A DNA stretch of 57,092 bases, from assembly GCA_036399815.1 (NCBI GenBank), contig DASWMK010000110.1:1-57092 (forward strand), written 5' to 3'. Shown here piece by piece: positions 1 through 57,092 of this stretch; positions within the stretch are counted from its first letter, which is position 1; the number at the start of each line of letters is the position of its first letter. The notes under the pieces are model-generated. The model saw only the letters and a list, made by a program, of their open reading frames with translations, ran no database searches and had not been told where the DNA came from. The DNA comes from Acidimicrobiales bacterium. GTDB taxonomy: Bacteria; Actinomycetota; Acidimicrobiia; Acidimicrobiales; DASWMK01. Made by a program: the position numbers and the translations under genes.

Positions 1-198
1 GACCGGCAGCTGGGGCAGGTCGGGGTTGCACTTCAGCGCGGCGGCCGCCCGCCACTCGGGCCGCTCGGCCAGGCGCCCGGCCGCCCGCTCGGCGCCGGTG
101 AAGTTCGGGATGCGGCCTCGCGCGCCGGGGAACCGGGCGGCGCCGGCACCGGTCAGCGCGTCCCACACCCGCTCCCTGACCTGCTGCTTGGCGTCCAC
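1..198 (-). CDS. 5-formyltetrahydrofolate cyclo-ligase-like protein (N-terminal part)
   Basis: The first 66 codons are visible; the rest lies off the left edge. A GTG at 198 opens VDAKQQVRERVWDAL, followed by ARFPGARGRIPNFTGAERAA and then LKCNPDLPQLPV. This is the conserved start of the 5-formyltetrahydrofolate cyclo-ligase-like (MTHFS/MTHFSD) family, which makes 5,10-methenyltetrahydrofolate from folinic acid with ATP. The catalytic part is not in the window, so true enzyme activity cannot be judged. An upstream ATG in the same frame hits a stop at once, which favours the GTG. The neighbour on its 5' side is transcribed divergently. Confidence 0.75.
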   Translation of the reverse strand, partial: MDAKQQVRERVWDALTGAGAARFPGARGRIPNFTGAERAAGRLAERPEWRAAAALKCNPDLPQLPV

Positions 199-326
199 GG
201 CCCCGTGCTACCTGATCGTCATGGAACCGACCAGCCGGGTCCACCGTCGGAGTGATCGGATCTGTGAGGCTTCAAGCGCGGGCGACCCGGCCGATGGGAG
301 CGGGCCCGACCGTGGAGGGAGGGGCG

Positions 327-761
327 ATGGACACGTGGAGCCCGACGAGTGCAGCACCGACGGAGGTGGCGTCGTTCGCCGCCCGGCTCGGCCGGCTGAC
401 CGGTGACCAGATCGAGGCCCTCGCCGGCGTCGTGCGGGCCGAGCTCGGCTCGGCCGACGGGGAGGTGCAGTGGTGGCGGGCCACCCTCGGGGTCGAGCGC
501 TCGCTGCGCTGCGCCCGGCGCGGCCGGCTGGCCGGCGCCGCCGGGCACGAGGCGTCCGCCGCCGTCCTGCGGGCCGCCGACGCCGCCGGCATCCGCTCGA
601 CCCGCCGCGACGACGTGACCCTCGTGGCCAGGGCGGCGTCCGACGTCGCCAGGGCCATGGTCGCCGGCGGCGAGCAGGTGCCCTGCCGGGTGGCCGCCGT
701 GCCGGCGTGGGCCGCCGTCCTCGCCACCGCCGACGCCGCCGCCGTCGTCGTCGTCGCCTGA
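327..761 (+). CDS. Hypothetical protein, alanine-rich, 144 aa
   Basis: I do not recognise this protein. The start is set at the ATG at 327 because a strong purine-rich ribosome site (GGAGGG, about 315-320) sits just upstream; an ATG at 252 would add 25 residues with no such site. The product looks soluble and mostly helical, with Arg/Ala-rich stretches, a WW pair near residue 48 and a run of Val at the C terminus. There is no signal peptide or clear membrane span. It stands alone, divergent from the folate gene on its left and facing a 413-base gap on its right. Confidence 0.6.
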   Translation: MDTWSPTSAAPTEVASFAARLGRLTGDQIEALAGVVRAELGSADGEVQWWRATLGVERSLRCARRGRLAGAAGHEASAAVLRAADAAGIRSTRRDDVTLVARAASDVARAMVAGGEQVPCRVAAVPAWAAVLATADAAAVVVVA

Positions 762-1174
762 CCGGGCGCAGCCGCCGCCGCCGGGCCGAGGCGTCGGCCG
801 GCCAAAACGCGAGAAGCCCCGAGTAGCCTCCCGGCCGAAACCGGTCCGCTCCTCGGGGCGTCCCCGCGGTCCGGCCCCGTCAGGCGCCGGACCGGCCCGA
901 AGGCCGCCCGGCCCCCGTGGCTCCGCCACCCGAAGGTGCGACGCCCGGGACCGTCCCTCCGCCAGACGCTCCCGAACCAGCGACCCCGGCGCCCCGTTCG
1001 GCCGAAGCCTCCCGGTGCCTCCGGTGCCGCCGGGCTCGTTCCTGCCTGGCGTGCCGTCACGATGCACCAGCCATCGCCGCAGGTCAAGCGATAGTTTTCA
1101 ACTCACAGGGTTATCCCGAGACTTTTTTCGAAGTCCCCAGGACGGGCCCTGTTGCCCACAGCGCCGTCCACACC
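762..1174. other. 413-base gene-free gap between convergent genes
   Basis: No convincing gene is seen here. It separates a plus-strand gene ending at 761 from a minus-strand gene ending at 1175, so transcripts should end in it. Two structures stand out: a 9-bp inverted repeat (867-875 with 886-894) and a small hairpin GACTT/AAGTC at 1120-1135 inside a strikingly AT-rich stretch (about 1088-1135) with a run of six T. Open frames crossing it are the usual shadows of GC-rich DNA. Confidence 0.6.
867..894. terminator. Inverted repeat, possible transcription terminator
   Basis: Arms CGGTCCGGC (867-875) and GCCGGACCG (886-894) pair perfectly over 9 bp around a 10-base loop. No T-run follows on either strand, so a classical intrinsic terminator is not shown. 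The position 106 bases after the upstream stop codon suits transcript-end formation. Chance pairing in such GC-rich DNA cannot be excluded. Confidence 0.3.
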
Positions 1175-1540
1175 TCAGGCGTCGCGATGGACGGTCTCGG
1201 GGGCGAACGCGGGGAGGCAGACGGCGACGTAGTGGGCGCCGCCCGGCCGGGGGCTGGCGTACCGCACCCACTCGCCGGCCGGCACGTGGACGGCCTGGCC
1301 CTCGCCGACCTCGAGCACCTCGCCCCCCTCGGAGCGCACCTCCAGCAGGCCGGCCAGGACGACCGTGTACTCGTCGAACTCGGGCCGCTGGCCGGGCTCC
1401 TCCCAGCCCTCGGGGCTGCGCATGACGGCGACGCTGACCGCCTCGGTGCCGGTGTTGACCCGGCCGACGAACTCGTCGATCAGCTTGGGCGGCGTGCCCG
1501 CCGCCTCGACCCGGCTGGCGGAGGGGATGAGTCGGGGCAT
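1175..1540 (-). CDS. Small cupin-domain protein
   Basis: A 121-residue single-domain cupin (small beta-barrel). Supporting stretches are EFDEYTVVLAGLLEVRSEG (residues 54-72) and GEGQAVHVPAGEWVRY (79-94), the two conserved cupin motifs in order. The usual metal-binding histidines of both motifs are missing: QRPEFDE replaces HxH, and PAGEWVRY lacks the usual PAGxxH. It may therefore bind a small ligand without a metal, or use other ligands. It starts 10 bases after the gamma-glutamyltransferase stop and is probably the last gene of that operon. The substrate is unknown; a sensor or isomerase role is only a guess. Confidence 0.8.
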   Translation of the reverse strand: MPRLIPSASRVEAAGTPPKLIDEFVGRVNTGTEAVSVAVMRSPEGWEEPGQRPEFDEYTVVLAGLLEVRSEGGEVLEVGEGQAVHVPAGEWVRYASPRPGGAHYVAVCLPAFAPETVHRDA

Positions 1541-1549
1541 GGGGCGTGT

Positions 1550-3127
1550 CTAGTACCCGGCCGCCGCCCCGGTGAGCGCCCGCGGGTCGGCCGCCCCGCC
1601 CCACACGCCGCCCCGCCCGGCCTCGATGAGGTGGGCGTGGCCGAAGCCGTGGTCGAGGCCGTCGGCCACCGCCACCCGGTGGCCCCTCGCGGCCAGCCCG
1701 TCGGCCCAGGCCGGCGGGGCGTCGTGCTCGAGGCGGAGGCCGATGCCGGCCGGGTCCTCCCACGTGTCGAAGCCCCGGGTGCCCGAACCGGAGAGCGCCC
1801 AGCGGGGCGCCGAGATGACCGTCCCCGGCGAGTGCCCGGCGGCGAGCCACCGGGCGAGGAGCTGGAGGACGATCTGGGGCTGGGTGTCGCCGCCCATGGT
1901 GCCGACGACCCCCCGCAGGCGCCCGTCGCCGGTGGTGACCAGCGCGGGGGACAGGGTGTGGGGCGGCCGCCGGCCCGGCCCGTACTCGGCCGGGTGACCG
2001 GGCTCGAGCGAGAAGCCGATGCCCCGGTTCTGGAGGAAGATCCCCGTCCTCGGCTCCACCACGTGGGCGCCGAACCCCGCCGCGTTCGACTGGATGAGCG
2101 AGACGGCCATCCCGGCGCCGTCGGCGGTGCAGAGGTAGATCGTCCCGCCACCGGCGGCGGGCGCGGCGAGGGCGCGGGCCCGGTCGGGGTCGACCGCCGC
2201 CCGCCGGGGGGCCAGGCGCGCGGGGGCGACGAGGGCCTCGCCGTCGGCGTGCTCGTGCAGCACGGCGGTGCGGTCGTGCCCCGCCTGCTTGGCCGCCTCG
2301 GCCAGCAGGTGGGCCCACGCCGGGTCGTCGGGGTCGTCGGGCAGCGGGAGGCCGTCGGCGATCCAGGCGCCGGCCAGGGTGAGGTAGCCCTGCGAGTTGG
2401 GCGGCACGGTCCACAGGCGGTGGCCGAAGGCGTCGGCGCCGAGCGGCGCCACCCAGTCGGCCTGCACCCGGCGCAGGTCGTCCTCGCTGAACTCGCCGCC
2501 GCCCACCTCGACCAGGCCCTCGCCGAAGTCGCCCAGGTAGAACCCGTCCCGCCCGTTCCGCACGACGGCGAGCAGCGCCTCGGCCACCCCGGCCCGGCGC
2601 ACGAGGTCGCCGGGCCGCACGTCCACCGGGAGCCGGTTGCCGCGCAGGCCGGCGACGGAGGGGACGGCCTTCGCCAGCAGGGGCGAGGCCGGGAACCCGT
2701 GGGCGGCGTAGGCGACGGCGTCGGCGAGCACGTCGGCGAGGGGGAGGCGGCCGAACCGCTCGTGCAGGGCCAGCCACCCGTCCACGCAGCCGGGCACCGG
2801 CGTGGCCCGCACGTCGCCCCGGAACGGCATCTCGGCGTGGCCCTCGGCCCTGAGGCGGTCCGGGTCGGCTCCCGAGCCGGCCCGGCCGGAGGCGTTGAGC
2901 ACCGAGGGCGGCCCCGGCTCGGCGGGGTCGTGGACCAGCGCCAGCAGGTCGCCGCCCATCCCGCACAGGTGCTGGGTGGTGACGGCGAGCACGGCGCTCG
3001 TGGCGACGGCCGCGTCGGCGGCCGACCCGCCGGCCCGCAGCACCCGCACGCCGGACGCGGACGCGAGGTGGTCGACCGAGCACACCATCCCGCCGGTGGC
3101 GTGGCGCGTCGCCGTCGGCTCAGCCAT
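1550..3127 (-). CDS. Gamma-glutamyltransferase family protein
   Basis: 525 residues, full length for the gamma-glutamyltranspeptidase family (Ntn hydrolases that self-cleave to expose a catalytic Thr). The N-terminal part has the typical ASGVRVLRAGGSAADAA (residues 24-40) and CGMGGD (55-60). The likely nucleophile is Thr329 in GGGTIYLC, followed by VSLIQSNAAGFGA. There is no signal peptide, so it should act in the cytoplasm, unlike the periplasmic enzymes of glutathione breakdown. Such proteins also hydrolyse other gamma-glutamyl or amide substrates. Its start overlaps the RpiR regulator by 8 bases, so the two are co-expressed, and the divergent aldehyde dehydrogenase/aminotransferase genes hint at amine or amino-acid breakdown. 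Confidence 0.9.
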   Translation of the reverse strand: MAEPTATRHATGGMVCSVDHLASASGVRVLRAGGSAADAAVATSAVLAVTTQHLCGMGGDLLALVHDPAEPGPPSVLNASGRAGSGADPDRLRAEGHAEMPFRGDVRATPVPGCVDGWLALHERFGRLPLADVLADAVAYAAHGFPASPLLAKAVPSVAGLRGNRLPVDVRPGDLVRRAGVAEALLAVVRNGRDGFYLGDFGEGLVEVGGGEFSEDDLRRVQADWVAPLGADAFGHRLWTVPPNSQGYLTLAGAWIADGLPLPDDPDDPAWAHLLAEAAKQAGHDRTAVLHEHADGEALVAPARLAPRRAAVDPDRARALAAPAAGGGTIYLCTADGAGMAVSLIQSNAAGFGAHVVEPRTGIFLQNRGIGFSLEPGHPAEYGPGRRPPHTLSPALVTTGDGRLRGVVGTMGGDTQPQIVLQLLARWLAAGHSPGTVISAPRWALSGSGTRGFDTWEDPAGIGLRLEHDAPPAWADGLAARGHRVAVADGLDHGFGHAHLIEAGRGGVWGGAADPRALTGAAAGY

Positions 3128-3980
3128 CGACGAGCGACCCGGACTCGCGCCAGGCGGCCTCCACCCGGTCGAGGCGCCGGGTGGCGCTCACCCGCAGGCG
3201 GGCGGCCACCGCCGCCACCAGGGCGTTGGCCAGGGCGAGGATGCCGACGTGGCTGTCGAAGGGCCCGGCGCTCGCCGCGGCGGCGACGAAGGTCGGCCCG
3301 CCGAGGTCGGCGAGGGGGGAGAGGCTGCTGTCGGTCACCGCCACGATCCCTACCCCGCGGTCGGCCGCCCGCCTCGCCGTGGCCAGCACCCAGCGCTCGT
3401 AGCGGCGCAGGTCGACGGCGAGGACCGTGTCGCCCTGGTCGAAGTCGGCGAGGAGCCGGTCCACCCGCACCTCCGAGCCCGACAGCAGGGTGACGCCGGG
3501 GCGGACGAGGCCGAGGTCGGCCGCCACCTGGGCGGCGATCCCGTGGGACGCCTCGGCGGCCAGCACCCCGACCCGGTGGCGGCGGTCGGCCAGCCGGGCG
3601 ACGGCGGCGGCGAAGGAGCGGCGGTCGACGGCCTCGAGCGTGCGGTGGACGTTCTCCAGCTCGACGTCGAGGCTGCGGCCGAGCACGTCGCTCGGCGGGC
3701 GCTGGCGGATCCGCTCGGCCGCCGGCCGCAGCTGGCGGGCCAGCTCCTCCTGGATGCCGGCCTGGAGCCCGACGAAGCCGTCGAGGCCGAGCTTCCCGGC
3801 GAAGCGGACGACGGTGGCCGGCGACGTGCCGGCCCGCTCGGCCAGCCCGGCGACCGTGCCGAAGGCGACGACCTGGGGGTCGTCGAGCACGACGGACGCG
3901 ACGCGCCGCTCCGCCGGGGTGAGGCGCTCCCGGCGCTCGGCGATCCTCGTGGCCACGTCGGCCGGCGCCCTTCCCTCCAT
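3120..3980 (-). CDS. MurR/RpiR family transcriptional regulator
   Basis: 286 residues with the two-domain layout of the RpiR family: an N-terminal helix-turn-helix (about residues 42-62, TVAGLAERAGTSPATVVRFA) and a C-terminal SIS sugar-phosphate-binding-like domain (about 125-260). RpiR proteins usually sense a metabolite of the pathway they control. The gene heads the minus-strand trio regulator/GGT/cupin and is divergent from the aldehyde dehydrogenase operon across only 52 bases. It most likely controls both directions from that gap. The ligand is unknown; some family members sense non-sugar ligands. Confidence 0.9.
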   Translation of the reverse strand: MEGRAPADVATRIAERRERLTPAERRVASVVLDDPQVVAFGTVAGLAERAGTSPATVVRFAGKLGLDGFVGLQAGIQEELARQLRPAAERIRQRPPSDVLGRSLDVELENVHRTLEAVDRRSFAAAVARLADRRHRVGVLAAEASHGIAAQVAADLGLVRPGVTLLSGSEVRVDRLLADFDQGDTVLAVDLRRYERWVLATARRAADRGVGIVAVTDSSLSPLADLGGPTFVAAAASAGPFDSHVGILALANALVAAVAARLRVSATRRLDRVEAAWRESGSLVDG

Positions 3981-4032
3981 CGGCGGGCACGAACGTTACT
4001 ATCAGGCGTCTGCTGAAACGGAGGTTCCAGCG
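3981..4032. promoter_or_regulatory. Divergent promoter region between RpiR and aldehyde dehydrogenase
   Basis: This 52-base gap is locally AT-richer than its surroundings. A plausible plus-strand -10 box TACTAT lies at 3997-4002. A GGAGG ribosome site at 4020-4024 sits eight bases before the ATG at 4033. A short palindrome AACGTT (3992-3997) abuts the -10. An RpiR-type operator would be expected here, but I see no long palindrome, so the site itself is inferred from gene arrangement. Confidence 0.4.
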
Positions 4033-5493
4033 ATGACGTCGACCTTCGACTCGGTCAACCCGGCCCGACCCGCCGACGTGGTGGGCACCTACCCGAACAT
4101 GGGCGCCGACGAGGTGGACGCGGCCGTCGCCGCCGCGGCCGCCGCCCAGAAGGAGTGGGCCCGCGTCCCCGTCCCGGCCAGGGGCGAGATCATCGCCAGG
4201 GCAGGCGACGTGCTCGAGCGGCGCAAGGCCGAGCTCAGCCGCCTGGTCGCCACCGAGGCCGGCAAGATCCTGGTGGAGGCGGGCGGCGACGTGCAGGAGG
4301 CCATCGACATGGCCCGCTTCGTCGCCGGCCAGGGCCGCGCCGCCTGGGGCGAGACGGTGCCGTCCGAGCTCGGCAGCAAGCTGTGCTGGACGACCCGCCA
4401 GCCGGTCGGCGTCGTCGGGATGATCACCCCCTGGAACTTCCCGGTGGCCATCCCGTCCTGGAAGATCTTCCCCGCCCTCCTCGCCGGCAACGGCGTGGTC
4501 ATCAAGCCCTCCGAGCACACGCCGAAGTGCGCGGTCGAGTTCGTCGCCGCCTGCGTGGAGGCCGGCGTGCCCGAGGACCTCGTGCAGGTCGTCCACGGCT
4601 TCGCCGAGCCGGCCCAGGCCCTCACCGTCCACCCCGGCGTGCGGGCGCTGAGCTTCACCGGCTCGGTGCCGACCGGCCGCAAGGTGGCGACGGCGGCCAT
4701 GCAGAACGGCCCCCGCCTCCTCTCCCTCGAGCTCGGCGGCAAGAACGCCATGGTCGTCATGCCCGACGCCGACCTCGACCTCGCCGTCGACGGCGCCCTG
4801 TTCGGCGCGTTCGGCACGGCCGGCCAGCGCTGCACGTCCACGTCCCGGCTGATCGTCCACGCGGACGTGGCCGACCAGCTGGTCACCGCCATCGTCAAGC
4901 GGGCCACCGAGCTGCGCATCGGCGACCCGGTCGACCCGTCCACCGACGTCGGCCCCGTCATCACCTCGGAGTCGGCCGACCGGATCGGCGGCATGGTCGC
5001 CGCCGCCGTGGACGAGGGCGCCGAGGTCGTGTGCGGCGGCAAGCGCACCACGGCGGACGGCTGCGACGGCGGCGCCTTCTTCCAGCCCACCGTGCTGGCC
5101 GGCGTCCGCCCCGACCACCGCATCGCCCGCGAGGAGGTCTTCGGCCCGGTCCTCGCCGTGCTGGAGGTGACCGACATCGGCGACGCCGTCGACATCGTCA
5201 ACAGCGTCGAGTACGGCCTGTCGGCCGCCGTCTACACCAGGGACATCAACGCCGCCCTGAACGCCGTCGCCGGCATCGACACGGGCATCGTCTACGTGAA
5301 CGCCCCGACGATCGGGGCCGAGATCCCCCTGCCGTTCGGCGGCACCAAGCACACCGGCAACGGCTACCGCGAGGCCGGCTCCCGGGGCATCGAGCAGTTC
5401 AGCGAGATCAAGACCGTGTACGTGGACTACTCCGGCCGCCTCCAGAAGGCACAGATCGACAACCGCCCGCCCGTGGCGGAGAGGGAGGTGTGA
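4033..5493 (+). CDS. NAD(P)-dependent aldehyde dehydrogenase
   Basis: 486 residues, the standard length of the ALDH superfamily, which oxidises aldehydes to acids with NAD(P). The key residues are all present: Asn135 in ITPWNFP, Glu233 in LELGGK and the nucleophile Cys267 in GTAGQRCTST. The start follows a GGAGG at 4020-4024; longer readings upstream are frame shadows through the divergent promoter. It is first in a four-gene operon and precedes a class III aminotransferase by one base, the usual pairing for omega-amino acids (amine to semialdehyde to acid). Candidate substrates are aminoadipate, succinic or 2-oxoglutaric semialdehyde; sequence alone does not decide. Confidence 0.93.
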   Translation: MTSTFDSVNPARPADVVGTYPNMGADEVDAAVAAAAAAQKEWARVPVPARGEIIARAGDVLERRKAELSRLVATEAGKILVEAGGDVQEAIDMARFVAGQGRAAWGETVPSELGSKLCWTTRQPVGVVGMITPWNFPVAIPSWKIFPALLAGNGVVIKPSEHTPKCAVEFVAACVEAGVPEDLVQVVHGFAEPAQALTVHPGVRALSFTGSVPTGRKVATAAMQNGPRLLSLELGGKNAMVVMPDADLDLAVDGALFGAFGTAGQRCTSTSRLIVHADVADQLVTAIVKRATELRIGDPVDPSTDVGPVITSESADRIGGMVAAAVDEGAEVVCGGKRTTADGCDGGAFFQPTVLAGVRPDHRIAREEVFGPVLAVLEVTDIGDAVDIVNSVEYGLSAAVYTRDINAALNAVAGIDTGIVYVNAPTIGAEIPLPFGGTKHTGNGYREAGSRGIEQFSEIKTVYVDYSGRLQKAQIDNRPPVAEREV

Positions 5494-5494
5494 G

Positions 5495-6772
5495 GTGAGC
5501 GACGCAGCGACCGCCACCACGGCCGAGTGGCTGGCCAGGGACGAGGCCGCGCTGGCCGGCGTCCTCGCCCGCGTCCACCACGTGGTGGCCGAGCGGGGCG
5601 AGGGGTCCTGGCTCGTCGACGTCGAGGGCCGGCGCTTCCTCGACTTCGCCTCGGGCATCGCCGTCACCAACGTCGGCCACTGCCACCCGCGGGTCGTCGA
5701 GGCCGTCGTCGAGCAGGCCCGGCGCCTGCTCCACACGTCGGTCGTCACCCACCACCAGCGGTCCATCGAGCTGGCCGAGCGCATCGGCCGGCTGGCCCGG
5801 TTCCTCTCCCACCCCCAGGTCTTCCTCTGCAACAGCGGGGCCGAGGCCGTCGACGGGTCGCTGAAGCTGGCCCGCCGGGTGACGGGCAAGCCGGGGGTCA
5901 TCGCCTTCCGCCGGGCCTTCCACGGCCGCACCCTGGCGGCCACGACGCTGACGACGGCCAAGGGGAAGTACCGGGAGGGCTACGAGCCGTTCCTGCCCTC
6001 GGTCCACGTCGCCCCGTACTGCACGACCCTCGGCTTCGACAGCGAGGACGAGGCCGTCGACCGGGCGCTGGCCGAGCTGGACCAGGTCCTCGAGCTCCAG
6101 GCGCCGGGCAAGAACGTCGGGGCGATGATCGTCGAGCCGGTGCTCGGCGAGGGCGGCTACGTGCCGCCGCCCCGGCGCTGGCTGGCCGAGCTGCGCCTGC
6201 GGTGCGACCGGTGGGGCATCCTCCTCATCTTCGACGAGGTGCAGTGCGGGATGGGCCGCACCGGCCGGCCGTTCGCGGCCGAGACGTTCGACGTGCGGCC
6301 CGACGTGGTGCTGTTCGCCAAGGGCGTCGCCTCTGGCCTGCCCCTCGGCGGCATCGTCGCCCCCCGGTCGATCATGGAGCAGTGGCCGCCCGGGGCCCAC
6401 GGCTCGACCTTCGGCGGCAACCCGGTCGCCTGCGCGGCGGCCATCGCCACCATCGACGTGATGGAGGACGAGGGCGTCTACCACCGGGTCCGCACCCTCG
6501 GGCAGCGGGCGCTGGCCCGCCTCCGGGAGGCGACGGAGGGCAACGCCGCCGTCCTCCAGGTGCGCGGGGTCGGCTTCATGCTCGGCGTCGAGCTGGTGGA
6601 CGCGGCGGCCGCCGAGGCCGTGCAGCGCCGCTGCCTGGACGACGGGCTGATCGTGCTCACCTGCGGCCCGGCCGACAACGTGCTGCGGCTCATCCCGCCC
6701 CTGACCGTCACCGAGGACGAGCTGGACCAGGGCCTCGACACCCTGGCCAAGGCGTTCGCCGCCCTGGGCTGA
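5495..6772 (+). CDS. Class III (omega) aminotransferase, PLP-dependent
   Basis: 425 residues. Class III aminotransferases move an amino group from an omega-amine (ornithine, lysine, GABA, acetylornithine, beta-alanine and others) to an oxo acid. The cofactor Asp247 (IFDEVQCGMGRTG) and Schiff-base Lys276 (LFAKGVASGLPLGG) are seen, as is CNSGAEAVD near residue 110. The GTG start at 5495 lies one base after the aldehyde dehydrogenase stop and has a GGGAGG site upstream. Together with that neighbour it would turn an omega-amino acid into a dicarboxylate. Exact substrate unknown. Confidence 0.92.
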   Translation: MSDAATATTAEWLARDEAALAGVLARVHHVVAERGEGSWLVDVEGRRFLDFASGIAVTNVGHCHPRVVEAVVEQARRLLHTSVVTHHQRSIELAERIGRLARFLSHPQVFLCNSGAEAVDGSLKLARRVTGKPGVIAFRRAFHGRTLAATTLTTAKGKYREGYEPFLPSVHVAPYCTTLGFDSEDEAVDRALAELDQVLELQAPGKNVGAMIVEPVLGEGGYVPPPRRWLAELRLRCDRWGILLIFDEVQCGMGRTGRPFAAETFDVRPDVVLFAKGVASGLPLGGIVAPRSIMEQWPPGAHGSTFGGNPVACAAAIATIDVMEDEGVYHRVRTLGQRALARLREATEGNAAVLQVRGVGFMLGVELVDAAAAEAVQRRCLDDGLIVLTCGPADNVLRLIPPLTVTEDELDQGLDTLAKAFAALG

Positions 6773-8124
6773 CCCTGGACCTGCTCGCCGCCCTGCGGTC
6801 CGCCGTCGGGCCGCGGCACGTCCTCGTCGGCGACGCGGCCGCCGGCTTCGCCGTCGACTGGACGGGGCGCTTCGCCGGGCGGGCGGCCGCCGTCGCCCGC
6901 CCCGGCTCGGTGGACGAGGTGGCCGCCGTCGTCGACGCCTGCCGGGCCGCCGGCACGGCCCTCGTGCCCCAGGGCGGCAACACCGGGCTGGTGGGCGGGT
7001 CGGTGCCGCTCGCCGGCGAGGTCGTGCTGTCGCTCCGGCGGCTCGACGCCGTCGGGGCCGTCGACCCCGTGGCCGGGCAGCTGACGGCCGGCGCCGGCGC
7101 GACGATCGCGTCCGTGCAGGCGACGGCCAGGGCCGCCGGGTGGGACTACGGGGTCGACTTCGCGGCGAGGGACGCGGCGACGGTCGGCGGCACGGTGGCG
7201 ACCAACGCCGGGGGCCTGCGCGTGCTCCGCCACGGCTCGACCAGGGCCCAGCTGCTCGGGGTGGAGGCGGTGCTCGGCGACGGGTCGGTCGTGCGCCGGC
7301 TGTCCGGCGTGCTGAAGGACGCCACCGGCTACGACCTCGCCCACCTGCTCTGCGGCAGCGAGGGCACGCTCGGCGTCGTCACCGCCGCCCGCCTGCGGCT
7401 CGTGCCCCGCCACGACGAGCGGGTGGTGGCCCTGGTGGCGTTCGGGTCGGTGGGCGACGCGGTCGCCGCCGCCGGCGGCCTCCGGCGCCGGCTGGCCTCG
7501 CTGGAGGCCGCCGAGCTGGTCCTCGCCGACGGCGTCGACCTGGTGTGCCCCCATCTCGGCCTGGCCCCGCCGTTCCCGGCCCGGCACGCCGCCCTGCTCA
7601 CCGTGGAGGCGGCCGCCGCGGAGGACCCGACGGCGGCGCTGGCCGAGGCCGTCGCCGACCTCGACGGGGTGGCCGACGTGGCCGTCGCCGCCGACGGCCC
7701 CCGGCGGGCCCGGCTGTGGCGCTACCGGGAGGCCCACACCGAGGCGATCAACCTGATCGGCCCGCCCCACAAGCTCGACGTCGCCCTGCCCCTCGCCCGC
7801 CTGGCCGAGTTCGCCGCGGAGGTGCCGGCGGCGGTCGCCCGGGTGGCGCCGTCGGCGCGGACGTGGGTGTTCGGCCACGCCGCCGACGGGAACCTGCACG
7901 TGAACGTCACCGGCGTGGCCCCGGGCGACGACGCCGTCGACGAGGCCGTCGTCCGCCTCAGCCTCGCCATGGGCGGCAGCACCGGCGCCGAGCACGGCGT
8001 GGGCACGGCCAAGCGCCGGTGGCTGGCCCTCGACCGCTCGCCCGCCGACCTCGCCGCCATGCGGGCCGTCAAGGCCGCCCTCGACCCCGCCGGCATCCTC
8101 AACCCGAACGTGCTGCTCCCTTGA
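6769..8124 (+). CDS. FAD-linked oxidase, D-2-hydroxyacid dehydrogenase type
   Basis: 451 residues of the vanillyl-alcohol-oxidase/PCMH flavoprotein family, closest in motif pattern to D-2-hydroxyglutarate and glycolate dehydrogenases. Seen are PQGGNTGLVGGS (residues 67-78, FAD pyrophosphate), a GGTVATNAGGLRVLRHGSTR block, CGSEGTLGVVT, GHAADGNLHVNV and the C-terminal GAEHGVG. No ATG, GTG or TTG precedes this conserved N-terminus. The best start is a CTG at 6769 that overlaps the aminotransferase stop as CTGA, the same four-base coupling used by many genes here. The first GTG, at 6910, would delete conserved sequence. It is probably co-translated with the aminotransferase. Confidence 0.85.
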   Translation: MTLDLLAALRSAVGPRHVLVGDAAAGFAVDWTGRFAGRAAAVARPGSVDEVAAVVDACRAAGTALVPQGGNTGLVGGSVPLAGEVVLSLRRLDAVGAVDPVAGQLTAGAGATIASVQATARAAGWDYGVDFAARDAATVGGTVATNAGGLRVLRHGSTRAQLLGVEAVLGDGSVVRRLSGVLKDATGYDLAHLLCGSEGTLGVVTAARLRLVPRHDERVVALVAFGSVGDAVAAAGGLRRRLASLEAAELVLADGVDLVCPHLGLAPPFPARHAALLTVEAAAAEDPTAALAEAVADLDGVADVAVAADGPRRARLWRYREAHTEAINLIGPPHKLDVALPLARLAEFAAEVPAAVARVAPSARTWVFGHAADGNLHVNVTGVAPGDDAVDEAVVRLSLAMGGSTGAEHGVGTAKRRWLALDRSPADLAAMRAVKAALDPAGILNPNVLLP

Positions 8125-8915
8125 GCGACGACTCGACCAGGGCGGCCCGGCTCTACGAGCCGTTCGCCGAGCGCTACCACCTGATCTACGAGGACTGGTG
8201 GGCGGCGGCCGAGATCGAGGGCGAGGTGCTCGACAACCTGCTGCGGGCCGAGGGGGTGGCGCCGCCCGGGCCGCTGCTCGACTGCACGTGCGGGATCGGC
8301 ACCCAGGCGCTGCCCCTCGCCGCCCTGGGGTGGTCGGTGACGGGCACGGACCTGACCCCGGCCGCCGTCGACCGGGCCCGGCGGGAGGCGGCCGAGCGGG
8401 GCATCGCCCTCGAGGTCGGGGTGGCCGACGTCCGCCGGCTGGGCGACGCCCTCGGCGACCGCACGTTCGCCGCCGTCCTCACCTGCGACAACGCCCTGCC
8501 CCACCTCCAGACCGAGGAGGACCTGGGCGCCGCCCTGGGGTCGATCGCCGGACGGCTGGTGCCCGGCGGGCTGCTCCTCGCCACCGTGCGCGACTACGAC
8601 GCCGTGCTCGCCGACCGGCCGACCGGGATCGCCCCGTGGACGATGGGGCGCCCCGGGGCCCGGCGGGTGATGACCCAGGCGTGGTGGTGGGACCCGTCGG
8701 GGGCGCCCGCCTACGACTTCGACCTGTTCGTGCTGGAGGAGGGGGCCGGCGAGGACGGCGGCTGGCGCACGACCCACGTCGACGGCCGCTACCGGGCCTG
8801 GCGGCGGGCCGAGCTGGTCGCCGCCGTCGAGGCCGCCGGGTACGTCGACGTCCGCTGGCTGGCCGAGGGCACGGGCTGGTACCAGCCGGTGATCCTCGCC
8901 CGCCGGCCGTCGTGA
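8121..8915 (+). CDS. Class I SAM-dependent methyltransferase
   Basis: 264 residues. The Rossmann-fold SAM site is LLDCTCGIGTQALPLA (Asp54 begins the motif), then GTDLTPAAVDRAR; a later CDNALPHLQT stretch is motif IV-like. The cysteine-containing DCTCGIGT version resembles small-molecule N-methyltransferases such as glycine/sarcosine methyltransferases, but the acceptor is not identifiable. The TTG start at 8121 overlaps the oxidase stop (TTGA), so it belongs to the aldehyde dehydrogenase operon. It faces the DoxX gene tail to tail with 16 bases between. Confidence 0.87.
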   Translation: MSDDSTRAARLYEPFAERYHLIYEDWWAAAEIEGEVLDNLLRAEGVAPPGPLLDCTCGIGTQALPLAALGWSVTGTDLTPAAVDRARREAAERGIALEVGVADVRRLGDALGDRTFAAVLTCDNALPHLQTEEDLGAALGSIAGRLVPGGLLLATVRDYDAVLADRPTGIAPWTMGRPGARRVMTQAWWWDPSGAPAYDFDLFVLEEGAGEDGGWRTTHVDGRYRAWRRAELVAAVEAAGYVDVRWLAEGTGWYQPVILARRPS

Positions 8916-8931
8916 CCGTCGAAGGCGGGCC

Positions 8932-9387
8932 CTAGCCGGGCAGGACGCGGGAGCGCTTGGCCGCCTGGCGGGCCCGCCAGCGCAGGGAGGGGCGGCCCTC
9001 GGTGTCGGTGGCGGCGAGGATCAGCCCGCCGAGCATCGACAGGTTCTTCAGGAAGTGGATGCGCTGGCCCCGCCGGGCCTGGGCGTCCTCGACCTCCCAG
9101 AACCGGTGGCCGGCCAGCGTCGTCGGCACGAGCGTCCCGGCCAGGGCGAGGGCCGACAGCCGGGGCAGCTTGCCGATCGCCAGCAGCACTCCGGCCCCCA
9201 CCTGCACGCCGCCGTTCACCTTCACGAGCGTGGCCGGGTCGTCGGGCAGGTTGAGCGGGCCGGCCAGCTTCGTCGTCACCGGCTCGGCCGTCGGCGCCTT
9301 GGGGTCCGGGTTCCTGAACGAGTCCCAGCCGCCGACCACGAACATGGCGGCCATCATCGGGCGGGCGACGCGACGGGTGAGCGACAT
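8932..9387 (-). CDS. DoxX family membrane protein
   Basis: 151 residues with the DoxX pattern: an N-terminal MSLTRRVARPMMAAMFVVGGWD segment, GGVQVGAGVLLAIGKLPRLSALALAGTLVPTT forming membrane helices, and FLKNLSMLGGLILAATD as the last helix. DoxX proteins are small inner-membrane proteins linked to redox and thiol stress in actinobacteria; the biochemical role here is unknown. An Arg/Lys-rich tail should face the cytoplasm. It lies 27 bases downstream of the E1 dehydrogenase gene on the same strand. Confidence 0.85.
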   Translation of the reverse strand: MSLTRRVARPMMAAMFVVGGWDSFRNPDPKAPTAEPVTTKLAGPLNLPDDPATLVKVNGGVQVGAGVLLAIGKLPRLSALALAGTLVPTTLAGHRFWEVEDAQARRGQRIHFLKNLSMLGGLILAATDTEGRPSLRWRARQAAKRSRVLPG

Positions 9388-9414
9388 GCCGACCTTGTAC
9401 CCGTGCCGGGCCGG

Positions 9415-11427
9415 CTAGTAGGCCAGCAGGTCGCGGAGGGTCGGGAGGACCCGCGACCTGGGGGAGTGGAGGTCCTCGAGGGCGCGGGCGAACGGGACCG
9501 GGGTGTCGAGGGCGCCGAGGCGGGTGACGGGGGCGTCGAGCCACCCGAACGCCTCCGTCCCGACGGTGGCGGCGACCTCCGCCCCGAAGCCGCCGGTGAC
9601 CGGCGCCTCGTGGAGCACCAGGCAGCGCCCCGTGCGCCGGACCGAGTCGAGCACCGTCTCGGTGTCCCAGGGCAGGAGCGAGCGCAGGTCCACGACCTCC
9701 ACCTCCCGCCCCTCGGCGGCGAGCGCCTCGGCCGCCTCCAGCGCCCACGGCACGCCGGCGCCGTAGGTGACGACGGTGGCGTCCCGGCCGGGGCGGGCGA
9801 CCGCGGCCCGGCCGATCGGCACCTCGTACCAGCCGTCGGGCACCGGGCCCTTGGCCGCCCGGTACAGGAGCTTGTGCTCGAGGAACAGCACCGGGTTGCC
9901 GTCGCCGAAGGCGGCGAGCAGCAGCCCCTTGGCGTCGGCCGGGGTCGCGGGGGCGACCACCTTCAGGCCGGCCACGCAGGTGAACCAGGCCTCGACGTCC
10001 TGGGAGTGGAACGGGCCGGCGCCCGACCCGCCGCCGACCGGCGCCCGGACCACGACCGGCACCGGCGCGCCCCACCGGTAGTGGGTCTTGGCCAGGTTGT
10101 TGACGATCTGGTTGAAGCCACAGGAGATGAAGTCGCCGAACTGCATCTCGACCATGGGGACGAACCCGTCGAGGGCGAGGCCGAGGGCGGCGCCGAGCGC
10201 CCCCGACTCGATGATCGGCGTGTTGCGCACCCGGTCCCGGCCGAACTCCTCGACGAAGCCGGCGGTGGCCTTGAACACCCCGCCGTACTCGGCGATGTCC
10301 TGGCCCATGAGGACGACCGACGGGTCGGCCCGCATGGCCTCCCGCATGCCCTCGCTGATGGCGTCGAGGTAGCGCAGCTCCCTGGGCTCGCCGGCCGGTG
10401 GCAGCGGGCGGCGGGGCGCCGGGCGGGGGGCGAGCACGTCGCCCAGCTCCCGCTCGGCGGTCGACTCGGGCACCGGGGCGGCGAGCGCGTCCTCCACCAG
10501 CCGGTCGACCTCGGACTTGGCCCAGGCCCGCAGCTCGGCCCGCACCCGCTCGGGCAGCACGCCCCGGCCGTCGAGGACGGCCTCGAACCGCAGCAGCGGG
10601 TCGCGGGCGGCCCACTGCTCGATCAGCTCGGGCGGCACGTAGTCGGTGCCCGACGCCTCCTCGTGGCCCCGCATCCGGAACGTCTCGAACTCCATGAGCG
10701 TCGGCCCGTCGCCGGCGCGGGCCCTGGCCGCCGCCTCCCGCACGGCGGCGACGACGGCCAGCACGTCGTTCCCGTCGACGACCACGCCGGGCATGCCGTA
10801 GCCGGCGCCCCGGTCGGCCAGCCGGGCGCAGGCGTACTGCTCGGAGGTCGGCGTCGACAGCCCGTACTGGTTGTTCTCGACGACGAACAGCACCGGCAGC
10901 CGCCACACGGCGGCCAGGTTCAGCGCCTCGTGGAAGTCGCCCTCGCTGGTCGCCCCGTCGCCCGTGAACGCGGCCACCACCCGGTCCGACCCCCGCAGCC
11001 GGCCGGCGAGGGCCAGGCCGTCGGCCACCGGCAGCATGGCGGCCAGGTGGCTGATCATGCCGACGATGCCGTGCTCGAGGGTGCCGAAGTGGAACGTGCG
11101 GTCCCGGCCCCTGGTGAACCCGCCCTCCCGGCCGAGCAGCTGGCGGAACAGCTGGCCGAGGTCCAGGCCCCGGCCGGTGAACACGCCCAGGTTGCGGTGC
11201 ATGGGGAGGATGACGTCGTCGTCCCGCAGCGCCCACGTCACGCCGACGGCGATGGCCTCCTGCCCGACCCCGGAGAACCACTTCGACAGCCGGCCCTGGC
11301 GCAGGAGCCGCAGCATCTTCTCCTCGATGAGCCGGGGGAGGAGGAGGGCGGCGTAGAGATCCCGCAGCTGGGCGTCGTCCCAGCCGGCGGCCAGGTCCGG
11401 GGTGGTGGGCTCGGTGGTGGTCGACAT
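9415..11427 (-). CDS. 2-oxoacid dehydrogenase E1, alpha and beta subunits fused
   Basis: 670 residues in one chain. Residues 1 to about 320 are the E1 alpha subunit, with the thiamine diphosphate motif GDG (156-158) to NN (185-186) and RMRGHEEASGTDYVP near 251. After a Pro-rich linker (about 320-350), the rest is the E1 beta subunit (LMGQDIAEYGGVF, FGDFISCGFNQ, ending in the transketolase C-terminal domain). It should decarboxylate a branched-chain or related 2-oxo acid and load the acyl group on an E2. No E2 or E3 gene is nearby, so partners must be encoded elsewhere. Fused E1 chains are known but less common than split ones. It starts 7 bases after the phosphodiesterase stop. Confidence 0.93.
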   Translation of the reverse strand: MSTTTEPTTPDLAAGWDDAQLRDLYAALLLPRLIEEKMLRLLRQGRLSKWFSGVGQEAIAVGVTWALRDDDVILPMHRNLGVFTGRGLDLGQLFRQLLGREGGFTRGRDRTFHFGTLEHGIVGMISHLAAMLPVADGLALAGRLRGSDRVVAAFTGDGATSEGDFHEALNLAAVWRLPVLFVVENNQYGLSTPTSEQYACARLADRGAGYGMPGVVVDGNDVLAVVAAVREAAARARAGDGPTLMEFETFRMRGHEEASGTDYVPPELIEQWAARDPLLRFEAVLDGRGVLPERVRAELRAWAKSEVDRLVEDALAAPVPESTAERELGDVLAPRPAPRRPLPPAGEPRELRYLDAISEGMREAMRADPSVVLMGQDIAEYGGVFKATAGFVEEFGRDRVRNTPIIESGALGAALGLALDGFVPMVEMQFGDFISCGFNQIVNNLAKTHYRWGAPVPVVVRAPVGGGSGAGPFHSQDVEAWFTCVAGLKVVAPATPADAKGLLLAAFGDGNPVLFLEHKLLYRAAKGPVPDGWYEVPIGRAAVARPGRDATVVTYGAGVPWALEAAEALAAEGREVEVVDLRSLLPWDTETVLDSVRRTGRCLVLHEAPVTGGFGAEVAATVGTEAFGWLDAPVTRLGALDTPVPFARALEDLHSPRSRVLPTLRDLLAY

Positions 11428-11434
11428 GGCCCCT

Positions 11435-12205
11435 CTAGGGTGCCACCCACTGGCCCCTGGCTTCGAGCACGGCCCGGAGGACGGCCGGCCGGTCGGTCAT
11501 GATGCCGTCCACCCCGAGGTCGAGGAGCCGGTGCATCTCCTCCTCCTCGTCGATGGTCCACACGTGGACCTGCACCTCCCTGGCGTGGGCGGTGGTGACG
11601 AACCTGGCGTCGACGAGCGGCACGCCCCGGTAGGCGACCGGCACCTGGGCGCACAGGCCGGCGATGCGCCCGGCGAGGCGGCCGCCGGCGATGCTCGCCG
11701 CCCGCAACCGGGCCGTCGCCTTCCGGGTCAGCGCGGTGCACAGCCCGGGGCCGAGCTCCCGCCGCAGCCTGGTCAGGCGGGCATCGGAGAACGAGCCGAC
11801 GCACACCCGGTCGAGGGCGCCGGCCCGGCGCAGGGCGTCGGCCAGCGGGGCCACGGCGGCGTCGTGCTTGGGGTCGACGTTCACCCGGAGGTCGGGCCAG
11901 GCGCCGAGCAGGTCCTCGAAGCGGGGGATCGGCTCCCGGCCGGCCACCTTGGCCTCCCGCACCACCGACCACGGCAGCTCGGCGATCGTCCCGGCCCGGT
12001 CGGTGACCCGGTCGAGCACGTCGTCGTGGAAGGCGAGCAGCACCCCGTCGCTCGTGGCGTGCACGTCGGTCTCGACGTAGCGGTAGCCGAGGGCGACCGC
12101 ACCCTCGAAGGCCGGCATGGTGTTCTCCGGCCAGTCGCCGGCCCCGCCCCGGTGGGCGAACGGGATCGGCCCCGGCCAGTCGAGGTACGGGTGCCGGGCC
12201 GTCAC
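11435..12205 (-). CDS. Glycerophosphodiester phosphodiesterase
   Basis: 256 residues, the size of a cytoplasmic GDPD domain with a TIM-barrel fold; no signal peptide. The catalytic and metal residues are in place: HRG at 18-20, ENT at 27-29, ETDVH (Glu45, Asp47) and FHDD (His60). The C-terminal VHVWTIDEEEEMHRLLDLGVDGIMTDRP is typical. It splits glycerophosphodiesters, such as deacylated phospholipids, into glycerol-3-phosphate and an alcohol. The GTG start at 12205 overlaps the stop of the cyclopropane-synthase gene (GTGA), so both are translated together, consistent with lipid turnover. Confidence 0.93.
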   Translation of the reverse strand: MTARHPYLDWPGPIPFAHRGGAGDWPENTMPAFEGAVALGYRYVETDVHATSDGVLLAFHDDVLDRVTDRAGTIAELPWSVVREAKVAGREPIPRFEDLLGAWPDLRVNVDPKHDAAVAPLADALRRAGALDRVCVGSFSDARLTRLRRELGPGLCTALTRKATARLRAASIAGGRLAGRIAGLCAQVPVAYRGVPLVDARFVTTAHAREVQVHVWTIDEEEEMHRLLDLGVDGIMTDRPAVLRAVLEARGQWVAP

Positions 12206-13431
12206 CAGTCGGGGCGGAGGGGCATGGCGCTGCGGCCGTCGTCGGGCCTGACGGCGAGGAGCTGGTGGACGGCGGTGCGGCCGGCCTCGAAGTTCAGCGC
12301 CGAGGCCGTCAGGTACAGCCGCCAGATCCTGGCCCTGGCCAGGCCGGCCTCCGCGACGGCGTCGTCCCACCGGCCCATCAGGTTGCGGACCCAGGCCCGG
12401 CAGGTGAGCGCGTAGTGCTCCCGCAGGCTCTCGAGGTGGCGGGCCTCCAGGCCGGCCTCCTGGGCGGCGGTGACCACCGAGCCGACCTCGTGCAGCTCGC
12501 CGTCGGGGAACACGTAGCGGTCGATGAAGCTCGCCCGGGCGAACCGGGCCTGGCGGGACGGCGGCCGGCTGATCCCGTGGTTCAGCAGCCGGCCGGCCGG
12601 GCGCAGCAGGTCGTGCAGCCGCTCCAGGTACTCGGCCAGGCGGGCCTTGCCGACGTGCTCGAACATGCCGACCGAGGAGATGGCGTCGTAGGGACCGTCG
12701 CGGACGTCGCGGTAGTCCTGCACCCTGACCTCGACGAGCTCGCTCACCCCCGCCTCGGCCGCCCGCTTCCGCGCCAGCTCGGCCTGGGGCGACGACAGCG
12801 TGACGCCGACGGCCCGCACCGCCCTCGTGCGCGCCGCGTGGATCACCATCGACCCCCACCCGCAGCCCACGTCGAGCAGGCGCATCCCCTCCCGGAGGCC
12901 GAGCTTGGCGCAGATCAGCTCGTGCTTGGCCGCCTGGGCGTCCTCGAGCGTCGCCTCGGGCGACGGCCACACCGCGCACGAGTACGTCATCGAGGGTCCG
13001 AGGAGGATCTCGTAGAAGCGGTTCGAGACGTCGTAGTGGTGGCGGACGGCGGCCGCGTCCCTCGCCTTCGTGTGGCGCCGGCCGTGCAGCCGGGCCTCCT
13101 CCGGCGGCGGCGGCAGGCGGCGCAGGCCCGTCCGGCCGGCCTGCCGCGCCACCTCGGCCACCTGGCGGGGGGTGAGCCGCACCTCGGGCATGCGGTCGCG
13201 GAGGCGGAGGACGGCCTCCAGGTCGCCCTCCACGTCGAGGTCGCCGGCCACGAACGCCCTGGCGAAGCCGAGCTCGCCCGGCGCGGTGAGGATCCGGCTC
13301 AGCGCGTCGGGGGAGCGGACGACGATGGTGGCCGGCGCGTCCGGTGGGCCGAGCCTCGTGCCGTCGTAGGCCTCGACGCCCACCGGCAGGTCCGGCCCCA
13401 GGATGGCTTCGACGAGCGATGCGATCCCCAT
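12202..13431 (-). CDS. Cyclopropane-fatty-acyl-phospholipid synthase family methyltransferase
   Basis: 409 residues. The family adds a methylene or methyl group from SAM to double bonds of membrane lipid chains. The N-terminal lipid-binding domain (FARAFVAGDLDVEGDLEAVL, 56-75) is followed by HHYDVSNRFYEILLGPSMTY (131-150) and the SAM motif LLDVGCGWGS (185-194), then MFEHVGK, all typical. It is the first gene of a minus-strand run with a glycerophosphodiesterase, E1 and DoxX. It also lies divergent from an aldehyde dehydrogenase across 80 bases. A paralogue making other methyl-branched lipids cannot be excluded. Confidence 0.92.
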   Translation of the reverse strand: MGIASLVEAILGPDLPVGVEAYDGTRLGPPDAPATIVVRSPDALSRILTAPGELGFARAFVAGDLDVEGDLEAVLRLRDRMPEVRLTPRQVAEVARQAGRTGLRRLPPPPEEARLHGRRHTKARDAAAVRHHYDVSNRFYEILLGPSMTYSCAVWPSPEATLEDAQAAKHELICAKLGLREGMRLLDVGCGWGSMVIHAARTRAVRAVGVTLSSPQAELARKRAAEAGVSELVEVRVQDYRDVRDGPYDAISSVGMFEHVGKARLAEYLERLHDLLRPAGRLLNHGISRPPSRQARFARASFIDRYVFPDGELHEVGSVVTAAQEAGLEARHLESLREHYALTCRAWVRNLMGRWDDAVAEAGLARARIWRLYLTASALNFEAGRTAVHQLLAVRPDDGRSAMPLRPDW

Positions 13432-13511
13432 TCGCCCTCCTCGCGGCTCCGTCCCGACGGTAGCCGCGCGGCATGCTAGGGACCCGACGACGTCCCGGCA
13501 GGAGGAACCAC

Positions 13512-14933
13512 ATGCCCGAGGTGCATCCCGTCCGGATCGGCGACGAGCGCCACAGCGGCACCGAGTCCATCACCGTCACCTCGCCCTACGACGGCAGCGA
13601 GATCGGCGCCATCCCCTCGTGCTCGGCCGAGGACGTGGGCCGGGCCATCGCGGCCGCCAAGGCGGCCCTGGCCGACCCCCTGCCGCCGTTCCGCCGGGCC
13701 GAGGTGCTCGACACCGCCGCCCGCCTCCTCGCCGAGCGTCGGGACCACTTCGCCGAGATCATCGCCAGGGAGGCGGCCAAGCCGATCAGGACGGCGACCG
13801 TCGAGGCGACGAGGGCGGTCAGCACGTTCACCTTCGCCGCCGTCGAGGCCCGCAAGCTGGCCGGGGAGATGGTGCCGCTCGACGCCGCCGACGTCGGCAA
13901 GGGCAAGCTCGGCTTCGTCCTCCGGGTTCCAATCGGGGTGGTCGGCGCCATCACCCCGTTCAACTTCCCGCTGAACCTCGTCGCCCACAAGGTGGCGCCG
14001 GCCATCGCCGCCGGCTGCCCGATCGTCGTCAAACCGGCCTCGCAGACCCCGTTCTCGGCCATCGCGCTGGCCGAGCTGCTGCTCGACGAGTGCGGCCTGC
14101 CGCCCGGGTGGCTGAGCGTGGTCACCGGCAAGGCGTCGGTGGTCGGCAACGCGCTGGTCGACAGCGACGACGTCGCCATGATCACCTTCACCGGCTCGCC
14201 CGAGGTCGGCTGGACGATCAGGGAGCGGGCGGCCCGCAAGCGGGTCGGCCTCGAGCTCGGCAACAACGCGCCGGTGATCATCGAGCCGGACGGCGACTGG
14301 GAGACGGCGGCGGCGAAGATCAAGGTTGCCGGCTTCAGCCACGCCGGCCAGTCCTGCATCTCCACCCAGCGCATCTACGTGCACGAGGACGTGGCCGGCC
14401 CGTTCGTCGACGCCCTGGCCGAGCACGTGTCGTCGCTCGTGGTCGGCGACCCGATGGACGAGGCGACCGACGTGTCGGCGCTGATCTCCACCGACGACCG
14501 CGACCGGGTGCAGGCCTGGATCGACGAGGCCGTCGGCGCCGGCGCCAAGGTGCGGGCCGGCGGCGAGGTGCGGGACGGGATGCTGGTCCCGACCGTGCTC
14601 ACCGACGTCACCGCCGACATGAAGGTGTGCCGCAAGGAGATCTTCGGGCCGGTCGTCGCCGTGCAGACCTACCGGCGCTTCGACGACGCGCTCGCGCTGG
14701 CCAACGACACCGACTACGGCCTCCAGGCCGCCGTGTTCACGGCGAACCTGTCGACCGCCCTCCGGGCCGCCCGCGAGCTCGACTACGGCGGCGTGCTCGT
14801 GAACGAGGTGCCGACCTGGCGGGCCGACCAGATGCCCTACGGCGGCGTGCGCGACAGCGGCAACACCCGCGAGGGCCCCGCCTACGCGGTCCGGGAGATG
14901 ACCGAGACCCGCCTCGTCGTCCTCGACGGCTGA
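13512..14933 (+). CDS. Aldehyde dehydrogenase family protein
   Basis: 473 residues, with Asn151 in ITPFNFP, Glu248 in GLELGNNAP and nucleophile Cys282 in HAGQSCISTQRI. This is a different branch from the dehydrogenase at 4033: the NN after ELG and the short tail ending in MTETRLVVLDG resemble the lactaldehyde/succinate-semialdehyde/phosphonoacetaldehyde-like group. The ATG at 13512 is chosen because an AGGAGG site (13500-13505) lies six bases before it; an in-frame ATG at 13473 has none. It is a single gene, convergent with the sugar importer ATPase (17 bases apart). Confidence 0.92.
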   Translation: MPEVHPVRIGDERHSGTESITVTSPYDGSEIGAIPSCSAEDVGRAIAAAKAALADPLPPFRRAEVLDTAARLLAERRDHFAEIIAREAAKPIRTATVEATRAVSTFTFAAVEARKLAGEMVPLDAADVGKGKLGFVLRVPIGVVGAITPFNFPLNLVAHKVAPAIAAGCPIVVKPASQTPFSAIALAELLLDECGLPPGWLSVVTGKASVVGNALVDSDDVAMITFTGSPEVGWTIRERAARKRVGLELGNNAPVIIEPDGDWETAAAKIKVAGFSHAGQSCISTQRIYVHEDVAGPFVDALAEHVSSLVVGDPMDEATDVSALISTDDRDRVQAWIDEAVGAGAKVRAGGEVRDGMLVPTVLTDVTADMKVCRKEIFGPVVAVQTYRRFDDALALANDTDYGLQAAVFTANLSTALRAARELDYGGVLVNEVPTWRADQMPYGGVRDSGNTREGPAYAVREMTETRLVVLDG

Positions 14934-14950
14934 CGCGAGGCCGGCCCCGC

Positions 14951-16156
<1,206 letters not shown>

Positions 16157-16180
16157 GGGAGCCTCCTTGTCGGGCTGGGG

Positions 16181-17146
16181 TCAGCCCTTGACCGAACCGG
16201 CCAGCAGGCCGCGGACGAAGAACCTCTGGAGCGAGAAGAACACGGCGATGGGCAGGGCGGTCGACACGAACGCGGCCGCCGTGAGGAGGTGCCAGTCCTG
16301 GCCGCGACCGCCGGACAGGGTGGCGAGGCGGATCGTCATCGGCGCGTCTTCCGGCGACGCGCCCACGAACGTGAGCGCCACCAGGTAGTCGTTCCACACC
16401 CAGAGGAACTGGAAGATGCAGAAGGCGGCGAGGGCGGGGACCGACAGCGGCAGCACCAGGCGCCAGAAGATCGTGAAGTGGTCGGCGCCGTCGATCCTGG
16501 CCGCCTCGAACAGGTCCTTCGGGAGGCCCCTGATGTAGTTGTGCAGCAGGAAGATGGCGAGGGGCAGGCCGAAGCCGATGTGGGTGAGCCACACCGCCTC
16601 GCGGGACCCGGCCAGCTCGAGGTTCGGGAACAGGGTGATGGTCTGGCCGGCGAGGGTCAGGTGGGCGCCGCCCGTGTACAGCTGGAGCAGCGGGATCAGC
16701 GACATCTGGAGGGGCACGGCCAGCAGGGCGACCACGCCGATGAACAGCCAGTGCTTCCCCTTGAAGTCCATCCAGGCGAAGGCGTAGGCGGCGAAGGCGG
16801 CGAAGGCGATCGGGATGACGGTCGCCGGGATCACGATCGACAGCGAGTTGAGGAAGTGCTGCCACATGTTGGCGGCGTCGGTGCCGGACGACTCGAACAC
16901 CGACCGGTAGTTGTCGAGGGTGAGCGACGGGTCGGTGAACACCGTCCACCAGCCGGTCGTCTTGACCGCCTCCTCGGCCCGGAACGACGACACCAGCAGG
17001 CCGATCGACGGCAGGGTCCACAGGGCGACGAGCACCCACAGGACCCCGGTCGGGATGGCGGCGAGGGCGCCGTGGACGCGGGCGCCGGTCCCGACGCGCG
17101 CCCGCGGGATGGGGGCGAGGACTGGCTCGATCGTGCTCGTGGTCAA
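16181..17146 (-). CDS. Sugar ABC transporter permease, MalG type
   Basis: 321 residues with about six membrane segments: one near residues 28-48 before the periplasmic loop, the others in the C-terminal two thirds. The ATPase-docking EAA loop reads EAARIDGADHFTIFWRLVLP. The C-terminal FFVRGLLAGSVKG is typical of MalG-like proteins. The start is a TTG at 17146 overlapping the stop of the upstream permease (TTGA), with an AGGGAGG site before it. It forms the channel with the larger permease. Confidence 0.93.
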   Translation of the reverse strand: MTTSTIEPVLAPIPRARVGTGARVHGALAAIPTGVLWVLVALWTLPSIGLLVSSFRAEEAVKTTGWWTVFTDPSLTLDNYRSVFESSGTDAANMWQHFLNSLSIVIPATVIPIAFAAFAAYAFAWMDFKGKHWLFIGVVALLAVPLQMSLIPLLQLYTGGAHLTLAGQTITLFPNLELAGSREAVWLTHIGFGLPLAIFLLHNYIRGLPKDLFEAARIDGADHFTIFWRLVLPLSVPALAAFCIFQFLWVWNDYLVALTFVGASPEDAPMTIRLATLSGGRGQDWHLLTAAAFVSTALPIAVFFSLQRFFVRGLLAGSVKG

Positions 17147-18486
17147 CCGAGGGCCTCCCTGCGGACGCGGCGGGCGTTGAGGACCATCATCGGGATGACG
17201 GCGACGAGGAGCACGACGGCGAGGGCCGAGCCCACGCCCCGGTTCCTGGCGATGAAGGCCTGGTCGAACATCTCGTTGGCGATCACGTTCGTGCCGAACT
17301 CGCCGTTGGTCATGACCTTGACGATGTCGTAGACCTTCAGCACGAGGATGGTGAGGGTGACGACGACCACGAGGAGGGTCGAGCGGATCTGGGGGATCGT
17401 CACCCGCCAGAAGATCTGCGGCGCCGTCGCCCCGTCCACCCTGGCCGCCTCGGTCAGCTCGGTCGGCACCGCCTTGATGGCCGCGGACAGCACGACCATG
17501 GCGAAGCCGGTCTGGATCCAGATCATGATGGCGATGAGGAACAGGGTGTTCCAGGGGAGCTGCTGGATCCACGCCTGGGGCTCGCCGCCGAGGCCGACCC
17601 ACACGGCGTTCAGGAGGCCGATCTGGTCGCGGCCGGCCGGGGTGAAGGCGTAGACGAACCGCCAGATCACGCTGGCGCCGACGAAGCTGATCGCCATCGG
17701 CATGAAGATCAGCGACTTGGCCACGTTCTCGCCCTTGGCCTTGTCGGCCAGCACGGCGATGGCGAGCCCGGCGGCCGTGCTGATCAGCACGACGAAGACG
17801 ATCCAGTAGACGTTGTTCCAGATCACCGCCCGCAGCGAGCCGACGGCGGCGAGCACGACGAGGAAGCCGCCGATCAGCAGGGCCAGCACGGGGGTCGGCG
17901 CCGTCATGTCGACGCCCGTCCTCGACCTCGTGCCGGAGAGGATCGTCCACCCGATCCCGAGGGCGATGACGAGCACGGCGAGGAAGAACAGCCGGCTGCC
18001 CACCAGGTCGCCGAGGCCGTTCACGTTGAAGATCGAGTCGTTGGTGAAGATGGACTGGAAGTTGTCGAGGCCGACGAACTCGTCGCCGCTGCTGTTGCGC
18101 AGGCTGAGGTAGATGGTCCTGATGGTCGGGGCGACGAGGGTGAGGAAGAGGAACAGGAGGGCCGGGGCGAGGAAGATGGCCGGCCTGGACCGCTCCGTGA
18201 TCGCCGTCCGCCTGGCCCTGCTCGGGTTGCGCCGTCCCCAGACGAAGAAGCCGAACAGGGCGCCGACGACGGCGCCGCCGAGCGGCCAGAGCGCCCCGCC
18301 GAGGAACCAGCCGCCGCTGTTGACCACGAGGCCGAGGAACGCGCCGAGGGCGGCGCCGGCGACCGTGGCGAACAGGCGGAAGTTCTTGAGGGGCAGGTCG
18401 AACAGCTTGTTGACGGCCACGAACAGCGCTGCCGTGGCCAGGATGGCGATGGCGGAGCTGACGATCGTGGAGAGGAGTTGTCCCAC
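17143..18486 (-). CDS. Sugar ABC transporter permease, MalF type, with N-terminal membrane extension
   Basis: 447 residues, longer than most CUT1 permeases (about 300). Residues 1-83 form an added module of about three Gly/Ala-rich membrane helices ending in FGFFVWGRRNPSR. The usual permease core begins about residue 100 (SRPAIFLAPALLFLFLTL), and the EAA loop is at 346-366 (EAARVDGATAPQIFWRVTIP). A further pair of hydrophobic segments lies at about 165-215. The GTG start has an AGGAGG six bases upstream. It pairs with the MalG-type permease and overlaps it by four bases. The function of the extension is unknown. Confidence 0.92.
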   Translation of the reverse strand: MGQLLSTIVSSAIAILATAALFVAVNKLFDLPLKNFRLFATVAGAALGAFLGLVVNSGGWFLGGALWPLGGAVVGALFGFFVWGRRNPSRARRTAITERSRPAIFLAPALLFLFLTLVAPTIRTIYLSLRNSSGDEFVGLDNFQSIFTNDSIFNVNGLGDLVGSRLFFLAVLVIALGIGWTILSGTRSRTGVDMTAPTPVLALLIGGFLVVLAAVGSLRAVIWNNVYWIVFVVLISTAAGLAIAVLADKAKGENVAKSLIFMPMAISFVGASVIWRFVYAFTPAGRDQIGLLNAVWVGLGGEPQAWIQQLPWNTLFLIAIMIWIQTGFAMVVLSAAIKAVPTELTEAARVDGATAPQIFWRVTIPQIRSTLLVVVVTLTILVLKVYDIVKVMTNGEFGTNVIANEMFDQAFIARNRGVGSALAVVLLVAVIPMMVLNARRVRREALG

Positions 18487-18503
18487 TCGGTCCTCCTGAC
18501 GAG

Positions 18504-18536
18504 CGGAGGGGCGCCCCGCTCAGGGGCGCCCCTCCG
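18504..18536 (-). terminator. Strong intercistronic hairpin after the binding-protein gene
   Basis: A perfect 14-bp inverted repeat, arms 18504-18517 and 18523-18536, with a five-base loop, lies between the binding-protein stop (18543) and the first permease start (18486). No T-run follows on the minus strand, so it is better explained as an mRNA-stabilising or partly terminating structure. Such a structure would give much binding protein and little permease, as known for malE-malF type operons. The structure is directly visible; its effect is inferred. Confidence 0.75.
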
Positions 18537-18542
18537 ACGTTC

Positions 18543-19862
18543 CTAGTCCGATGGCCAGGACGATTCGACCTCCGCGAAGGCGGTCGGCACGTCCGATGCT
18601 CCCGTCGTGATGTCGACGGCTGCCGTCCAGAAGCTGCCCGCCCCGACGGCGCCCGGCATCAGGTCGGAGGCGTCGAAGCGGAACGGGTCCGCGCTGGTCA
18701 GGATCTCCGCGAACGTCTGGTCGATCTCGTTGACGTAGGCGCTCGTGTCCTGGTCCCGGTTGGCCGAGAGGAAGCCGCCGACGGGCTGCGCGGCCCGGGT
18801 CTCGACGTACTCCGTGCTCGACAGGAAGCGGAGGACCTCCATCACCGCGTCCGAGTCGGTGAAGGCGGCGGCGTAGGTGCCACCGCCGAGCACGACGGTG
18901 CCGAAGTCCTGGTCCTCGAACGTCGGGAGGTAGAAGGCGTTGACCTGCCCGTCCTCGCCGATCTCGGTGCCCTCCGGCCAGTTGGCGGCGTAGAAGTTGG
19001 CCTGGCGGTGCATCATGCAGTCGCCCTCGAGGATCGGCAGGCCGGCCTCGGCGAACGGCGTGGCGGCGACGTTCTGGAGGCCGCCGAACACGTAGCCCTC
19101 ACGGGACCACAGGTCGATCACGTACTCGCCGACCTCGACGACCTGCGGGTCGTCGAAGGCGATCTCGTGGTTGACCCACTGGTCGTACACCTCCGGCCCC
19201 TTGAGCCGGAGCATGTAGTCCTCCATCCAGTCCGTGAACGGCCAGCCGGTGGCCGCGTCGGAGCCGAGCCCGATGCAGAACGGCGTGTTCCCGTCGGCCA
19301 CCATCTGGTCGGCCAGCGCGAGCAGCTCCTCCTGGGTCTCGGGGACCTCGTAGCCGTTCTCGGCGAAGGCCTCCGGCGAGTACCACACCAGGCTCTTCAG
19401 GTCGCTCTTGTTGGGGACGCCGTAGACGTTCCCGTCGATGGTGACGAGCTCGACCCAGTACTCGTCGAAGGACCCGGAGATGGTCTCGACGATGTCGTCG
19501 GGCAGCGGCACCAGCTGGTCCTGGAAGTCCCTGATCTTGCCGGGCTGGGGGAAGATGGCGATGTCGGGCGGGTCCCCGCCGTCGACCCGGACGCCGATCT
19601 GCTCCTCGAAGCTGCGGTCGCCCTGGTACTCGATGGTGATCCCGGTCTCCTCCTCGAAGTCGGCGAGCGAGTCGGTGAAGCCCTGGGCCTCCTGCTCCAC
19701 CTCGGGACCGAAGACCGTGACGGTCTGGTCACCCCCCCCGTCGTCACCGCCGCCGCTGCTCGAGCCCTCGTCCCCGTCGTCGTTGGCGCACGCGGCCGAC
19801 AGGAGGGCCAGCGCCATCAGGAGCGCCAGCAGGCGCCATCGCGGTCGGTGTCGTCGGTTCAT
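18543..19862 (-). CDS. Extracellular sugar-binding lipoprotein of an ABC importer
   Basis: 439 residues. The N-terminus is a lipoprotein signal: basic MNRRHRPRWR, a hydrophobic stretch, then LSAAC with the lipidated Cys25. A Gly/Ser/Asp linker follows. The mature part has family-1 solute-binding-protein features: DFEEETGITIEYQGDRSFEEQI, GDPPDIAIFPQPGKI and YGVPNKSDLKSLVWYSPEAF. It would capture a sugar outside the membrane for the permeases downstream. The ATG at 19862 follows an AAAGGGGA site. The ligand is unknown; an alpha-glucoside would fit the GH13 enzyme 11 kb away, but nothing links them directly. Confidence 0.94.
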   Translation of the reverse strand: MNRRHRPRWRLLALLMALALLSAACANDDGDEGSSSGGGDDGGGDQTVTVFGPEVEQEAQGFTDSLADFEEETGITIEYQGDRSFEEQIGVRVDGGDPPDIAIFPQPGKIRDFQDQLVPLPDDIVETISGSFDEYWVELVTIDGNVYGVPNKSDLKSLVWYSPEAFAENGYEVPETQEELLALADQMVADGNTPFCIGLGSDAATGWPFTDWMEDYMLRLKGPEVYDQWVNHEIAFDDPQVVEVGEYVIDLWSREGYVFGGLQNVAATPFAEAGLPILEGDCMMHRQANFYAANWPEGTEIGEDGQVNAFYLPTFEDQDFGTVVLGGGTYAAAFTDSDAVMEVLRFLSSTEYVETRAAQPVGGFLSANRDQDTSAYVNEIDQTFAEILTSADPFRFDASDLMPGAVGAGSFWTAAVDITTGASDVPTAFAEVESSWPSD

Positions 19863-20087
19863 CCATTCCCCTTTCAGGACGGGATCGTCCGCCGGGGCGG
19901 GATGCGCGCGACCGGACGGGTGACGGTCGCGGACGGACCTCGTCACCCTGGCCGAGCACCTCCCCCCGGAAACGCTCGAACGCCACGCTCGTGCGAGGCG
20001 CCTCTCCATGGCCGTTTGCGCGGCAACGTACCAGACGCCTCCTGGCCACACGGTGTTCATCGGCGACGGTTCTGTCACAGTGGCGCG
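19863..20087. promoter_or_regulatory. Divergent control region for the sugar importer and DUF2203 gene
   Basis: 225 bases without a gene between divergent starts. It should hold both promoters. The one clear symmetric element is the 16-base imperfect palindrome at 20013-20028. A smaller symmetric CTGTCACAG lies at 20072-20080, close to the plus-strand start. I see no confident -10/-35 pair. Confidence 0.5.
20013..20028. promoter_or_regulatory. Candidate LacI-type operator
   Basis: The sequence CGTTTGCGCGGCAACG matches its own reverse complement at 12 of 16 positions, with a central CGCG and outer CGTT/AACG. Operators of LacI-family sugar regulators are even palindromes with a central CG. It lies upstream of a sugar ABC operon, where such a regulator is expected, but about 150 bases from the start codon. 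No LacI gene is in the window, so the regulator is inferred. Confidence 0.35.
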
Positions 20088-20474
20088 GTGGCGAGCCGGG
20101 AGTGGACGGTGGCGGAGGCCAACGCCGCCCTCGCGCGGGTCGCCGCGCTCGTCGAGCAGGCGAGGGACGCCGTGCGCTCCGTGCGCGAGGCGCGGGTGGC
20201 GCGCGCCGAGCTCGTCCGGCGCAACGGCCGGGGCCCCGGCGACGACCGCGGCGCGGCCGGCGAGGCCGCGCTGCGGGCCGTGCTCGGCGAGCTCGAGGAC
20301 GACGGCATCGTGCTGCGCGACGTGGACCGCGGGCTGGTCGACTTCCCCGCCCGGTCGCCGAGCGGCCGGTCCTACCTGCTGTGCTGGGTGGTGGGGGAGC
20401 CGGAGGTGGCGTGGTGGCACTGGCCCGAGGACGGCTTCCCGGGCCGCACCCCGCTGTCGCAGCCGCCCGGCTGA
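20088..20474 (+). CDS. DUF2203 family protein
   Basis: 128 residues. The order of features matches DUF2203: WTVAEANAALARVAALVEQAR at the N-terminus, a helical charged middle, then DDGIVLRDVDRGLVDFPAR and YLLCWVVGEPEVAWWHWPEDGFPGR. The family is widespread and small, with no established function. The GTG at 20088 is the only start in frame that keeps the conserved WTVAEAN near the N-terminus. It is convergent with the acyl-CoA synthetase gene (12 bases apart). Confidence 0.85.
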   Translation: MASREWTVAEANAALARVAALVEQARDAVRSVREARVARAELVRRNGRGPGDDRGAAGEAALRAVLGELEDDGIVLRDVDRGLVDFPARSPSGRSYLLCWVVGEPEVAWWHWPEDGFPGRTPLSQPPG

Positions 20475-20486
20475 GGCGGCCGCCGC

Positions 20487-22031
20487 TCAGACGACGCGCG
20501 TCTCGTGGCCGGCCCAGTACTCGTCCTTCAGCAGGCGCTTGTAGAGCTTGCCGGTGGGGTGGCGGGGGAGCTCCGGGCGGAAGTCGACCGACCGGGGGCA
20601 CTTCACGTCGGCCAGCTGGGACCGGCAGAACTCCACCAGCTCCCGCTCCAGCTCGGGCCCGGCGTCCTCCATGGCCAGGGGCTGGACGACGGCCTTGACC
20701 TCCTCGCCGAACTCCTCGTGGGGCACGCCGATCACGGCCACGTCGGCCACCTTGGGGTGGGTGGCGAGGACGTTCTCGGCCTCCTGCGGGTACACGTTCA
20801 CGCCGCCCGTGATGATCATGTGGGCCTTGCGGTCGGTGAGGTAGACGAAGCCCTCCTCGTCGACGTGGCCGATGTCGCCGAGGGTGGTCCACCCCTTCGG
20901 GTGGCGGGCCGAGGCCGTCTTCTCCGGGTCCTTGTGGTACTCGAACTCGGCGCCGCCCTCGAAGTAGATGGTGCCCGTCCGGCCGGCCGGCACCTCCTCG
21001 CCGTCGTCGCCCACGATGTGGACCGACCCGATCAGCGGCCGGCCGACCGTGCCCGGATGGGCCAGCCAGTCCTCCGAGTTGCAGTAGACGAACCCGTTGC
21101 CCTCGGTGCCCGCGTAGTACTCGTGGACGATCGGGCCCCACCACTCGATCATCTGCCGCTTCACCGGCACGGGCACCGGCGCGGCTGCGTGGATGGCGCA
21201 GCGGTGGGAGGACAGGTCCCGCGCCGTGCGCTCCTCCTCGGGGAGCTTCAGCATCCGGATGAACATGGTCGGCACCCACTGGCTGTGGGTCACCCGGTGG
21301 CCCTCGATGGCGTCGAGCGCGGCGACCGGGTCGAACCGATCGAGGACGACGGCCGTGGCGCCGAGCTTGTGCACCGCCCTCGTGAAGCGCAGCGGCGCCG
21401 AGTGGTACAGCGGCGCCGGCGTCAGGTACACGGACGACTCGTCCATCCCGAACAGGGCCTGGCAGAGCAGGGTGACGCCGTCGGGCAGGCTGCCGAGCGG
21501 GGCGACGGTGAGCGGCGGCTTGACCCCCTTCGGCCGCCCGGTCGTGCCCGAGGAGTAGAGCATGTCGGTGCCGTCGAACTGCTCGGCCGGCGGCTCGGGC
21601 GGGTAGGCGGCGATGGCGTCCTCGTAGGCGTCGTGGCCGTCAGCGGTGCCGCCGATCATGAGCCGGGCCCGCACGCCGGGCGTGTCGCCGACGACCGCGG
21701 CGGCGACGTCCCGCACGGCGGCCGAGGTGACGAAGGCCTTGGCCTCGCAGTCGTTCAGGACGTAGGCCAGCTCGCCCGGGGTCAGCCGGGTGCTGACCGC
21801 CGTGTAGTAGAGGCCGCAGCGGTGGGCGGCCCACAGCACGGACATGAACCGCGGGTGGTTCTCGACCATGAGCGCCATGTGGTCGCCGGGGCGGAGGCCG
21901 AGGTCGGCGAACAGCCGGGCCAGCCGGCACGACTCGGCGTCGAGCTCGCCGTAGGTGACGACCTCGCCGGTGCCGGCCATCACGACGGCGGGCTTGTCGG
22001 GGCGGGCGGCGGCGTGGACGCCTGGGTGCAT
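20487..22031 (-). CDS. AMP-forming acyl-CoA synthetase
   Basis: 514 residues, with the adenylate-forming signature YSSGTTGRPKG (159-169), YAGTEGNGF, the GDIGHVDEEGFVYLTDRKAHMI hinge region and the C-terminal catalytic Lys in HPTGKLYKR. It activates a carboxylic acid to its CoA thioester using ATP. The motif set fits medium/long-chain or aryl-acid ligases; substrate not determined. It is divergent from a SirB1-like gene across 34 bases holding a perfect 7-3-7 inverted repeat. An acyl-CoA dehydrogenase lies close by on the other strand, suggesting a shared fatty or aromatic acid pathway. Confidence 0.93.
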   Translation of the reverse strand: MHPGVHAAARPDKPAVVMAGTGEVVTYGELDAESCRLARLFADLGLRPGDHMALMVENHPRFMSVLWAAHRCGLYYTAVSTRLTPGELAYVLNDCEAKAFVTSAAVRDVAAAVVGDTPGVRARLMIGGTADGHDAYEDAIAAYPPEPPAEQFDGTDMLYSSGTTGRPKGVKPPLTVAPLGSLPDGVTLLCQALFGMDESSVYLTPAPLYHSAPLRFTRAVHKLGATAVVLDRFDPVAALDAIEGHRVTHSQWVPTMFIRMLKLPEEERTARDLSSHRCAIHAAAPVPVPVKRQMIEWWGPIVHEYYAGTEGNGFVYCNSEDWLAHPGTVGRPLIGSVHIVGDDGEEVPAGRTGTIYFEGGAEFEYHKDPEKTASARHPKGWTTLGDIGHVDEEGFVYLTDRKAHMIITGGVNVYPQEAENVLATHPKVADVAVIGVPHEEFGEEVKAVVQPLAMEDAGPELERELVEFCRSQLADVKCPRSVDFRPELPRHPTGKLYKRLLKDEYWAGHETRVV

Positions 22032-22040
22032 GGCCGGTGA

Positions 22041-22057
22041 CCGTACCGCCGGTACGG
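22041..22057. promoter_or_regulatory. Perfect 7-3-7 inverted repeat, candidate operator
   Basis: CCGTACC and GGTACGG flank a three-base centre GCC in the 34-bp gap between divergent genes (acyl-CoA synthetase start 22031, SirB1-like start 22066). The location is ideal for a repressor acting on both promoters. It could also fold as a hairpin in the 5' leader of either mRNA. The binding protein is unknown. Confidence 0.5.
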
Positions 22058-22065
22058 TTGGGGTC

Positions 22066-22869
22066 GTGGACCCCGCGGCGGCGGCTGCCCGCTTCGCCCG
22101 GCTCGTCCGCCAGGAGCAGCGGGCGGTGCCCCTCGACGAGGCGGCGCTGCTGCTCGCCGCCCACGCCACCCCCGGCCTCGAGGTGGCCGCCGAGCTGGCC
22201 CGCCTCGACGCCATCGCCGCCGGCTGCCCGGGCCCGACCCTCGACCACCTGCTGCCGTACCTGTTCGAGGACCTCGGCTTCCGGGGCGACCGGGACACCT
22301 ACGAGGACCCCCGCAACTCGTTCCTGAACGAGGTGATGGCCCGCCGCCGCGGCATCCCGATCAGCCTGTCGGTGCTGACCATGGAGGTCGGCCGGCGCAT
22401 CGGGGTGCCGGTGCAGGGGGTGGGCATGCCCGGCCACTTCCTGCTGCGCGACCGGGTGGACCACGAGGTGTTCGTCGACCCGTTCCACGGCGGCCGGTTG
22501 CTCGACCGGCAGGGTTGCGAGCGGCTGTTCCGGTCCCTCCACGGCCCCGGCGCGCCGTGGGACGAGGCCTGGCTGGCGCCGGTCGGGCCGAGGGCCATCC
22601 TCGCCCGGATGCTCGCCAACCTGGCCGCCGTCTACCGGGCGTCGGGGGCGCGAGGGGCGCTGGTGGAGGTGCTGCGGCTGCGGGCCGCCATCCCGGGCGT
22701 GGAGCCCGACGCCAGGGCGGCGCTGGCGTCCGCGCTCGCCGCCACCGGCCGCTTCGACCTGGCCGCCGGCGAGCTCGAGCGCCTGGCCGACGACCTGGAG
22801 GGCGCCGACCCGGAGCGGGCCAGCGAGCACCGGGTCGCCGCCGTCCGGGCCAGGGCCCGCCTCAACTGA
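22066..22869 (+). CDS. SirB1/transglutaminase-like protein with C-terminal helical repeat
   Basis: 267 residues. The core PRNSFLNEVMARRRGIPISL, EVGRRIGVPVQGVGMPGHFLLR and VFVDPFHGGRLL is the pattern of SirB1-family transglutaminase-like proteins. The last 100 residues are helical and TPR-like (ALVEVLRLRAAIPGVEPDARAALASALAATGRFDLAAGEL, split by turns). The usual catalytic Cys is not obvious: the ARRRGIPISLS segment has no Cys, so it may be an inactive, binding version. The GTG at 22066 is preferred since upstream ATGs lie inside the divergent gene. Function unknown. Confidence 0.8.
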   Translation: MDPAAAAARFARLVRQEQRAVPLDEAALLLAAHATPGLEVAAELARLDAIAAGCPGPTLDHLLPYLFEDLGFRGDRDTYEDPRNSFLNEVMARRRGIPISLSVLTMEVGRRIGVPVQGVGMPGHFLLRDRVDHEVFVDPFHGGRLLDRQGCERLFRSLHGPGAPWDEAWLAPVGPRAILARMLANLAAVYRASGARGALVEVLRLRAAIPGVEPDARAALASALAATGRFDLAAGELERLADDLEGADPERASEHRVAAVRARARLN

Positions 22870-22893
22870 CGCCGGCCCGGGCGGGGTACTGTC

Positions 22894-22909
22894 TTGACCG
22901 TCCGGTCAA
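22894..22909. promoter_or_regulatory. 16-base inverted repeat before the acyl-CoA dehydrogenase
   Basis: Perfect arms TTGACCG (22894-22900) and CGGTCAA (22903-22909) flank TC, ending seven bases before the GGAGG ribosome site (22916-22920). The GACCGnnCGGTC form is typical of TetR-family operators, which often govern acyl-CoA dehydrogenases. The left arm also looks like a -35 TTGACC, so a bound repressor would block the promoter. Which regulator binds is not known. Confidence 0.5.
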
Positions 22910-22928
22910 CTTCTCGGAGGCTGCACGC

Positions 22929-24134
22929 ATGACCGCCGTCGACGCCGCGCCCGCCCGCACCGACGAGGAGCGGGTCGCCGCCCTGGTGGACCGGCTGCTG
23001 GCCGAGCACCCGCCGGCCACCACGCCGCCCCGCGACTTCCTCGGCGCCCAGTTCGACCTCGGGCTGGCCTGGGTCCACTTCCCCGAGGGCCACGGCGGGC
23101 TCGGGCTCGGCCCCGGCCTCCAGCGCCTGGTCGACCACCGGGTGGCCGCCGCCGGCGGGCCGAACGCGTTCTTCCGCAACCCGATCGGCCACGGCATGGG
23201 CGCGCCCACCGTCGTCACCCACGGCAGCGAGGACCAGAAGCGCCGCTACCTCCGGCCGCTGTTCACCGGCGACGAGATCTGGTGCCAGCTGTTCAGCGAG
23301 CCCGGCGCGGGCTCCGACGTCGCCTCCCTCGCCACCCGGGCCGTCCGGGACGGCGACGAGTGGGTGGTGAGCGGCCAGAAGGTGTGGACCACCCTCGCCC
23401 ACCTCGCGAGGTGGGGGATGCTCGTGGCGAGGACCGACCCCGAGCAGCCGAAGCACAAGGGGCTGACCTACTTCGTCGTCGACATGCACGCGCCGGGCGT
23501 GGAGGTCAAGCCGCTGCGCCAGATCACCGGCGAGGCCGAGTTCAACGAGGTGTTCTTCACCGAGGTCCGCATCCCCGACCGCGAGCGGCTGGGTGAGGTC
23601 GGCGAGGGCTGGCGGGTGTCGATCACCACCTTGATGAACGAGCGGGTGTCGATCGGCGGCGCCGTCGCGCCCAGGGGCTCGGGCCCGATCGCCGAGGCCG
23701 TCCGGCTGTGGAAGGAGGGGGGCCACTCGGACCCGGCCCGCCGCGACGAGCTCGTGCGCCTCTGGATCGAGGCCGAGGTGACGAGGCTGACCAACCTGCG
23801 GGCCTCCCAGATGCGCCGCCTCGGCACCCCCGGCCCGGAGGGGTCGACCGCCAAGCTGGCCTTCGCCGAGCTGAACAAGCGCATCTACGAGTTCTGCATC
23901 CACCTGATGGGCGCGGACGGGATGCTGTACGGCAGCTACGACATGGTCCGCCCCGAGGAGGTGGGCCTCGGCGGCAGGGACGCCAGGAAGATGTTCCTCC
24001 GGTCGAGGGCGAACTCGATCGAGGGCGGCACCTCCGAGATCATGCGCAACATCCTCGGCGAGCGGGTCCTCGGCCTCCCCGGCGACGTGCGGGTGGACAA
24101 GGAGCTGCCCTGGAGCAAGGTCCCCCGGTCCTGA
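22929..24134 (+). CDS. Acyl-CoA dehydrogenase
   Basis: 401 residues, a normal-length FAD acyl-CoA dehydrogenase that makes the alpha,beta double bond in acyl-CoA and passes electrons to ETF. Family motifs are seen: CQLFSEPGAGSDVASL, VSGQKVWTTLAHLARWGMLVARTD, GWRVSITTLMNER and the C-terminal SRANSIEGGTSEIMRNILGERVLGLP. The ATG at 22929 follows GGAGG by eight bases. It belongs to the actinobacterial type often found in steroid or branched-acid catabolism, though the substrate is unknown. A candidate TetR operator lies directly upstream. Confidence 0.94.
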   Translation: MTAVDAAPARTDEERVAALVDRLLAEHPPATTPPRDFLGAQFDLGLAWVHFPEGHGGLGLGPGLQRLVDHRVAAAGGPNAFFRNPIGHGMGAPTVVTHGSEDQKRRYLRPLFTGDEIWCQLFSEPGAGSDVASLATRAVRDGDEWVVSGQKVWTTLAHLARWGMLVARTDPEQPKHKGLTYFVVDMHAPGVEVKPLRQITGEAEFNEVFFTEVRIPDRERLGEVGEGWRVSITTLMNERVSIGGAVAPRGSGPIAEAVRLWKEGGHSDPARRDELVRLWIEAEVTRLTNLRASQMRRLGTPGPEGSTAKLAFAELNKRIYEFCIHLMGADGMLYGSYDMVRPEEVGLGGRDARKMFLRSRANSIEGGTSEIMRNILGERVLGLPGDVRVDKELPWSKVPRS

Positions 24135-24172
24135 GGCCCGGCCCCGCGGCCCACCGCTAGCGTCCCCCGGCC

Positions 24173-24571
24173 GTGGAGGTGCTCTCCAGCCGGGTGCTGC
24201 TCCGGCCGCACGACTTCGAGGCGTCGCTCCGCTTCTACACCGAGGTCATCGGCCTCCGCGTCTACCGCGAGTACGGCGCCGGCGGGCGGGTGACCGGGAC
24301 GGTCCTGTTCCTCGGCGGCGGCTTCCTCGAGCTGCTGGCCCAGCCCGGCGACCACCGCGGGCCGCTCGGCGCCGGCGACGTCAGCCTCTGGCTCCAGGTG
24401 CCCGACGTCGACGCCGAGCACGAGCGCCTGGCCGGCCTCGGCGTCACCGTGGTCGCCCCGCCCGAGACCAAGCCGTGGGGCCTCCGCGAGTGCTGGGTGG
24501 CCGACCCGGACGGGCTGGCGCTGGTGCTCGTCGAGGTGCCCGAGGACCACCCACTGCGCCGCCGCCTGTGA
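24173..24571 (+). CDS. VOC (glyoxalase/bleomycin-resistance) superfamily protein
   Basis: 132 residues in the paired beta-alpha-beta-beta-beta layout: SSRVLLRPHDFEASLRFYTEVIGLRVYRE is the first module and VSLWLQVPDVDAEHERLAGLGV the second, ending with CWVADPDGLALVLVEVPE. Metal ligands may be His11 and the Glu near the C-terminus. The family spans glyoxalases, dioxygenases and resistance proteins; this one is not assignable. The start is GTG at 24173 and the stop overlaps the next gene (GTGA). Confidence 0.87.
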   Translation: MEVLSSRVLLRPHDFEASLRFYTEVIGLRVYREYGAGGRVTGTVLFLGGGFLELLAQPGDHRGPLGAGDVSLWLQVPDVDAEHERLAGLGVTVVAPPETKPWGLRECWVADPDGLALVLVEVPEDHPLRRRL

Positions 24572-25335
24572 CCCTGGACGCCGCCACCGGGCTGTGGGTG
24601 GTCGAGGAGGGCGACCCGGACGGGCCGACCGTCGTCCTCGTGCACGGGTCGATGGACCGGGCCACCAGCTTCGCCAAGGCGGCCAGGCGGCTGGCCGACC
24701 TGCACGTCGTGCGCTTCGACCGCCGGGGCTACGGGCGGTCGGTGGGCGTGCCGGCCGTGGCCGACGTGGCCGTGCACGCCGCCGACGTGCTCGACGTGGC
24801 CGGCGGCCGGCCGGCGGTCGTGGTCGGGCACAGCATCGGCGGGGTGATCGCGCTGGTCGCCGCCGAGCGCCGCCCCGACCTCGTCCGCGCCGTCGGCGCC
24901 TTCGAGGCGCCCATGCCCTGGGAGCCGTGGTGGCCGCCGGTGACGGCGGGAGGGTCGGCGCTCGCCGCCGCGGTGGCCGACCCGGCCGGGGCGGCCGAGG
25001 TGTTCATGCGCCGCATGGTCGGCGACGCCAGGTGGGAGCGCCTGCCGCCCCGGACCAAGGCCGACCGCAGGGCCGAGGGGCCGGCGCTGATCGCCGACCT
25101 CCACATGGTCCGCAACGGCGTGGCCCCGTACGACGCCCGGGCGCTCCCCGTCCCCGTCGTGGCCGGGCACGGCACCGAGTCGGCGGCCCACCACCGCGAG
25201 GCGGCCCGCCGCCTGGCCGCCTCGGCGCCCGGCGCCGAGCTGGTCGTGGTCGACGGCGCCGGCCACGGCGGCCACACGAGCCACGCCGAGGCGTTCGCCG
25301 ACTTCGTCCGCCGGGCGGTCGCCCGGGCCGGATGA
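24568..25335 (+). CDS. Alpha/beta hydrolase
   Basis: 255 residues with the alpha/beta-hydrolase order: VVLVHGSMDRATSF (oxyanion region), the nucleophile Ser in VVGHSIGGVIAL, and a late catalytic His in VVDGAGHGGHTSH. It hydrolyses an ester, lactone or similar bond; substrate unknown. The GTG at 24568 overlaps the VOC gene stop, and its own stop overlaps the patatin ATG, so three genes in a row are translationally coupled. Confidence 0.9.
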   Translation: MTLDAATGLWVVEEGDPDGPTVVLVHGSMDRATSFAKAARRLADLHVVRFDRRGYGRSVGVPAVADVAVHAADVLDVAGGRPAVVVGHSIGGVIALVAAERRPDLVRAVGAFEAPMPWEPWWPPVTAGGSALAAAVADPAGAAEVFMRRMVGDARWERLPPRTKADRRAEGPALIADLHMVRNGVAPYDARALPVPVVAGHGTESAAHHREAARRLAASAPGAELVVVDGAGHGGHTSHAEAFADFVRRAVARAG

Positions 25336-26141
25336 CGGTCGCCTTCGTCCTCGGCGGGGGCGGCAACCTGGGCGCCATCCAGGTCGGGATGCTCCAGGCC
25401 CTCGCCGACGAGGGCGTGCGGCCCGACCTCGTCGTCGGCTGCTCGGTCGGGGCGCTCAACGGGGCGGCGTTCGCGTCCGACCCGACCGGCGACTGCCTCG
25501 ACCGGCTGGCGACCCTGTGGAAGGGGCTCGACGGCCGCGACGTGCTGCCCAGCCGGTGGCTGTCGACGACGGTGGCCCTCGCCCGCCGGGGCGAGGCCGT
25601 GCACACCCTCGCCGGCCTGCGGGCGGTCGTCGAGGAGTTCCTCGCCGGCCGGTCCTTCGCCGACCTGGTCGTCCCCTTCCACTGCGTGGCCACCGACCTC
25701 GAGGCGGCCGCGCCGGCCTGGTTCGCCGACGGGCCGCTGGTCGACGCCCTGCTCGCGTCGTGCGCCGTCCCCGCCGTCTACCCGCCGGTGGAGCTCGACG
25801 GCCGGCGCCTCGTGGACGGCGCGGTGGTCGACGACGTGCCTGTCGGCCGGGCCGTCGAGCTCGGCGCCGACCTGCTCTACGTGCTCACCGTCGGCACCGT
25901 CGACCGGCCGAGGCGGCCGCCCCGCCGCCCGCTCGACGCGGCCGTCGCCGCCTACTGGGTCGCCCGCCGCCACCGCCTGCGCCGGGAGCTGGCCGTGCTG
26001 CCCGCCGGCGTCGAGGCCGTCCTGCTGCCGACCGGCGACCCGCCCGCGGTGCGGCCGCACGACCTCACGAGGGCCGGGGCGCTGATCGCGACGGCGAGGG
26101 AGGCGACGGCGGCGGCCCTGGCCGCGCGCCGGGGTCGTTAG
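25332..26141 (+). CDS. Patatin-like phospholipase
   Basis: 269 residues. The patatin fold is shown by the oxyanion loop GGGGNLG (8-14), nucleophile Ser38 in GCSVG and catalytic Asp162 in DGA. It is expected to free fatty acids from lipids inside the cell; no signal peptide or membrane anchor is seen. The ATG overlaps the preceding hydrolase stop (ATGA). The C-terminal part is rich in Arg and Ala. A regulatory lipase role is possible. Confidence 0.92.
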   Translation: MTVAFVLGGGGNLGAIQVGMLQALADEGVRPDLVVGCSVGALNGAAFASDPTGDCLDRLATLWKGLDGRDVLPSRWLSTTVALARRGEAVHTLAGLRAVVEEFLAGRSFADLVVPFHCVATDLEAAAPAWFADGPLVDALLASCAVPAVYPPVELDGRRLVDGAVVDDVPVGRAVELGADLLYVLTVGTVDRPRRPPRRPLDAAVAAYWVARRHRLRRELAVLPAGVEAVLLPTGDPPAVRPHDLTRAGALIATAREATAAALAARRGR

Positions 26142-26151
26142 CCTCGGCGCC

Positions 26152-26580
26152 ATGCCCGACCCCGTGTCGCTGACCCCGTCCGGGCCGCCGGAGACCGTCC
26201 TCGACCCGGAGCCGGCCGCCGCGCTCGCCGCCCTCGACGAGGCGCTCGCCGCGCCGGAGGGCGAGCGGCGGGACCGGGTGGCGGCCGTCGCCACCCGCTG
26301 GCCGGCCTTCCTCGACGCCTGGGCGAGGCTCGGCGACCTCGCCGGGGACGACGCCGAGGCGTACGCCTGCTACCGGGTCGGCTACCACCGCGGCCTCGAC
26401 CGCCTCCGCCGCAACGGCTGGCGGGGCTCCGGGTTCGTGCGCTGGCGCCACGAGCCCAACCGGGGCTTCCTGCGCGCCCTCGACGGCCTCCGGCGGACGG
26501 CGGCCCGCATCGGCGAGGCCGAGGAGGCCGAGCGCTGCGCCGTCTTCCTGCGCCAGCTCGACCCCGAGTGGGAGGGGTAG
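26152..26580 (+). CDS. DUF3151 family protein
   Basis: 142 residues. The segment YACYRVGYHRGLDRLRRNGW followed by RWRHEPNRGFLRALDGLRR is the conserved core of DUF3151, a family restricted to actinobacteria. Function is unknown; it looks soluble and helical. The ATG is 10 bases after the patatin stop, and the gene is followed by the flavin reductase-like gene within three bases, so it lies inside the plus-strand operon. Confidence 0.87.
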   Translation: MPDPVSLTPSGPPETVLDPEPAAALAALDEALAAPEGERRDRVAAVATRWPAFLDAWARLGDLAGDDAEAYACYRVGYHRGLDRLRRNGWRGSGFVRWRHEPNRGFLRALDGLRRTAARIGEAEEAERCAVFLRQLDPEWEG

Positions 26581-26582
26581 GG

Positions 26583-27125
26583 ATGCCCGTCCAGTCCGGC
26601 ATCGTCGGCCCCGTCCCGGACGGCGCCGACCCGGAGGAGTACGACAAGCGCCGCCGCCGGGTGCTCTGGACGATGCCGTCGGGCCTCTACGTCGTCGGCA
26701 GCCGGGCCGGCGACCGCCGCAACGGCATGACCCTCAACCTCGCCACCCAGGTCTCGACCGACCCCAAGCTGCTCGGCATCTCGGTCGAGAAGGAGGCGCT
26801 GACCCACCGGCTGATCGCCGACGGCCGGTCCTTCACCCTCAACATCCTGAGCCGCGAGGACCGGACGATCGTCCGGAAGTTCACCAAGCCGGTCGAGGTC
26901 GACCCGGTGGCGAGGACGCTCAACGGCTTCCCGTACCACGACGGCCCGACCGGCGCCCCCGTGCTCGACCAGGCCGCCGCCTGGCTCGACTGCCGGGTGA
27001 CGACCGAGGTCGACGCCGGCTCCCACACGTTCTTCGTGGGCGAGGTCGTCGACTGCGGGTTCCAGCGGCCCGAGGACGTCGAGGTCCTCCGCATGGAGGA
27101 CACGAGGATGAACTACGGCGGCTGA
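26583..27125 (+). CDS. Flavin reductase-like (FMN-binding split-barrel) protein
   Basis: 180 residues. VLWTMPSGLYVVGSRAGDRRNGMTLNLATQVSTDPKLLGISVEK is the flavin-binding start of the flavin reductase domain family, and HTFFVGEVVDCGF its last strand; the two stretches are separated by a helical middle. It binds FMN or a deazaflavin such as F420, which this organism probably makes (FbiC at 42-44 kb), and would reduce it or use it. The ATG at 26583 follows a GGAGGGG-like site that runs through the previous stop. Its partner enzyme is unknown. Confidence 0.88.
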   Translation: MPVQSGIVGPVPDGADPEEYDKRRRRVLWTMPSGLYVVGSRAGDRRNGMTLNLATQVSTDPKLLGISVEKEALTHRLIADGRSFTLNILSREDRTIVRKFTKPVEVDPVARTLNGFPYHDGPTGAPVLDQAAAWLDCRVTTEVDAGSHTFFVGEVVDCGFQRPEDVEVLRMEDTRMNYGG

Positions 27126-27681
27126 GCTCGCCGGCGCCGTCCTCTGCGGGGGCGCCAGCCGGCGGATGGGCAGGGACAAGGCGCTGCTCCCCGTCGGCGG
27201 CCGGCCGCTGGCCGCGGTCGCCGCGGCTGCGCTGCGGGCCGCCGGCGCCGTCGACGTCGTGGCCGTGGGCGGGGACGTGGACGGCCTGCGCCGGGCCGGG
27301 CTGGCCGCCGTGCCCGACGACGAGCCCGGCCTCGGCCCGGTCGGCGGGATCGTGACCGCGCTGCGGCGGGCGCCGGCCGACCCGGTCGCCGTGCTCGCCT
27401 GCGACCTCCCGGCCGCCGACGGGGCCGCCGTCGCCGCCGTCGTCGCCGCCCTGGCCGGCGACCCGTCCGCCGACGCGGCCGTCGCCGTGGTCGACGGGCG
27501 CCGGCAGTGGCTGTTCGGCGCCTGGCGGCGGCGCTGCGCCGGCCCGCTCGCCGACGCCCTGGCCGCGGGGGAGCGGGCCGTGCACCGCGCCGCGGCCGGG
27601 CTGGTCGTCCTCGAGGTGGCCGTGCCCGATCCGGCGGCCGTCGCCGACGCCGACACCCCCCACGACCTGCACGCGCCGTGA
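27115..27681 (+). CDS. mobA: Molybdenum cofactor guanylyltransferase (MobA-like)
   Basis: About 188 residues. MobA joins GMP to molybdopterin. The nucleotide-binding motif is LCGGASRRMGRDKALLPVGGRPL, seen in two overlapping halves, followed by PDDEPGLGPVGGI and LACDLPAAD. The LCGG part lies upstream of the first ATG (27166), and no ATG, GTG or TTG exists between it and an in-frame stop at 27109-27111. The 5' end is therefore uncertain: a rare start such as the ACG at 27115, or a base error, is needed to keep the motif. Starting at 27166 would delete the phosphate-binding glycines. It overlaps the flavin reductase end. Confidence 0.75.
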   Translation, partial: TAAELAGAVLCGGASRRMGRDKALLPVGGRPLAAVAAAALRAAGAVDVVAVGGDVDGLRRAGLAAVPDDEPGLGPVGGIVTALRRAPADPVAVLACDLPAADGAAVAAVVAALAGDPSADAAVAVVDGRRQWLFGAWRRRCAGPLADALAAGERAVHRAAAGLVVLEVAVPDPAAVADADTPHDLHAP

Positions 27682-27698
27682 CCGTCCGTGCCGGACGG
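27682..27698. promoter_or_regulatory. Perfect 7-3-7 inverted repeat between mobA and rhodanese genes
   Basis: CCGTCCG and CGGACGG flank TGC immediately after the mobA stop and 18 bases before the rhodanese ATG. It may be an operator or an mRNA hairpin in the rhodanese leader. There is no T-run after it. It has the same layout and similar outer bases as the repeat at 22041-22057. Confidence 0.4.
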
Positions 27699-27716
27699 GG
27701 AGTTACCCTTGCGGGG

Positions 27717-28046
27717 ATGGACCTCCCGCAGATCGACGTGGCCACCCTGGCCGACCGGCTGGCCGGGGGCGGCTACCTGCTGGACGTCCGCCAGCCCGAC
27801 GAGTACCGCGACGACGGGCACATCGCCGGCGCCCACCTCGTGCCCCTCGGCGAGGTGGCCGACCGGGCCGCCGAGGTGCCCACCGACCGGCCGGTCTACG
27901 TGATCTGCCGCAGCGGCGCCCGCAGCGCGCGGGCCGTCCAGTTCCTCCGGGCCCAGGGGGTGGACGCCGTCAACGTCACCGGCGGGATGCTCGCCTGGGC
28001 CGACGGCGGGGAGCGCCCGGTGCGCACCGGCGACCAACCCGGGTGA
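27717..28046 (+). CDS. Rhodanese-domain protein
   Basis: 109 residues, a single rhodanese domain. LLDVRQPDEYRDDGHIAGAHLVPLGEV is the start of the domain (seen in two parts), and the active-site loop is VICRSGARSARA with the sulfur-carrying Cys. It transfers sulfur from thiosulfate or a persulfide to an acceptor. Position after mobA could suit molybdoenzyme sulfuration, but this is inference. The stop overlaps the RNase D start (GTGA). Confidence 0.9.
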   Translation: MDLPQIDVATLADRLAGGGYLLDVRQPDEYRDDGHIAGAHLVPLGEVADRAAEVPTDRPVYVICRSGARSARAVQFLRAQGVDAVNVTGGMLAWADGGERPVRTGDQPG

Positions 28047-29215
28047 GCGGCGACGGGCCACTCGCCCGCTGGGTGGACGACGACGAGGCCCTCGCCGACG
28101 TCGTCGACACGCTGGCCGACGAGTCCGCCTACGCCGTCGACACCGAGTTCCACCGGGAGCGGACCTACTTCCCACGCGTCGCCCTCGTCCAGCTCGCCTG
28201 GCCGGGCGGCATCGTGCTGGTCGACGCCCTCGCCGTCGACCTCGCCCCGCTCTCCAAGGTGCTGGCCGGGCCGGGCACGGCGGTCATGCACGCCGCCGCC
28301 CAAGACCTCGAGGTGCTCCTCCAGGAGTGCGGGGCCGTCCCGTCGGCCCTGTTCGACACCCAGCTGGCGGCCGGCTTCGTCGGCATGTCGACCCCGTCGC
28401 TCGCCGCCCTCGTCGAGCAGATGCTCGGCGTCCGCCTGCCGAAGGGCGACCGCCTGACCGACTGGCTCCGGCGCCCGCTCGGGCCCGACCAGCAGGACTA
28501 CGCGGCCGCCGACGTCGCCCACCTCCTCGCCCTGCGGGACCGGCTGGTCGACGAGCTCGGGGCCTGCGGCCGGCTGGAGTGGGCGCTCGCCGAGTGCGAG
28601 GAGGCGCGGACCAGGGACTACGGGCCCCGCCCTCCCGAGGACGCGTGGCTCCGGATCAAGGAGGCCAGGGCGCTGCGGGGCTCGTCCCGGGGCGTCGCCC
28701 AGGCGCTCGCCGCGTGGCGGGAGCGGCGGGCCGCCGCCATCGACCAGCCGGTGCGCTTCGTGCTGCCCGACCTGGCGCTCGTGGCCATCGCCCAGCGGCC
28801 GCCGAGGACCCTCGACCAGCTGCGGACGGTGCGGGGCATCGAGGACCGCCAGGTGCGGGGGCCCCTCGGCCGGGAGATCCTGGCCGCCGTGGAGGCCGGC
28901 CTGGCCCTGCGGCCCGACCAGCTGCGCGAGCCCCGGCTGGTCGACGCCGGCCGCGAGCTGCGCCCGGCCGTCACGCTGGTGTCGGCCTGGGTCAGCCAGC
29001 TGGCGAGGACCCTACGCCTCGACACCGCCCTGCTCGCCACCCGGGCCGACATCGAGGCCCTGCTGCGGGGCGACGCCGACGCCCGCCTCGCCACCGGCTG
29101 GCGGGCCCAGCTGGCCGGTGAGCCGATCCGCCGACTGGTCGCCGGCGACGCCGCCGTCGCCTTCGACGGCCACGGCGGCCTCCTCCTCGAGCGCCGCAGC
29201 CACCTGCCCCTCTAG
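28043..29215 (+). CDS. rnd: Ribonuclease D family 3'-5' exonuclease with HRDC domain
   Basis: 390 residues. The DEDDy exonuclease sites are all present: Asp33 and Glu35 (VDTEFHRERTY), Asp88 (HAAAQDLEVL), and Tyr153/Asp157 (DYAAADVAHLL). An HRDC nucleic-acid-binding region follows (about 205-290, VFALPDLALVAIAQRPP-like stretch). It trims the 3' ends of tRNA and other structured RNAs. The GTG at 28043 overlaps the rhodanese stop. It closes a long plus-strand run of genes. Confidence 0.93.
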   Translation: MSGDGPLARWVDDDEALADVVDTLADESAYAVDTEFHRERTYFPRVALVQLAWPGGIVLVDALAVDLAPLSKVLAGPGTAVMHAAAQDLEVLLQECGAVPSALFDTQLAAGFVGMSTPSLAALVEQMLGVRLPKGDRLTDWLRRPLGPDQQDYAAADVAHLLALRDRLVDELGACGRLEWALAECEEARTRDYGPRPPEDAWLRIKEARALRGSSRGVAQALAAWRERRAAAIDQPVRFVLPDLALVAIAQRPPRTLDQLRTVRGIEDRQVRGPLGREILAAVEAGLALRPDQLREPRLVDAGRELRPAVTLVSAWVSQLARTLRLDTALLATRADIEALLRGDADARLATGWRAQLAGEPIRRLVAGDAAVAFDGHGGLLLERRSHLPL

Positions 29216-29290
29216 CGGCCGGCCGCGGTGAGGGCGCACCTCGCGCCGTACTGCGCCGATCTGTCACTATCTGCCCGGAAGGAGGCGGCC

Positions 29291-30523
29291 ATGGTGGGAT
29301 CGGTGTTGGCAGCGGCGGCGGTCCTCGCCGTCGGCGTCGCGGTGTCCCCGGGTGCGCTCGACCCGTCGTGGAGCGGCGACGGTGTCGCCACCCTCGACCT
29401 CGGCGATGACCAGCGCGCCAGTGAGGTCCTCGCCCTGCCCGACGGCGGGGTCCTCGTCGCCGGCTCCGAGTGGGCGCTCGGCGGGGTGCTCGTCCGCTAC
29501 GGACCGGACGGCCGGCTCGACCGGACCTTCGGCGGGGGGGACGGCGTCGTCGGCGTGCGGATCGGCGGCCGGGCGACGGGCTACGCCGCCGCCGCGCGGC
29601 GCGACGATGGGACGATCGTCGCCGCCGGCTCGACCGACCTGCCCGAAGAAGGGGACGGCGGGGACGTCCTCGTCGTCCGCCACCTGGCCGACGGCTCGCT
29701 GGACCCGACGTTCGGCGGCGGTGACGGCTGGGTCGTCGTCTACCTGGACGGCATCCAGTCCGTCGATGCCGTCGCCGTCCTGGACGACGGCGGGGTGGCC
29801 GTCGCGACCATCGGGTTCGGCGCCGCCGGTGCCGTCGTCCGGTTGACGGCCGACGGCGACCTCGACGCCGCCTTCGACGGTGACGGCGTCGTCGAGCTCC
29901 CCGGGCTCGGTGGCTGGGACGTCGTTGCGACGGCCGGCGGCGGGGTCGTGGTCGCCGGGGACGCCGACGGGGTCCCGGCCCTCTTCGCCCTGCGGGCCGA
30001 CGGGTCGCCCGACCCGGCGTTCGGCGGTGGCGACGGCGTCGCCACGGTGGACGCGTACGGGGCGGGCAGTGAGCTCCATGGGGTGGCCCGCCACAGCAGC
30101 GGGTTCTTCGCCACCGGGTCGGGGAAGGTGAACCGCCACAACGACGACCTCCTCGTCGCCGCCTTCGACGCGACCGGCGCGCTCGACGCCCGCTTCTCCG
30201 GTGACGGGATCTTCGTCGCGCCCCTGGGCAACCTGTTCGACCAGGGCAACGCCGTCGCCGTCCAGCCCGACGGGGGCGTGCTCGTCCTGGGGCAGGACCA
30301 CACCGGCACGGGGGCGAGCGGGGAGGTGCCCGTGCTCCTCCGCCTCCGGGTCGACGGCCACCCCGACCAGACCTTCGGCGGCACCGGGCTCGTCCGCTTC
30401 CCGTCCCGCTACTTCCCCCTCCGGGCGCTGGCGGTGACCCCGGCCGGCGCCGTCGTGGCGGGCGATCGGTACGACCCCTTCGGGGGGCGCGACGGCATCG
30501 CCGTCTTCCGGATCGTCATCTGA
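29291..30523 (+). CDS. Exported delta-60 repeat protein
   Basis: 410 residues. After a short signal-like N-terminus (MVGSVLAAAAVLAVGVAVSPG) the protein is seven copies of a roughly 55-residue unit, each opening with a form of LDPSFGGDGV: LDPSWSGDGVATLDLG, LDRTFGGGDGVVG, LDPTFGGGDGW, LDAAFDGDGVVEL, PDPAFGGGDGVAT, LDARFSGDGIF and PDQTFGGTGLV. This is the delta-60 repeat, expected to build a beta-propeller-like fold outside the cell. The ATG at 29291 follows a GGAAGGAGG site; an upstream start at 29228 lacks one. No anchor or enzyme domain is seen. Likely a surface or secreted binding protein. Confidence 0.85.
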   Translation: MVGSVLAAAAVLAVGVAVSPGALDPSWSGDGVATLDLGDDQRASEVLALPDGGVLVAGSEWALGGVLVRYGPDGRLDRTFGGGDGVVGVRIGGRATGYAAAARRDDGTIVAAGSTDLPEEGDGGDVLVVRHLADGSLDPTFGGGDGWVVVYLDGIQSVDAVAVLDDGGVAVATIGFGAAGAVVRLTADGDLDAAFDGDGVVELPGLGGWDVVATAGGGVVVAGDADGVPALFALRADGSPDPAFGGGDGVATVDAYGAGSELHGVARHSSGFFATGSGKVNRHNDDLLVAAFDATGALDARFSGDGIFVAPLGNLFDQGNAVAVQPDGGVLVLGQDHTGTGASGEVPVLLRLRVDGHPDQTFGGTGLVRFPSRYFPLRALAVTPAGAVVAGDRYDPFGGRDGIAVFRIVI

Positions 30524-30542
30524 CGGCGCCGGCGGCGGAGGG

Positions 30543-32075
30543 TCACGCCGGCCGGAGCAGCACCGCCTGGTCGGGGGCGAGGGTCGTCTCCGGCGGGGCA
30601 CCCTCGGCGGCGGGGTCGGTCGACACCTCGACCACCATGGCCCCGGGCGGGGACCACTCGACCGGCTCCGACGTGAAGTTGATCGCCACCGCCCGCCGGT
30701 CGGCGCCGCTCGTCCGCTCGTAGGCCAGGACGGCTCCCGGGGAGGCGAGCGGCGACCAGTCGCCCAGGCGCAGCGCCTCCGACCCCCGGCGGGCGGCCAG
30801 CAGCCGCCGGTAGAGGGCCAGCATCGACCCCTCGTCCTTCCGCTCGACCTCGGGGTTGCGGGTCTGGGCCTCGGGCGGGAACGGCAGCCACGGCTCCGCC
30901 GGCCAGCCGTGCCACGGCCCGTCCGGCGCCCATGGCAGCGGCGCCCGGCACCCGTCCCGCCCGCCGGGGTCGACCACCCGCCCGGGCGGGATCTCCGCGT
31001 CCTCGAGCCCCAGCTCCTCGCCCTGGTAGAGGAACGGGGTGCCCCGCAGGGTGAGGAGCAGCACGGCGGCCGCCCTCGCCCTGGCCTCGGACCCGTAGCG
31101 GGTGCGGTGGCGGGCGTTGTCGTGGTTGGACAGCACCCAGGTGGGCCAGGCGTCGATGGGCCCCAGCTCCTCGACCACCCGGTCGATGCGGTGGCGCCAC
31201 TGCCCCGCGTCCCAGGGGGTGAACAGGGGCGGGAAGTTGAACGAGAGGTGCAGCTCGTCCCCGTCGCCGTAGTAGCGGGCCACCTTGGCCGTCGACAGCA
31301 GGTAGACCTCGCCGACCATCATCCGGTCGCCCGGGTACGAGTCGAGCAGGCGGCGCATCCCCCGGAGCAGCTCGTGGGTCGACTCGTGGTCGTTGAGCGA
31401 CGAGTACGGCGTGTCGGCCAGCTCGGGGGGCACGTCGGGCAGGGCCGGGTCCTTGCCGATCCCGTGCACGACGTCGGCCCGGAAGCCGTCGACCCCCCGG
31501 TCCAGCCAGAACCGCAGCACCCCGTGCATGGCCTCGACCACCTCGGGGTTGGCCCAGTTCAGGTCGGGCTGCTCGGGCAGGAACAGGTGCAGGTAGTACT
31601 GGCCGGTCGCCTCGTCGAGGGTCCAGGCCGGCCCGCCGGTGAACGCCGCCCGCCAGTTGTTGGGCGGGCCGCCGCCGGCGGGCGGGTCGCGCCAGATGTA
31701 CCAGTCGCGGTGGGGGTCGTCCCGGCCCGACCGGGCCGCCTGGAACCACGGGTGCCGGTCGGAGGTGTGGTTCGGGACGAAGTCGAGGAGGACCCTGATG
31801 CCGGCGGCGTGGGCGTCGGCCAGCAGGGCGTCGAAGTCGTCGAGGGTCCCGAACACGGGGTCGATGTCGCAGTGGTCGCTGACGTCGTAGCCGAAGTCCG
31901 CCATGGGCGACCGGTAGATCGGCGAGAGCCACAGCGCGTCGACGCCGAGGCCGGCCAGGTGGTCGATCCTGGACCGGATGCCCTGGAGGTCGCCGACCCC
32001 GTCCCCGCTCCCGTCGGCGAAGGATCGTGGGTAGATCTGATAGACGACGGCGGCCTTCCACCACGGTTCGGGCAT
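30543..32075 (-). CDS. GH13 alpha-glucosidase/alpha-amylase family enzyme
   Basis: 510 residues. The GH13 conserved regions are in order: DFVPNH (98-103), GFRADVVHG with nucleophile Asp201, GEVYLL with acid/base Glu256, and LSNHDN with Asp319. [19 protein letters not shown] at the start is typical of oligo-1,6- and alpha-glucosidases that act on short sugars in the cytoplasm; no signal peptide is present. It would release glucose from imported alpha-glucosides, a natural partner for the sugar importer at 15-20 kb. It is a single gene, divergent from a small acidic protein. Confidence 0.94.
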
Positions 32076-32167
32076 CGCGTGATGCTACGGTCCATGCCCG
32101 TGGTCCCCGCCCCGCCGGGCGGTACACTCTGGCGCTGGCCATCGGTCGAGTCGGGAGCAGTGGCCCC

Positions 32168-32371
32168 GTGAAGAAGGGTCGTCATCGGCGCTTCGAAGAG
32201 GCGCGCAAGCTGAAGCAGGTCGGGCCGGACTTCCTCCTCGAAGATCCGGCTCTCCGCCCCCACCAGGACGACGACCGCGACGAGGACGACGAGTACGCGG
32301 AGATCGCGGCTCGGTACGGCGCCTTCGACGAGGACGACGAGGACGACGAGGACGACGACACCCGGGGCTGA
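32168..32371 (+). CDS. Small acidic-tail protein, 67 aa
   Basis: 67 residues from a GTG at 32168. The N-terminal half is basic ([16 protein letters not shown]), the C-terminal half almost pure Asp/Glu ([11 protein letters not shown]), encoded by a run of GAC/GAG triplets at about 32328-32360. I do not recognise the family. The strongly bipolar charge suggests binding to nucleic acid or a basic protein, but this is a guess. It sits 46 bases before the TypA gene and may be co-transcribed with it. Confidence 0.6.
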
Positions 32372-32417
32372 CCCGGGAGGTCTCGATCCAGCCGGGGGCC
32401 GGTAGGCTCGGTTCCCC

Positions 32418-34235
32418 GTGACCCCGGCCCCGGCGCTCCGCTCGGTCGCCCTGGTGGCCCACGTCGACCACGGCAAGACGACGCTCGTCGACGCCCTGCT
32501 CCGGGCCACCGGGCTGTTCCGATCCAACGAGACCCTCGTCGACCGCGTCCTCGACTCGAACGACCAGGAGCGGGAGCGGGGGATCACGATCCTGGCCAAG
32601 GCCGCGTCGATCACCTGGCGGGGGGTGCGGGTCAACCTCGTCGACACGCCGGGGCACGCCGACTTCGGCGGCGAGGTCGAGCGGGCCCTCGCCCTGGTCG
32701 ACGGCGTGCTGCTGCTCGTCGACGCCGCCGAGGGGCCGCTGCCCCAGACCCGCTACGTCCTCTCCAAGGCGCTCGCCGCCGGGCTGCCGGCCGTCGTCGT
32801 GCTGAACAAGGTCGACCGGCCCGACGCCCGCACGACCGAGGTGCTCGACGAGGTCTACGAGCTGTTCTTCGACCTCGACGCCCCGAACCACCTGCTCGAC
32901 TTCCCGGTGCTGTCGGTCGTGGCCAGGGAGGGGCGGGCCGTGAAGGGCGTGGGCGTGCCCGGCCCCGAGGACGACCTGACCCCGCTGCTCGACGCCATCC
33001 TCGACGCCATCCCCGCGCCCCAGGGCGACCCGGCGGCCCCGCTCCAGGCGCTCGTCACCAACCTCGACGCCTCCGACTACCTGGGCCGCCTGGGCATCGG
33101 CCGGGTCCACGAGGGCACCCTGCGCCGGGGCGACCAGGTCGTGCTCCTCGGCGACGGCGACGAGCCGCCCCTGCGGCGCCGGCCGGCCGCCCTGCTCCGC
33201 TTCGTGGGCCTCGACCGGGTCGACGTCGAGGAGGCGGCGGCCGGCGACCTGTTCGTGGTGGCCGGGTTCCCCGAGGTCGAGATCGGCGACACGTTCGCCG
33301 ACCCGGCCGACCCCCGCCCGCTGCCCCGCCTCGCCGTGGACGAGCCCGTCCTGCGCATGACGTTCGGGGCCAACACGTCGCCGCTGTCGGGACGGGACGG
33401 CCGCTACGTCACCTCCCGCCACGTCAGGGAGCGGCTGGAGCGGGAGGCGCTCGGCAACGTGTCCATCCGCCTCGACGACGCCGGCTCGCCCGACCTCGTC
33501 GAGGTGGCCGGTCGGGGCGAGCTCCAGCTGGCCGTGCTCATCGAGTCCATGCGCCGCGAGGGCTACGAGCTCCAGGTCAGCCGGCCCGAGGTGCTGACGA
33601 GGGAGGTCGGCGGGGCCCGCCACGAGCCCCTCGAGCGGGCCGTCGTGGACGTGCCCGACGACCACGTCGGCACCGTCACCCAGGCCGTCGCCCCGAGGAA
33701 GGGGCGGGTGACCGACCTCCGCCCGGGCGACACCGGCCGCACGATCGTCACCGTCGAGGCCCCGGCCAGGGGCCTGCTCGGGTTCCGCTCGCTGCTGCTC
33801 ACGGCGACGCGGGGCACGGCGCTCATCCACCAGCACCACGCCGGGTGGGTGCCGTGGGCCGGCGACCTCCCGAGCCGCCAGGGCGGCGCCATGATCGCCG
33901 ACCGGGCCGGCGTGACCACCGGCTACGCCCTCGACAACCTCCAGCAGCGGGGCGTGCTGTTCGTCGGCCCCGGCGAGCAGGTCTACGAGGGGATGGTGGT
34001 CGGGGAGAACGCCCGCCCCGGCGACATGGTCGTCAACGTCACCCGCGAGAAGCAGAAGACCAACATCAGGACCCACGCCTCGGACGAGGCCATCCGGCTG
34101 ACCCCGCCCCGGGCCCTGACTCTGGAGACGGCCATCGAGTGGATCGCCGCCGACGAGCTGGTCGAGGTCACGCCGTCGGCCATCCGGGTGCGCAAGCGCC
34201 TGCTCCGCGAGCAGGAGCGCCGCCGCTCCCGCTAG
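32418..34235 (+). CDS. typA: Translational GTPase TypA/BipA
   Basis: 605 residues, full length. GTPase motifs are AHVDHGKT (14-21), DTPGH (76-80) and NKVD (130-133), with the switch-I region [14 protein letters not shown]. The C-terminal half has the BipA-specific [23 protein letters not shown] and [15 protein letters not shown]. BipA binds ribosomes and helps assembly or stress growth. The GTG at 32418 is the only start matching the conserved N-terminus. Its TAG stop is interlocked with the stop of the minus-strand gene at 34232 (CTAG shared). Confidence 0.95.
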
Positions 34236-34987
34236 CGGCGGCGGGGCCGTGACGCCGGGTGGGGGAGCAGCGCCCCCGCCGACGCCTTGGCCGCCAGGTA
34301 GGTCGCCAGCAGGTCGTAGACCGGCTCACCCACCAGCTCGACGATCTCGTCGCGCATCCCCTGCCACACCGGCCGGTCGCCGGCCGCGAACGACTCGTGG
34401 CTGTCCGTGCACCACCAGTGGAACTCGAACCCGCCCGGGCCCCAGTCCCGGCGCTTCCACTCCCGCAGGGTGGACGTGACGTGCCCGTGGTCGTCGGTCT
34501 CGTCCTCGCGGCGCAGGGGCAGCTGCCAGCAGACGTCCGGCTTCCAGTCGAGGGGCCGCTCGCCCCGGCCGAGGGCGGCCCGGTGCAGCGCGCAGCCGGC
34601 CCCGCCGGGGAAGCCGGGCCGGTTGAGCAGGATGCAGGCCCCGTCGACCTGGCGGGTCACCGTCGCCCCCTCCCTCGTCCGGCGGGCGACGCCGCCGTAG
34701 CGGCGGGCCTTGGCCCTGAACTGCCACTCCGCCGGGGTGAGCTCGGCGGCCAGCCGCTCGACCCTGGCGACGTCCTCCTCGCCGGTGAAGTGGGCGCCGT
34801 AGGAGCAGCAGCCGTGCTCGAGCTCGGGGGCCGGGCCGGTCAGCACGCCCGGGCAGCCCCGGCCGAAGATGCACGTCCAGGAGCTGGTGAGGAACGTGAC
34901 GTCGAAGACCCAGGTGCGGTCCTCCTCCGGGTCCTCGAACGACACCCACTCGTGCAGGTCCTCGTAGGAAACCCGGGGGGAGGCCAT
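34232..34987 (-). CDS. Cysteine-rich protein of unknown function
   Basis: 251 residues with nine Cys: TCIFGRGCPGVL and HGCCSYGAHF in the first third, then single Cys in GACILL, AGCALH, DVCWQL and WWCTDS. This spread of Cys resembles proteins binding an iron-sulfur cluster or zinc (YkgJ-like), but I cannot assign a family. No signal peptide is present. Start is ATG at 34987, 24 bases from the divergent Eis-like gene. Its stop codon shares bases with the typA stop on the other strand. Base use is like its neighbours. Confidence 0.75.
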   Translation of the reverse strand: MASPRVSYEDLHEWVSFEDPEEDRTWVFDVTFLTSSWTCIFGRGCPGVLTGPAPELEHGCCSYGAHFTGEEDVARVERLAAELTPAEWQFRAKARRYGGVARRTREGATVTRQVDGACILLNRPGFPGGAGCALHRAALGRGERPLDWKPDVCWQLPLRREDETDDHGHVTSTLREWKRRDWGPGGFEFHWWCTDSHESFAAGDRPVWQGMRDEIVELVGEPVYDLLATYLAAKASAGALLPHPASRPRRR

Positions 34988-35011
34988 CCGGGGCCAGCCT
35001 ACGATCCGCCG

Positions 35012-36205
35012 GTGACGACCGAGGTGCGCACGCCGGGGAACGACAGCGAGGTCGAGCGCATCGGCGCCATGTTCGCCCAGGCCTTCGACGCCGGCGAGGA
35101 CGTCGTGCGCCGGCTGGTCGAGCGGGCCGACCGGTCCCGCATCGTCGCCGCCTTCGTCGACGGCGCCCCGGTGGCCGCCACCCAGGTGCGCCCGTTCGGG
35201 GTGTTCCTCGGCGGGCGGCGCGTGCCCCTCGGCGGCTACTCGCCGGTGGCGGTCGCCCCCGAGCATCGGGGGAGGGGGCTCGGCCGGCTGGTGTCGGTCG
35301 CCCCGCTGGCCGCCATGCGGGAGCGGGGGGAGGCGGTCGCCGGGCTGTACCCGGCGTCCACCCGGCTGTACCGGGGCGCCGGCTTCGAGGTGGCCGGCAC
35401 GTGGTCGGAGCGCTCGGTCGCCACCCGCGCCCTGCTGTCGCTGCCTCGCGCCCCCGGCGTGGTGGCCAGGCGGGCGACCGTCGACGACCGGGCCGCGCTC
35501 GAGGCCTGCTACGCCCGGGTGGCGCCGACCCGCCACGGCCACCTCGACCGACCGGCCGGGTGGTGGGACGAGACCCTCTGGGACGACTTCCGGGCGAGCC
35601 ACGTCTACGTCGTCGACGGGGCGGACGGCGGGGTGGCGGCGTACGTGCGCTACCGCCACGTCCCGGCCGCGGTCGACTACGACCTCGGCGTCCACGAGGT
35701 CGTCGCCACGTCCGCCGACCACGCGTGCGCGCTGTGGCGGATCGTCGGCTCGTCGTCCACCCAGGCGGCGACGACCTGGTTCAGGGCCCCGCCCGAGCAC
35801 CCGCTCGTCCTCCTCCTGCCCGAGCAGGACGACAAGCCGGTGGCCCGCTACCCCTCCGAGCTGCGGCCGATGATGCGGGTGGTCGACGCTCCCGCCGCGG
35901 TGGCGGCGCGGGGGTTCCCGGCCGTCGTCCGGGCCGCCGTCGACCTCGAGCTGGCCGACCCGGACTGCCCGTGGCACGAGGGCCGGTGGCGCCTCGTCGT
36001 CGACGGCGGCGAGGGGCGCCTCGAGCCGGGCGGCACGGGCGCCGTCCGCCTCGGGCCGCGGGGCCTCGCCCCGCTCTTCAGCGGCTACGCCGGGGCGACG
36101 GCGCTCTCGGTGGCCGGGCTGGTCGCCGCCGACCGGCCCTCCGACCTCGCGACCCTCGACGCCGTCTTCGCCGGGCCCCCGCCCTTCTGTCCGGACTCGT
36201 ACTAG
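35012..36205 (+). CDS. Eis-like GNAT N-acetyltransferase
   Basis: 397 residues. The N-terminal GNAT domain shows VPLGGYSPVAVAPEHRGRGLGRLV, the acetyl-CoA-binding loop, then YPASTRLYRGAGFEVAGTW. A second GNAT-like and a C-terminal sterol-carrier-like domain complete the Eis layout, and the protein ends with a free aromatic carboxyl tail CPDSY, as Eis enzymes often do. Eis proteins acetylate amines of aminoglycosides or other substrates. The role here is unknown. The GTG at 35012 lies 24 bases from the divergent Cys-rich gene. Confidence 0.87.
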   Translation: MTTEVRTPGNDSEVERIGAMFAQAFDAGEDVVRRLVERADRSRIVAAFVDGAPVAATQVRPFGVFLGGRRVPLGGYSPVAVAPEHRGRGLGRLVSVAPLAAMRERGEAVAGLYPASTRLYRGAGFEVAGTWSERSVATRALLSLPRAPGVVARRATVDDRAALEACYARVAPTRHGHLDRPAGWWDETLWDDFRASHVYVVDGADGGVAAYVRYRHVPAAVDYDLGVHEVVATSADHACALWRIVGSSSTQAATTWFRAPPEHPLVLLLPEQDDKPVARYPSELRPMMRVVDAPAAVAARGFPAVVRAAVDLELADPDCPWHEGRWRLVVDGGEGRLEPGGTGAVRLGPRGLAPLFSGYAGATALSVAGLVAADRPSDLATLDAVFAGPPPFCPDSY

Positions 36206-36275
36206 ATCTCGACCTTCGGCACGGCGCCCCCGGGGGTGGTGGTCGCCGTCTGACCGCCGGTTACGGTTGGCGGCG

Positions 36276-37700
36276 ATGGCTGACCCCGTCGTCGCCGACC
36301 TCCGGGCGGCGCTGGCCCCCGACCGGGTCAGGGACGCGCCGCTCGAGCTCGCCCTGTTCGGCCGGGACGCGTCGAGCATCCCGGCCGGCGACGCCGCCGT
36401 CGTGGCCTTCCCGCTGACGGCGGCGGAGGTGCAGGCCTGCGTGCTCGTCGCCCGCCGCCACGGCCGGCCGTTCGTGCCGAGGGGGTCGGGCACCGGCCTC
36501 GCCGGGGGCGCCGTGCCCGTCGGCCGGCCGGTCGTGATCGTCACCACGAAGATGACCCGGATCCTCGAGGTCGACCGCGAGTCGAGGGTCGCCTGGGTCG
36601 AGCCCGGCGTCGTCAACCTCGACCTCAGCCGGAGCCTGAGCCCGCTGGGCCTCCACTTCGCGCCCGACCCGTCGAGCCAGCAGTCCTGCACGATCGGCGG
36701 CAACGTGGCCAACAACTCGGGCGGCCCCCACTGCCTGGCCTACGGGGTGACCAGCGCGCACGTGCTCGCCGTCGAGGTGGTGCTGCCCGACGGGCGCATG
36801 GCCATGCTCGGCGGCCTCGACCCCGAGCCCCCCGGCTACGACCTGCGGGGCGCGTTCGTCGGCAGCGAGGGCACCCTCGGGATCGCCGTGCGCATCGCCG
36901 TGCGCCTCACGCCGGTGCCGCCGGCCGTGCGGACCCTGCTGCTCGACTACCACGACGTCGACTCGGCCGCCGCCACGGTGAGCGCGGTGATCGCGGCCGG
37001 GCTCTTGCCGGCGGCCATGGAGATGATGGACGCCCCGATCACGAGGGCGGCCGAGGCCTACGCGCACGCCGGCTACCCGACCGACGCGGCCGCCGTGCTG
37101 CTGGTCGAGGTCGACGGGCTCCCGGCGGGGGTCGACGCGGCGGCGGCGCGGGTGGGGGAGATCGGCCGGGCCTGCGGGGCCCGCTCGGTGCGGGTGGCGG
37201 CCGACCCGGCCGAGCGGGCGCTGCTGTGGAAGGGCCGGAAGTCGGCGTTCGGCGCGGTGGCCAGGATCAACCCGAACTACTACCTGCACGACACCGTGGT
37301 GCCGAGGACGCGGCTGGTGGAGGTGCTGCGCGAGGTGTACGGCATCGCCGAGCGCCATCGGCTCACCGTGCTCAACGTGTTCCACGCCGGCGACGGCAAC
37401 CTGCACCCGCTCCTGTCCTTCGACGCCCGCGAGCCGGGGGTGATGGACCGGGTGCACGCGGCCGGGGAGGACATCGTCCGGGCGTCGCTCGCCGCCGGCG
37501 GCGTCCTGTCCGGCGAGCACGGCATCGGCCTCGAGAAGCGGGACCTGATGCCCGGCATGTTCTCCGAGGTCGACCTCGACGCCCAGGACCGCCTTCGGGC
37601 GGCGTTCGACCCCGACGGGGTGGCCAACCCGGAGAAGGTGCTGCCCACCGGGTCGAGGTGCGGCGACCTGCAACGGGTGCCCGCGGGCGCGTGGGTCTGA
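36276..37700 (+). CDS. glcD: Glycolate oxidase subunit GlcD (FAD-linked)
   Basis: 474 residues. FAD motifs are PRGSGTGLAGGAVP, CTIGGNVANNSGGPHCLAYGV and GSEGTLGIAVRIAV; the C-terminal FHAGDGNLHPLLSFD and SGEHGIGLEKRDLM hold the substrate side. It oxidises glycolate (or D-lactate) to the 2-oxo acid. The ATG at 36276 is preferred to the TTG three codons earlier. It is the first gene of a glcD-glcE-glcF operon, which supports the assignment. A short inverted repeat CCGCC/GGCGG overlaps the leader. Confidence 0.93.
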   Translation: MADPVVADLRAALAPDRVRDAPLELALFGRDASSIPAGDAAVVAFPLTAAEVQACVLVARRHGRPFVPRGSGTGLAGGAVPVGRPVVIVTTKMTRILEVDRESRVAWVEPGVVNLDLSRSLSPLGLHFAPDPSSQQSCTIGGNVANNSGGPHCLAYGVTSAHVLAVEVVLPDGRMAMLGGLDPEPPGYDLRGAFVGSEGTLGIAVRIAVRLTPVPPAVRTLLLDYHDVDSAAATVSAVIAAGLLPAAMEMMDAPITRAAEAYAHAGYPTDAAAVLLVEVDGLPAGVDAAAARVGEIGRACGARSVRVAADPAERALLWKGRKSAFGAVARINPNYYLHDTVVPRTRLVEVLREVYGIAERHRLTVLNVFHAGDGNLHPLLSFDAREPGVMDRVHAAGEDIVRASLAAGGVLSGEHGIGLEKRDLMPGMFSEVDLDAQDRLRAAFDPDGVANPEKVLPTGSRCGDLQRVPAGAWV

Positions 37701-38590
37701 GCGACCTCGACCGCTTCGCCGCCGAGGTCGGCGACGAGGGGCCGGTGACGGTGGTCGGCGGGCGGACGGCCTGGGAGGTCGGCGGGCCGGTCGACCCGGC
37801 GGCCAGGGAGGTCAGGGCGCCGTGCGGGGTGGTCGCCTTCGAGCCGGCCGACCTGACCGTGCGGGTCGGCGCCGGGACGCCGGTCGCCGAGGTCGACGCC
37901 GCGCTCGCCGCGGCCGGCCAGGCCGTGGCCCTGCCCGACGGGCCGGGCGCGACCGTCGGCGGGGTGCTCGCCGTCGGCCGCAGCGGCGTGCGGCGGCTCG
38001 GCTGGGGGCCGGTGCGCGACGCGCTCCTCGAAGCCCGCTACGTGTCGGCCGAGGGCCGCCTGGTCAAGGCCGGCGGGCCGACGGTGAAGAACGTCAGCGG
38101 GTTCGACCTGTGCCGCCTCCTGGTCGGCTCGCTCGGCACGCTCGGCCTGATCGGTGAGGTCGTCCTCCGCACCCGCCCGCTCCCGGCCGCGTCGCGCTGG
38201 CTGGCCGGGCCGGCCGACCCGTTCGCGCTGCTCCACGCGCTCCACCGGCCGTCGTCGCTGCTGTGGGACGGCACGACCACGTGGGCCCTGCTCGAGGGCG
38301 ACCCGGCCGACGTCGACGAGCAGGCGGCCGTGTGCGAGCGGGCGGGGATGGCCGACGCCGACGGCCCGCCGCCGCTCCCAGGGCACCGGTGGTCGCTGCC
38401 GCCCGGCGAGCTCCGGGGCCTGACCGGGCGGTTCGTGGCCGAGGTCGGCGTGGGCGTCGTCCACGCCGACGGCCCGCCGCCGCCCCGGGACCTCGACCCG
38501 GTGACCGTCGACCTGAACGAGAGGGTCAGGTCGAGGTTCGACCCGACCCGCCGTCTCAACCCCGGGCGCGACCCGCTGTCGGTGTCCTGA
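37691..38590 (+). CDS. glcE: Glycolate oxidase subunit GlcE-like FAD-binding protein
   Basis: 299 residues, shorter than GlcD and with only the FAD-binding half well conserved: VGAGTPVAEVDAALAAAGQAVALP, GGPTVKNVSGFDLCRLLVGSLGTLGLIGEV and the closing RSRFDPTRRLNPGR. This is the GlcE pattern. It works in a complex with GlcD and GlcF. The GTG at 37691 overlaps the glcD end by 10 bases. Sequence between 190 and 270 is low in recognisable motifs. Confidence 0.92.
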   Translation: MGLSDLDRFAAEVGDEGPVTVVGGRTAWEVGGPVDPAAREVRAPCGVVAFEPADLTVRVGAGTPVAEVDAALAAAGQAVALPDGPGATVGGVLAVGRSGVRRLGWGPVRDALLEARYVSAEGRLVKAGGPTVKNVSGFDLCRLLVGSLGTLGLIGEVVLRTRPLPAASRWLAGPADPFALLHALHRPSSLLWDGTTTWALLEGDPADVDEQAAVCERAGMADADGPPPLPGHRWSLPPGELRGLTGRFVAEVGVGVVHADGPPPPRDLDPVTVDLNERVRSRFDPTRRLNPGRDPLSVS

Positions 38591-38600
38591 GGCCGCCGCT

Positions 38601-39794
38601 ATGGTCCGCGCCCTGGCCCGCTCCACCATCGACCTCGGCGTCGACGACGACGACCTCGCCGCCTGCGTGGCCTGCGGCCTGTGCCTGCCCCACTGCCCGA
38701 CCTACCGGGTGACGGGGGAGGAGCCGGCCTCGCCGAGGGGCCGGATCGCGGCGATGCGGCGGGTCCACTGGGACGGCGCCCCCGCCGACGACGCCTTCGT
38801 CGGCGTGATGGACGCCTGCGTGCAGTGCCGGGGCTGCGAGACGGCCTGCCCGTCGGCGGTCCCGTTCGGCCGCCTGATGGAGCACACGAGGGCCGCCCTC
38901 GCCGAGCACGTGCCGTCGTACCAGCCCTGGTGGTGGCGCCTCGCCTACCGGGTCCTCGGCCACCACCGCCTGCTCCTCGCGGGGTCGACCGCCGCGGCCG
39001 TCGCCCAGCGGGCCGGGCTGCCGCTGCCCCGCCGGGCCGGCCTGCCCGCCCGCCTCCCGGTCCGCCGGCCCCGCCTCCGCCCGAGCGGCGACGACGTCTG
39101 GCTGTTCACCGGGTGCGTGATGGACGCCTGGCTCCGCGACACCCACGCCGCCGTCCAGCGGGTGGTCGAGGCGGCCGGGGCCGGGGTCGCCCTCCCCGGT
39201 CCGGGGGCGGCGTGCTGCGGCGCCCTCCACGTCCACGCCGGCCTGAGAGAGGACGCCCGCCGCCTCGCCGAGCGGACCATCGCCGCCCTGCCCGGCGACG
39301 CCCCCGTCCTCGTCGACTCGGCCGGCTGCGGCGCGGCCCTGAAGGGCTACGGCGAGCTGCTCGGGACGGCGGAGGCCGAGCGGTTCTCGGCGCGGGTGCT
39401 CGACGTGTCGGAGTGGCTCGCCGGCCGGCTCGACCGGCTGCCGCCGGCCCGCCGCCGCCTGGCCGCCCGGGTGGCGGTGCAGGACCCGTGCCACCTGCGC
39501 CACGTCCAGCGGGCCCACGAGCCCGTCCGGGCCGTCCTGCGCCCGTACGCCGACCTCGTGGAGCTGGACGACGAGGGCCTGTGCTGCGGCGCCGGCGGCG
39601 CGTACGCCACGACCCACCCGGAGACGGCGGGCGCCATCCGGGACCGGAAGCTGGCCGCCGTCGCCCGGTCGGGGGCGGGGGTGGTGGCGAGCGCCAACCC
39701 GGGCTGCGCCCTGCACCTGGCGGCCGCCGGGCTGACCGTCCGCCACCCGCTGGAGCTGGTCGACGAGGCCCTCGGGCTGGCCGATGGCCGGTGA
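38601..39794 (+). CDS. glcF: Glycolate oxidase iron-sulfur subunit GlcF
   Basis: 397 residues. Two four-cysteine clusters bind [4Fe-4S]: Cys22/25/28/32 (CVACGLCLPHCP) and Cys73/76/79/83 (CVQCRGCETACP). The C-terminal cysteine-rich CCG domains follow (ACCGALHVH and LCCGAGGAY), as in GlcF and heterodisulfide-reductase-like subunits. It passes electrons from GlcD/GlcE to the quinone pool at the membrane. The ATG is 10 bases after glcE. Confidence 0.95.
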   Translation: MVRALARSTIDLGVDDDDLAACVACGLCLPHCPTYRVTGEEPASPRGRIAAMRRVHWDGAPADDAFVGVMDACVQCRGCETACPSAVPFGRLMEHTRAALAEHVPSYQPWWWRLAYRVLGHHRLLLAGSTAAAVAQRAGLPLPRRAGLPARLPVRRPRLRPSGDDVWLFTGCVMDAWLRDTHAAVQRVVEAAGAGVALPGPGAACCGALHVHAGLREDARRLAERTIAALPGDAPVLVDSAGCGAALKGYGELLGTAEAERFSARVLDVSEWLAGRLDRLPPARRRLAARVAVQDPCHLRHVQRAHEPVRAVLRPYADLVELDDEGLCCGAGGAYATTHPETAGAIRDRKLAAVARSGAGVVASANPGCALHLAAAGLTVRHPLELVDEALGLADGR

Positions 39795-39990
39795 GTTCCA
39801 GGACGTCAGGTCCCGGCTGCTCGCCATCGCCGAGGAGCTGGCCGACCTGGCCATGGAGCGCCTCAGGGAGTCGATCGACGCCGGCGGCACCGAGCTCCCG
39901 GTCGACGAGCGCCGCCTGACGAGGGCCCGCCGGGCGGTGGAGAAGGCGGCCGCCATCCTCGCCGAGCCCGACGACGCCGACCTGGCCTGA
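39784..39990 (+). CDS. Small helical protein after glcF, 68 aa
   Basis: 68 residues (MAGEFQDVRSRLLAIAEELA at the start), two helices with heptad-like hydrophobic spacing that could form a coiled coil, and an acidic tail. I do not recognise it. Its ATG overlaps the glcF end by 11 bases, so it is the fourth gene of the glycolate operon and may be a small partner or regulator. It shows no membrane segment or motif. Confidence 0.65.
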   Translation: MAGEFQDVRSRLLAIAEELADLAMERLRESIDAGGTELPVDERRLTRARRAVEKAAAILAEPDDADLA

Positions 39991-39998
39991 CCGCCCGG

Positions 39999-40079
39999 GC
40001 CCTCGAGCAGGGGCTCGCCGCGGTGCGGGCGCGCCGGCCTTGCTAACCGTCGAGGGGCTCGCCCTCGAGCATGGGCTCG
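39999..40079. repeat. 19-base direct repeat around the 3' end of the LOG-family gene
   Basis: GCCCTCGAGCAGGGGCTCG (39999-40017) recurs as GCCCTCGAGCATGGGCTCG (40061-40079), 18 of 19 identical. Each copy can fold into CGAGC/GCTCG. The first lies in the 52-bp convergent gap between the glycolate operon and the LOG gene, the second in the last codons of the latter. Probably a local duplication that supplies a transcript-end hairpin. Confidence 0.5.
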
Positions 40080-41158
40080 GCGGCCGGGAGGGGCGGGCGG
40101 GGCTCCTCGCCCTGCGGGGCCGACGGCAGGTCGTTCAGCGCCCGGATGAGCCGGCCGAGGCCGCCCAGCCGGAAGATGTCGAAGCGCAGGACGATGCGGG
40201 GGAGGTCCACGTGGTCGTCGTCGGCGACCTCGGGCGGGAGCGGGCCGGTCCGCTCGATGCGGCCGTCGACGGCGAGCTCCCCGAAGCGCTCGGCCAGGCC
40301 GGCGACCTCCTCGTCGGTCGGCGCGGCGTGCACCCGCAGCACCAGCCGGTCCTTCACCCAGCGCAGCGAGTGGTAGTTGCGGTAGAAGCCGATCAGCTCG
40401 TCGACCGCGGTGGTGACGTCGTCGGTGATCGTGAACAGGTCGAGGTCGTCCGGGCTGACCAGCCGCCGGTGCAGCACCTCGTCGCGCACGAAGCGCTCCC
40501 ACGAGCGCCAGTAGGTCCCGCCCGGCACCTCGAGCAGCACGATCGGGGCGGGCAGGGCCTTGCCCGTCTGGAGGAGCGTGAGCAGCTCGAAGACCTCGTC
40601 CAGGGTGCCGAAGCCGCCGGGGAGCGACACGAACCCGTGCGACTCCTTCATGAGCATCAGCTTCCTCGTGAAGAAGTACTTCATCGAGATGAGCTTCTCG
40701 TCGCCGGCGATGAACGGGTTCGGGTCCTGCTCCCAGGGCAGGCGGATGTTGACGCCGAAGGACTGCTCCCGGCCGGCTCCCTCCAGGCCGGCGGCCATGA
40801 TCCCCGGCCCGGCGCCGGTGACCACCATCCAGTCCCGGTGGGCCAGCTCCCTCGCGAGGTCGCGGGCCTGGGCGTAGAGCGGGTCGCTCGTGTCGGTCCT
40901 CGCCGAGCCGAAGATCGTCACCTTCTTCGCCATCCGGTAGGGGGCGAAGGCCCGGTAGGCCATCCGCATCTCCCGCAGGGCGGCGCTCGCGATCTTCAGG
41001 TCCAGGCGGTCGGCCTCGTCGAGGGCGAGGCGCACGCCGGAGACGAGGATGTCGAACAGCACGTCCCGGTTGGCGCCCGCACCGGCCGCGTCGAGCAGCT
41101 CGTCGATGCGGCGGTCGAGGTCGGCGTCGCCGGTCCGGTACCGGGGTCGGTTGGCCAT
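40043..41158 (-). CDS. LOG-family (lysine-decarboxylase-like Rossmann) protein
   Basis: 371 residues, well above the ~190 of simple LOG proteins. The nucleotide-binding core starts at VTIFGSART, with VVTGAGPGIMAAGLEGA (113-129) and the diagnostic PGGFGTLDE (180-188). Known LOG enzymes release cytokinin or ribose phosphates from nucleotide-like substrates; longer forms such as this (TIGR00730-like core plus long N- and C-terminal helical parts) are often left as uncharacterised nucleotide hydrolases. It is a single gene divergent from a mini zinc-ribbon gene. Confidence 0.87.
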   Translation of the reverse strand: MANRPRYRTGDADLDRRIDELLDAAGAGANRDVLFDILVSGVRLALDEADRLDLKIASAALREMRMAYRAFAPYRMAKKVTIFGSARTDTSDPLYAQARDLARELAHRDWMVVTGAGPGIMAAGLEGAGREQSFGVNIRLPWEQDPNPFIAGDEKLISMKYFFTRKLMLMKESHGFVSLPGGFGTLDEVFELLTLLQTGKALPAPIVLLEVPGGTYWRSWERFVRDEVLHRRLVSPDDLDLFTITDDVTTAVDELIGFYRNYHSLRWVKDRLVLRVHAAPTDEEVAGLAERFGELAVDGRIERTGPLPPEVADDDHVDLPRIVLRFDIFRLGGLGRLIRALNDLPSAPQGEEPRPPLPAAEPMLEGEPLDG

Positions 41159-41201
41159 GGACCCGTCAGGATCGCACGCGCCGCGGGCGTACGGTGACCT
41201 C

Positions 41202-41381
41202 GTGCCCGACGATCCCCCCGCCGTCTGCTCCCGGTGCGGCCGGACGGCCGACGGCCCCGGCCTCCCGGTCGACTGGTCCTTCGCCACCGGCCGCCGGGGC
41301 CTCGAGCCGCTGTGCTCCGACTGCACGAGGACCAACCTCAGGGCCATCGAGGGCCGGCTGCCCGAGGAGTGGTGGGAGTGA
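41202..41381 (+). CDS. Small zinc-ribbon protein, 59 aa
   Basis: 59 residues with CSRCG near residue 9 and CSDC near residue 38, spaced as a zinc ribbon, followed by an acidic tail PEEWWE. Proteins of this form occur widely in actinobacteria without known function. GTG start at 41202; it is divergent from the LOG gene (43-bp gap) and convergent with the GNAT gene four bases away. Confidence 0.75.
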   Translation: MPDDPPAVCSRCGRTADGPGLPVDWSFATGRRGLEPLCSDCTRTNLRAIEGRLPEEWWE

Positions 41382-41385
41382 CCGG

Positions 41386-42129
41386 TCAGGTCGACCAGGT
41401 GCGGGACCGCCCGATCTCCCGGTAGCCGAGGCGGCGGTACAGCCGCATCGCCTGGTGGCTCGGCTGGAGGACGGCCGGGCGCTCGGGGTCGGCCAGGGTG
41501 GCCGTCCACGTGAGCGCCTCGCCGATGCCCCGCCGGCGGGCCCGGGGGAGCACGGCGACGGCGTACACGCCGACCACGCCGGCGCCGAGCCAGGACATGG
41601 CCGAGCCGACCGGGCGGCCGCCGAGCACGGCCAGCCACGCCGTCATCCCCGGCTCGTCGAGGAGGCCGGGCCCGTGGAGGGCGAGGGGCCGGTGGGCGCC
41701 GGGGTCGCCCCCGAAGGCGGCGACGCTGGTCGCCTCGAACCGGCGCAGGGTGGCCTCGTCCCTGACCGGCACGACCTCGAGGCCGGCGGGCGGGGACCGG
41801 CGCTCGGCCGGGGCGGGCGGGCCGGGCGGCCGCTCGAACCAGGGGGTGTCACCCTCCGGTGCCAGCCCGGCGCGCCGGAGGTCGAGCCCGCCCCACGTGT
41901 CGCACACCACCGAGCGGCCCGGGCCGTCGACCGCGGTCCGCACGGCGTCGACCTGGGCGGGCGACGGCGGCTGGACGGTGATGGCCTGGAAGTAGATGGG
42001 CGGGACCGGCCCGACGCCGTGCCACACCCCGTCCGTCACCGCCGTGCGCCGGCCCACCGCCCTGACCGAGGCGTCGTGCCACCCGGCGAGGTTCCCGGCC
42101 GCCCGCCCGAGCGGATCGGCGCCGCTCAC
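41386..42129 (-). CDS. GNAT family N-acetyltransferase
   Basis: 247 residues. The C-terminal half is the GNAT domain: VGVYAVAVLPRARRRGIGEALTW with the acetyl-CoA pyrophosphate loop, then LQPSHQAMRLYRRLGYRE. The N-terminal half is less conserved and may be a degenerate second GNAT fold. The substrate is unknown. The GTG at 42129 overlaps the fbiC stop (GTGA), so it is translated with the F420 synthase; a role in F420 metabolism is not known and is only suggested by position. Confidence 0.88.
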   Translation of the reverse strand: MSGADPLGRAAGNLAGWHDASVRAVGRRTAVTDGVWHGVGPVPPIYFQAITVQPPSPAQVDAVRTAVDGPGRSVVCDTWGGLDLRRAGLAPEGDTPWFERPPGPPAPAERRSPPAGLEVVPVRDEATLRRFEATSVAAFGGDPGAHRPLALHGPGLLDEPGMTAWLAVLGGRPVGSAMSWLGAGVVGVYAVAVLPRARRRGIGEALTWTATLADPERPAVLQPSHQAMRLYRRLGYREIGRSRTWST

Positions 42130-44384
42130 ACCGGCGACGCGACCCGCCCGTAGAGCGTGGTCCGCTGCTCCAGGGACCGGCCGAGCGGCTCGACCAGGGC
42201 CCGCAGCCCGGCCTCCTCGACCAGCTGGCCGTGCACGGCGCCGGCCGCCCGGGAGATGTTCTCGTCCATCAGGGTGCCGCCCAGGTCGTTGACCCCGGCC
42301 TGGAGCATCTGCGCGGCGCCGCCGAGGCCGAGCTTCACCCAGGAGGCCTGCACGTTCGGGATCCAGCCGTCGTAGGCGATGCGGCCGACGGCGTGCATGA
42401 GCAGCGCCTCGCGGAACGTCGGCCCCCGCCTGGCCTTGCGCTGGAGGTAGATCGGGGCGGCCATGTGCACGAACGGGAGCGGCACGAACTCGGTGAACCC
42501 GCCGGTCTCCTTCTGGAGGGCGCGGGTGACGACGAGGTGCCGGGCCCAGCTCCTCGGCTGCTCGACCGAGCCGAACATGATCGTCACGTTCGACCGCAGC
42601 CCGACGGCGTGGGCGGTGCGGTGGGCGTCCAGCCACTCCTGGGTGTCGACCTTGTCGGCGCAGAGGACGGCCCGCACCTCGTCGTCGAGGATCTCGGCCG
42701 CCGTGCCCGGCAGGGTCCGCAGGCCGGCGTCCATCAGCCGGCGCAGGTAGTGGTCGAGGGGCTCGCCCAGCCGTCGCGCCCCCTCGGTGACCTCGAGCGC
42801 CGTGAACCCGTGGATGTGGATGTCCGGGGCGACGGCCTTCACCGCCCGGGTGACCTCGAGGTAGTAGTCGCCGTCGAAGCTCGGGTGGATGCCGCCCTGG
42901 AGGCAGACCTCGGTGGCGCCCCGCTCGACGGCCTCGACCACGCGCCCCTGGATGTCCTCCAGCGTCAGCAGGTAGGGCGCGCCCCTGAGGTTCAGGGACA
43001 GCGGCCCCTTCGAGAACGCGCAGAACCGGCACTTGAAGGTGCAGACGTTGGTGTAGTTGATGTTCCGGTTGACGACGAAGGTGACCACGTCGCCCACCGT
43101 TCGGCGGCGCAGGTCGTCGGCCACCTCGCACACGGCGGCGACCTCCGGGCCCCTCGCCGAGAACAGGGTGACGAGCTCGTCCTCGCCCGCCTCGTGGCCC
43201 ATCAGCACGCCGGCCAGGACCTCGCCGACGGCGCCGCCGGCCGACGCCGACGGGGCCGGGAGGACGATCGGCGCCGGTGTGTCCCCGCCCGACGCCCAGC
43301 GGTCGTCGCGGGCGAGGCCCTCGGCGTCGGACCGGTCGAGCACGGGGAAGCGCAGGGCCGGGTCGAGCCACCGCTCGGGGTCGAGCGCCCAGGCCGGGTG
43401 CACGGTCAGCCGGGGGGCGAGCGCGAAGCCCCGCGCCTCGGTCACCGACCGCAGCCGGTCGAGGGCCGGCCAGGGCCGCTCCGGGTTCACGTGGTCGGCG
43501 GTGACGGGCGAGACGCCGCCCCAGTCGTCCACCCCGGCGTCGAGGAGGGCCCCGAAGTCGTCGGACAGGTTGGGCGGCGCCTGCACGTGGACCTCGGGCG
43601 GGAGCACGAGCCGGGCGAGGGCGACGGCCTCGACGTACTCGTCGGCCGGGCACGGCGGCGCGGCGTGCATGGCCGTCCCGGGCTTCGGCAGGAAGTTCTG
43701 GACGATCACCTCCTGCACGTGGCCGTGCCGGCGGTGGGAGGCGGCGATGGCCTCCAGCGCGGCGAGGCGGTCGGCCCTGGTCTCGCCGATGCCGACGAGG
43801 ATGCCGGTGGTGAACGGGATGCCGAGCTGGCCGGCCGCCTCGAGGGTGGCCAGGCGGCGGGCCGGCTCCTTGTCCGGCGCGCCGCGGTGGCAGGCGAGGT
43901 CGGCCCGCAGGGTCTCGACCATCATCCCCTGCGACGGCGCCACCGGCCGCAGGGCGGCCAGTTCGTCGGCGCTCAGGGCGCCGGCGTTGGCGTGGGGGAG
44001 CAGCCCGGTCTCGTCGAGGACGAGGCGGCACATGGCGACGAGGTAGTCGACCGTCGAGGCGTGCCCGTGCTCGGCCAGCCAGGCCCGGGCGACGGGGTAG
44101 CGGTCCTCGGGGCGCTCTCCCAGGGTGAAGAGGACCTCGTGGCAGCCGGCCTCGGCGCCGGCCGTGGCGATGGCGAGGACCTGCTCGGGGGTCAGGTAGG
44201 GAGCGTCGAGGCGGGCCGGGGCCTTGGCGAAGGTGCAGTAGCCGCACCGGTCCCGGCACAGCATGGTGAGGGGGACGAAGACCTTCGGCGAGAACGTCAC
44301 CCTGGTGCCGTGGGCGGCGTCGCGGACGGCCCTGGCCCTGGCCGCCAGCTCCGCGGCCCCGAGCGCGAGGAGGTCCTCCGACAT
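42126..44384 (-). CDS. fbiC: FbiC, bifunctional 7,8-didemethyl-8-hydroxy-5-deazariboflavin synthase
   Basis: 752 residues. The fused actinobacterial FO synthase joins a tyrosine-derived part to the riboflavin precursor, making the chromophore of cofactor F420. Two radical-SAM clusters are seen: Cys43/47/50 (CRDRCGYC, CofG half) and Cys448/452/455 (CTFKCRFC, CofH half), each in a separate TIM-barrel. The length fits FbiC. Its presence implies that the cell makes F420. The GNAT gene overlaps its stop. It is divergent from a Tat-exported protein with a 133-base gap. Confidence 0.96.
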   Translation of the reverse strand: MSEDLLALGAAELAARARAVRDAAHGTRVTFSPKVFVPLTMLCRDRCGYCTFAKAPARLDAPYLTPEQVLAIATAGAEAGCHEVLFTLGERPEDRYPVARAWLAEHGHASTVDYLVAMCRLVLDETGLLPHANAGALSADELAALRPVAPSQGMMVETLRADLACHRGAPDKEPARRLATLEAAGQLGIPFTTGILVGIGETRADRLAALEAIAASHRRHGHVQEVIVQNFLPKPGTAMHAAPPCPADEYVEAVALARLVLPPEVHVQAPPNLSDDFGALLDAGVDDWGGVSPVTADHVNPERPWPALDRLRSVTEARGFALAPRLTVHPAWALDPERWLDPALRFPVLDRSDAEGLARDDRWASGGDTPAPIVLPAPSASAGGAVGEVLAGVLMGHEAGEDELVTLFSARGPEVAAVCEVADDLRRRTVGDVVTFVVNRNINYTNVCTFKCRFCAFSKGPLSLNLRGAPYLLTLEDIQGRVVEAVERGATEVCLQGGIHPSFDGDYYLEVTRAVKAVAPDIHIHGFTALEVTEGARRLGEPLDHYLRRLMDAGLRTLPGTAAEILDDEVRAVLCADKVDTQEWLDAHRTAHAVGLRSNVTIMFGSVEQPRSWARHLVVTRALQKETGGFTEFVPLPFVHMAAPIYLQRKARRGPTFREALLMHAVGRIAYDGWIPNVQASWVKLGLGGAAQMLQAGVNDLGGTLMDENISRAAGAVHGQLVEEAGLRALVEPLGRSLEQRTTLYGRVASPV

Positions 44385-44517
44385 GGCGGCACCTTACCGG
44401 CGCCGCCCCGTCACCCATCCGGCGGGCGCCGTCGGGCGGGACGGGACCGCCCGCACCGGCACGGATCACCCGGATCGCCACCGGCGTGGAGGAGACGGCG
44501 GGGCCGACGGCCAAGCT

Positions 44518-45705
44518 TTGGACGTGGACCGACGACGCTTTCTCAAGTTCGCTGGGGCGGCGGCCGGCGCGGTGGCGCTCGGGCCCGCCTTCTGGGAGGG
44601 GACCTACGCGGCCGCGGCGCAGGGGCTGCTGGCGACGGGTGCCGGCCCGTACGGGCCGCTGCTCGCGCCCGACGCCAACGGCGTCCGCCTGCCGGCCGGC
44701 TTCTCGTCGCGGGTCGTGGCCCGGTCGCTCGAGGTCGTCCCCGGCAGCGACTACCCGTGGCACGTCTTCCCCGACGGGGCGGCGACGTTCGCCCAGCCCG
44801 GTGGCGGGTGGATCTACGTCGCCAACAGCGAGGCGCCGTTGGCCGGCGGGGCCGGGGCCATCGTGTTCGACGCCACCGGGACGGTCATCGGCGCCCACCG
44901 GGTGCTGTCGGGCACGAACATGAACTGCTCGGGCGGCCGCACGCCGTGGGGCACGTGGCTGTCCTGCGAGGAGCACGAGCTCGGGCGGGTGTGGGAGTGC
45001 GACCCGACGGGGGCGACGGCCGGCGTGGTCCGCCCCGCGCTCGGCACGTTCTGGCACGAGGCGGTGACGGTCGACCCGGTGGCCGGCGTGCTCTACCTGA
45101 CCGAGGACCAGCCCGACGGGCGCTTCTACCGCTTCGTCCCCGACGCCTACCCGTCCCTCGACGCCGGCCGGCTCCAGGTGGCGTCGGTCGACCCCGTCGG
45201 CCGGGTCACGTGGCTCGACGTGCCCGACCCCACCGCCCTCACCGGCGGCCCCACCCGCCTCCAGGTGCCGGCGAGCACGGCGTTCGACGGCGGCGAGGGC
45301 ATCTGGTTCGACAGCGGGCACGTGTACTTCACGACCAAGGGCGACGACCGGGTGTGGGACTACCTGACCGGGCGAGGCCAGCTGCGCGTGCTCTACGACG
45401 GGGCCGCCCACCCGGAGGCGCCGCTGCACGGCGTCGACAACCTGACCGTCACGGCCGGCGGCGACATCTACGTCTGCGAGGACGGCGGCGACCTCCAGAT
45501 CTGCCTCATCACCCCGCAGCGGCGGGTGGCGCCGTTCCTCCAGGTCGTGGACCACCCCGGGTCCGAGCTGAGCGGCATCGCCTTCTCGCCCGCCGCCGAC
45601 CGCCTCTACTTCAGCTCCCAGCGGGGCGGCGGCACCGGCATCACCTACGAGGTGACCGGCCCGTTCCGCCAGCCGGGCACGAGCAGCGGCGCCGTCGCCG
45701 GCTGA
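44518..45705 (+). CDS. Tat-exported PhoX-like (DUF839) protein
   Basis: 395 residues. The N-terminus DRRRFLKFAGAAAGAVALG is a twin-arginine signal, so the folded protein leaves via the Tat system. The body has the DUF839/PhoX six-bladed pattern: GGGWIYVANSEAP, NMNCSGGRTPWGTWLSCEEH, YLTEDQPDGRFYRFVP and GVDNLTVTAGGDIYVCEDGGD. PhoX enzymes are calcium/iron phosphatases; many relatives are undefined. The start is the TTG at 44518 or the GTG at 44524; no good ribosome site distinguishes them. Divergent from fbiC. Confidence 0.88.
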   Translation: MDVDRRRFLKFAGAAAGAVALGPAFWEGTYAAAAQGLLATGAGPYGPLLAPDANGVRLPAGFSSRVVARSLEVVPGSDYPWHVFPDGAATFAQPGGGWIYVANSEAPLAGGAGAIVFDATGTVIGAHRVLSGTNMNCSGGRTPWGTWLSCEEHELGRVWECDPTGATAGVVRPALGTFWHEAVTVDPVAGVLYLTEDQPDGRFYRFVPDAYPSLDAGRLQVASVDPVGRVTWLDVPDPTALTGGPTRLQVPASTAFDGGEGIWFDSGHVYFTTKGDDRVWDYLTGRGQLRVLYDGAAHPEAPLHGVDNLTVTAGGDIYVCEDGGDLQICLITPQRRVAPFLQVVDHPGSELSGIAFSPAADRLYFSSQRGGGTGITYEVTGPFRQPGTSSGAVAG

Positions 45706-45712
45706 GGGGCGG

Positions 45713-46546
45713 TCAGGCCAGGAAGTCGACCAGCAGGCGGTTCAGCCGGTCGGGGGCGTCGATCGGCACCCAGTGGCTCGCCCGGTGCACCCGCTCGTAG
45801 CGGAACGGGCCGTCCACGTACCGGTCCGACCCCTTGATCTGGGGCTCCAGGCAGTGGTGGTCGCCGTCGCTCCATACCGCCATCACCGGGCAGCGCACCG
45901 GCGGCAGCTCCGGCCCGAGGCCGAGCGTGAAGGCCTGGGGCGGGATGTTGGCCCGGTACCAGTTCAACGCGGCCGTGAGGGCGCCGGGGCGGGACAGGTC
46001 GGCGACGTGGCGCTCGACGTCGCCGCCGCCGGCCCACTCGCGGAGGAGCCGCCAGTCGTCGGCCCGCAGGCCCTCCTCGGCGACCCCCTCGAACTGGAAG
46101 AAGAGCATGTACCAGCTCCGCTCCCGCTGCTCGAAGCCGCCGAGGGAGAAGTAGGCGGACGGGTGGCCGACGGAGATGGCGACCAGCCGCTCGACCCGGT
46201 CGGGCGCCAGGGAGGCCAGGGTCCAGGCCACGCCGGCGCCCCAGTCGTGGCCGACCACCCTGGCCCGGTCCACGCCGGCCTCGTCGAGCAGGGCGACCAC
46301 GTCCATGAACACGAGCGGGATGGCGTACTGGTCCACGCCCTCCGGCCGGTCGCTCTCCCCGAAGCCCCGCAGGTCGGGGGCCAGCACCCGGTAGCCGGCG
46401 TCGACGAGCGCGGGCACCTGGTGGCGCCAGAGGTACGACGAGTCGGGGAAGCCATGGAGCAGGAGGACGGCCGGCCCCTCGCCGGCGTCCACCACCGAGA
46501 ACGTCAGGCCGTTGGCCTCCACCCGCCGGGTCGGCAGCTCGGTCAC
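45713..46546 (-). CDS. Epoxide hydrolase-like alpha/beta hydrolase
   Basis: 277 residues. Motifs are HGFPDSS (31-37), nucleophile Asp101 in GHDWGAGVAW and the late His in RASHW. The Asp nucleophile with HGxP marks the epoxide hydrolase/haloalkane dehalogenase branch. Two Tyr residues of the lid would assist epoxide opening (a likely one is in SWYMLFF). Substrate unknown. The GTG at 46546 overlaps the pgl stop. It is the last gene of the pentose phosphate run. Confidence 0.9.
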   Translation of the reverse strand: MTELPTRRVEANGLTFSVVDAGEGPAVLLLHGFPDSSYLWRHQVPALVDAGYRVLAPDLRGFGESDRPEGVDQYAIPLVFMDVVALLDEAGVDRARVVGHDWGAGVAWTLASLAPDRVERLVAISVGHPSAYFSLGGFEQRERSWYMLFFQFEGVAEEGLRADDWRLLREWAGGGDVERHVADLSRPGALTAALNWYRANIPPQAFTLGLGPELPPVRCPVMAVWSDGDHHCLEPQIKGSDRYVDGPFRYERVHRASHWVPIDAPDRLNRLLVDFLA

Positions 46547-47217
46547 TCGCCCTCCTCGCCGGCCGCGGCCGGGTCCACGATCCACACCAGCCGCTCGGCC
46601 CGCACCCGCCCGGCCGGGACGTCGTCGCCCCGCCGGACGGCCGCGAACGCCTCGCGCTTGGACTCGCCGGCCACCGTCACGAGCACCAGCCTGGCCCTGG
46701 CGATGCCGGCGAAGGTCAGGGTCATGCGGCCGTGGGGGTTGGCGCCGGTCGGGTCCTCGTTCATCACGACGAGCCGGCCCTCGTCGGCCTCGAGCGCGGG
46801 CGAGCCGGGGAACAGCGACGCCGTGTGCCCGTCCTGCCCGAGGCCGAGGTGGACGACGTCGAGCCGGCCGAGCTCGCCGACGCGCAGCTGGTAGGGGTCG
46901 GGCCCCTCCTCGCAGCGCATCGGGTAGTAGGCGTTGGCCGCGCCGACCCGGTCGAGCAGCGCCTCCCGGCCGAGCCGGAAGTTCGAGGCCGGGTGGTCGA
47001 TCGGCACGCAGCGCTCGTCGCCCCAGTAGACGTCGACCTTCCACCAGTCGATGCGGTTGCGGCCCTCGTCGGCCAGCCGCTCGTAGCACCGCCTGGCCGT
47101 CTCGCCGCCCGAGAGGGCCAGCGAGAACGTGTCGCCGTCCTTGCCGGCGAAGGCCTCGATGACGCGCCGCGCGAACTCACCGGGCACGTCGTCGGTGCGG
47201 ACGAGGTCGCCGTGCAC
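46543..47217 (-). CDS. pgl: 6-phosphogluconolactonase
   Basis: 224 residues of the DevB/Pgl family, which hydrolyses 6-phosphogluconolactone in the oxidative pentose phosphate pathway. Motifs are LALSGGETARRCYE, VYWGDERCVPIDHPASNF and HLGLGQDGHTASLFPGSPAL. The GTG start is at 47217. It follows transaldolase within 34 bases. In many actinobacteria zwf and opcA lie between tal and pgl; they are missing here. Confidence 0.94.
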   Translation of the reverse strand: MHGDLVRTDDVPGEFARRVIEAFAGKDGDTFSLALSGGETARRCYERLADEGRNRIDWWKVDVYWGDERCVPIDHPASNFRLGREALLDRVGAANAYYPMRCEEGPDPYQLRVGELGRLDVVHLGLGQDGHTASLFPGSPALEADEGRLVVMNEDPTGANPHGRMTLTFAGIARARLVLVTVAGESKREAFAAVRRGDDVPAGRVRAERLVWIVDPAAAGEEGE

Positions 47218-47251
47218 GGCGGCACCCTACCGGCCGCCGCGACGGCGCTTC

Positions 47252-48346
47252 TCAGCCGTTCCGCAACCGGTCGGCCTTGTCCCCGAGCGTGGTCATCAGC
47301 TCGTCGAAGGACTTGGCGAACGACGCCACGCCCTCCTCCTCGAGCACCCGCCCGACGTCGGCCACGTCGACGCCGACCTCGCCCAGCCGGTCGAGCGTGG
47401 CGGTGGCCTCGTCGACGCCCCGGTCGACCGTCCTCGCCAGCCGGCCGTGGTCGATGAAGGCGTCGAGGGTCGCCTCCGGCATGGTGTTGACCGTGTCCGG
47501 CCCGATCAGCTCGTCGACGTAGAGCGTGTCCGGCAGGGCCGGGTTCTTGGTCGACGTCGACGCCCACAGCGGCCGCTGCACCCTCGCGCCCCTCGCCGCC
47601 AGGGCGTCCCACCGCTCGCCCGAGAACGTCGACAGGAACGACTGGTAGGCGAGCTTGGCCTGGGCGACGGCGGCCCGGCCCCGCAGGGCGAGGGCCTCGT
47701 CGGTGCCGACGGCCTCGAGCCGGCGGTCCACCTCGGTGTCGACCCGGCTGACGAAGAACGAGGCGACGCTGTGCACCTTCGACAGGTCGCCGTCGTAGGA
47801 CTCCAGGCCGGCCAGGTAGGCCTCCATCACGTCCACGTAGCGCTCGAGGCTGAAGATCAACGTCACGTTGATGTTCCGGCCCTCGGCCACCATCTGGCGG
47901 ATGGCCGGCACCCCCTCGGAGGTGGCCGGGATCTTCACGAACAGGTTGGGCTCGGCGATGCGCTCGTGGAGGTCCCGGGCGGCGGCGATGCTGCCCTCGG
48001 TGTCCCTGGCCAGCTCGGGGGCCAGCTCGACGGAGACGAACCCGTCGACCGGCATGTCGTCGTGGACGGGCCGCAGGATGCGGAGCGCGTCCTCGATGTC
48101 GGTGACGACGAGGTCCCAGTAGGCGTCGTCGACGGACGTGCCCCCGGAGACCAGGTCGCCGAACTGGTCGTCGTAGTCGGCGCCGGCGGCGATCGCCTTC
48201 TGGAAGATCGTGGGGTTGGACGTGATGCCCCGCACCCCCCGCTCGACCCAGCGCTCGAGCTCGCCGCTCGTGATCCAGCCCCGCTTCAGGTTGTCGAGCC
48301 ACGGGCTCTGTCCGTGCTGGCGGCAGAGGTCGTGCAGCTTGGTCAT
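47252..48346 (-). CDS. tal: Transaldolase
   Basis: 364 residues, the actinobacterial long-type transaldolase. The Schiff-base Lys138 sits in NLFVKIPAT, and the start SPWLDNLKRGWITSGELERW, ITSNPTIFQKAI and LWASTSTKNP are typical. It exchanges three-carbon units between sugar phosphates. The ATG is two bases after the transketolase stop region, so the two are co-translated. The C-terminal helical part carries no extra domain. Confidence 0.95.
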   Translation of the reverse strand: MTKLHDLCRQHGQSPWLDNLKRGWITSGELERWVERGVRGITSNPTIFQKAIAAGADYDDQFGDLVSGGTSVDDAYWDLVVTDIEDALRILRPVHDDMPVDGFVSVELAPELARDTEGSIAAARDLHERIAEPNLFVKIPATSEGVPAIRQMVAEGRNINVTLIFSLERYVDVMEAYLAGLESYDGDLSKVHSVASFFVSRVDTEVDRRLEAVGTDEALALRGRAAVAQAKLAYQSFLSTFSGERWDALAARGARVQRPLWASTSTKNPALPDTLYVDELIGPDTVNTMPEATLDAFIDHGRLARTVDRGVDEATATLDRLGEVGVDVADVGRVLEEEGVASFAKSFDELMTTLGDKADRLRNG

Positions 48347-48348
48347 CG

Positions 48349-50328
48349 TCAGTCCTCCAGGTCCTCGAGCAGGGTGCGGGCCCGGTCGGCCACGTGCTCG
48401 GCGGTGAAGCCCAGGCGCTCCAGCACCACCTTGCCCGGTGCCGACGCCCCGAACCGGTCGATGCCGACGCAGTCGTCGGCCCAGCGGTCCCAGCCGAAGG
48501 TCGCCGCCGCCTCGACGGCCAGGGTCGGCACGTCGGCCGGCAGCACCCGGTCGTGCCAGTCGTCGCCCTGCTCCTCGAACAGCTCCCAGCACGGCATGGA
48601 GACGACGCGGACGGCGATCCCGTCCTCCCGCAGCAGCCGGGCGGCGCCGAGGCACACCGACACCTCGCTGCCCGTGCCGATCAGCACGAGGTCGGGCTCG
48701 CCGCCCGACGGGTCGTCCTCCAGCACGTAGGCGCCCCGCAGCACGCCCTCGTTGCCGGCCGTGCCCGGCAGCACGGGCACGTTCTGGCGGGTGAGGACGA
48801 GCGCGGTCGGCCCGTCCCGGTCGACGGCGACCCGCAGGGCCTGCGCGCACTCGTTGGCGTCGGCCGGGCGCATCACCCGGATGCCGGGCATGGCCCGGAG
48901 GGAGGCGAGCTGCTCGACGGGCTGGTGGGTGGGGCCGTCCTCGCCGAGGCCGACCGAGTCGTGGGTCCACACGTGGATGACGTGCGCGCCGGCCAGCGCG
49001 CCGAGGCGGACGGCGCCCCTGGCGTAGTCGCTGAAGTTGAAGAACGTGCCCCCGGCCGGCAGGACGCCGCCGTGGTAGGCCATGCCGTTCATCACTCCGG
49101 CCATGCCGTGCTCGCGCACGCCGAAGTACAGCTGGCGGCCGGCGGGGTGCTCGGCGCTCTGCTGCTCCTGGTCGTCGAGCTTGGTGCCGGTGTTGCCGGT
49201 GAGGTCGGCGCCGCCGGCGACCAGGCCGGGCACCACGTCGAGCACGGCCGAGAAGCACGCCTGGATCGACTTGCGGGTGGCGAGCGACTCGCCCGCCTCC
49301 CAGGTCGGCAGCTTGGCCTCCCAGCCGTCGAGGCCGCGGCCGACCAGGCAGGCGTCGAGCTCGGCCCGGTCGCCGGCGAAGCCGTCCATCCGCCGCTCCC
49401 ACGCCTCCCGCTCGGCCCGGCCCCGGCGCCCCAGCTCGAGCCAGTGCTCGCGGACGTCGTCGGGCACCCAGAACGTCTCGTCCGGCGGCAGGCCGAGGAC
49501 CTCCTTGGTCCTGCGCACCTCGTCCTCGCCGAGCGGGTTGCCGTGGGCGTGCTCGGTGTCGGTGTAGGTCGGGGAGGGCCAGCCGATGTGGCTGCGCAGG
49601 ATCAGCAGCGACGGCCGGTCCTCCACGGCCATGGCCGCCCGCAGGCCCTGCTCGAGGGCGTCGACGTCGTTGGCCACCTCGCCGAGGTGCTCGACGTGCC
49701 AGCCGTAGGCCTCGAACCGGCGCCCGGCGTCGTCGGACAGCGACAGCTCGGTCGGCCCGTCGATCGAGATGTGGTTGTCGTCGTAGACGTAGACGAGGCG
49801 GCCGAGGCCGAGGTGGCCGGCGAGCGACGCCGCCTCGTGGCTGATCCCCTCCATGAGGTCGCCGTCGGAGCAGATCACGAACGTATGGTGGTCGCACACG
49901 TCGGGGCCGAACCGGGCCCGCAGCCAGCGCTCCGCGATCCCCATGCCGACCCCGTTGGCGAAGCCCTGGCCGAGCGGCCCGGTCGTGACCTCGACCCCCG
50001 GGGTGTGGTGGACCTCGGGGTGCCCCGGCGTCCTGCTCTCCCACTGCCGGAAGGCCCTCAGGTCGTCGAGGGAGAGGTCGTAGCCGGTCAGGTGGAGCAT
50101 CGAGTAGAGCAGGATCGAGGCGTGGCCGGCCGAGAGGACGAAGCGGTCGCGGTCGGGCCACTCGGGCGCCTCGGGGTCGTAGCGCATGACCCGGCCCCAG
50201 AGCACGTAGGCGAGGGGGGCGAGGGCCATGGCCGTCCCCGGGTGCCCGGAGTTGGCCTTCTGGGGGGCGTCCATGGCGAGGCCCCTGATGACGTCGATGG
50301 CCCGCTGCTGCACGCCGGGGTCGGTCAT
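48349..50328 (-). CDS. tkt: Transketolase
   Basis: 659 residues. The thiamine diphosphate site is SDGDLMEG (154-161) to Asn185. GHPGTAMALAPLAYVLW and the catalytic TGPLGQGFANGVGMG are in place, and the C-terminal transketolase domain is complete. It moves two-carbon units in the pentose phosphate pathway. The ATG at 50328 overlaps the FIST gene stop (ATGA). Confidence 0.95.
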   Translation of the reverse strand: MTDPGVQQRAIDVIRGLAMDAPQKANSGHPGTAMALAPLAYVLWGRVMRYDPEAPEWPDRDRFVLSAGHASILLYSMLHLTGYDLSLDDLRAFRQWESRTPGHPEVHHTPGVEVTTGPLGQGFANGVGMGIAERWLRARFGPDVCDHHTFVICSDGDLMEGISHEAASLAGHLGLGRLVYVYDDNHISIDGPTELSLSDDAGRRFEAYGWHVEHLGEVANDVDALEQGLRAAMAVEDRPSLLILRSHIGWPSPTYTDTEHAHGNPLGEDEVRRTKEVLGLPPDETFWVPDDVREHWLELGRRGRAEREAWERRMDGFAGDRAELDACLVGRGLDGWEAKLPTWEAGESLATRKSIQACFSAVLDVVPGLVAGGADLTGNTGTKLDDQEQQSAEHPAGRQLYFGVREHGMAGVMNGMAYHGGVLPAGGTFFNFSDYARGAVRLGALAGAHVIHVWTHDSVGLGEDGPTHQPVEQLASLRAMPGIRVMRPADANECAQALRVAVDRDGPTALVLTRQNVPVLPGTAGNEGVLRGAYVLEDDPSGGEPDLVLIGTGSEVSVCLGAARLLREDGIAVRVVSMPCWELFEEQGDDWHDRVLPADVPTLAVEAAATFGWDRWADDCVGIDRFGASAPGKVVLERLGFTAEHVADRARTLLEDLED

Positions 50329-51518
50329 GGCGCCTCCTCGGTGGGCTCGGTGGGCTCGGTGGGCCGGGTGGGCCCGGCCGGGTCGGAGAACAGGGCGACC
50401 GAGGCCGTGTAGCCGTGGACGAAGTTGCGGCCCCCGACGGGGCCGAGCTCGCCGGCGCAGAACATCCCGGCCGACGCGCCGGCCGTGGTCACGTGGCGGG
50501 CGACGAGGCCGGCGTCGTGGTCGGGCACGCCGAACAGCCCCATGCCCCGCCCGTTGCAGGTGAACACGAGCGCGGCGTCGGCCGAGCGCCCGGCCAGCAG
50601 GGCCCGCAGGTCCTCGTCGGCGGCGCCCGCATCCCGCACCTGGAACTGGACCGTCGAGCCGACCTCGACCTGGTCGCCGACGGCGATGGCGCCGGCCTCG
50701 CGGTCGGCGCCGAGCACGGCCCTGATCAGGAAGTCGCCCCGCTCGAAGTCCGTCCGGCGCTCGTCGATGACCCGGCCGACGTGGATGCCGCCGGCGGCGA
50801 GCGGGCGCTCGTCGGCGGGCAGGGCGGCGACGGCCTCCCGCAGCCGGTCGAGCGCGGGGCGGCCGCCCAGCTCGTAGACGACGTTGCGCTCGGCCCTCGT
50901 CACCGTGAGGGGCTGGCCGATGGGCCGGCACCCCTGGGAGACGACCGCGGCGACCGGCACCGATCGGTCGAGCAGGGCGCCGACGGCGCCGTCGGTGAAA
51001 ACCCGGTCGTCGAGGACGAGGCGGTTCCCGCCCGGGCCCCGCGCCGCCGACGCCAGCCCACCGACGACGGTCAGGCCGGGGGCCAGCTCGGTCAGCCGGT
51101 CGAGCAGGCGGTCGGCCGGGAACGAGTACGGGTCGGGGACGAGGAGCAGGGTGGCGGCCCGGCCGGCCTCCTCGGGCATGCCGACGACGGCCGGGCCCCG
51201 GTCGGTGTCGACGGTGGCGAGGCGCACGGGCACGGGCCGGGACGGCAGGCGCGCCGCCCACAGGCTCACGCCGGGGTGCTGCTCGACCTCGCGGCTGCCG
51301 CCGAGCACCGACACGGCCGTCGCCCCGAGCAGCACGCCGGGCCGGAGGGCGGTGCGGACCACGCCGGCGATGTCCTCGATGGCGCCGCCGTGGGCCTCGG
51401 TGACGAACAGGACGGCGAGGTCGGGCTCCTCGCCGATGGCCTCGAGCACCGTGCCGACCACCTCGCCGACGGCGTGGGCCCCGGACGGGTGCTCGGAGAG
51501 CGCGGCGGCGAAGGGCAC
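50325..51518 (-). CDS. FIST-domain protein
   Basis: 397 residues with FIST N- and C-terminal domains: DLAVLFVTEAHGGAIEDIAG and GVLLGATAVSVLGG in the N-terminal half, LVFTCNGRGMGLFG and FCAGELGPVGGRNFVHGYTASVALF at the end of the C-terminal half. FIST domains are thought to sense small ligands such as amino acids, often in signalling proteins, but here stand alone. The final residues are a TEP/TRP repeat encoded by GGTGGGCTC repeats. Stop overlaps the transketolase start, an unusual link. Function unknown. Confidence 0.9.
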   Translation of the reverse strand: MPFAAALSEHPSGAHAVGEVVGTVLEAIGEEPDLAVLFVTEAHGGAIEDIAGVVRTALRPGVLLGATAVSVLGGSREVEQHPGVSLWAARLPSRPVPVRLATVDTDRGPAVVGMPEEAGRAATLLLVPDPYSFPADRLLDRLTELAPGLTVVGGLASAARGPGGNRLVLDDRVFTDGAVGALLDRSVPVAAVVSQGCRPIGQPLTVTRAERNVVYELGGRPALDRLREAVAALPADERPLAAGGIHVGRVIDERRTDFERGDFLIRAVLGADREAGAIAVGDQVEVGSTVQFQVRDAGAADEDLRALLAGRSADAALVFTCNGRGMGLFGVPDHDAGLVARHVTTAGASAGMFCAGELGPVGGRNFVHGYTASVALFSDPAGPTRPTEPTEPTEEAP

Positions 51519-51519
51519 G

Positions 51520-51906
51520 TCAGGCGGCCGGGGGCAGGAGGGTGAAGGGCACGACGGTGGCGGGGCCGAGGTCGATGCGGCAGTGGGCCTCGACGGTGCC
51601 GTAGTCCTGGAAGTCGAGCTCGGCGCGCACGAGGCGGTAGTTGAACTTGCCCGGCTCGACGACGAGGGGCTGGACGTTGCGGGCGACCTGCTCGCCGTCG
51701 CGGCGGTAGACGACCTCGAGCGCGGCGTCCGGCCGGTCGGCCGGCGGGCAGTGCACGACCACGACGAGGTGGGGGGCGACGGTGACGGGGGCCGGGCCGG
51801 GCGCCGCCATCGAGAAGTGCACGCCGCCGAGGTCGATGCGGGTCGACGGCCCCGCGACCTGGCGGAGGTCGATCGTCTCGACGAACAGCGCGGCGACGAT
51901 GTGCAC
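51520..51906 (-). CDS. Unknown protein, DUF6941-like, 128 aa
   Basis: 128 residues, all-beta in appearance. [33 protein letters not shown] (start and middle) and [23 protein letters not shown] recall the DUF6941 family by pattern, though this is a weak match from memory. It lies one base from the FIST gene on the same strand and is probably co-transcribed with it. The GTG at 51906 was chosen; another GTG three codons upstream is possible. Confidence 0.6.
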
Positions 51907-51938
51907 GCCCGGCACCGTACCCCGGCCCGGGGGCGCCC

Positions 51939-52064
51939 CTACTGGGCGTCGGTCGGGCGGTCCGCGCCGCCCTCGGCGGGGACCTCGGGGTCGCCCTCGG
52001 ACGGCTCGCGGCCCGGCTCGTCCTCGGTCGGGCCCGGCTGCTGGGTGGTGCCCTGGTCGCTCAT
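51939..52064 (-). CDS. Possible 41-residue acidic peptide gene
   Basis: A 42-codon frame from ATG (52064) to TAG (51939-51941) encodes [20 protein letters not shown] and then a Glu/Pro/Asp-rich tail ending DRPTDAQ. Composition is unlike a random frame, with no rare codons. There is no clear ribosome site. It fills the space between the desaturase and DUF6941-like genes on the same strand. Likely disordered if made; function unknown. Confidence 0.45.
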
Positions 52065-52103
52065 GGGCGGCGGGGTACCCGGCCGCCGGGCGCGGGAACC
52101 GGC

Positions 52104-52844
52104 TCAGGCGGCCACCGGCTCCTTCAGCCGGGGCCGGTCGTGGCGCACGGTCGCCCACCCGGCCCGCTGGAACAGGCGGATCACCCACCAGCCGGGGTCG
52201 ATCTCGCCCTTCGTGAACGCCAGCTTGGCCGAGGTCGGGGCGGCGTGGTGGTTGTTGTGCAGCCCCTCGCCCGAGGTGAGCAGGGCCAGCCACTGGAGGT
52301 TGGTCGCCGTGTTCGGGTGGGGCCGGCGGCCGAACGTGTGGGTGATGGCGTTCACGGCGGCGTTGAGGGCGAGGTAGGCGACGGCGTGGACGCCGGCGGC
52401 CAGCAGGCCGGCGAGCGGGCCGAGCACGACGACCAGGAAGGCGATGCCGATCGACAGGCCCAGCCAGGCCCGGTCGAACAGCAGCCGGTCCCACGTGTCG
52501 GCCGGCAGGTCCCTGGCGTAGCGGGCGACCTGGTCGGGGTCGGTGGCGACGGCCCGGTAGAGGCCCACGTTGTCCACCTGCACGCGCTTCCAGCCGAGGA
52601 GGACGGGGGAGTGGGGGTCGCCCTCGACGTCGGTGTAGGCGTGGTGCTTGCGGTGGACGGCGACCCACTGGCGGGGCCGGATCCCGGTGGTGACCCAGAT
52701 GAGCACCCGGAACACGCCGGCCAGGCCGGGCGCCAGGGTGACGGCCCGGTGGGACAGGGCCCGGTGCAGGTAGATCGTCGTGAACAACGTGCCCAGCTGG
52801 GCCGTGGTGAAGCCGACGACGAGGGCGAGCAACGCGAGCGACAT
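52104..52844 (-). CDS. Fatty-acid desaturase, delta-9 acyl type
   Basis: 246 residues from the ATG at 52844; a GTG at 52856 would add four. The three histidine boxes of the membrane desaturase family are HRALSH (27-32), HRKHH (64-68) and HNNHH (196-200), around hydrophobic segments for four membrane spans. It puts a double bond in acyl chains using oxygen and a ferredoxin-type donor. An AAGGTGG lies before the ATG. A TetR gene is divergent and shares a palindromic gap, so repression by that TetR is likely. Confidence 0.92.
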
Positions 52845-52861
52845 GGTGCGGTCCACCTTAC

Positions 52862-52879
52862 CTACCTACCGGTCGGTAG
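52862..52879. promoter_or_regulatory. 18-base near-palindrome, TetR operator between desaturase and regulator
   Basis: CTACCTACCGGTCGGTAG matches its reverse complement at 16 of 18 positions, with a CCGG centre. Sites of the form TACCnACCGGTnGGTA are classic TetR-family operators. It lies in the short gap between the divergent desaturase and TetR starts, where a self-regulating repressor would bind, and almost touches the desaturase ribosome site. The binding is inferred. Confidence 0.65.
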
Positions 52880-52916
52880 AAACGTTCCGGACCTTCTGTG
52901 GATACCCTGCGCAGCG

Positions 52917-53534
52917 ATGACCCAGACGCCGACCGTGCCGACGACGCGGGAGTCCATCCTGGTCGAGGCCCGTCGGTGCTTCGCCGAGCACGGCTACGAG
53001 GGCACGTCGCTGAACGACATCGCGGCGCGCGTCGGCATCCGCCGGCCGAGCCTCCTCCACCACTTCACGTCGAAGGAGGCCCTGTACCGCGAGGTGTTCG
53101 AGCGGGCGCTGGCCGACTGGACGACGAGGGTCGAGGACGCCGTGCGGGGCGACCGGGAGGGGTGGACCCAGGTCGACCACGTCATCACCGCGGGGTTCCG
53201 GTTCTTCATGGAGAACCCGGACTTCGTCCGCCTGGCCCGGCGGGAGGCGCTGGACGGCGGCACCCACCTCGGGCTCGACCTCGGCGCCGCCCTCCGCCCG
53301 CTGTTCCGGCGGGCCGTCGAGTACTTCGAGCGGGAGATGACCGCCGGCCGCTTCCGCCGCCACGACGCCGAGCAGCTCGTGCTCACCGGGTACGGCGCCC
53401 TGCTGACCTACTTCAGCGACCTGCCCTTCCTCGAGCACCTGCTCGACCGGGACCCGCTGTCGGCGGCGGCGATGGACGCCCGCATGGACCACGTGCGGGA
53501 GTTCTTCCGGGCCGCCCTCACCCCCACGTCGTAG
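52917..53534 (+). CDS. TetR family transcriptional regulator
   Basis: 205 residues. The N-terminal helix-turn-helix domain spans about 11-57: [39 protein letters not shown]. The C-terminal ligand domain is helical ([22 protein letters not shown]). A family of similar TetR proteins controls unsaturated fatty acid synthesis. Its neighbour, the desaturase, is the obvious target. ATG at 52917; the coding end overlaps the GH84-like gene on the other strand by 17 bases. Confidence 0.93.
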
Positions 53535-55023
53535 GTTCGCCGAGCGGCGGGCCGGCCGGCGGGCGCACCAGGGTCGCCACCTCGCCGCAGCGGGCCAGCG
53601 CGGTCGCCCCGGGCGGGACCCGGAACGTGCCGTCCTCGCCCACCTCGACCGGCTCCTCGTCGGTCGTCACCACCGGCGCCTCGGGCGGGGCCATGCCCTC
53701 GACGGCCCGGAAGGCGAGGCGGACGAGGGCGTCGACGGCGTTGCGGTCCTCCAGGAGCGCGCCGGGCAGGAACGCCCACCGGCCGTCGGCCCGCTGCCCG
53801 AGCGCCGGCTGGACGGCCCGGCGCACGCCCATCACCTGGGGCTCGGACCGGCGCAGGGCCGGCCACTCGTGCAGGAGCGCGAAGGCGTGGCGGGCGGCGG
53901 CGTCGTCGTCGGGCGGCGCCACCCGCCCGGTGCCGTCGGCGGCGAGGGTGACGACCGGCCGGGTGGCCTGGAGCAGCAGCAGGGCCTCGGCCGCCACCGC
54001 GGCCTCCCGGTGGACGGCGGCCAGCCACGGGCCGACCTCGTCCTCCAGGCCGGGCGCGGCGCACGCCGCCGCCGCGGCCAGCCAGCGGCCGAGCGGCGCG
54101 GCCGCCTGCTGCCAGCCCGGCCCGTCCACCGCGCCGGCGAGGGACTGCACGAGGGCGGCGGGGACGGCGCCGTCGCAGGCCTCCGCGAACGTGCGCAGGT
54201 CGCCGGCCTCGGCCAGCCAGGCGGCGACCGGGTCCTCGCCCCGCAGCCAGGCGGCGGCCGACGCCAGCGGCAGCAGCGACGCCCGGGGCTGGACCATCGG
54301 GTTGGCCAGGTAGCCGCAGCAGGCGTCGGCGAGGGCCGGGTCCCGGCCCCACAGCGGCCCGAGGTGCAGGCGGTCGGCCATCAGCGCGTCGTTCACCGGG
54401 TAGTTGTCCCAGAGCAGCGGCGCCCGGCCGCCGAGCGCGGCCGCCCTGGCCCGCGCCTGGGCCGCCGTCACCCGGTCGTTGACCACGGCCTCGCCGGTCC
54501 AGGCCACCGGCACGTCCTCGGGCACCCCCTCGGCGATGGCGGCCAGGTACGGGGTGGCCGACGTGCCCGCGTACTCGGTGGGCACCAGCACGAGCGTCGC
54601 CCGCCCGGCCAGGTGCTCGGCCAGCCCGGCCGCCAGGCGGGCGTGGCCCGGGCCGGCGTCGGGCCGCCAGGGCAGGTCGTCGAAGGCCAGGCACACGAGG
54701 TCGACGCCGGTCGCCACGACCTGGTCGACCTTGGCCGCCAGCGCGGCCCGGTCGTCGGCCGACGACCCGTCGACCGACAGCCCCGGCGAGATGGCGAAGC
54801 CGACCCGCACCCCGCTGTCGGCCACGAGCCGGGCGAACCCGTCGAGGTCGGCGGCGTCGTAGGGCTCGCGCCAGCGGTCGCGGTGCCGGGGCTCGGACTT
54901 CGGCGCGTAGACGTAGTCGGTCATGCCCCGCTCGGCGCAGTGGCGGAGCACGAGCAGCCGCTCGTCCCAGGTCCACGGCCGGCCGTAGAACCCCTCGATC
55001 AGCCCGCGGACGGCCCACGCCAC
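53518..55023 (-). CDS. GH84-like beta-N-acetylglucosaminidase domain protein
   Basis: 501 residues. The first 300 match the GH84 TIM barrel: [18 protein letters not shown] (6-23), [19 protein letters not shown] (37-55) and the catalytic Asp pair Asp115/Asp116 in [12 protein letters not shown]. It would cleave beta-N-acetylglucosamine from a glycan or protein. No signal peptide is seen, so it would act in the cytoplasm, as for O-GlcNAcase-type enzymes, or on imported muropeptides. The last 200 residues are helical. GTG at 55023, 18 bases from the divergent acyl-CoA synthetase gene. Confidence 0.9.
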
Positions 55024-55041
55024 GGTCGATACCGTACGGGC

Positions 55042-55710
55042 GTGCCGGGCCCAGCCACGAGGACCCTCTCCGAGGCGGACTCGAAGGCCCTGCTCTCGGC
55101 GTTCGGCGTGCCCATCCTGGAGGAGCGCCTCGCCGCCACCCCGGACGAGGCGGCCACCATCGCCGGCGCCATGCGCTTCCCGCTCGTCGCCAAGCTGTGC
55201 GGGGCCGGCATCGCCCACAAGACCGAGCGGGGCCTCGTCCGCCTGGGCCTCGGCGACCCCGACGCCGTGCGGGCCGCGGCCGCCGACCTGCTGGCCGCCG
55301 CCCGGCCCGAGGACGGCGAGGTCGACGTCCTCCTCGCCCCCCAGGTGAAGGGCAGCCGGGAGCTGATCGCCGGCCTGTCCAGGGACCCCCAGTTCGGCCC
55401 GGTCGTGATGCTCGGCGTGGGCGGCGTGCTGGCCGAGGCGCTCGGCGACGTCGCCTTCCGCCTCGTGCCGATCGACGAGGCCGACGCCGAGGAGCTGGTC
55501 GACGACCTGCGCACCCGGGCGCTGCTCGGGCCGTTCCGGGGCGAGCCGGCCGTCGACCGCGACGCGCTGGTCACCGTGCTGCTCGGCCTGTCGCTCGTGG
55601 CCGAGGTGACGCCGACCCTGGTGTCGGCCGACGTCAACCCGCTGGTCGTCGTGGACGGGGCGCCGGTGGCGGTCGACGCCCTGGTGGAGCTCGATGCCCC
55701 AGCCGGCTGA
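55042..55710 (+). CDS. NDP-forming acyl-CoA synthetase, ATP-grasp (beta) subunit
   Basis: 222 residues, an ATP-grasp_5 domain: LLSAFGVPILEERLAATPDEA, FPLVAKLCGAGIAHKTERGLVRLGL and SADVNPLVVVDGAPVAVDAL at the end. This is the nucleotide-binding subunit of ADP-forming acetate-CoA ligase-like enzymes, which link acyl-CoA to ATP formation. The partner subunit follows, overlapping by 17 bases. GTG at 55042. Confidence 0.93.
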   Translation: MPGPATRTLSEADSKALLSAFGVPILEERLAATPDEAATIAGAMRFPLVAKLCGAGIAHKTERGLVRLGLGDPDAVRAAAADLLAAARPEDGEVDVLLAPQVKGSRELIAGLSRDPQFGPVVMLGVGGVLAEALGDVAFRLVPIDEADAEELVDDLRTRALLGPFRGEPAVDRDALVTVLLGLSLVAEVTPTLVSADVNPLVVVDGAPVAVDALVELDAPAG

Positions 55711-57092
55711 GCGCTTCCGGGCGCTGTTCGAGCCGAGGGGGGTGGTGGTCGCCGGCGCCTCGACCCACCCCGGCAAGTTCGGCTTCGTCACCCTCCACAA
55801 CCTCCTCGCCGCCGGCTACCGGGGCCGGGTGCTCGCCACCAACCTCGACGGGGCGCCGGTCCTCGGCGTCGAAACGGCCCGGTCGGTGGACGACCTGCCG
55901 GCCGGCGAGGCCGACCTCGTCGTCGTGTGCACGCCGCCGGCCGCCGTCCCCGCCGTGCTGCGGTCGAGCGCGGCGAAGGGCATCACCGCCGCGTTCGTGA
56001 CGACCGCCGGCTACGGCGAGGCCGGCGAGGACGGGCGGCGGGCCGAGGCGGAGCTGGTGGCACTGGCCGACGGCCTCGGGATGCTGCTGGCCGGCCCGAA
56101 CGGGCAGGGCGTGGTGTCCACGCCGGTGTCGCTCTGCGCCCAGATCGTCGCCCCCTACCCGCCGGCCGGCCGCATCGGCGTCGCCAGCCAGTCCGGCAAC
56201 TTCGTGTCCTCGTTCCAGAACTGGGCCGTGCAGACCGGGGTCGGCATCAGCAGGGCGGTGAGCGCGGGGAACGCGGCGGCCGTCACCGTGGCCGACTACC
56301 TCGACTGGTACGCGGACGACCCGGCGACGGCCGTCGGCCTGGCCTACGTCGAGGGGGTGGCCGACGGGCGGGCGCTGTACGAGCGGCTCCGGTCGGTGTC
56401 CGAGCGGATGCCGCTGGTCCTCGTGAAGGGCGGGGCGACGGCCGGCGGGCAGCGGGCCGCGGCCAGCCACACCGGGTCGCTCGCCACCGACGACCGGGTC
56501 TTCGACGGGATGTGCCGCCAGGCCGGGGTGACGAGGGCGGCGACGGTCGAGGAGGCGTTCGACGTGGCCGCCACGTTCGCCACCCAGCCGCTGCCGGCTG
56601 GGCCGAACGTGGCCGTGGTGACGACGGCCGGCGGATGGGGGGTGGTGACGGCCGACGCCGTCGCCCGCAGCGGGCTCCGGCTCCTGCCCCTGCCCGACGA
56701 CCTCCGGGCCGCGATCGACGAGCGGCTGCCGCCCCGGTGGAGCAGGAACAACCCCATCGACCTGGCCGGCGGCGAGACCAGGGACACCATCCCCGAGGTG
56801 CTCGACCTCGTCACCCGGCACCCCGACGTGCACGCCGTGGTCCACCTGGGCCTCGGCATCCAGTCGAACCAGGCGAGGCTCATGCGGCGCGGCCCGTTCT
56901 GGCCCGACCACGGCCTCGAGCGGATCGTCGCCTACCACGAGCGCCAGGACGCCCGCTTCGCCGAGGCCGCCGCCGAGGTCTCCGACGCCACCGGCAAGCC
57001 GATCCTCACGGCGACCGAGCTGGCCGTCGCCGACCCGGCCAACCCCGGCCCGGCGACGGTCCGGGCCACCGGCCGCCTGTGCTACTCGTCGG
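55694..57092 (+). CDS. NDP-forming acyl-CoA synthetase, CoA-binding (alpha) subunit, cut by window end
   Basis: 466 codons are visible and continue past the window end. The start ATG at 55694 lies inside the beta-subunit gene. The N-terminal CoA-binding domain (VVVAGASTHPGKFGFVTLHN), the succinyl-CoA-ligase-like domain (IGVASQSGNFVSSFQNWAVQ) and the phospho-His loop AASHTGSLATDD, whose His carries phosphate during the reaction, are all seen. With the beta subunit it makes or uses acyl-CoA at the expense of ATP; substrate unknown. Confidence 0.93.
   Translation, partial: MPQPAERFRALFEPRGVVVAGASTHPGKFGFVTLHNLLAAGYRGRVLATNLDGAPVLGVETARSVDDLPAGEADLVVVCTPPAAVPAVLRSSAAKGITAAFVTTAGYGEAGEDGRRAEAELVALADGLGMLLAGPNGQGVVSTPVSLCAQIVAPYPPAGRIGVASQSGNFVSSFQNWAVQTGVGISRAVSAGNAAAVTVADYLDWYADDPATAVGLAYVEGVADGRALYERLRSVSERMPLVLVKGGATAGGQRAAASHTGSLATDDRVFDGMCRQAGVTRAATVEEAFDVAATFATQPLPAGPNVAVVTTAGGWGVVTADAVARSGLRLLPLPDDLRAAIDERLPPRWSRNNPIDLAGGETRDTIPEVLDLVTRHPDVHAVVHLGLGIQSNQARLMRRGPFWPDHGLERIVAYHERQDARFAEAAAEVSDATGKPILTATELAVADPANPGPATVRATGRLCYSS

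Follow-up and report, generated by a model that had tools for sequence, protein, structure and literature searches.

We propose that one lineage of TetR-type regulators, seen so far in one actinobacterial class only, probably acts as a master repressor across that class and holds down the synthesis of unsaturated fatty acids. It would act through a single operator that stands before four groups of desaturase genes, including soluble and membrane types without shared ancestry, and that in each case has merged into the -10 region of a promoter, which often looks leaderless; the operator would follow the reaction and not the gene family. This proposal grew from an 18-bp palindrome in the window, by which we mean the whole stretch of 57,092 nt analysed here. 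We put at roughly 0.8 the probability that the adjoining TetR protein uses this palindrome as its operator to control desaturases, its binding being predicted from the site, its conservation, the co-occurrence with TetR orthologs and the placement before desaturases, all of which were computed. The features of the locus are these:

52104-52844, minus strand: membrane fatty-acid desaturase of 246 aa, read from the ATG at 52844 (PF00487 and three His boxes)
52855-52860, minus strand: candidate -10 box of the desaturase gene, TAAGGT, from a TANNNT scan
52862-52879, no strand assigned: putative 18-bp operator CTACCTACCGGTCGGTAG, called from its symmetry, a second genomic copy and its class-wide placement
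52903-52908, plus strand: candidate -10 box of tetR, TACCCT, from a TANNNT scan only
52917-53534, plus strand: TetR-family regulator of 205 aa (PF00440, PF17938 and predicted fold)

On the plus strand, positions 52862-52879 read CTACCTACCGGTCGGTAG, with a CCGG centre and symmetry at 16 of the 18 positions, i.e., one mismatched pair, and they sit within the 72-bp gap (52845-52916) between the ATG of the desaturase (52844, minus strand) and that of TetR (52917, plus strand). The earlier note had described such a palindrome in the gap shared by a TetR gene and a divergent desaturase with three His boxes, and both the site and its two neighbours are as it said. The desaturase is a member of the PF00487 membrane fatty-acid desaturases (FA_desaturase; 61.9 bits, E 1e-16, cut-off 29.7) with the His boxes HRALSH, HRKHH and HNNHH; an in-frame GTG lies at 52856, and against the 385-position NCBIfam model DesA_fam_desat (NF049918) the 246-aa protein stays below the cut-off (194.7 of 400 bits). 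The regulator belongs to the TetR family by PF00440 (TetR_N; 63.2 bits, E 1.9e-17, cut-off 24), is above the cut-off of PF17938 as well (TetR_C_29; 43.8 bits, E 3.2e-11), and its structure model has the TetR fold (mean pLDDT 87.1, pTM 0.76). Other neighbours in the window have no evident lipid link: a FIST N/C protein (50325-51518, minus strand), a beta-N-acetylglucosaminidase (PF07555; 53518-55038, minus strand) and an ATP-grasp protein (PF13549; 55030-55710, plus strand).

Symmetry was rejected as proof of an operator: 39 18-mers in the 57,092-nt window are at least as symmetric, and among 20,000 random 72-mers matched to the window in base composition, 672 contain such an 18-mer. The palindrome goes beyond chance because its sequence is conserved, not because it is symmetric. 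The window belongs to a draft genome of 4,159,171 bases (287 contigs, completeness 96.7%), from which further sites may be absent. In this draft, CTACCNACCGGTNGGTAG is matched perfectly at one place. The next-best match, CTACCGACCAGTAGGTAG with one mismatch, lies on contig C189 (G000:C189:4850-4867), 10 bases upstream of the ATG of a 304-aa protein with PF03405 (FA_desaturase_2, 217.8 bits) and the EXXH motifs EGRH and ENLH. Enzymes of PF03405 are diiron acyl-ACP desaturases that are soluble and whose fold is unrelated to that of PF00487. When the centre is written YR, the resulting degenerate pattern CTACCNACYRGTNGGTAG is found without mismatch exactly twice in the 4.16-Mb draft genome, versus zero times in the reversed control, and both copies precede a desaturase gene. 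Through the second copy, the same TetR would control an FA_desaturase_2 enzyme non-homologous to the membrane desaturase. With this second operator copy in the same genome, the compact switch of the earlier note is not a self-contained pair. Weaker own-genome sites (up to three mismatches) were set aside at 20 versus 15 in the reversed control, and two with two mismatches (L003, L004) were rejected as lying inside coding frames. A second TetR of the same genome (L251, G000:C265:14617-15186) is 36% identical (E 3.7e-27); its contig carries no site with up to three mismatches.

The TetR protein passes no NCBIfam cut-off in a profile search. In the structure search with its model, RutR is nearest (Z 20.9), followed by KstR2 (18.9), a Clostridium fatty-acid regulator (18.7), and AibR and SaFadR (17.5 each); RutR is also the best match in a profile search of the PDB, and in a single-sequence PDB search PfmR (3VPR) is second-best. 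DesT is absent among the best 50 structure matches listed, an absence that proves nothing. The prominence of RutR raises the prospect that TetR acts on desaturases but senses a non-acyl ligand, e.g., a pyrimidine, the kind of ligand that RutR senses. We consider this improbable, though it deserves more weight than the other alternatives, since the protein is far under the RutR cut-off (54.5 of 368 bits, hence not a member), its targets are lipid genes, and KstR2, AibR, SaFadR and the Clostridium fatty-acid regulator lie within about 3.5 Z of RutR. The fold search does not decide the ligand. For a saturated long-chain acyl-CoA or acyl-ACP as inducer, proposed after MadR and DesT, the chances are about even; its binding would free the operator, so that desaturation would rise as saturated substrate builds up. 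Both the acyl-CoA or free fatty acid signal and a purpose in membrane fluidity or temperature response rest on analogy.

From a scan of named genomes, 80 of 91 relatives were retained, and 26 of these (L005-L030) align over at least 175 residues at 58-72% identity, the remainder aligning over shorter or weaker stretches. Since their titles are mostly Acidimicrobiia, Acidimicrobiales or Ilumatobacteraceae, we took the class to be Acidimicrobiia. The site is present with at most one mismatch in the genomes of all 26, with 44 sites in total against 10 for the reversed control, and 38 of the 44 precede a desaturase, five of them (L093, L110-L113) as judged from their translations only. Six other sites were counted as misses (L088, L109, which precedes tetR itself, L121, L122, L124 and L126). 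A close relative of the window desaturase adjoins tetR in only four of the 26 loci (L021, L027, L028, L029), several of which 26 end early upstream; the association of site and desaturase therefore does not stem from neighbourhood alone. The exact sites of L121 (2509-2526) and L122 (2485-2502) lie 9 and 20 bases before acyltransferase-like genes that score at about the cut-off of PF01553, and the regulon may extend to phospholipid synthesis. Two records (L011, L012) are titled Bifidobacterium breve, yet in each of them TetR is 66% identical and the exact site is present twice; these titles look wrong. The places in the genome of L011 (G007) are the same as in G171, a genome assigned to the window's own order.

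Our census of the class relied on 247 genomes, with a TetR ortholog called at E ≤1e-40 and an exact site defined as CTACCNACYRGTNGGTAG without mismatch. The ortholog is present in 67 genomes and the exact site in 52, with 69 sites in total; both are found in 49 genomes, TetR only in 18, the site only in three, and neither in 177 (p=9e-33), i.e., the exact site occurs in 49 of 67 genomes with the ortholog versus 3 of 180 without. Counted in the same order by genus (34/10/3/77, p=4e-18) and by family (20/5/2/26, p=4.5e-8), which lowers the weight of close relatives, the co-occurrence persists. All 69 exact sites were examined, and 65 precede a desaturase: 22 of the window type with divergent tetR (MEM1), 16 MEM2, 15 of the FA_desaturase_2 type (SOL) and 12 MEM3, where MEM1-MEM3 are our own labels for groups inside PF00487, drawn by tblastn likeness. 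The Pfam run covered one MEM1 protein (the window's), three MEM2 (L091, L165, L098) and nine MEM3 proteins (L092, L094, L106, L108, L119, L179, L197, L212, L223), all of which are above the PF00487 cut-off; the sites of two genomes of the class sample were entered under the labels L091, L114, L092 and L115. The four exact sites that precede no desaturase (L196, L198, L204, L213) were counted as misses. The two open bases of the pattern each fall on position 6 of their arm and are G or T throughout (138 of 138 half-sites). Tandem exact operators precede one desaturase each in L192 (2003-2043, 23 bp apart) and L225 (2015-2066, 34 bp apart). The site of L196 (2046-2063) is found 11 bases before a nitronate-monooxygenase-like gene (PF03060), and the same genome has two other sites, preceding desaturases.

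This placement of 65 of 69 sites and the co-occurrence with the ortholog in a 247-genome census give good support to the earlier note where it read the palindrome as a TetR operator coupled to the desaturase. While its operator call stood, it overlooked a dispersed regulon, with further sites before other desaturase groups. Because the same palindrome stands before several unrelated desaturase kinds in related actinobacteria, the TetR-desaturase pair looks like the corner of a wider switch that governs the desaturation of membrane lipids.

Among the 18 genomes with TetR and no exact site, 13 carry a site with at most two mismatches and five carry none, and in 12 of the 13 a best-scoring weak site (ties included) precedes a desaturase. 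Such weak sites number 35 in the 18 genomes, fewer than the 65 of the reversed control, and hence only their position is informative; 20 loci from these 35 were looked at (L228-L244, L253-L255). A one-mismatch site (L241, 1501-1518) lies 9 bases before an AMP-binding ligase gene, and a two-mismatch site (L254, 2055-2072) 9 bases before a 3-hydroxyacyl-CoA dehydrogenase gene. In a phylum sample of 396 genomes, 38 of them of the class (TetR threshold E up to 1e-25), TetR was found in 17 genomes, all of the class, and in none of the 358 outside it; the exact site is present in 12 of the 38 class genomes versus 2 of the 358 others. The outside-class sites (one in G423, two in G443) have no desaturase in front of them by tblastn and ORFs.

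The exact site also occurs without a TetR ortholog in G175 and G217, where it precedes a desaturase, and in G200, where it does not; a looser TetR search of these three genomes yielded weaker matches only (best E 8.8e-14). They speak for a site that is the operator of another TetR protein, of the PaaR or PfmR type, with the adjoining TetR serving other targets, and so does the nearly identical core that PaaR and PfmR bind. Such a scenario strikes us as unlikely in view of the co-occurrence at genome, genus and family level, which includes many genomes whose tetR is not beside the desaturase, and of the 22 sites inside a gap shared with tetR.

If the adjoining TetR does use the palindrome as its operator, the position of the site bears on how the regulator would work; all our promoter statements are read from sequence. 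TAAGGT begins one base past the palindrome and ends 10 nt before the desaturase ATG. In the class sample, GCTG is the most frequent continuation of the site in the desaturase direction, and among 63 cases (the gene-proximal site being taken where two are in tandem) a TANNNT that starts with the palindrome's last TAG is found on the desaturase side in 38 versus 10 on the opposite side; within four bases of the site the counts are 50 versus 11. In many genomes, the ATG follows 9-12 bases past the site, which suggests leaderless desaturase transcripts. As the site runs into the likely -10 box on the desaturase side, repression by promoter occlusion is suggested, and we regard it as likely: the TetR dimer would bind the 18-bp site that abuts or enters the -10 region, and, with the operator between -35 and -10, would exclude RNA polymerase from the desaturase promoter. 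Repression rather than activation is what we infer from this arrangement.

FasR is described as an activator (PMC8872791), and it is a distant sequence relative of the window TetR, which matches the FasR NCBIfam model over its N-terminal part and below the cut-off (40.4 of 330 bits). That TetR binds and likewise activates the desaturase is nevertheless quite improbable, because a dimer bound at a site that overlaps or abuts the -10 region should block RNA polymerase. A chance match without function, to which the 39 equally symmetric 18-mers of the window might point, is contradicted by the census (65 of the 69 exact sites, spread over 52 genomes, precede desaturases) and can be dismissed.

The regulator gene itself may be under partial autoregulation. 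TACCCT ends 8 nt before the tetR ATG, and since this candidate -10 box would put the operator just upstream of the -35 region of tetR, autoregulation would be less direct. Three loci (L109, L198, L253) with the site beside tetR, in which a desaturase was not detected, render self-regulation plausible. Across the 22 divergent pairs (projected starts), however, the site lies anywhere from 10 to 108 nt from tetR; as judged from sequence, it is the desaturase promoter to which the site is matched.

Our searches of the open-licence literature brought up neither this regulator or its regulon nor the perfect palindrome form CTACCGACCGGTCGGTAG; for pieces of the latter, PfmR and PaaR were on top among the matches listed. 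What emerges is a concrete, testable lipid-desaturation regulon for a large group whose members are mostly uncultured; one of these, a record named Candidatus Microthrix (L014), has two exact sites that both precede desaturases. Aquihabitans sp. G128 (L006) likewise carries the ortholog together with two exact sites (L097 and L118), each preceding a desaturase. One operator before unrelated enzymes of the same reaction kind renders the spread of such regulons testable by genome comparison.

DesA1 and DesA2 are desaturases of the FA_desaturase_2 type. In mycobacteria, MadR (Rv0472c) is described as a TetR repressor of desA1 and desA2 that is released by saturated C16-C24 acyl-CoA (PMC8872791). 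The window TetR, for which repression is predicted, resembles MadR as a TetR repressor with two desaturase gene targets; this likeness is drawn from the targets and not from the regulator sequences, and the published MadR motif TCTGTGN7GT differs from the window palindrome, with zero matches in the window where 0.95 are expected by chance. The operator finds its closest counterparts in PaaR of Burkholderia cenocepacia, reported as a TetR repressor with the core ACCGACCGGTCGGT between -35 and -10 (PMC2770484), and in PfmR/TTHB023 of Thermus thermophilus, with the core TACCGACCGNTNGGTN (PMC7022988). The core ACC(G/T)ACCGGT(C/A)GGT is common to these and the window site, a likeness of the DNA site and not of protein membership; the targets given in the pertinent parts of the two papers are genes of phenylacetate and fatty-acid metabolism, and desaturases are not named there. 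In gene arrangement, the window resembles DesT of Pseudomonas aeruginosa and FabR of Shewanella and E. coli, described (PMC4273635) as TetR repressors whose genes diverge from that of a membrane desaturase. The FabR motif given in that account, AGCGTACACGTGTTCGCT, is unrelated to the window palindrome, the Shewanella fabR promoter is stated there not to be autoregulated, and the DesT-3 signature, in the form in which the relevant part of PMC13176608 gives it, is present in none of the 26 orthologs of our alignment A1. Taken together, the window pair, with its TetR gene divergent from a membrane desaturase gene, is a variant of the known TetR-desaturase regulators DesT, FabR and MadR.
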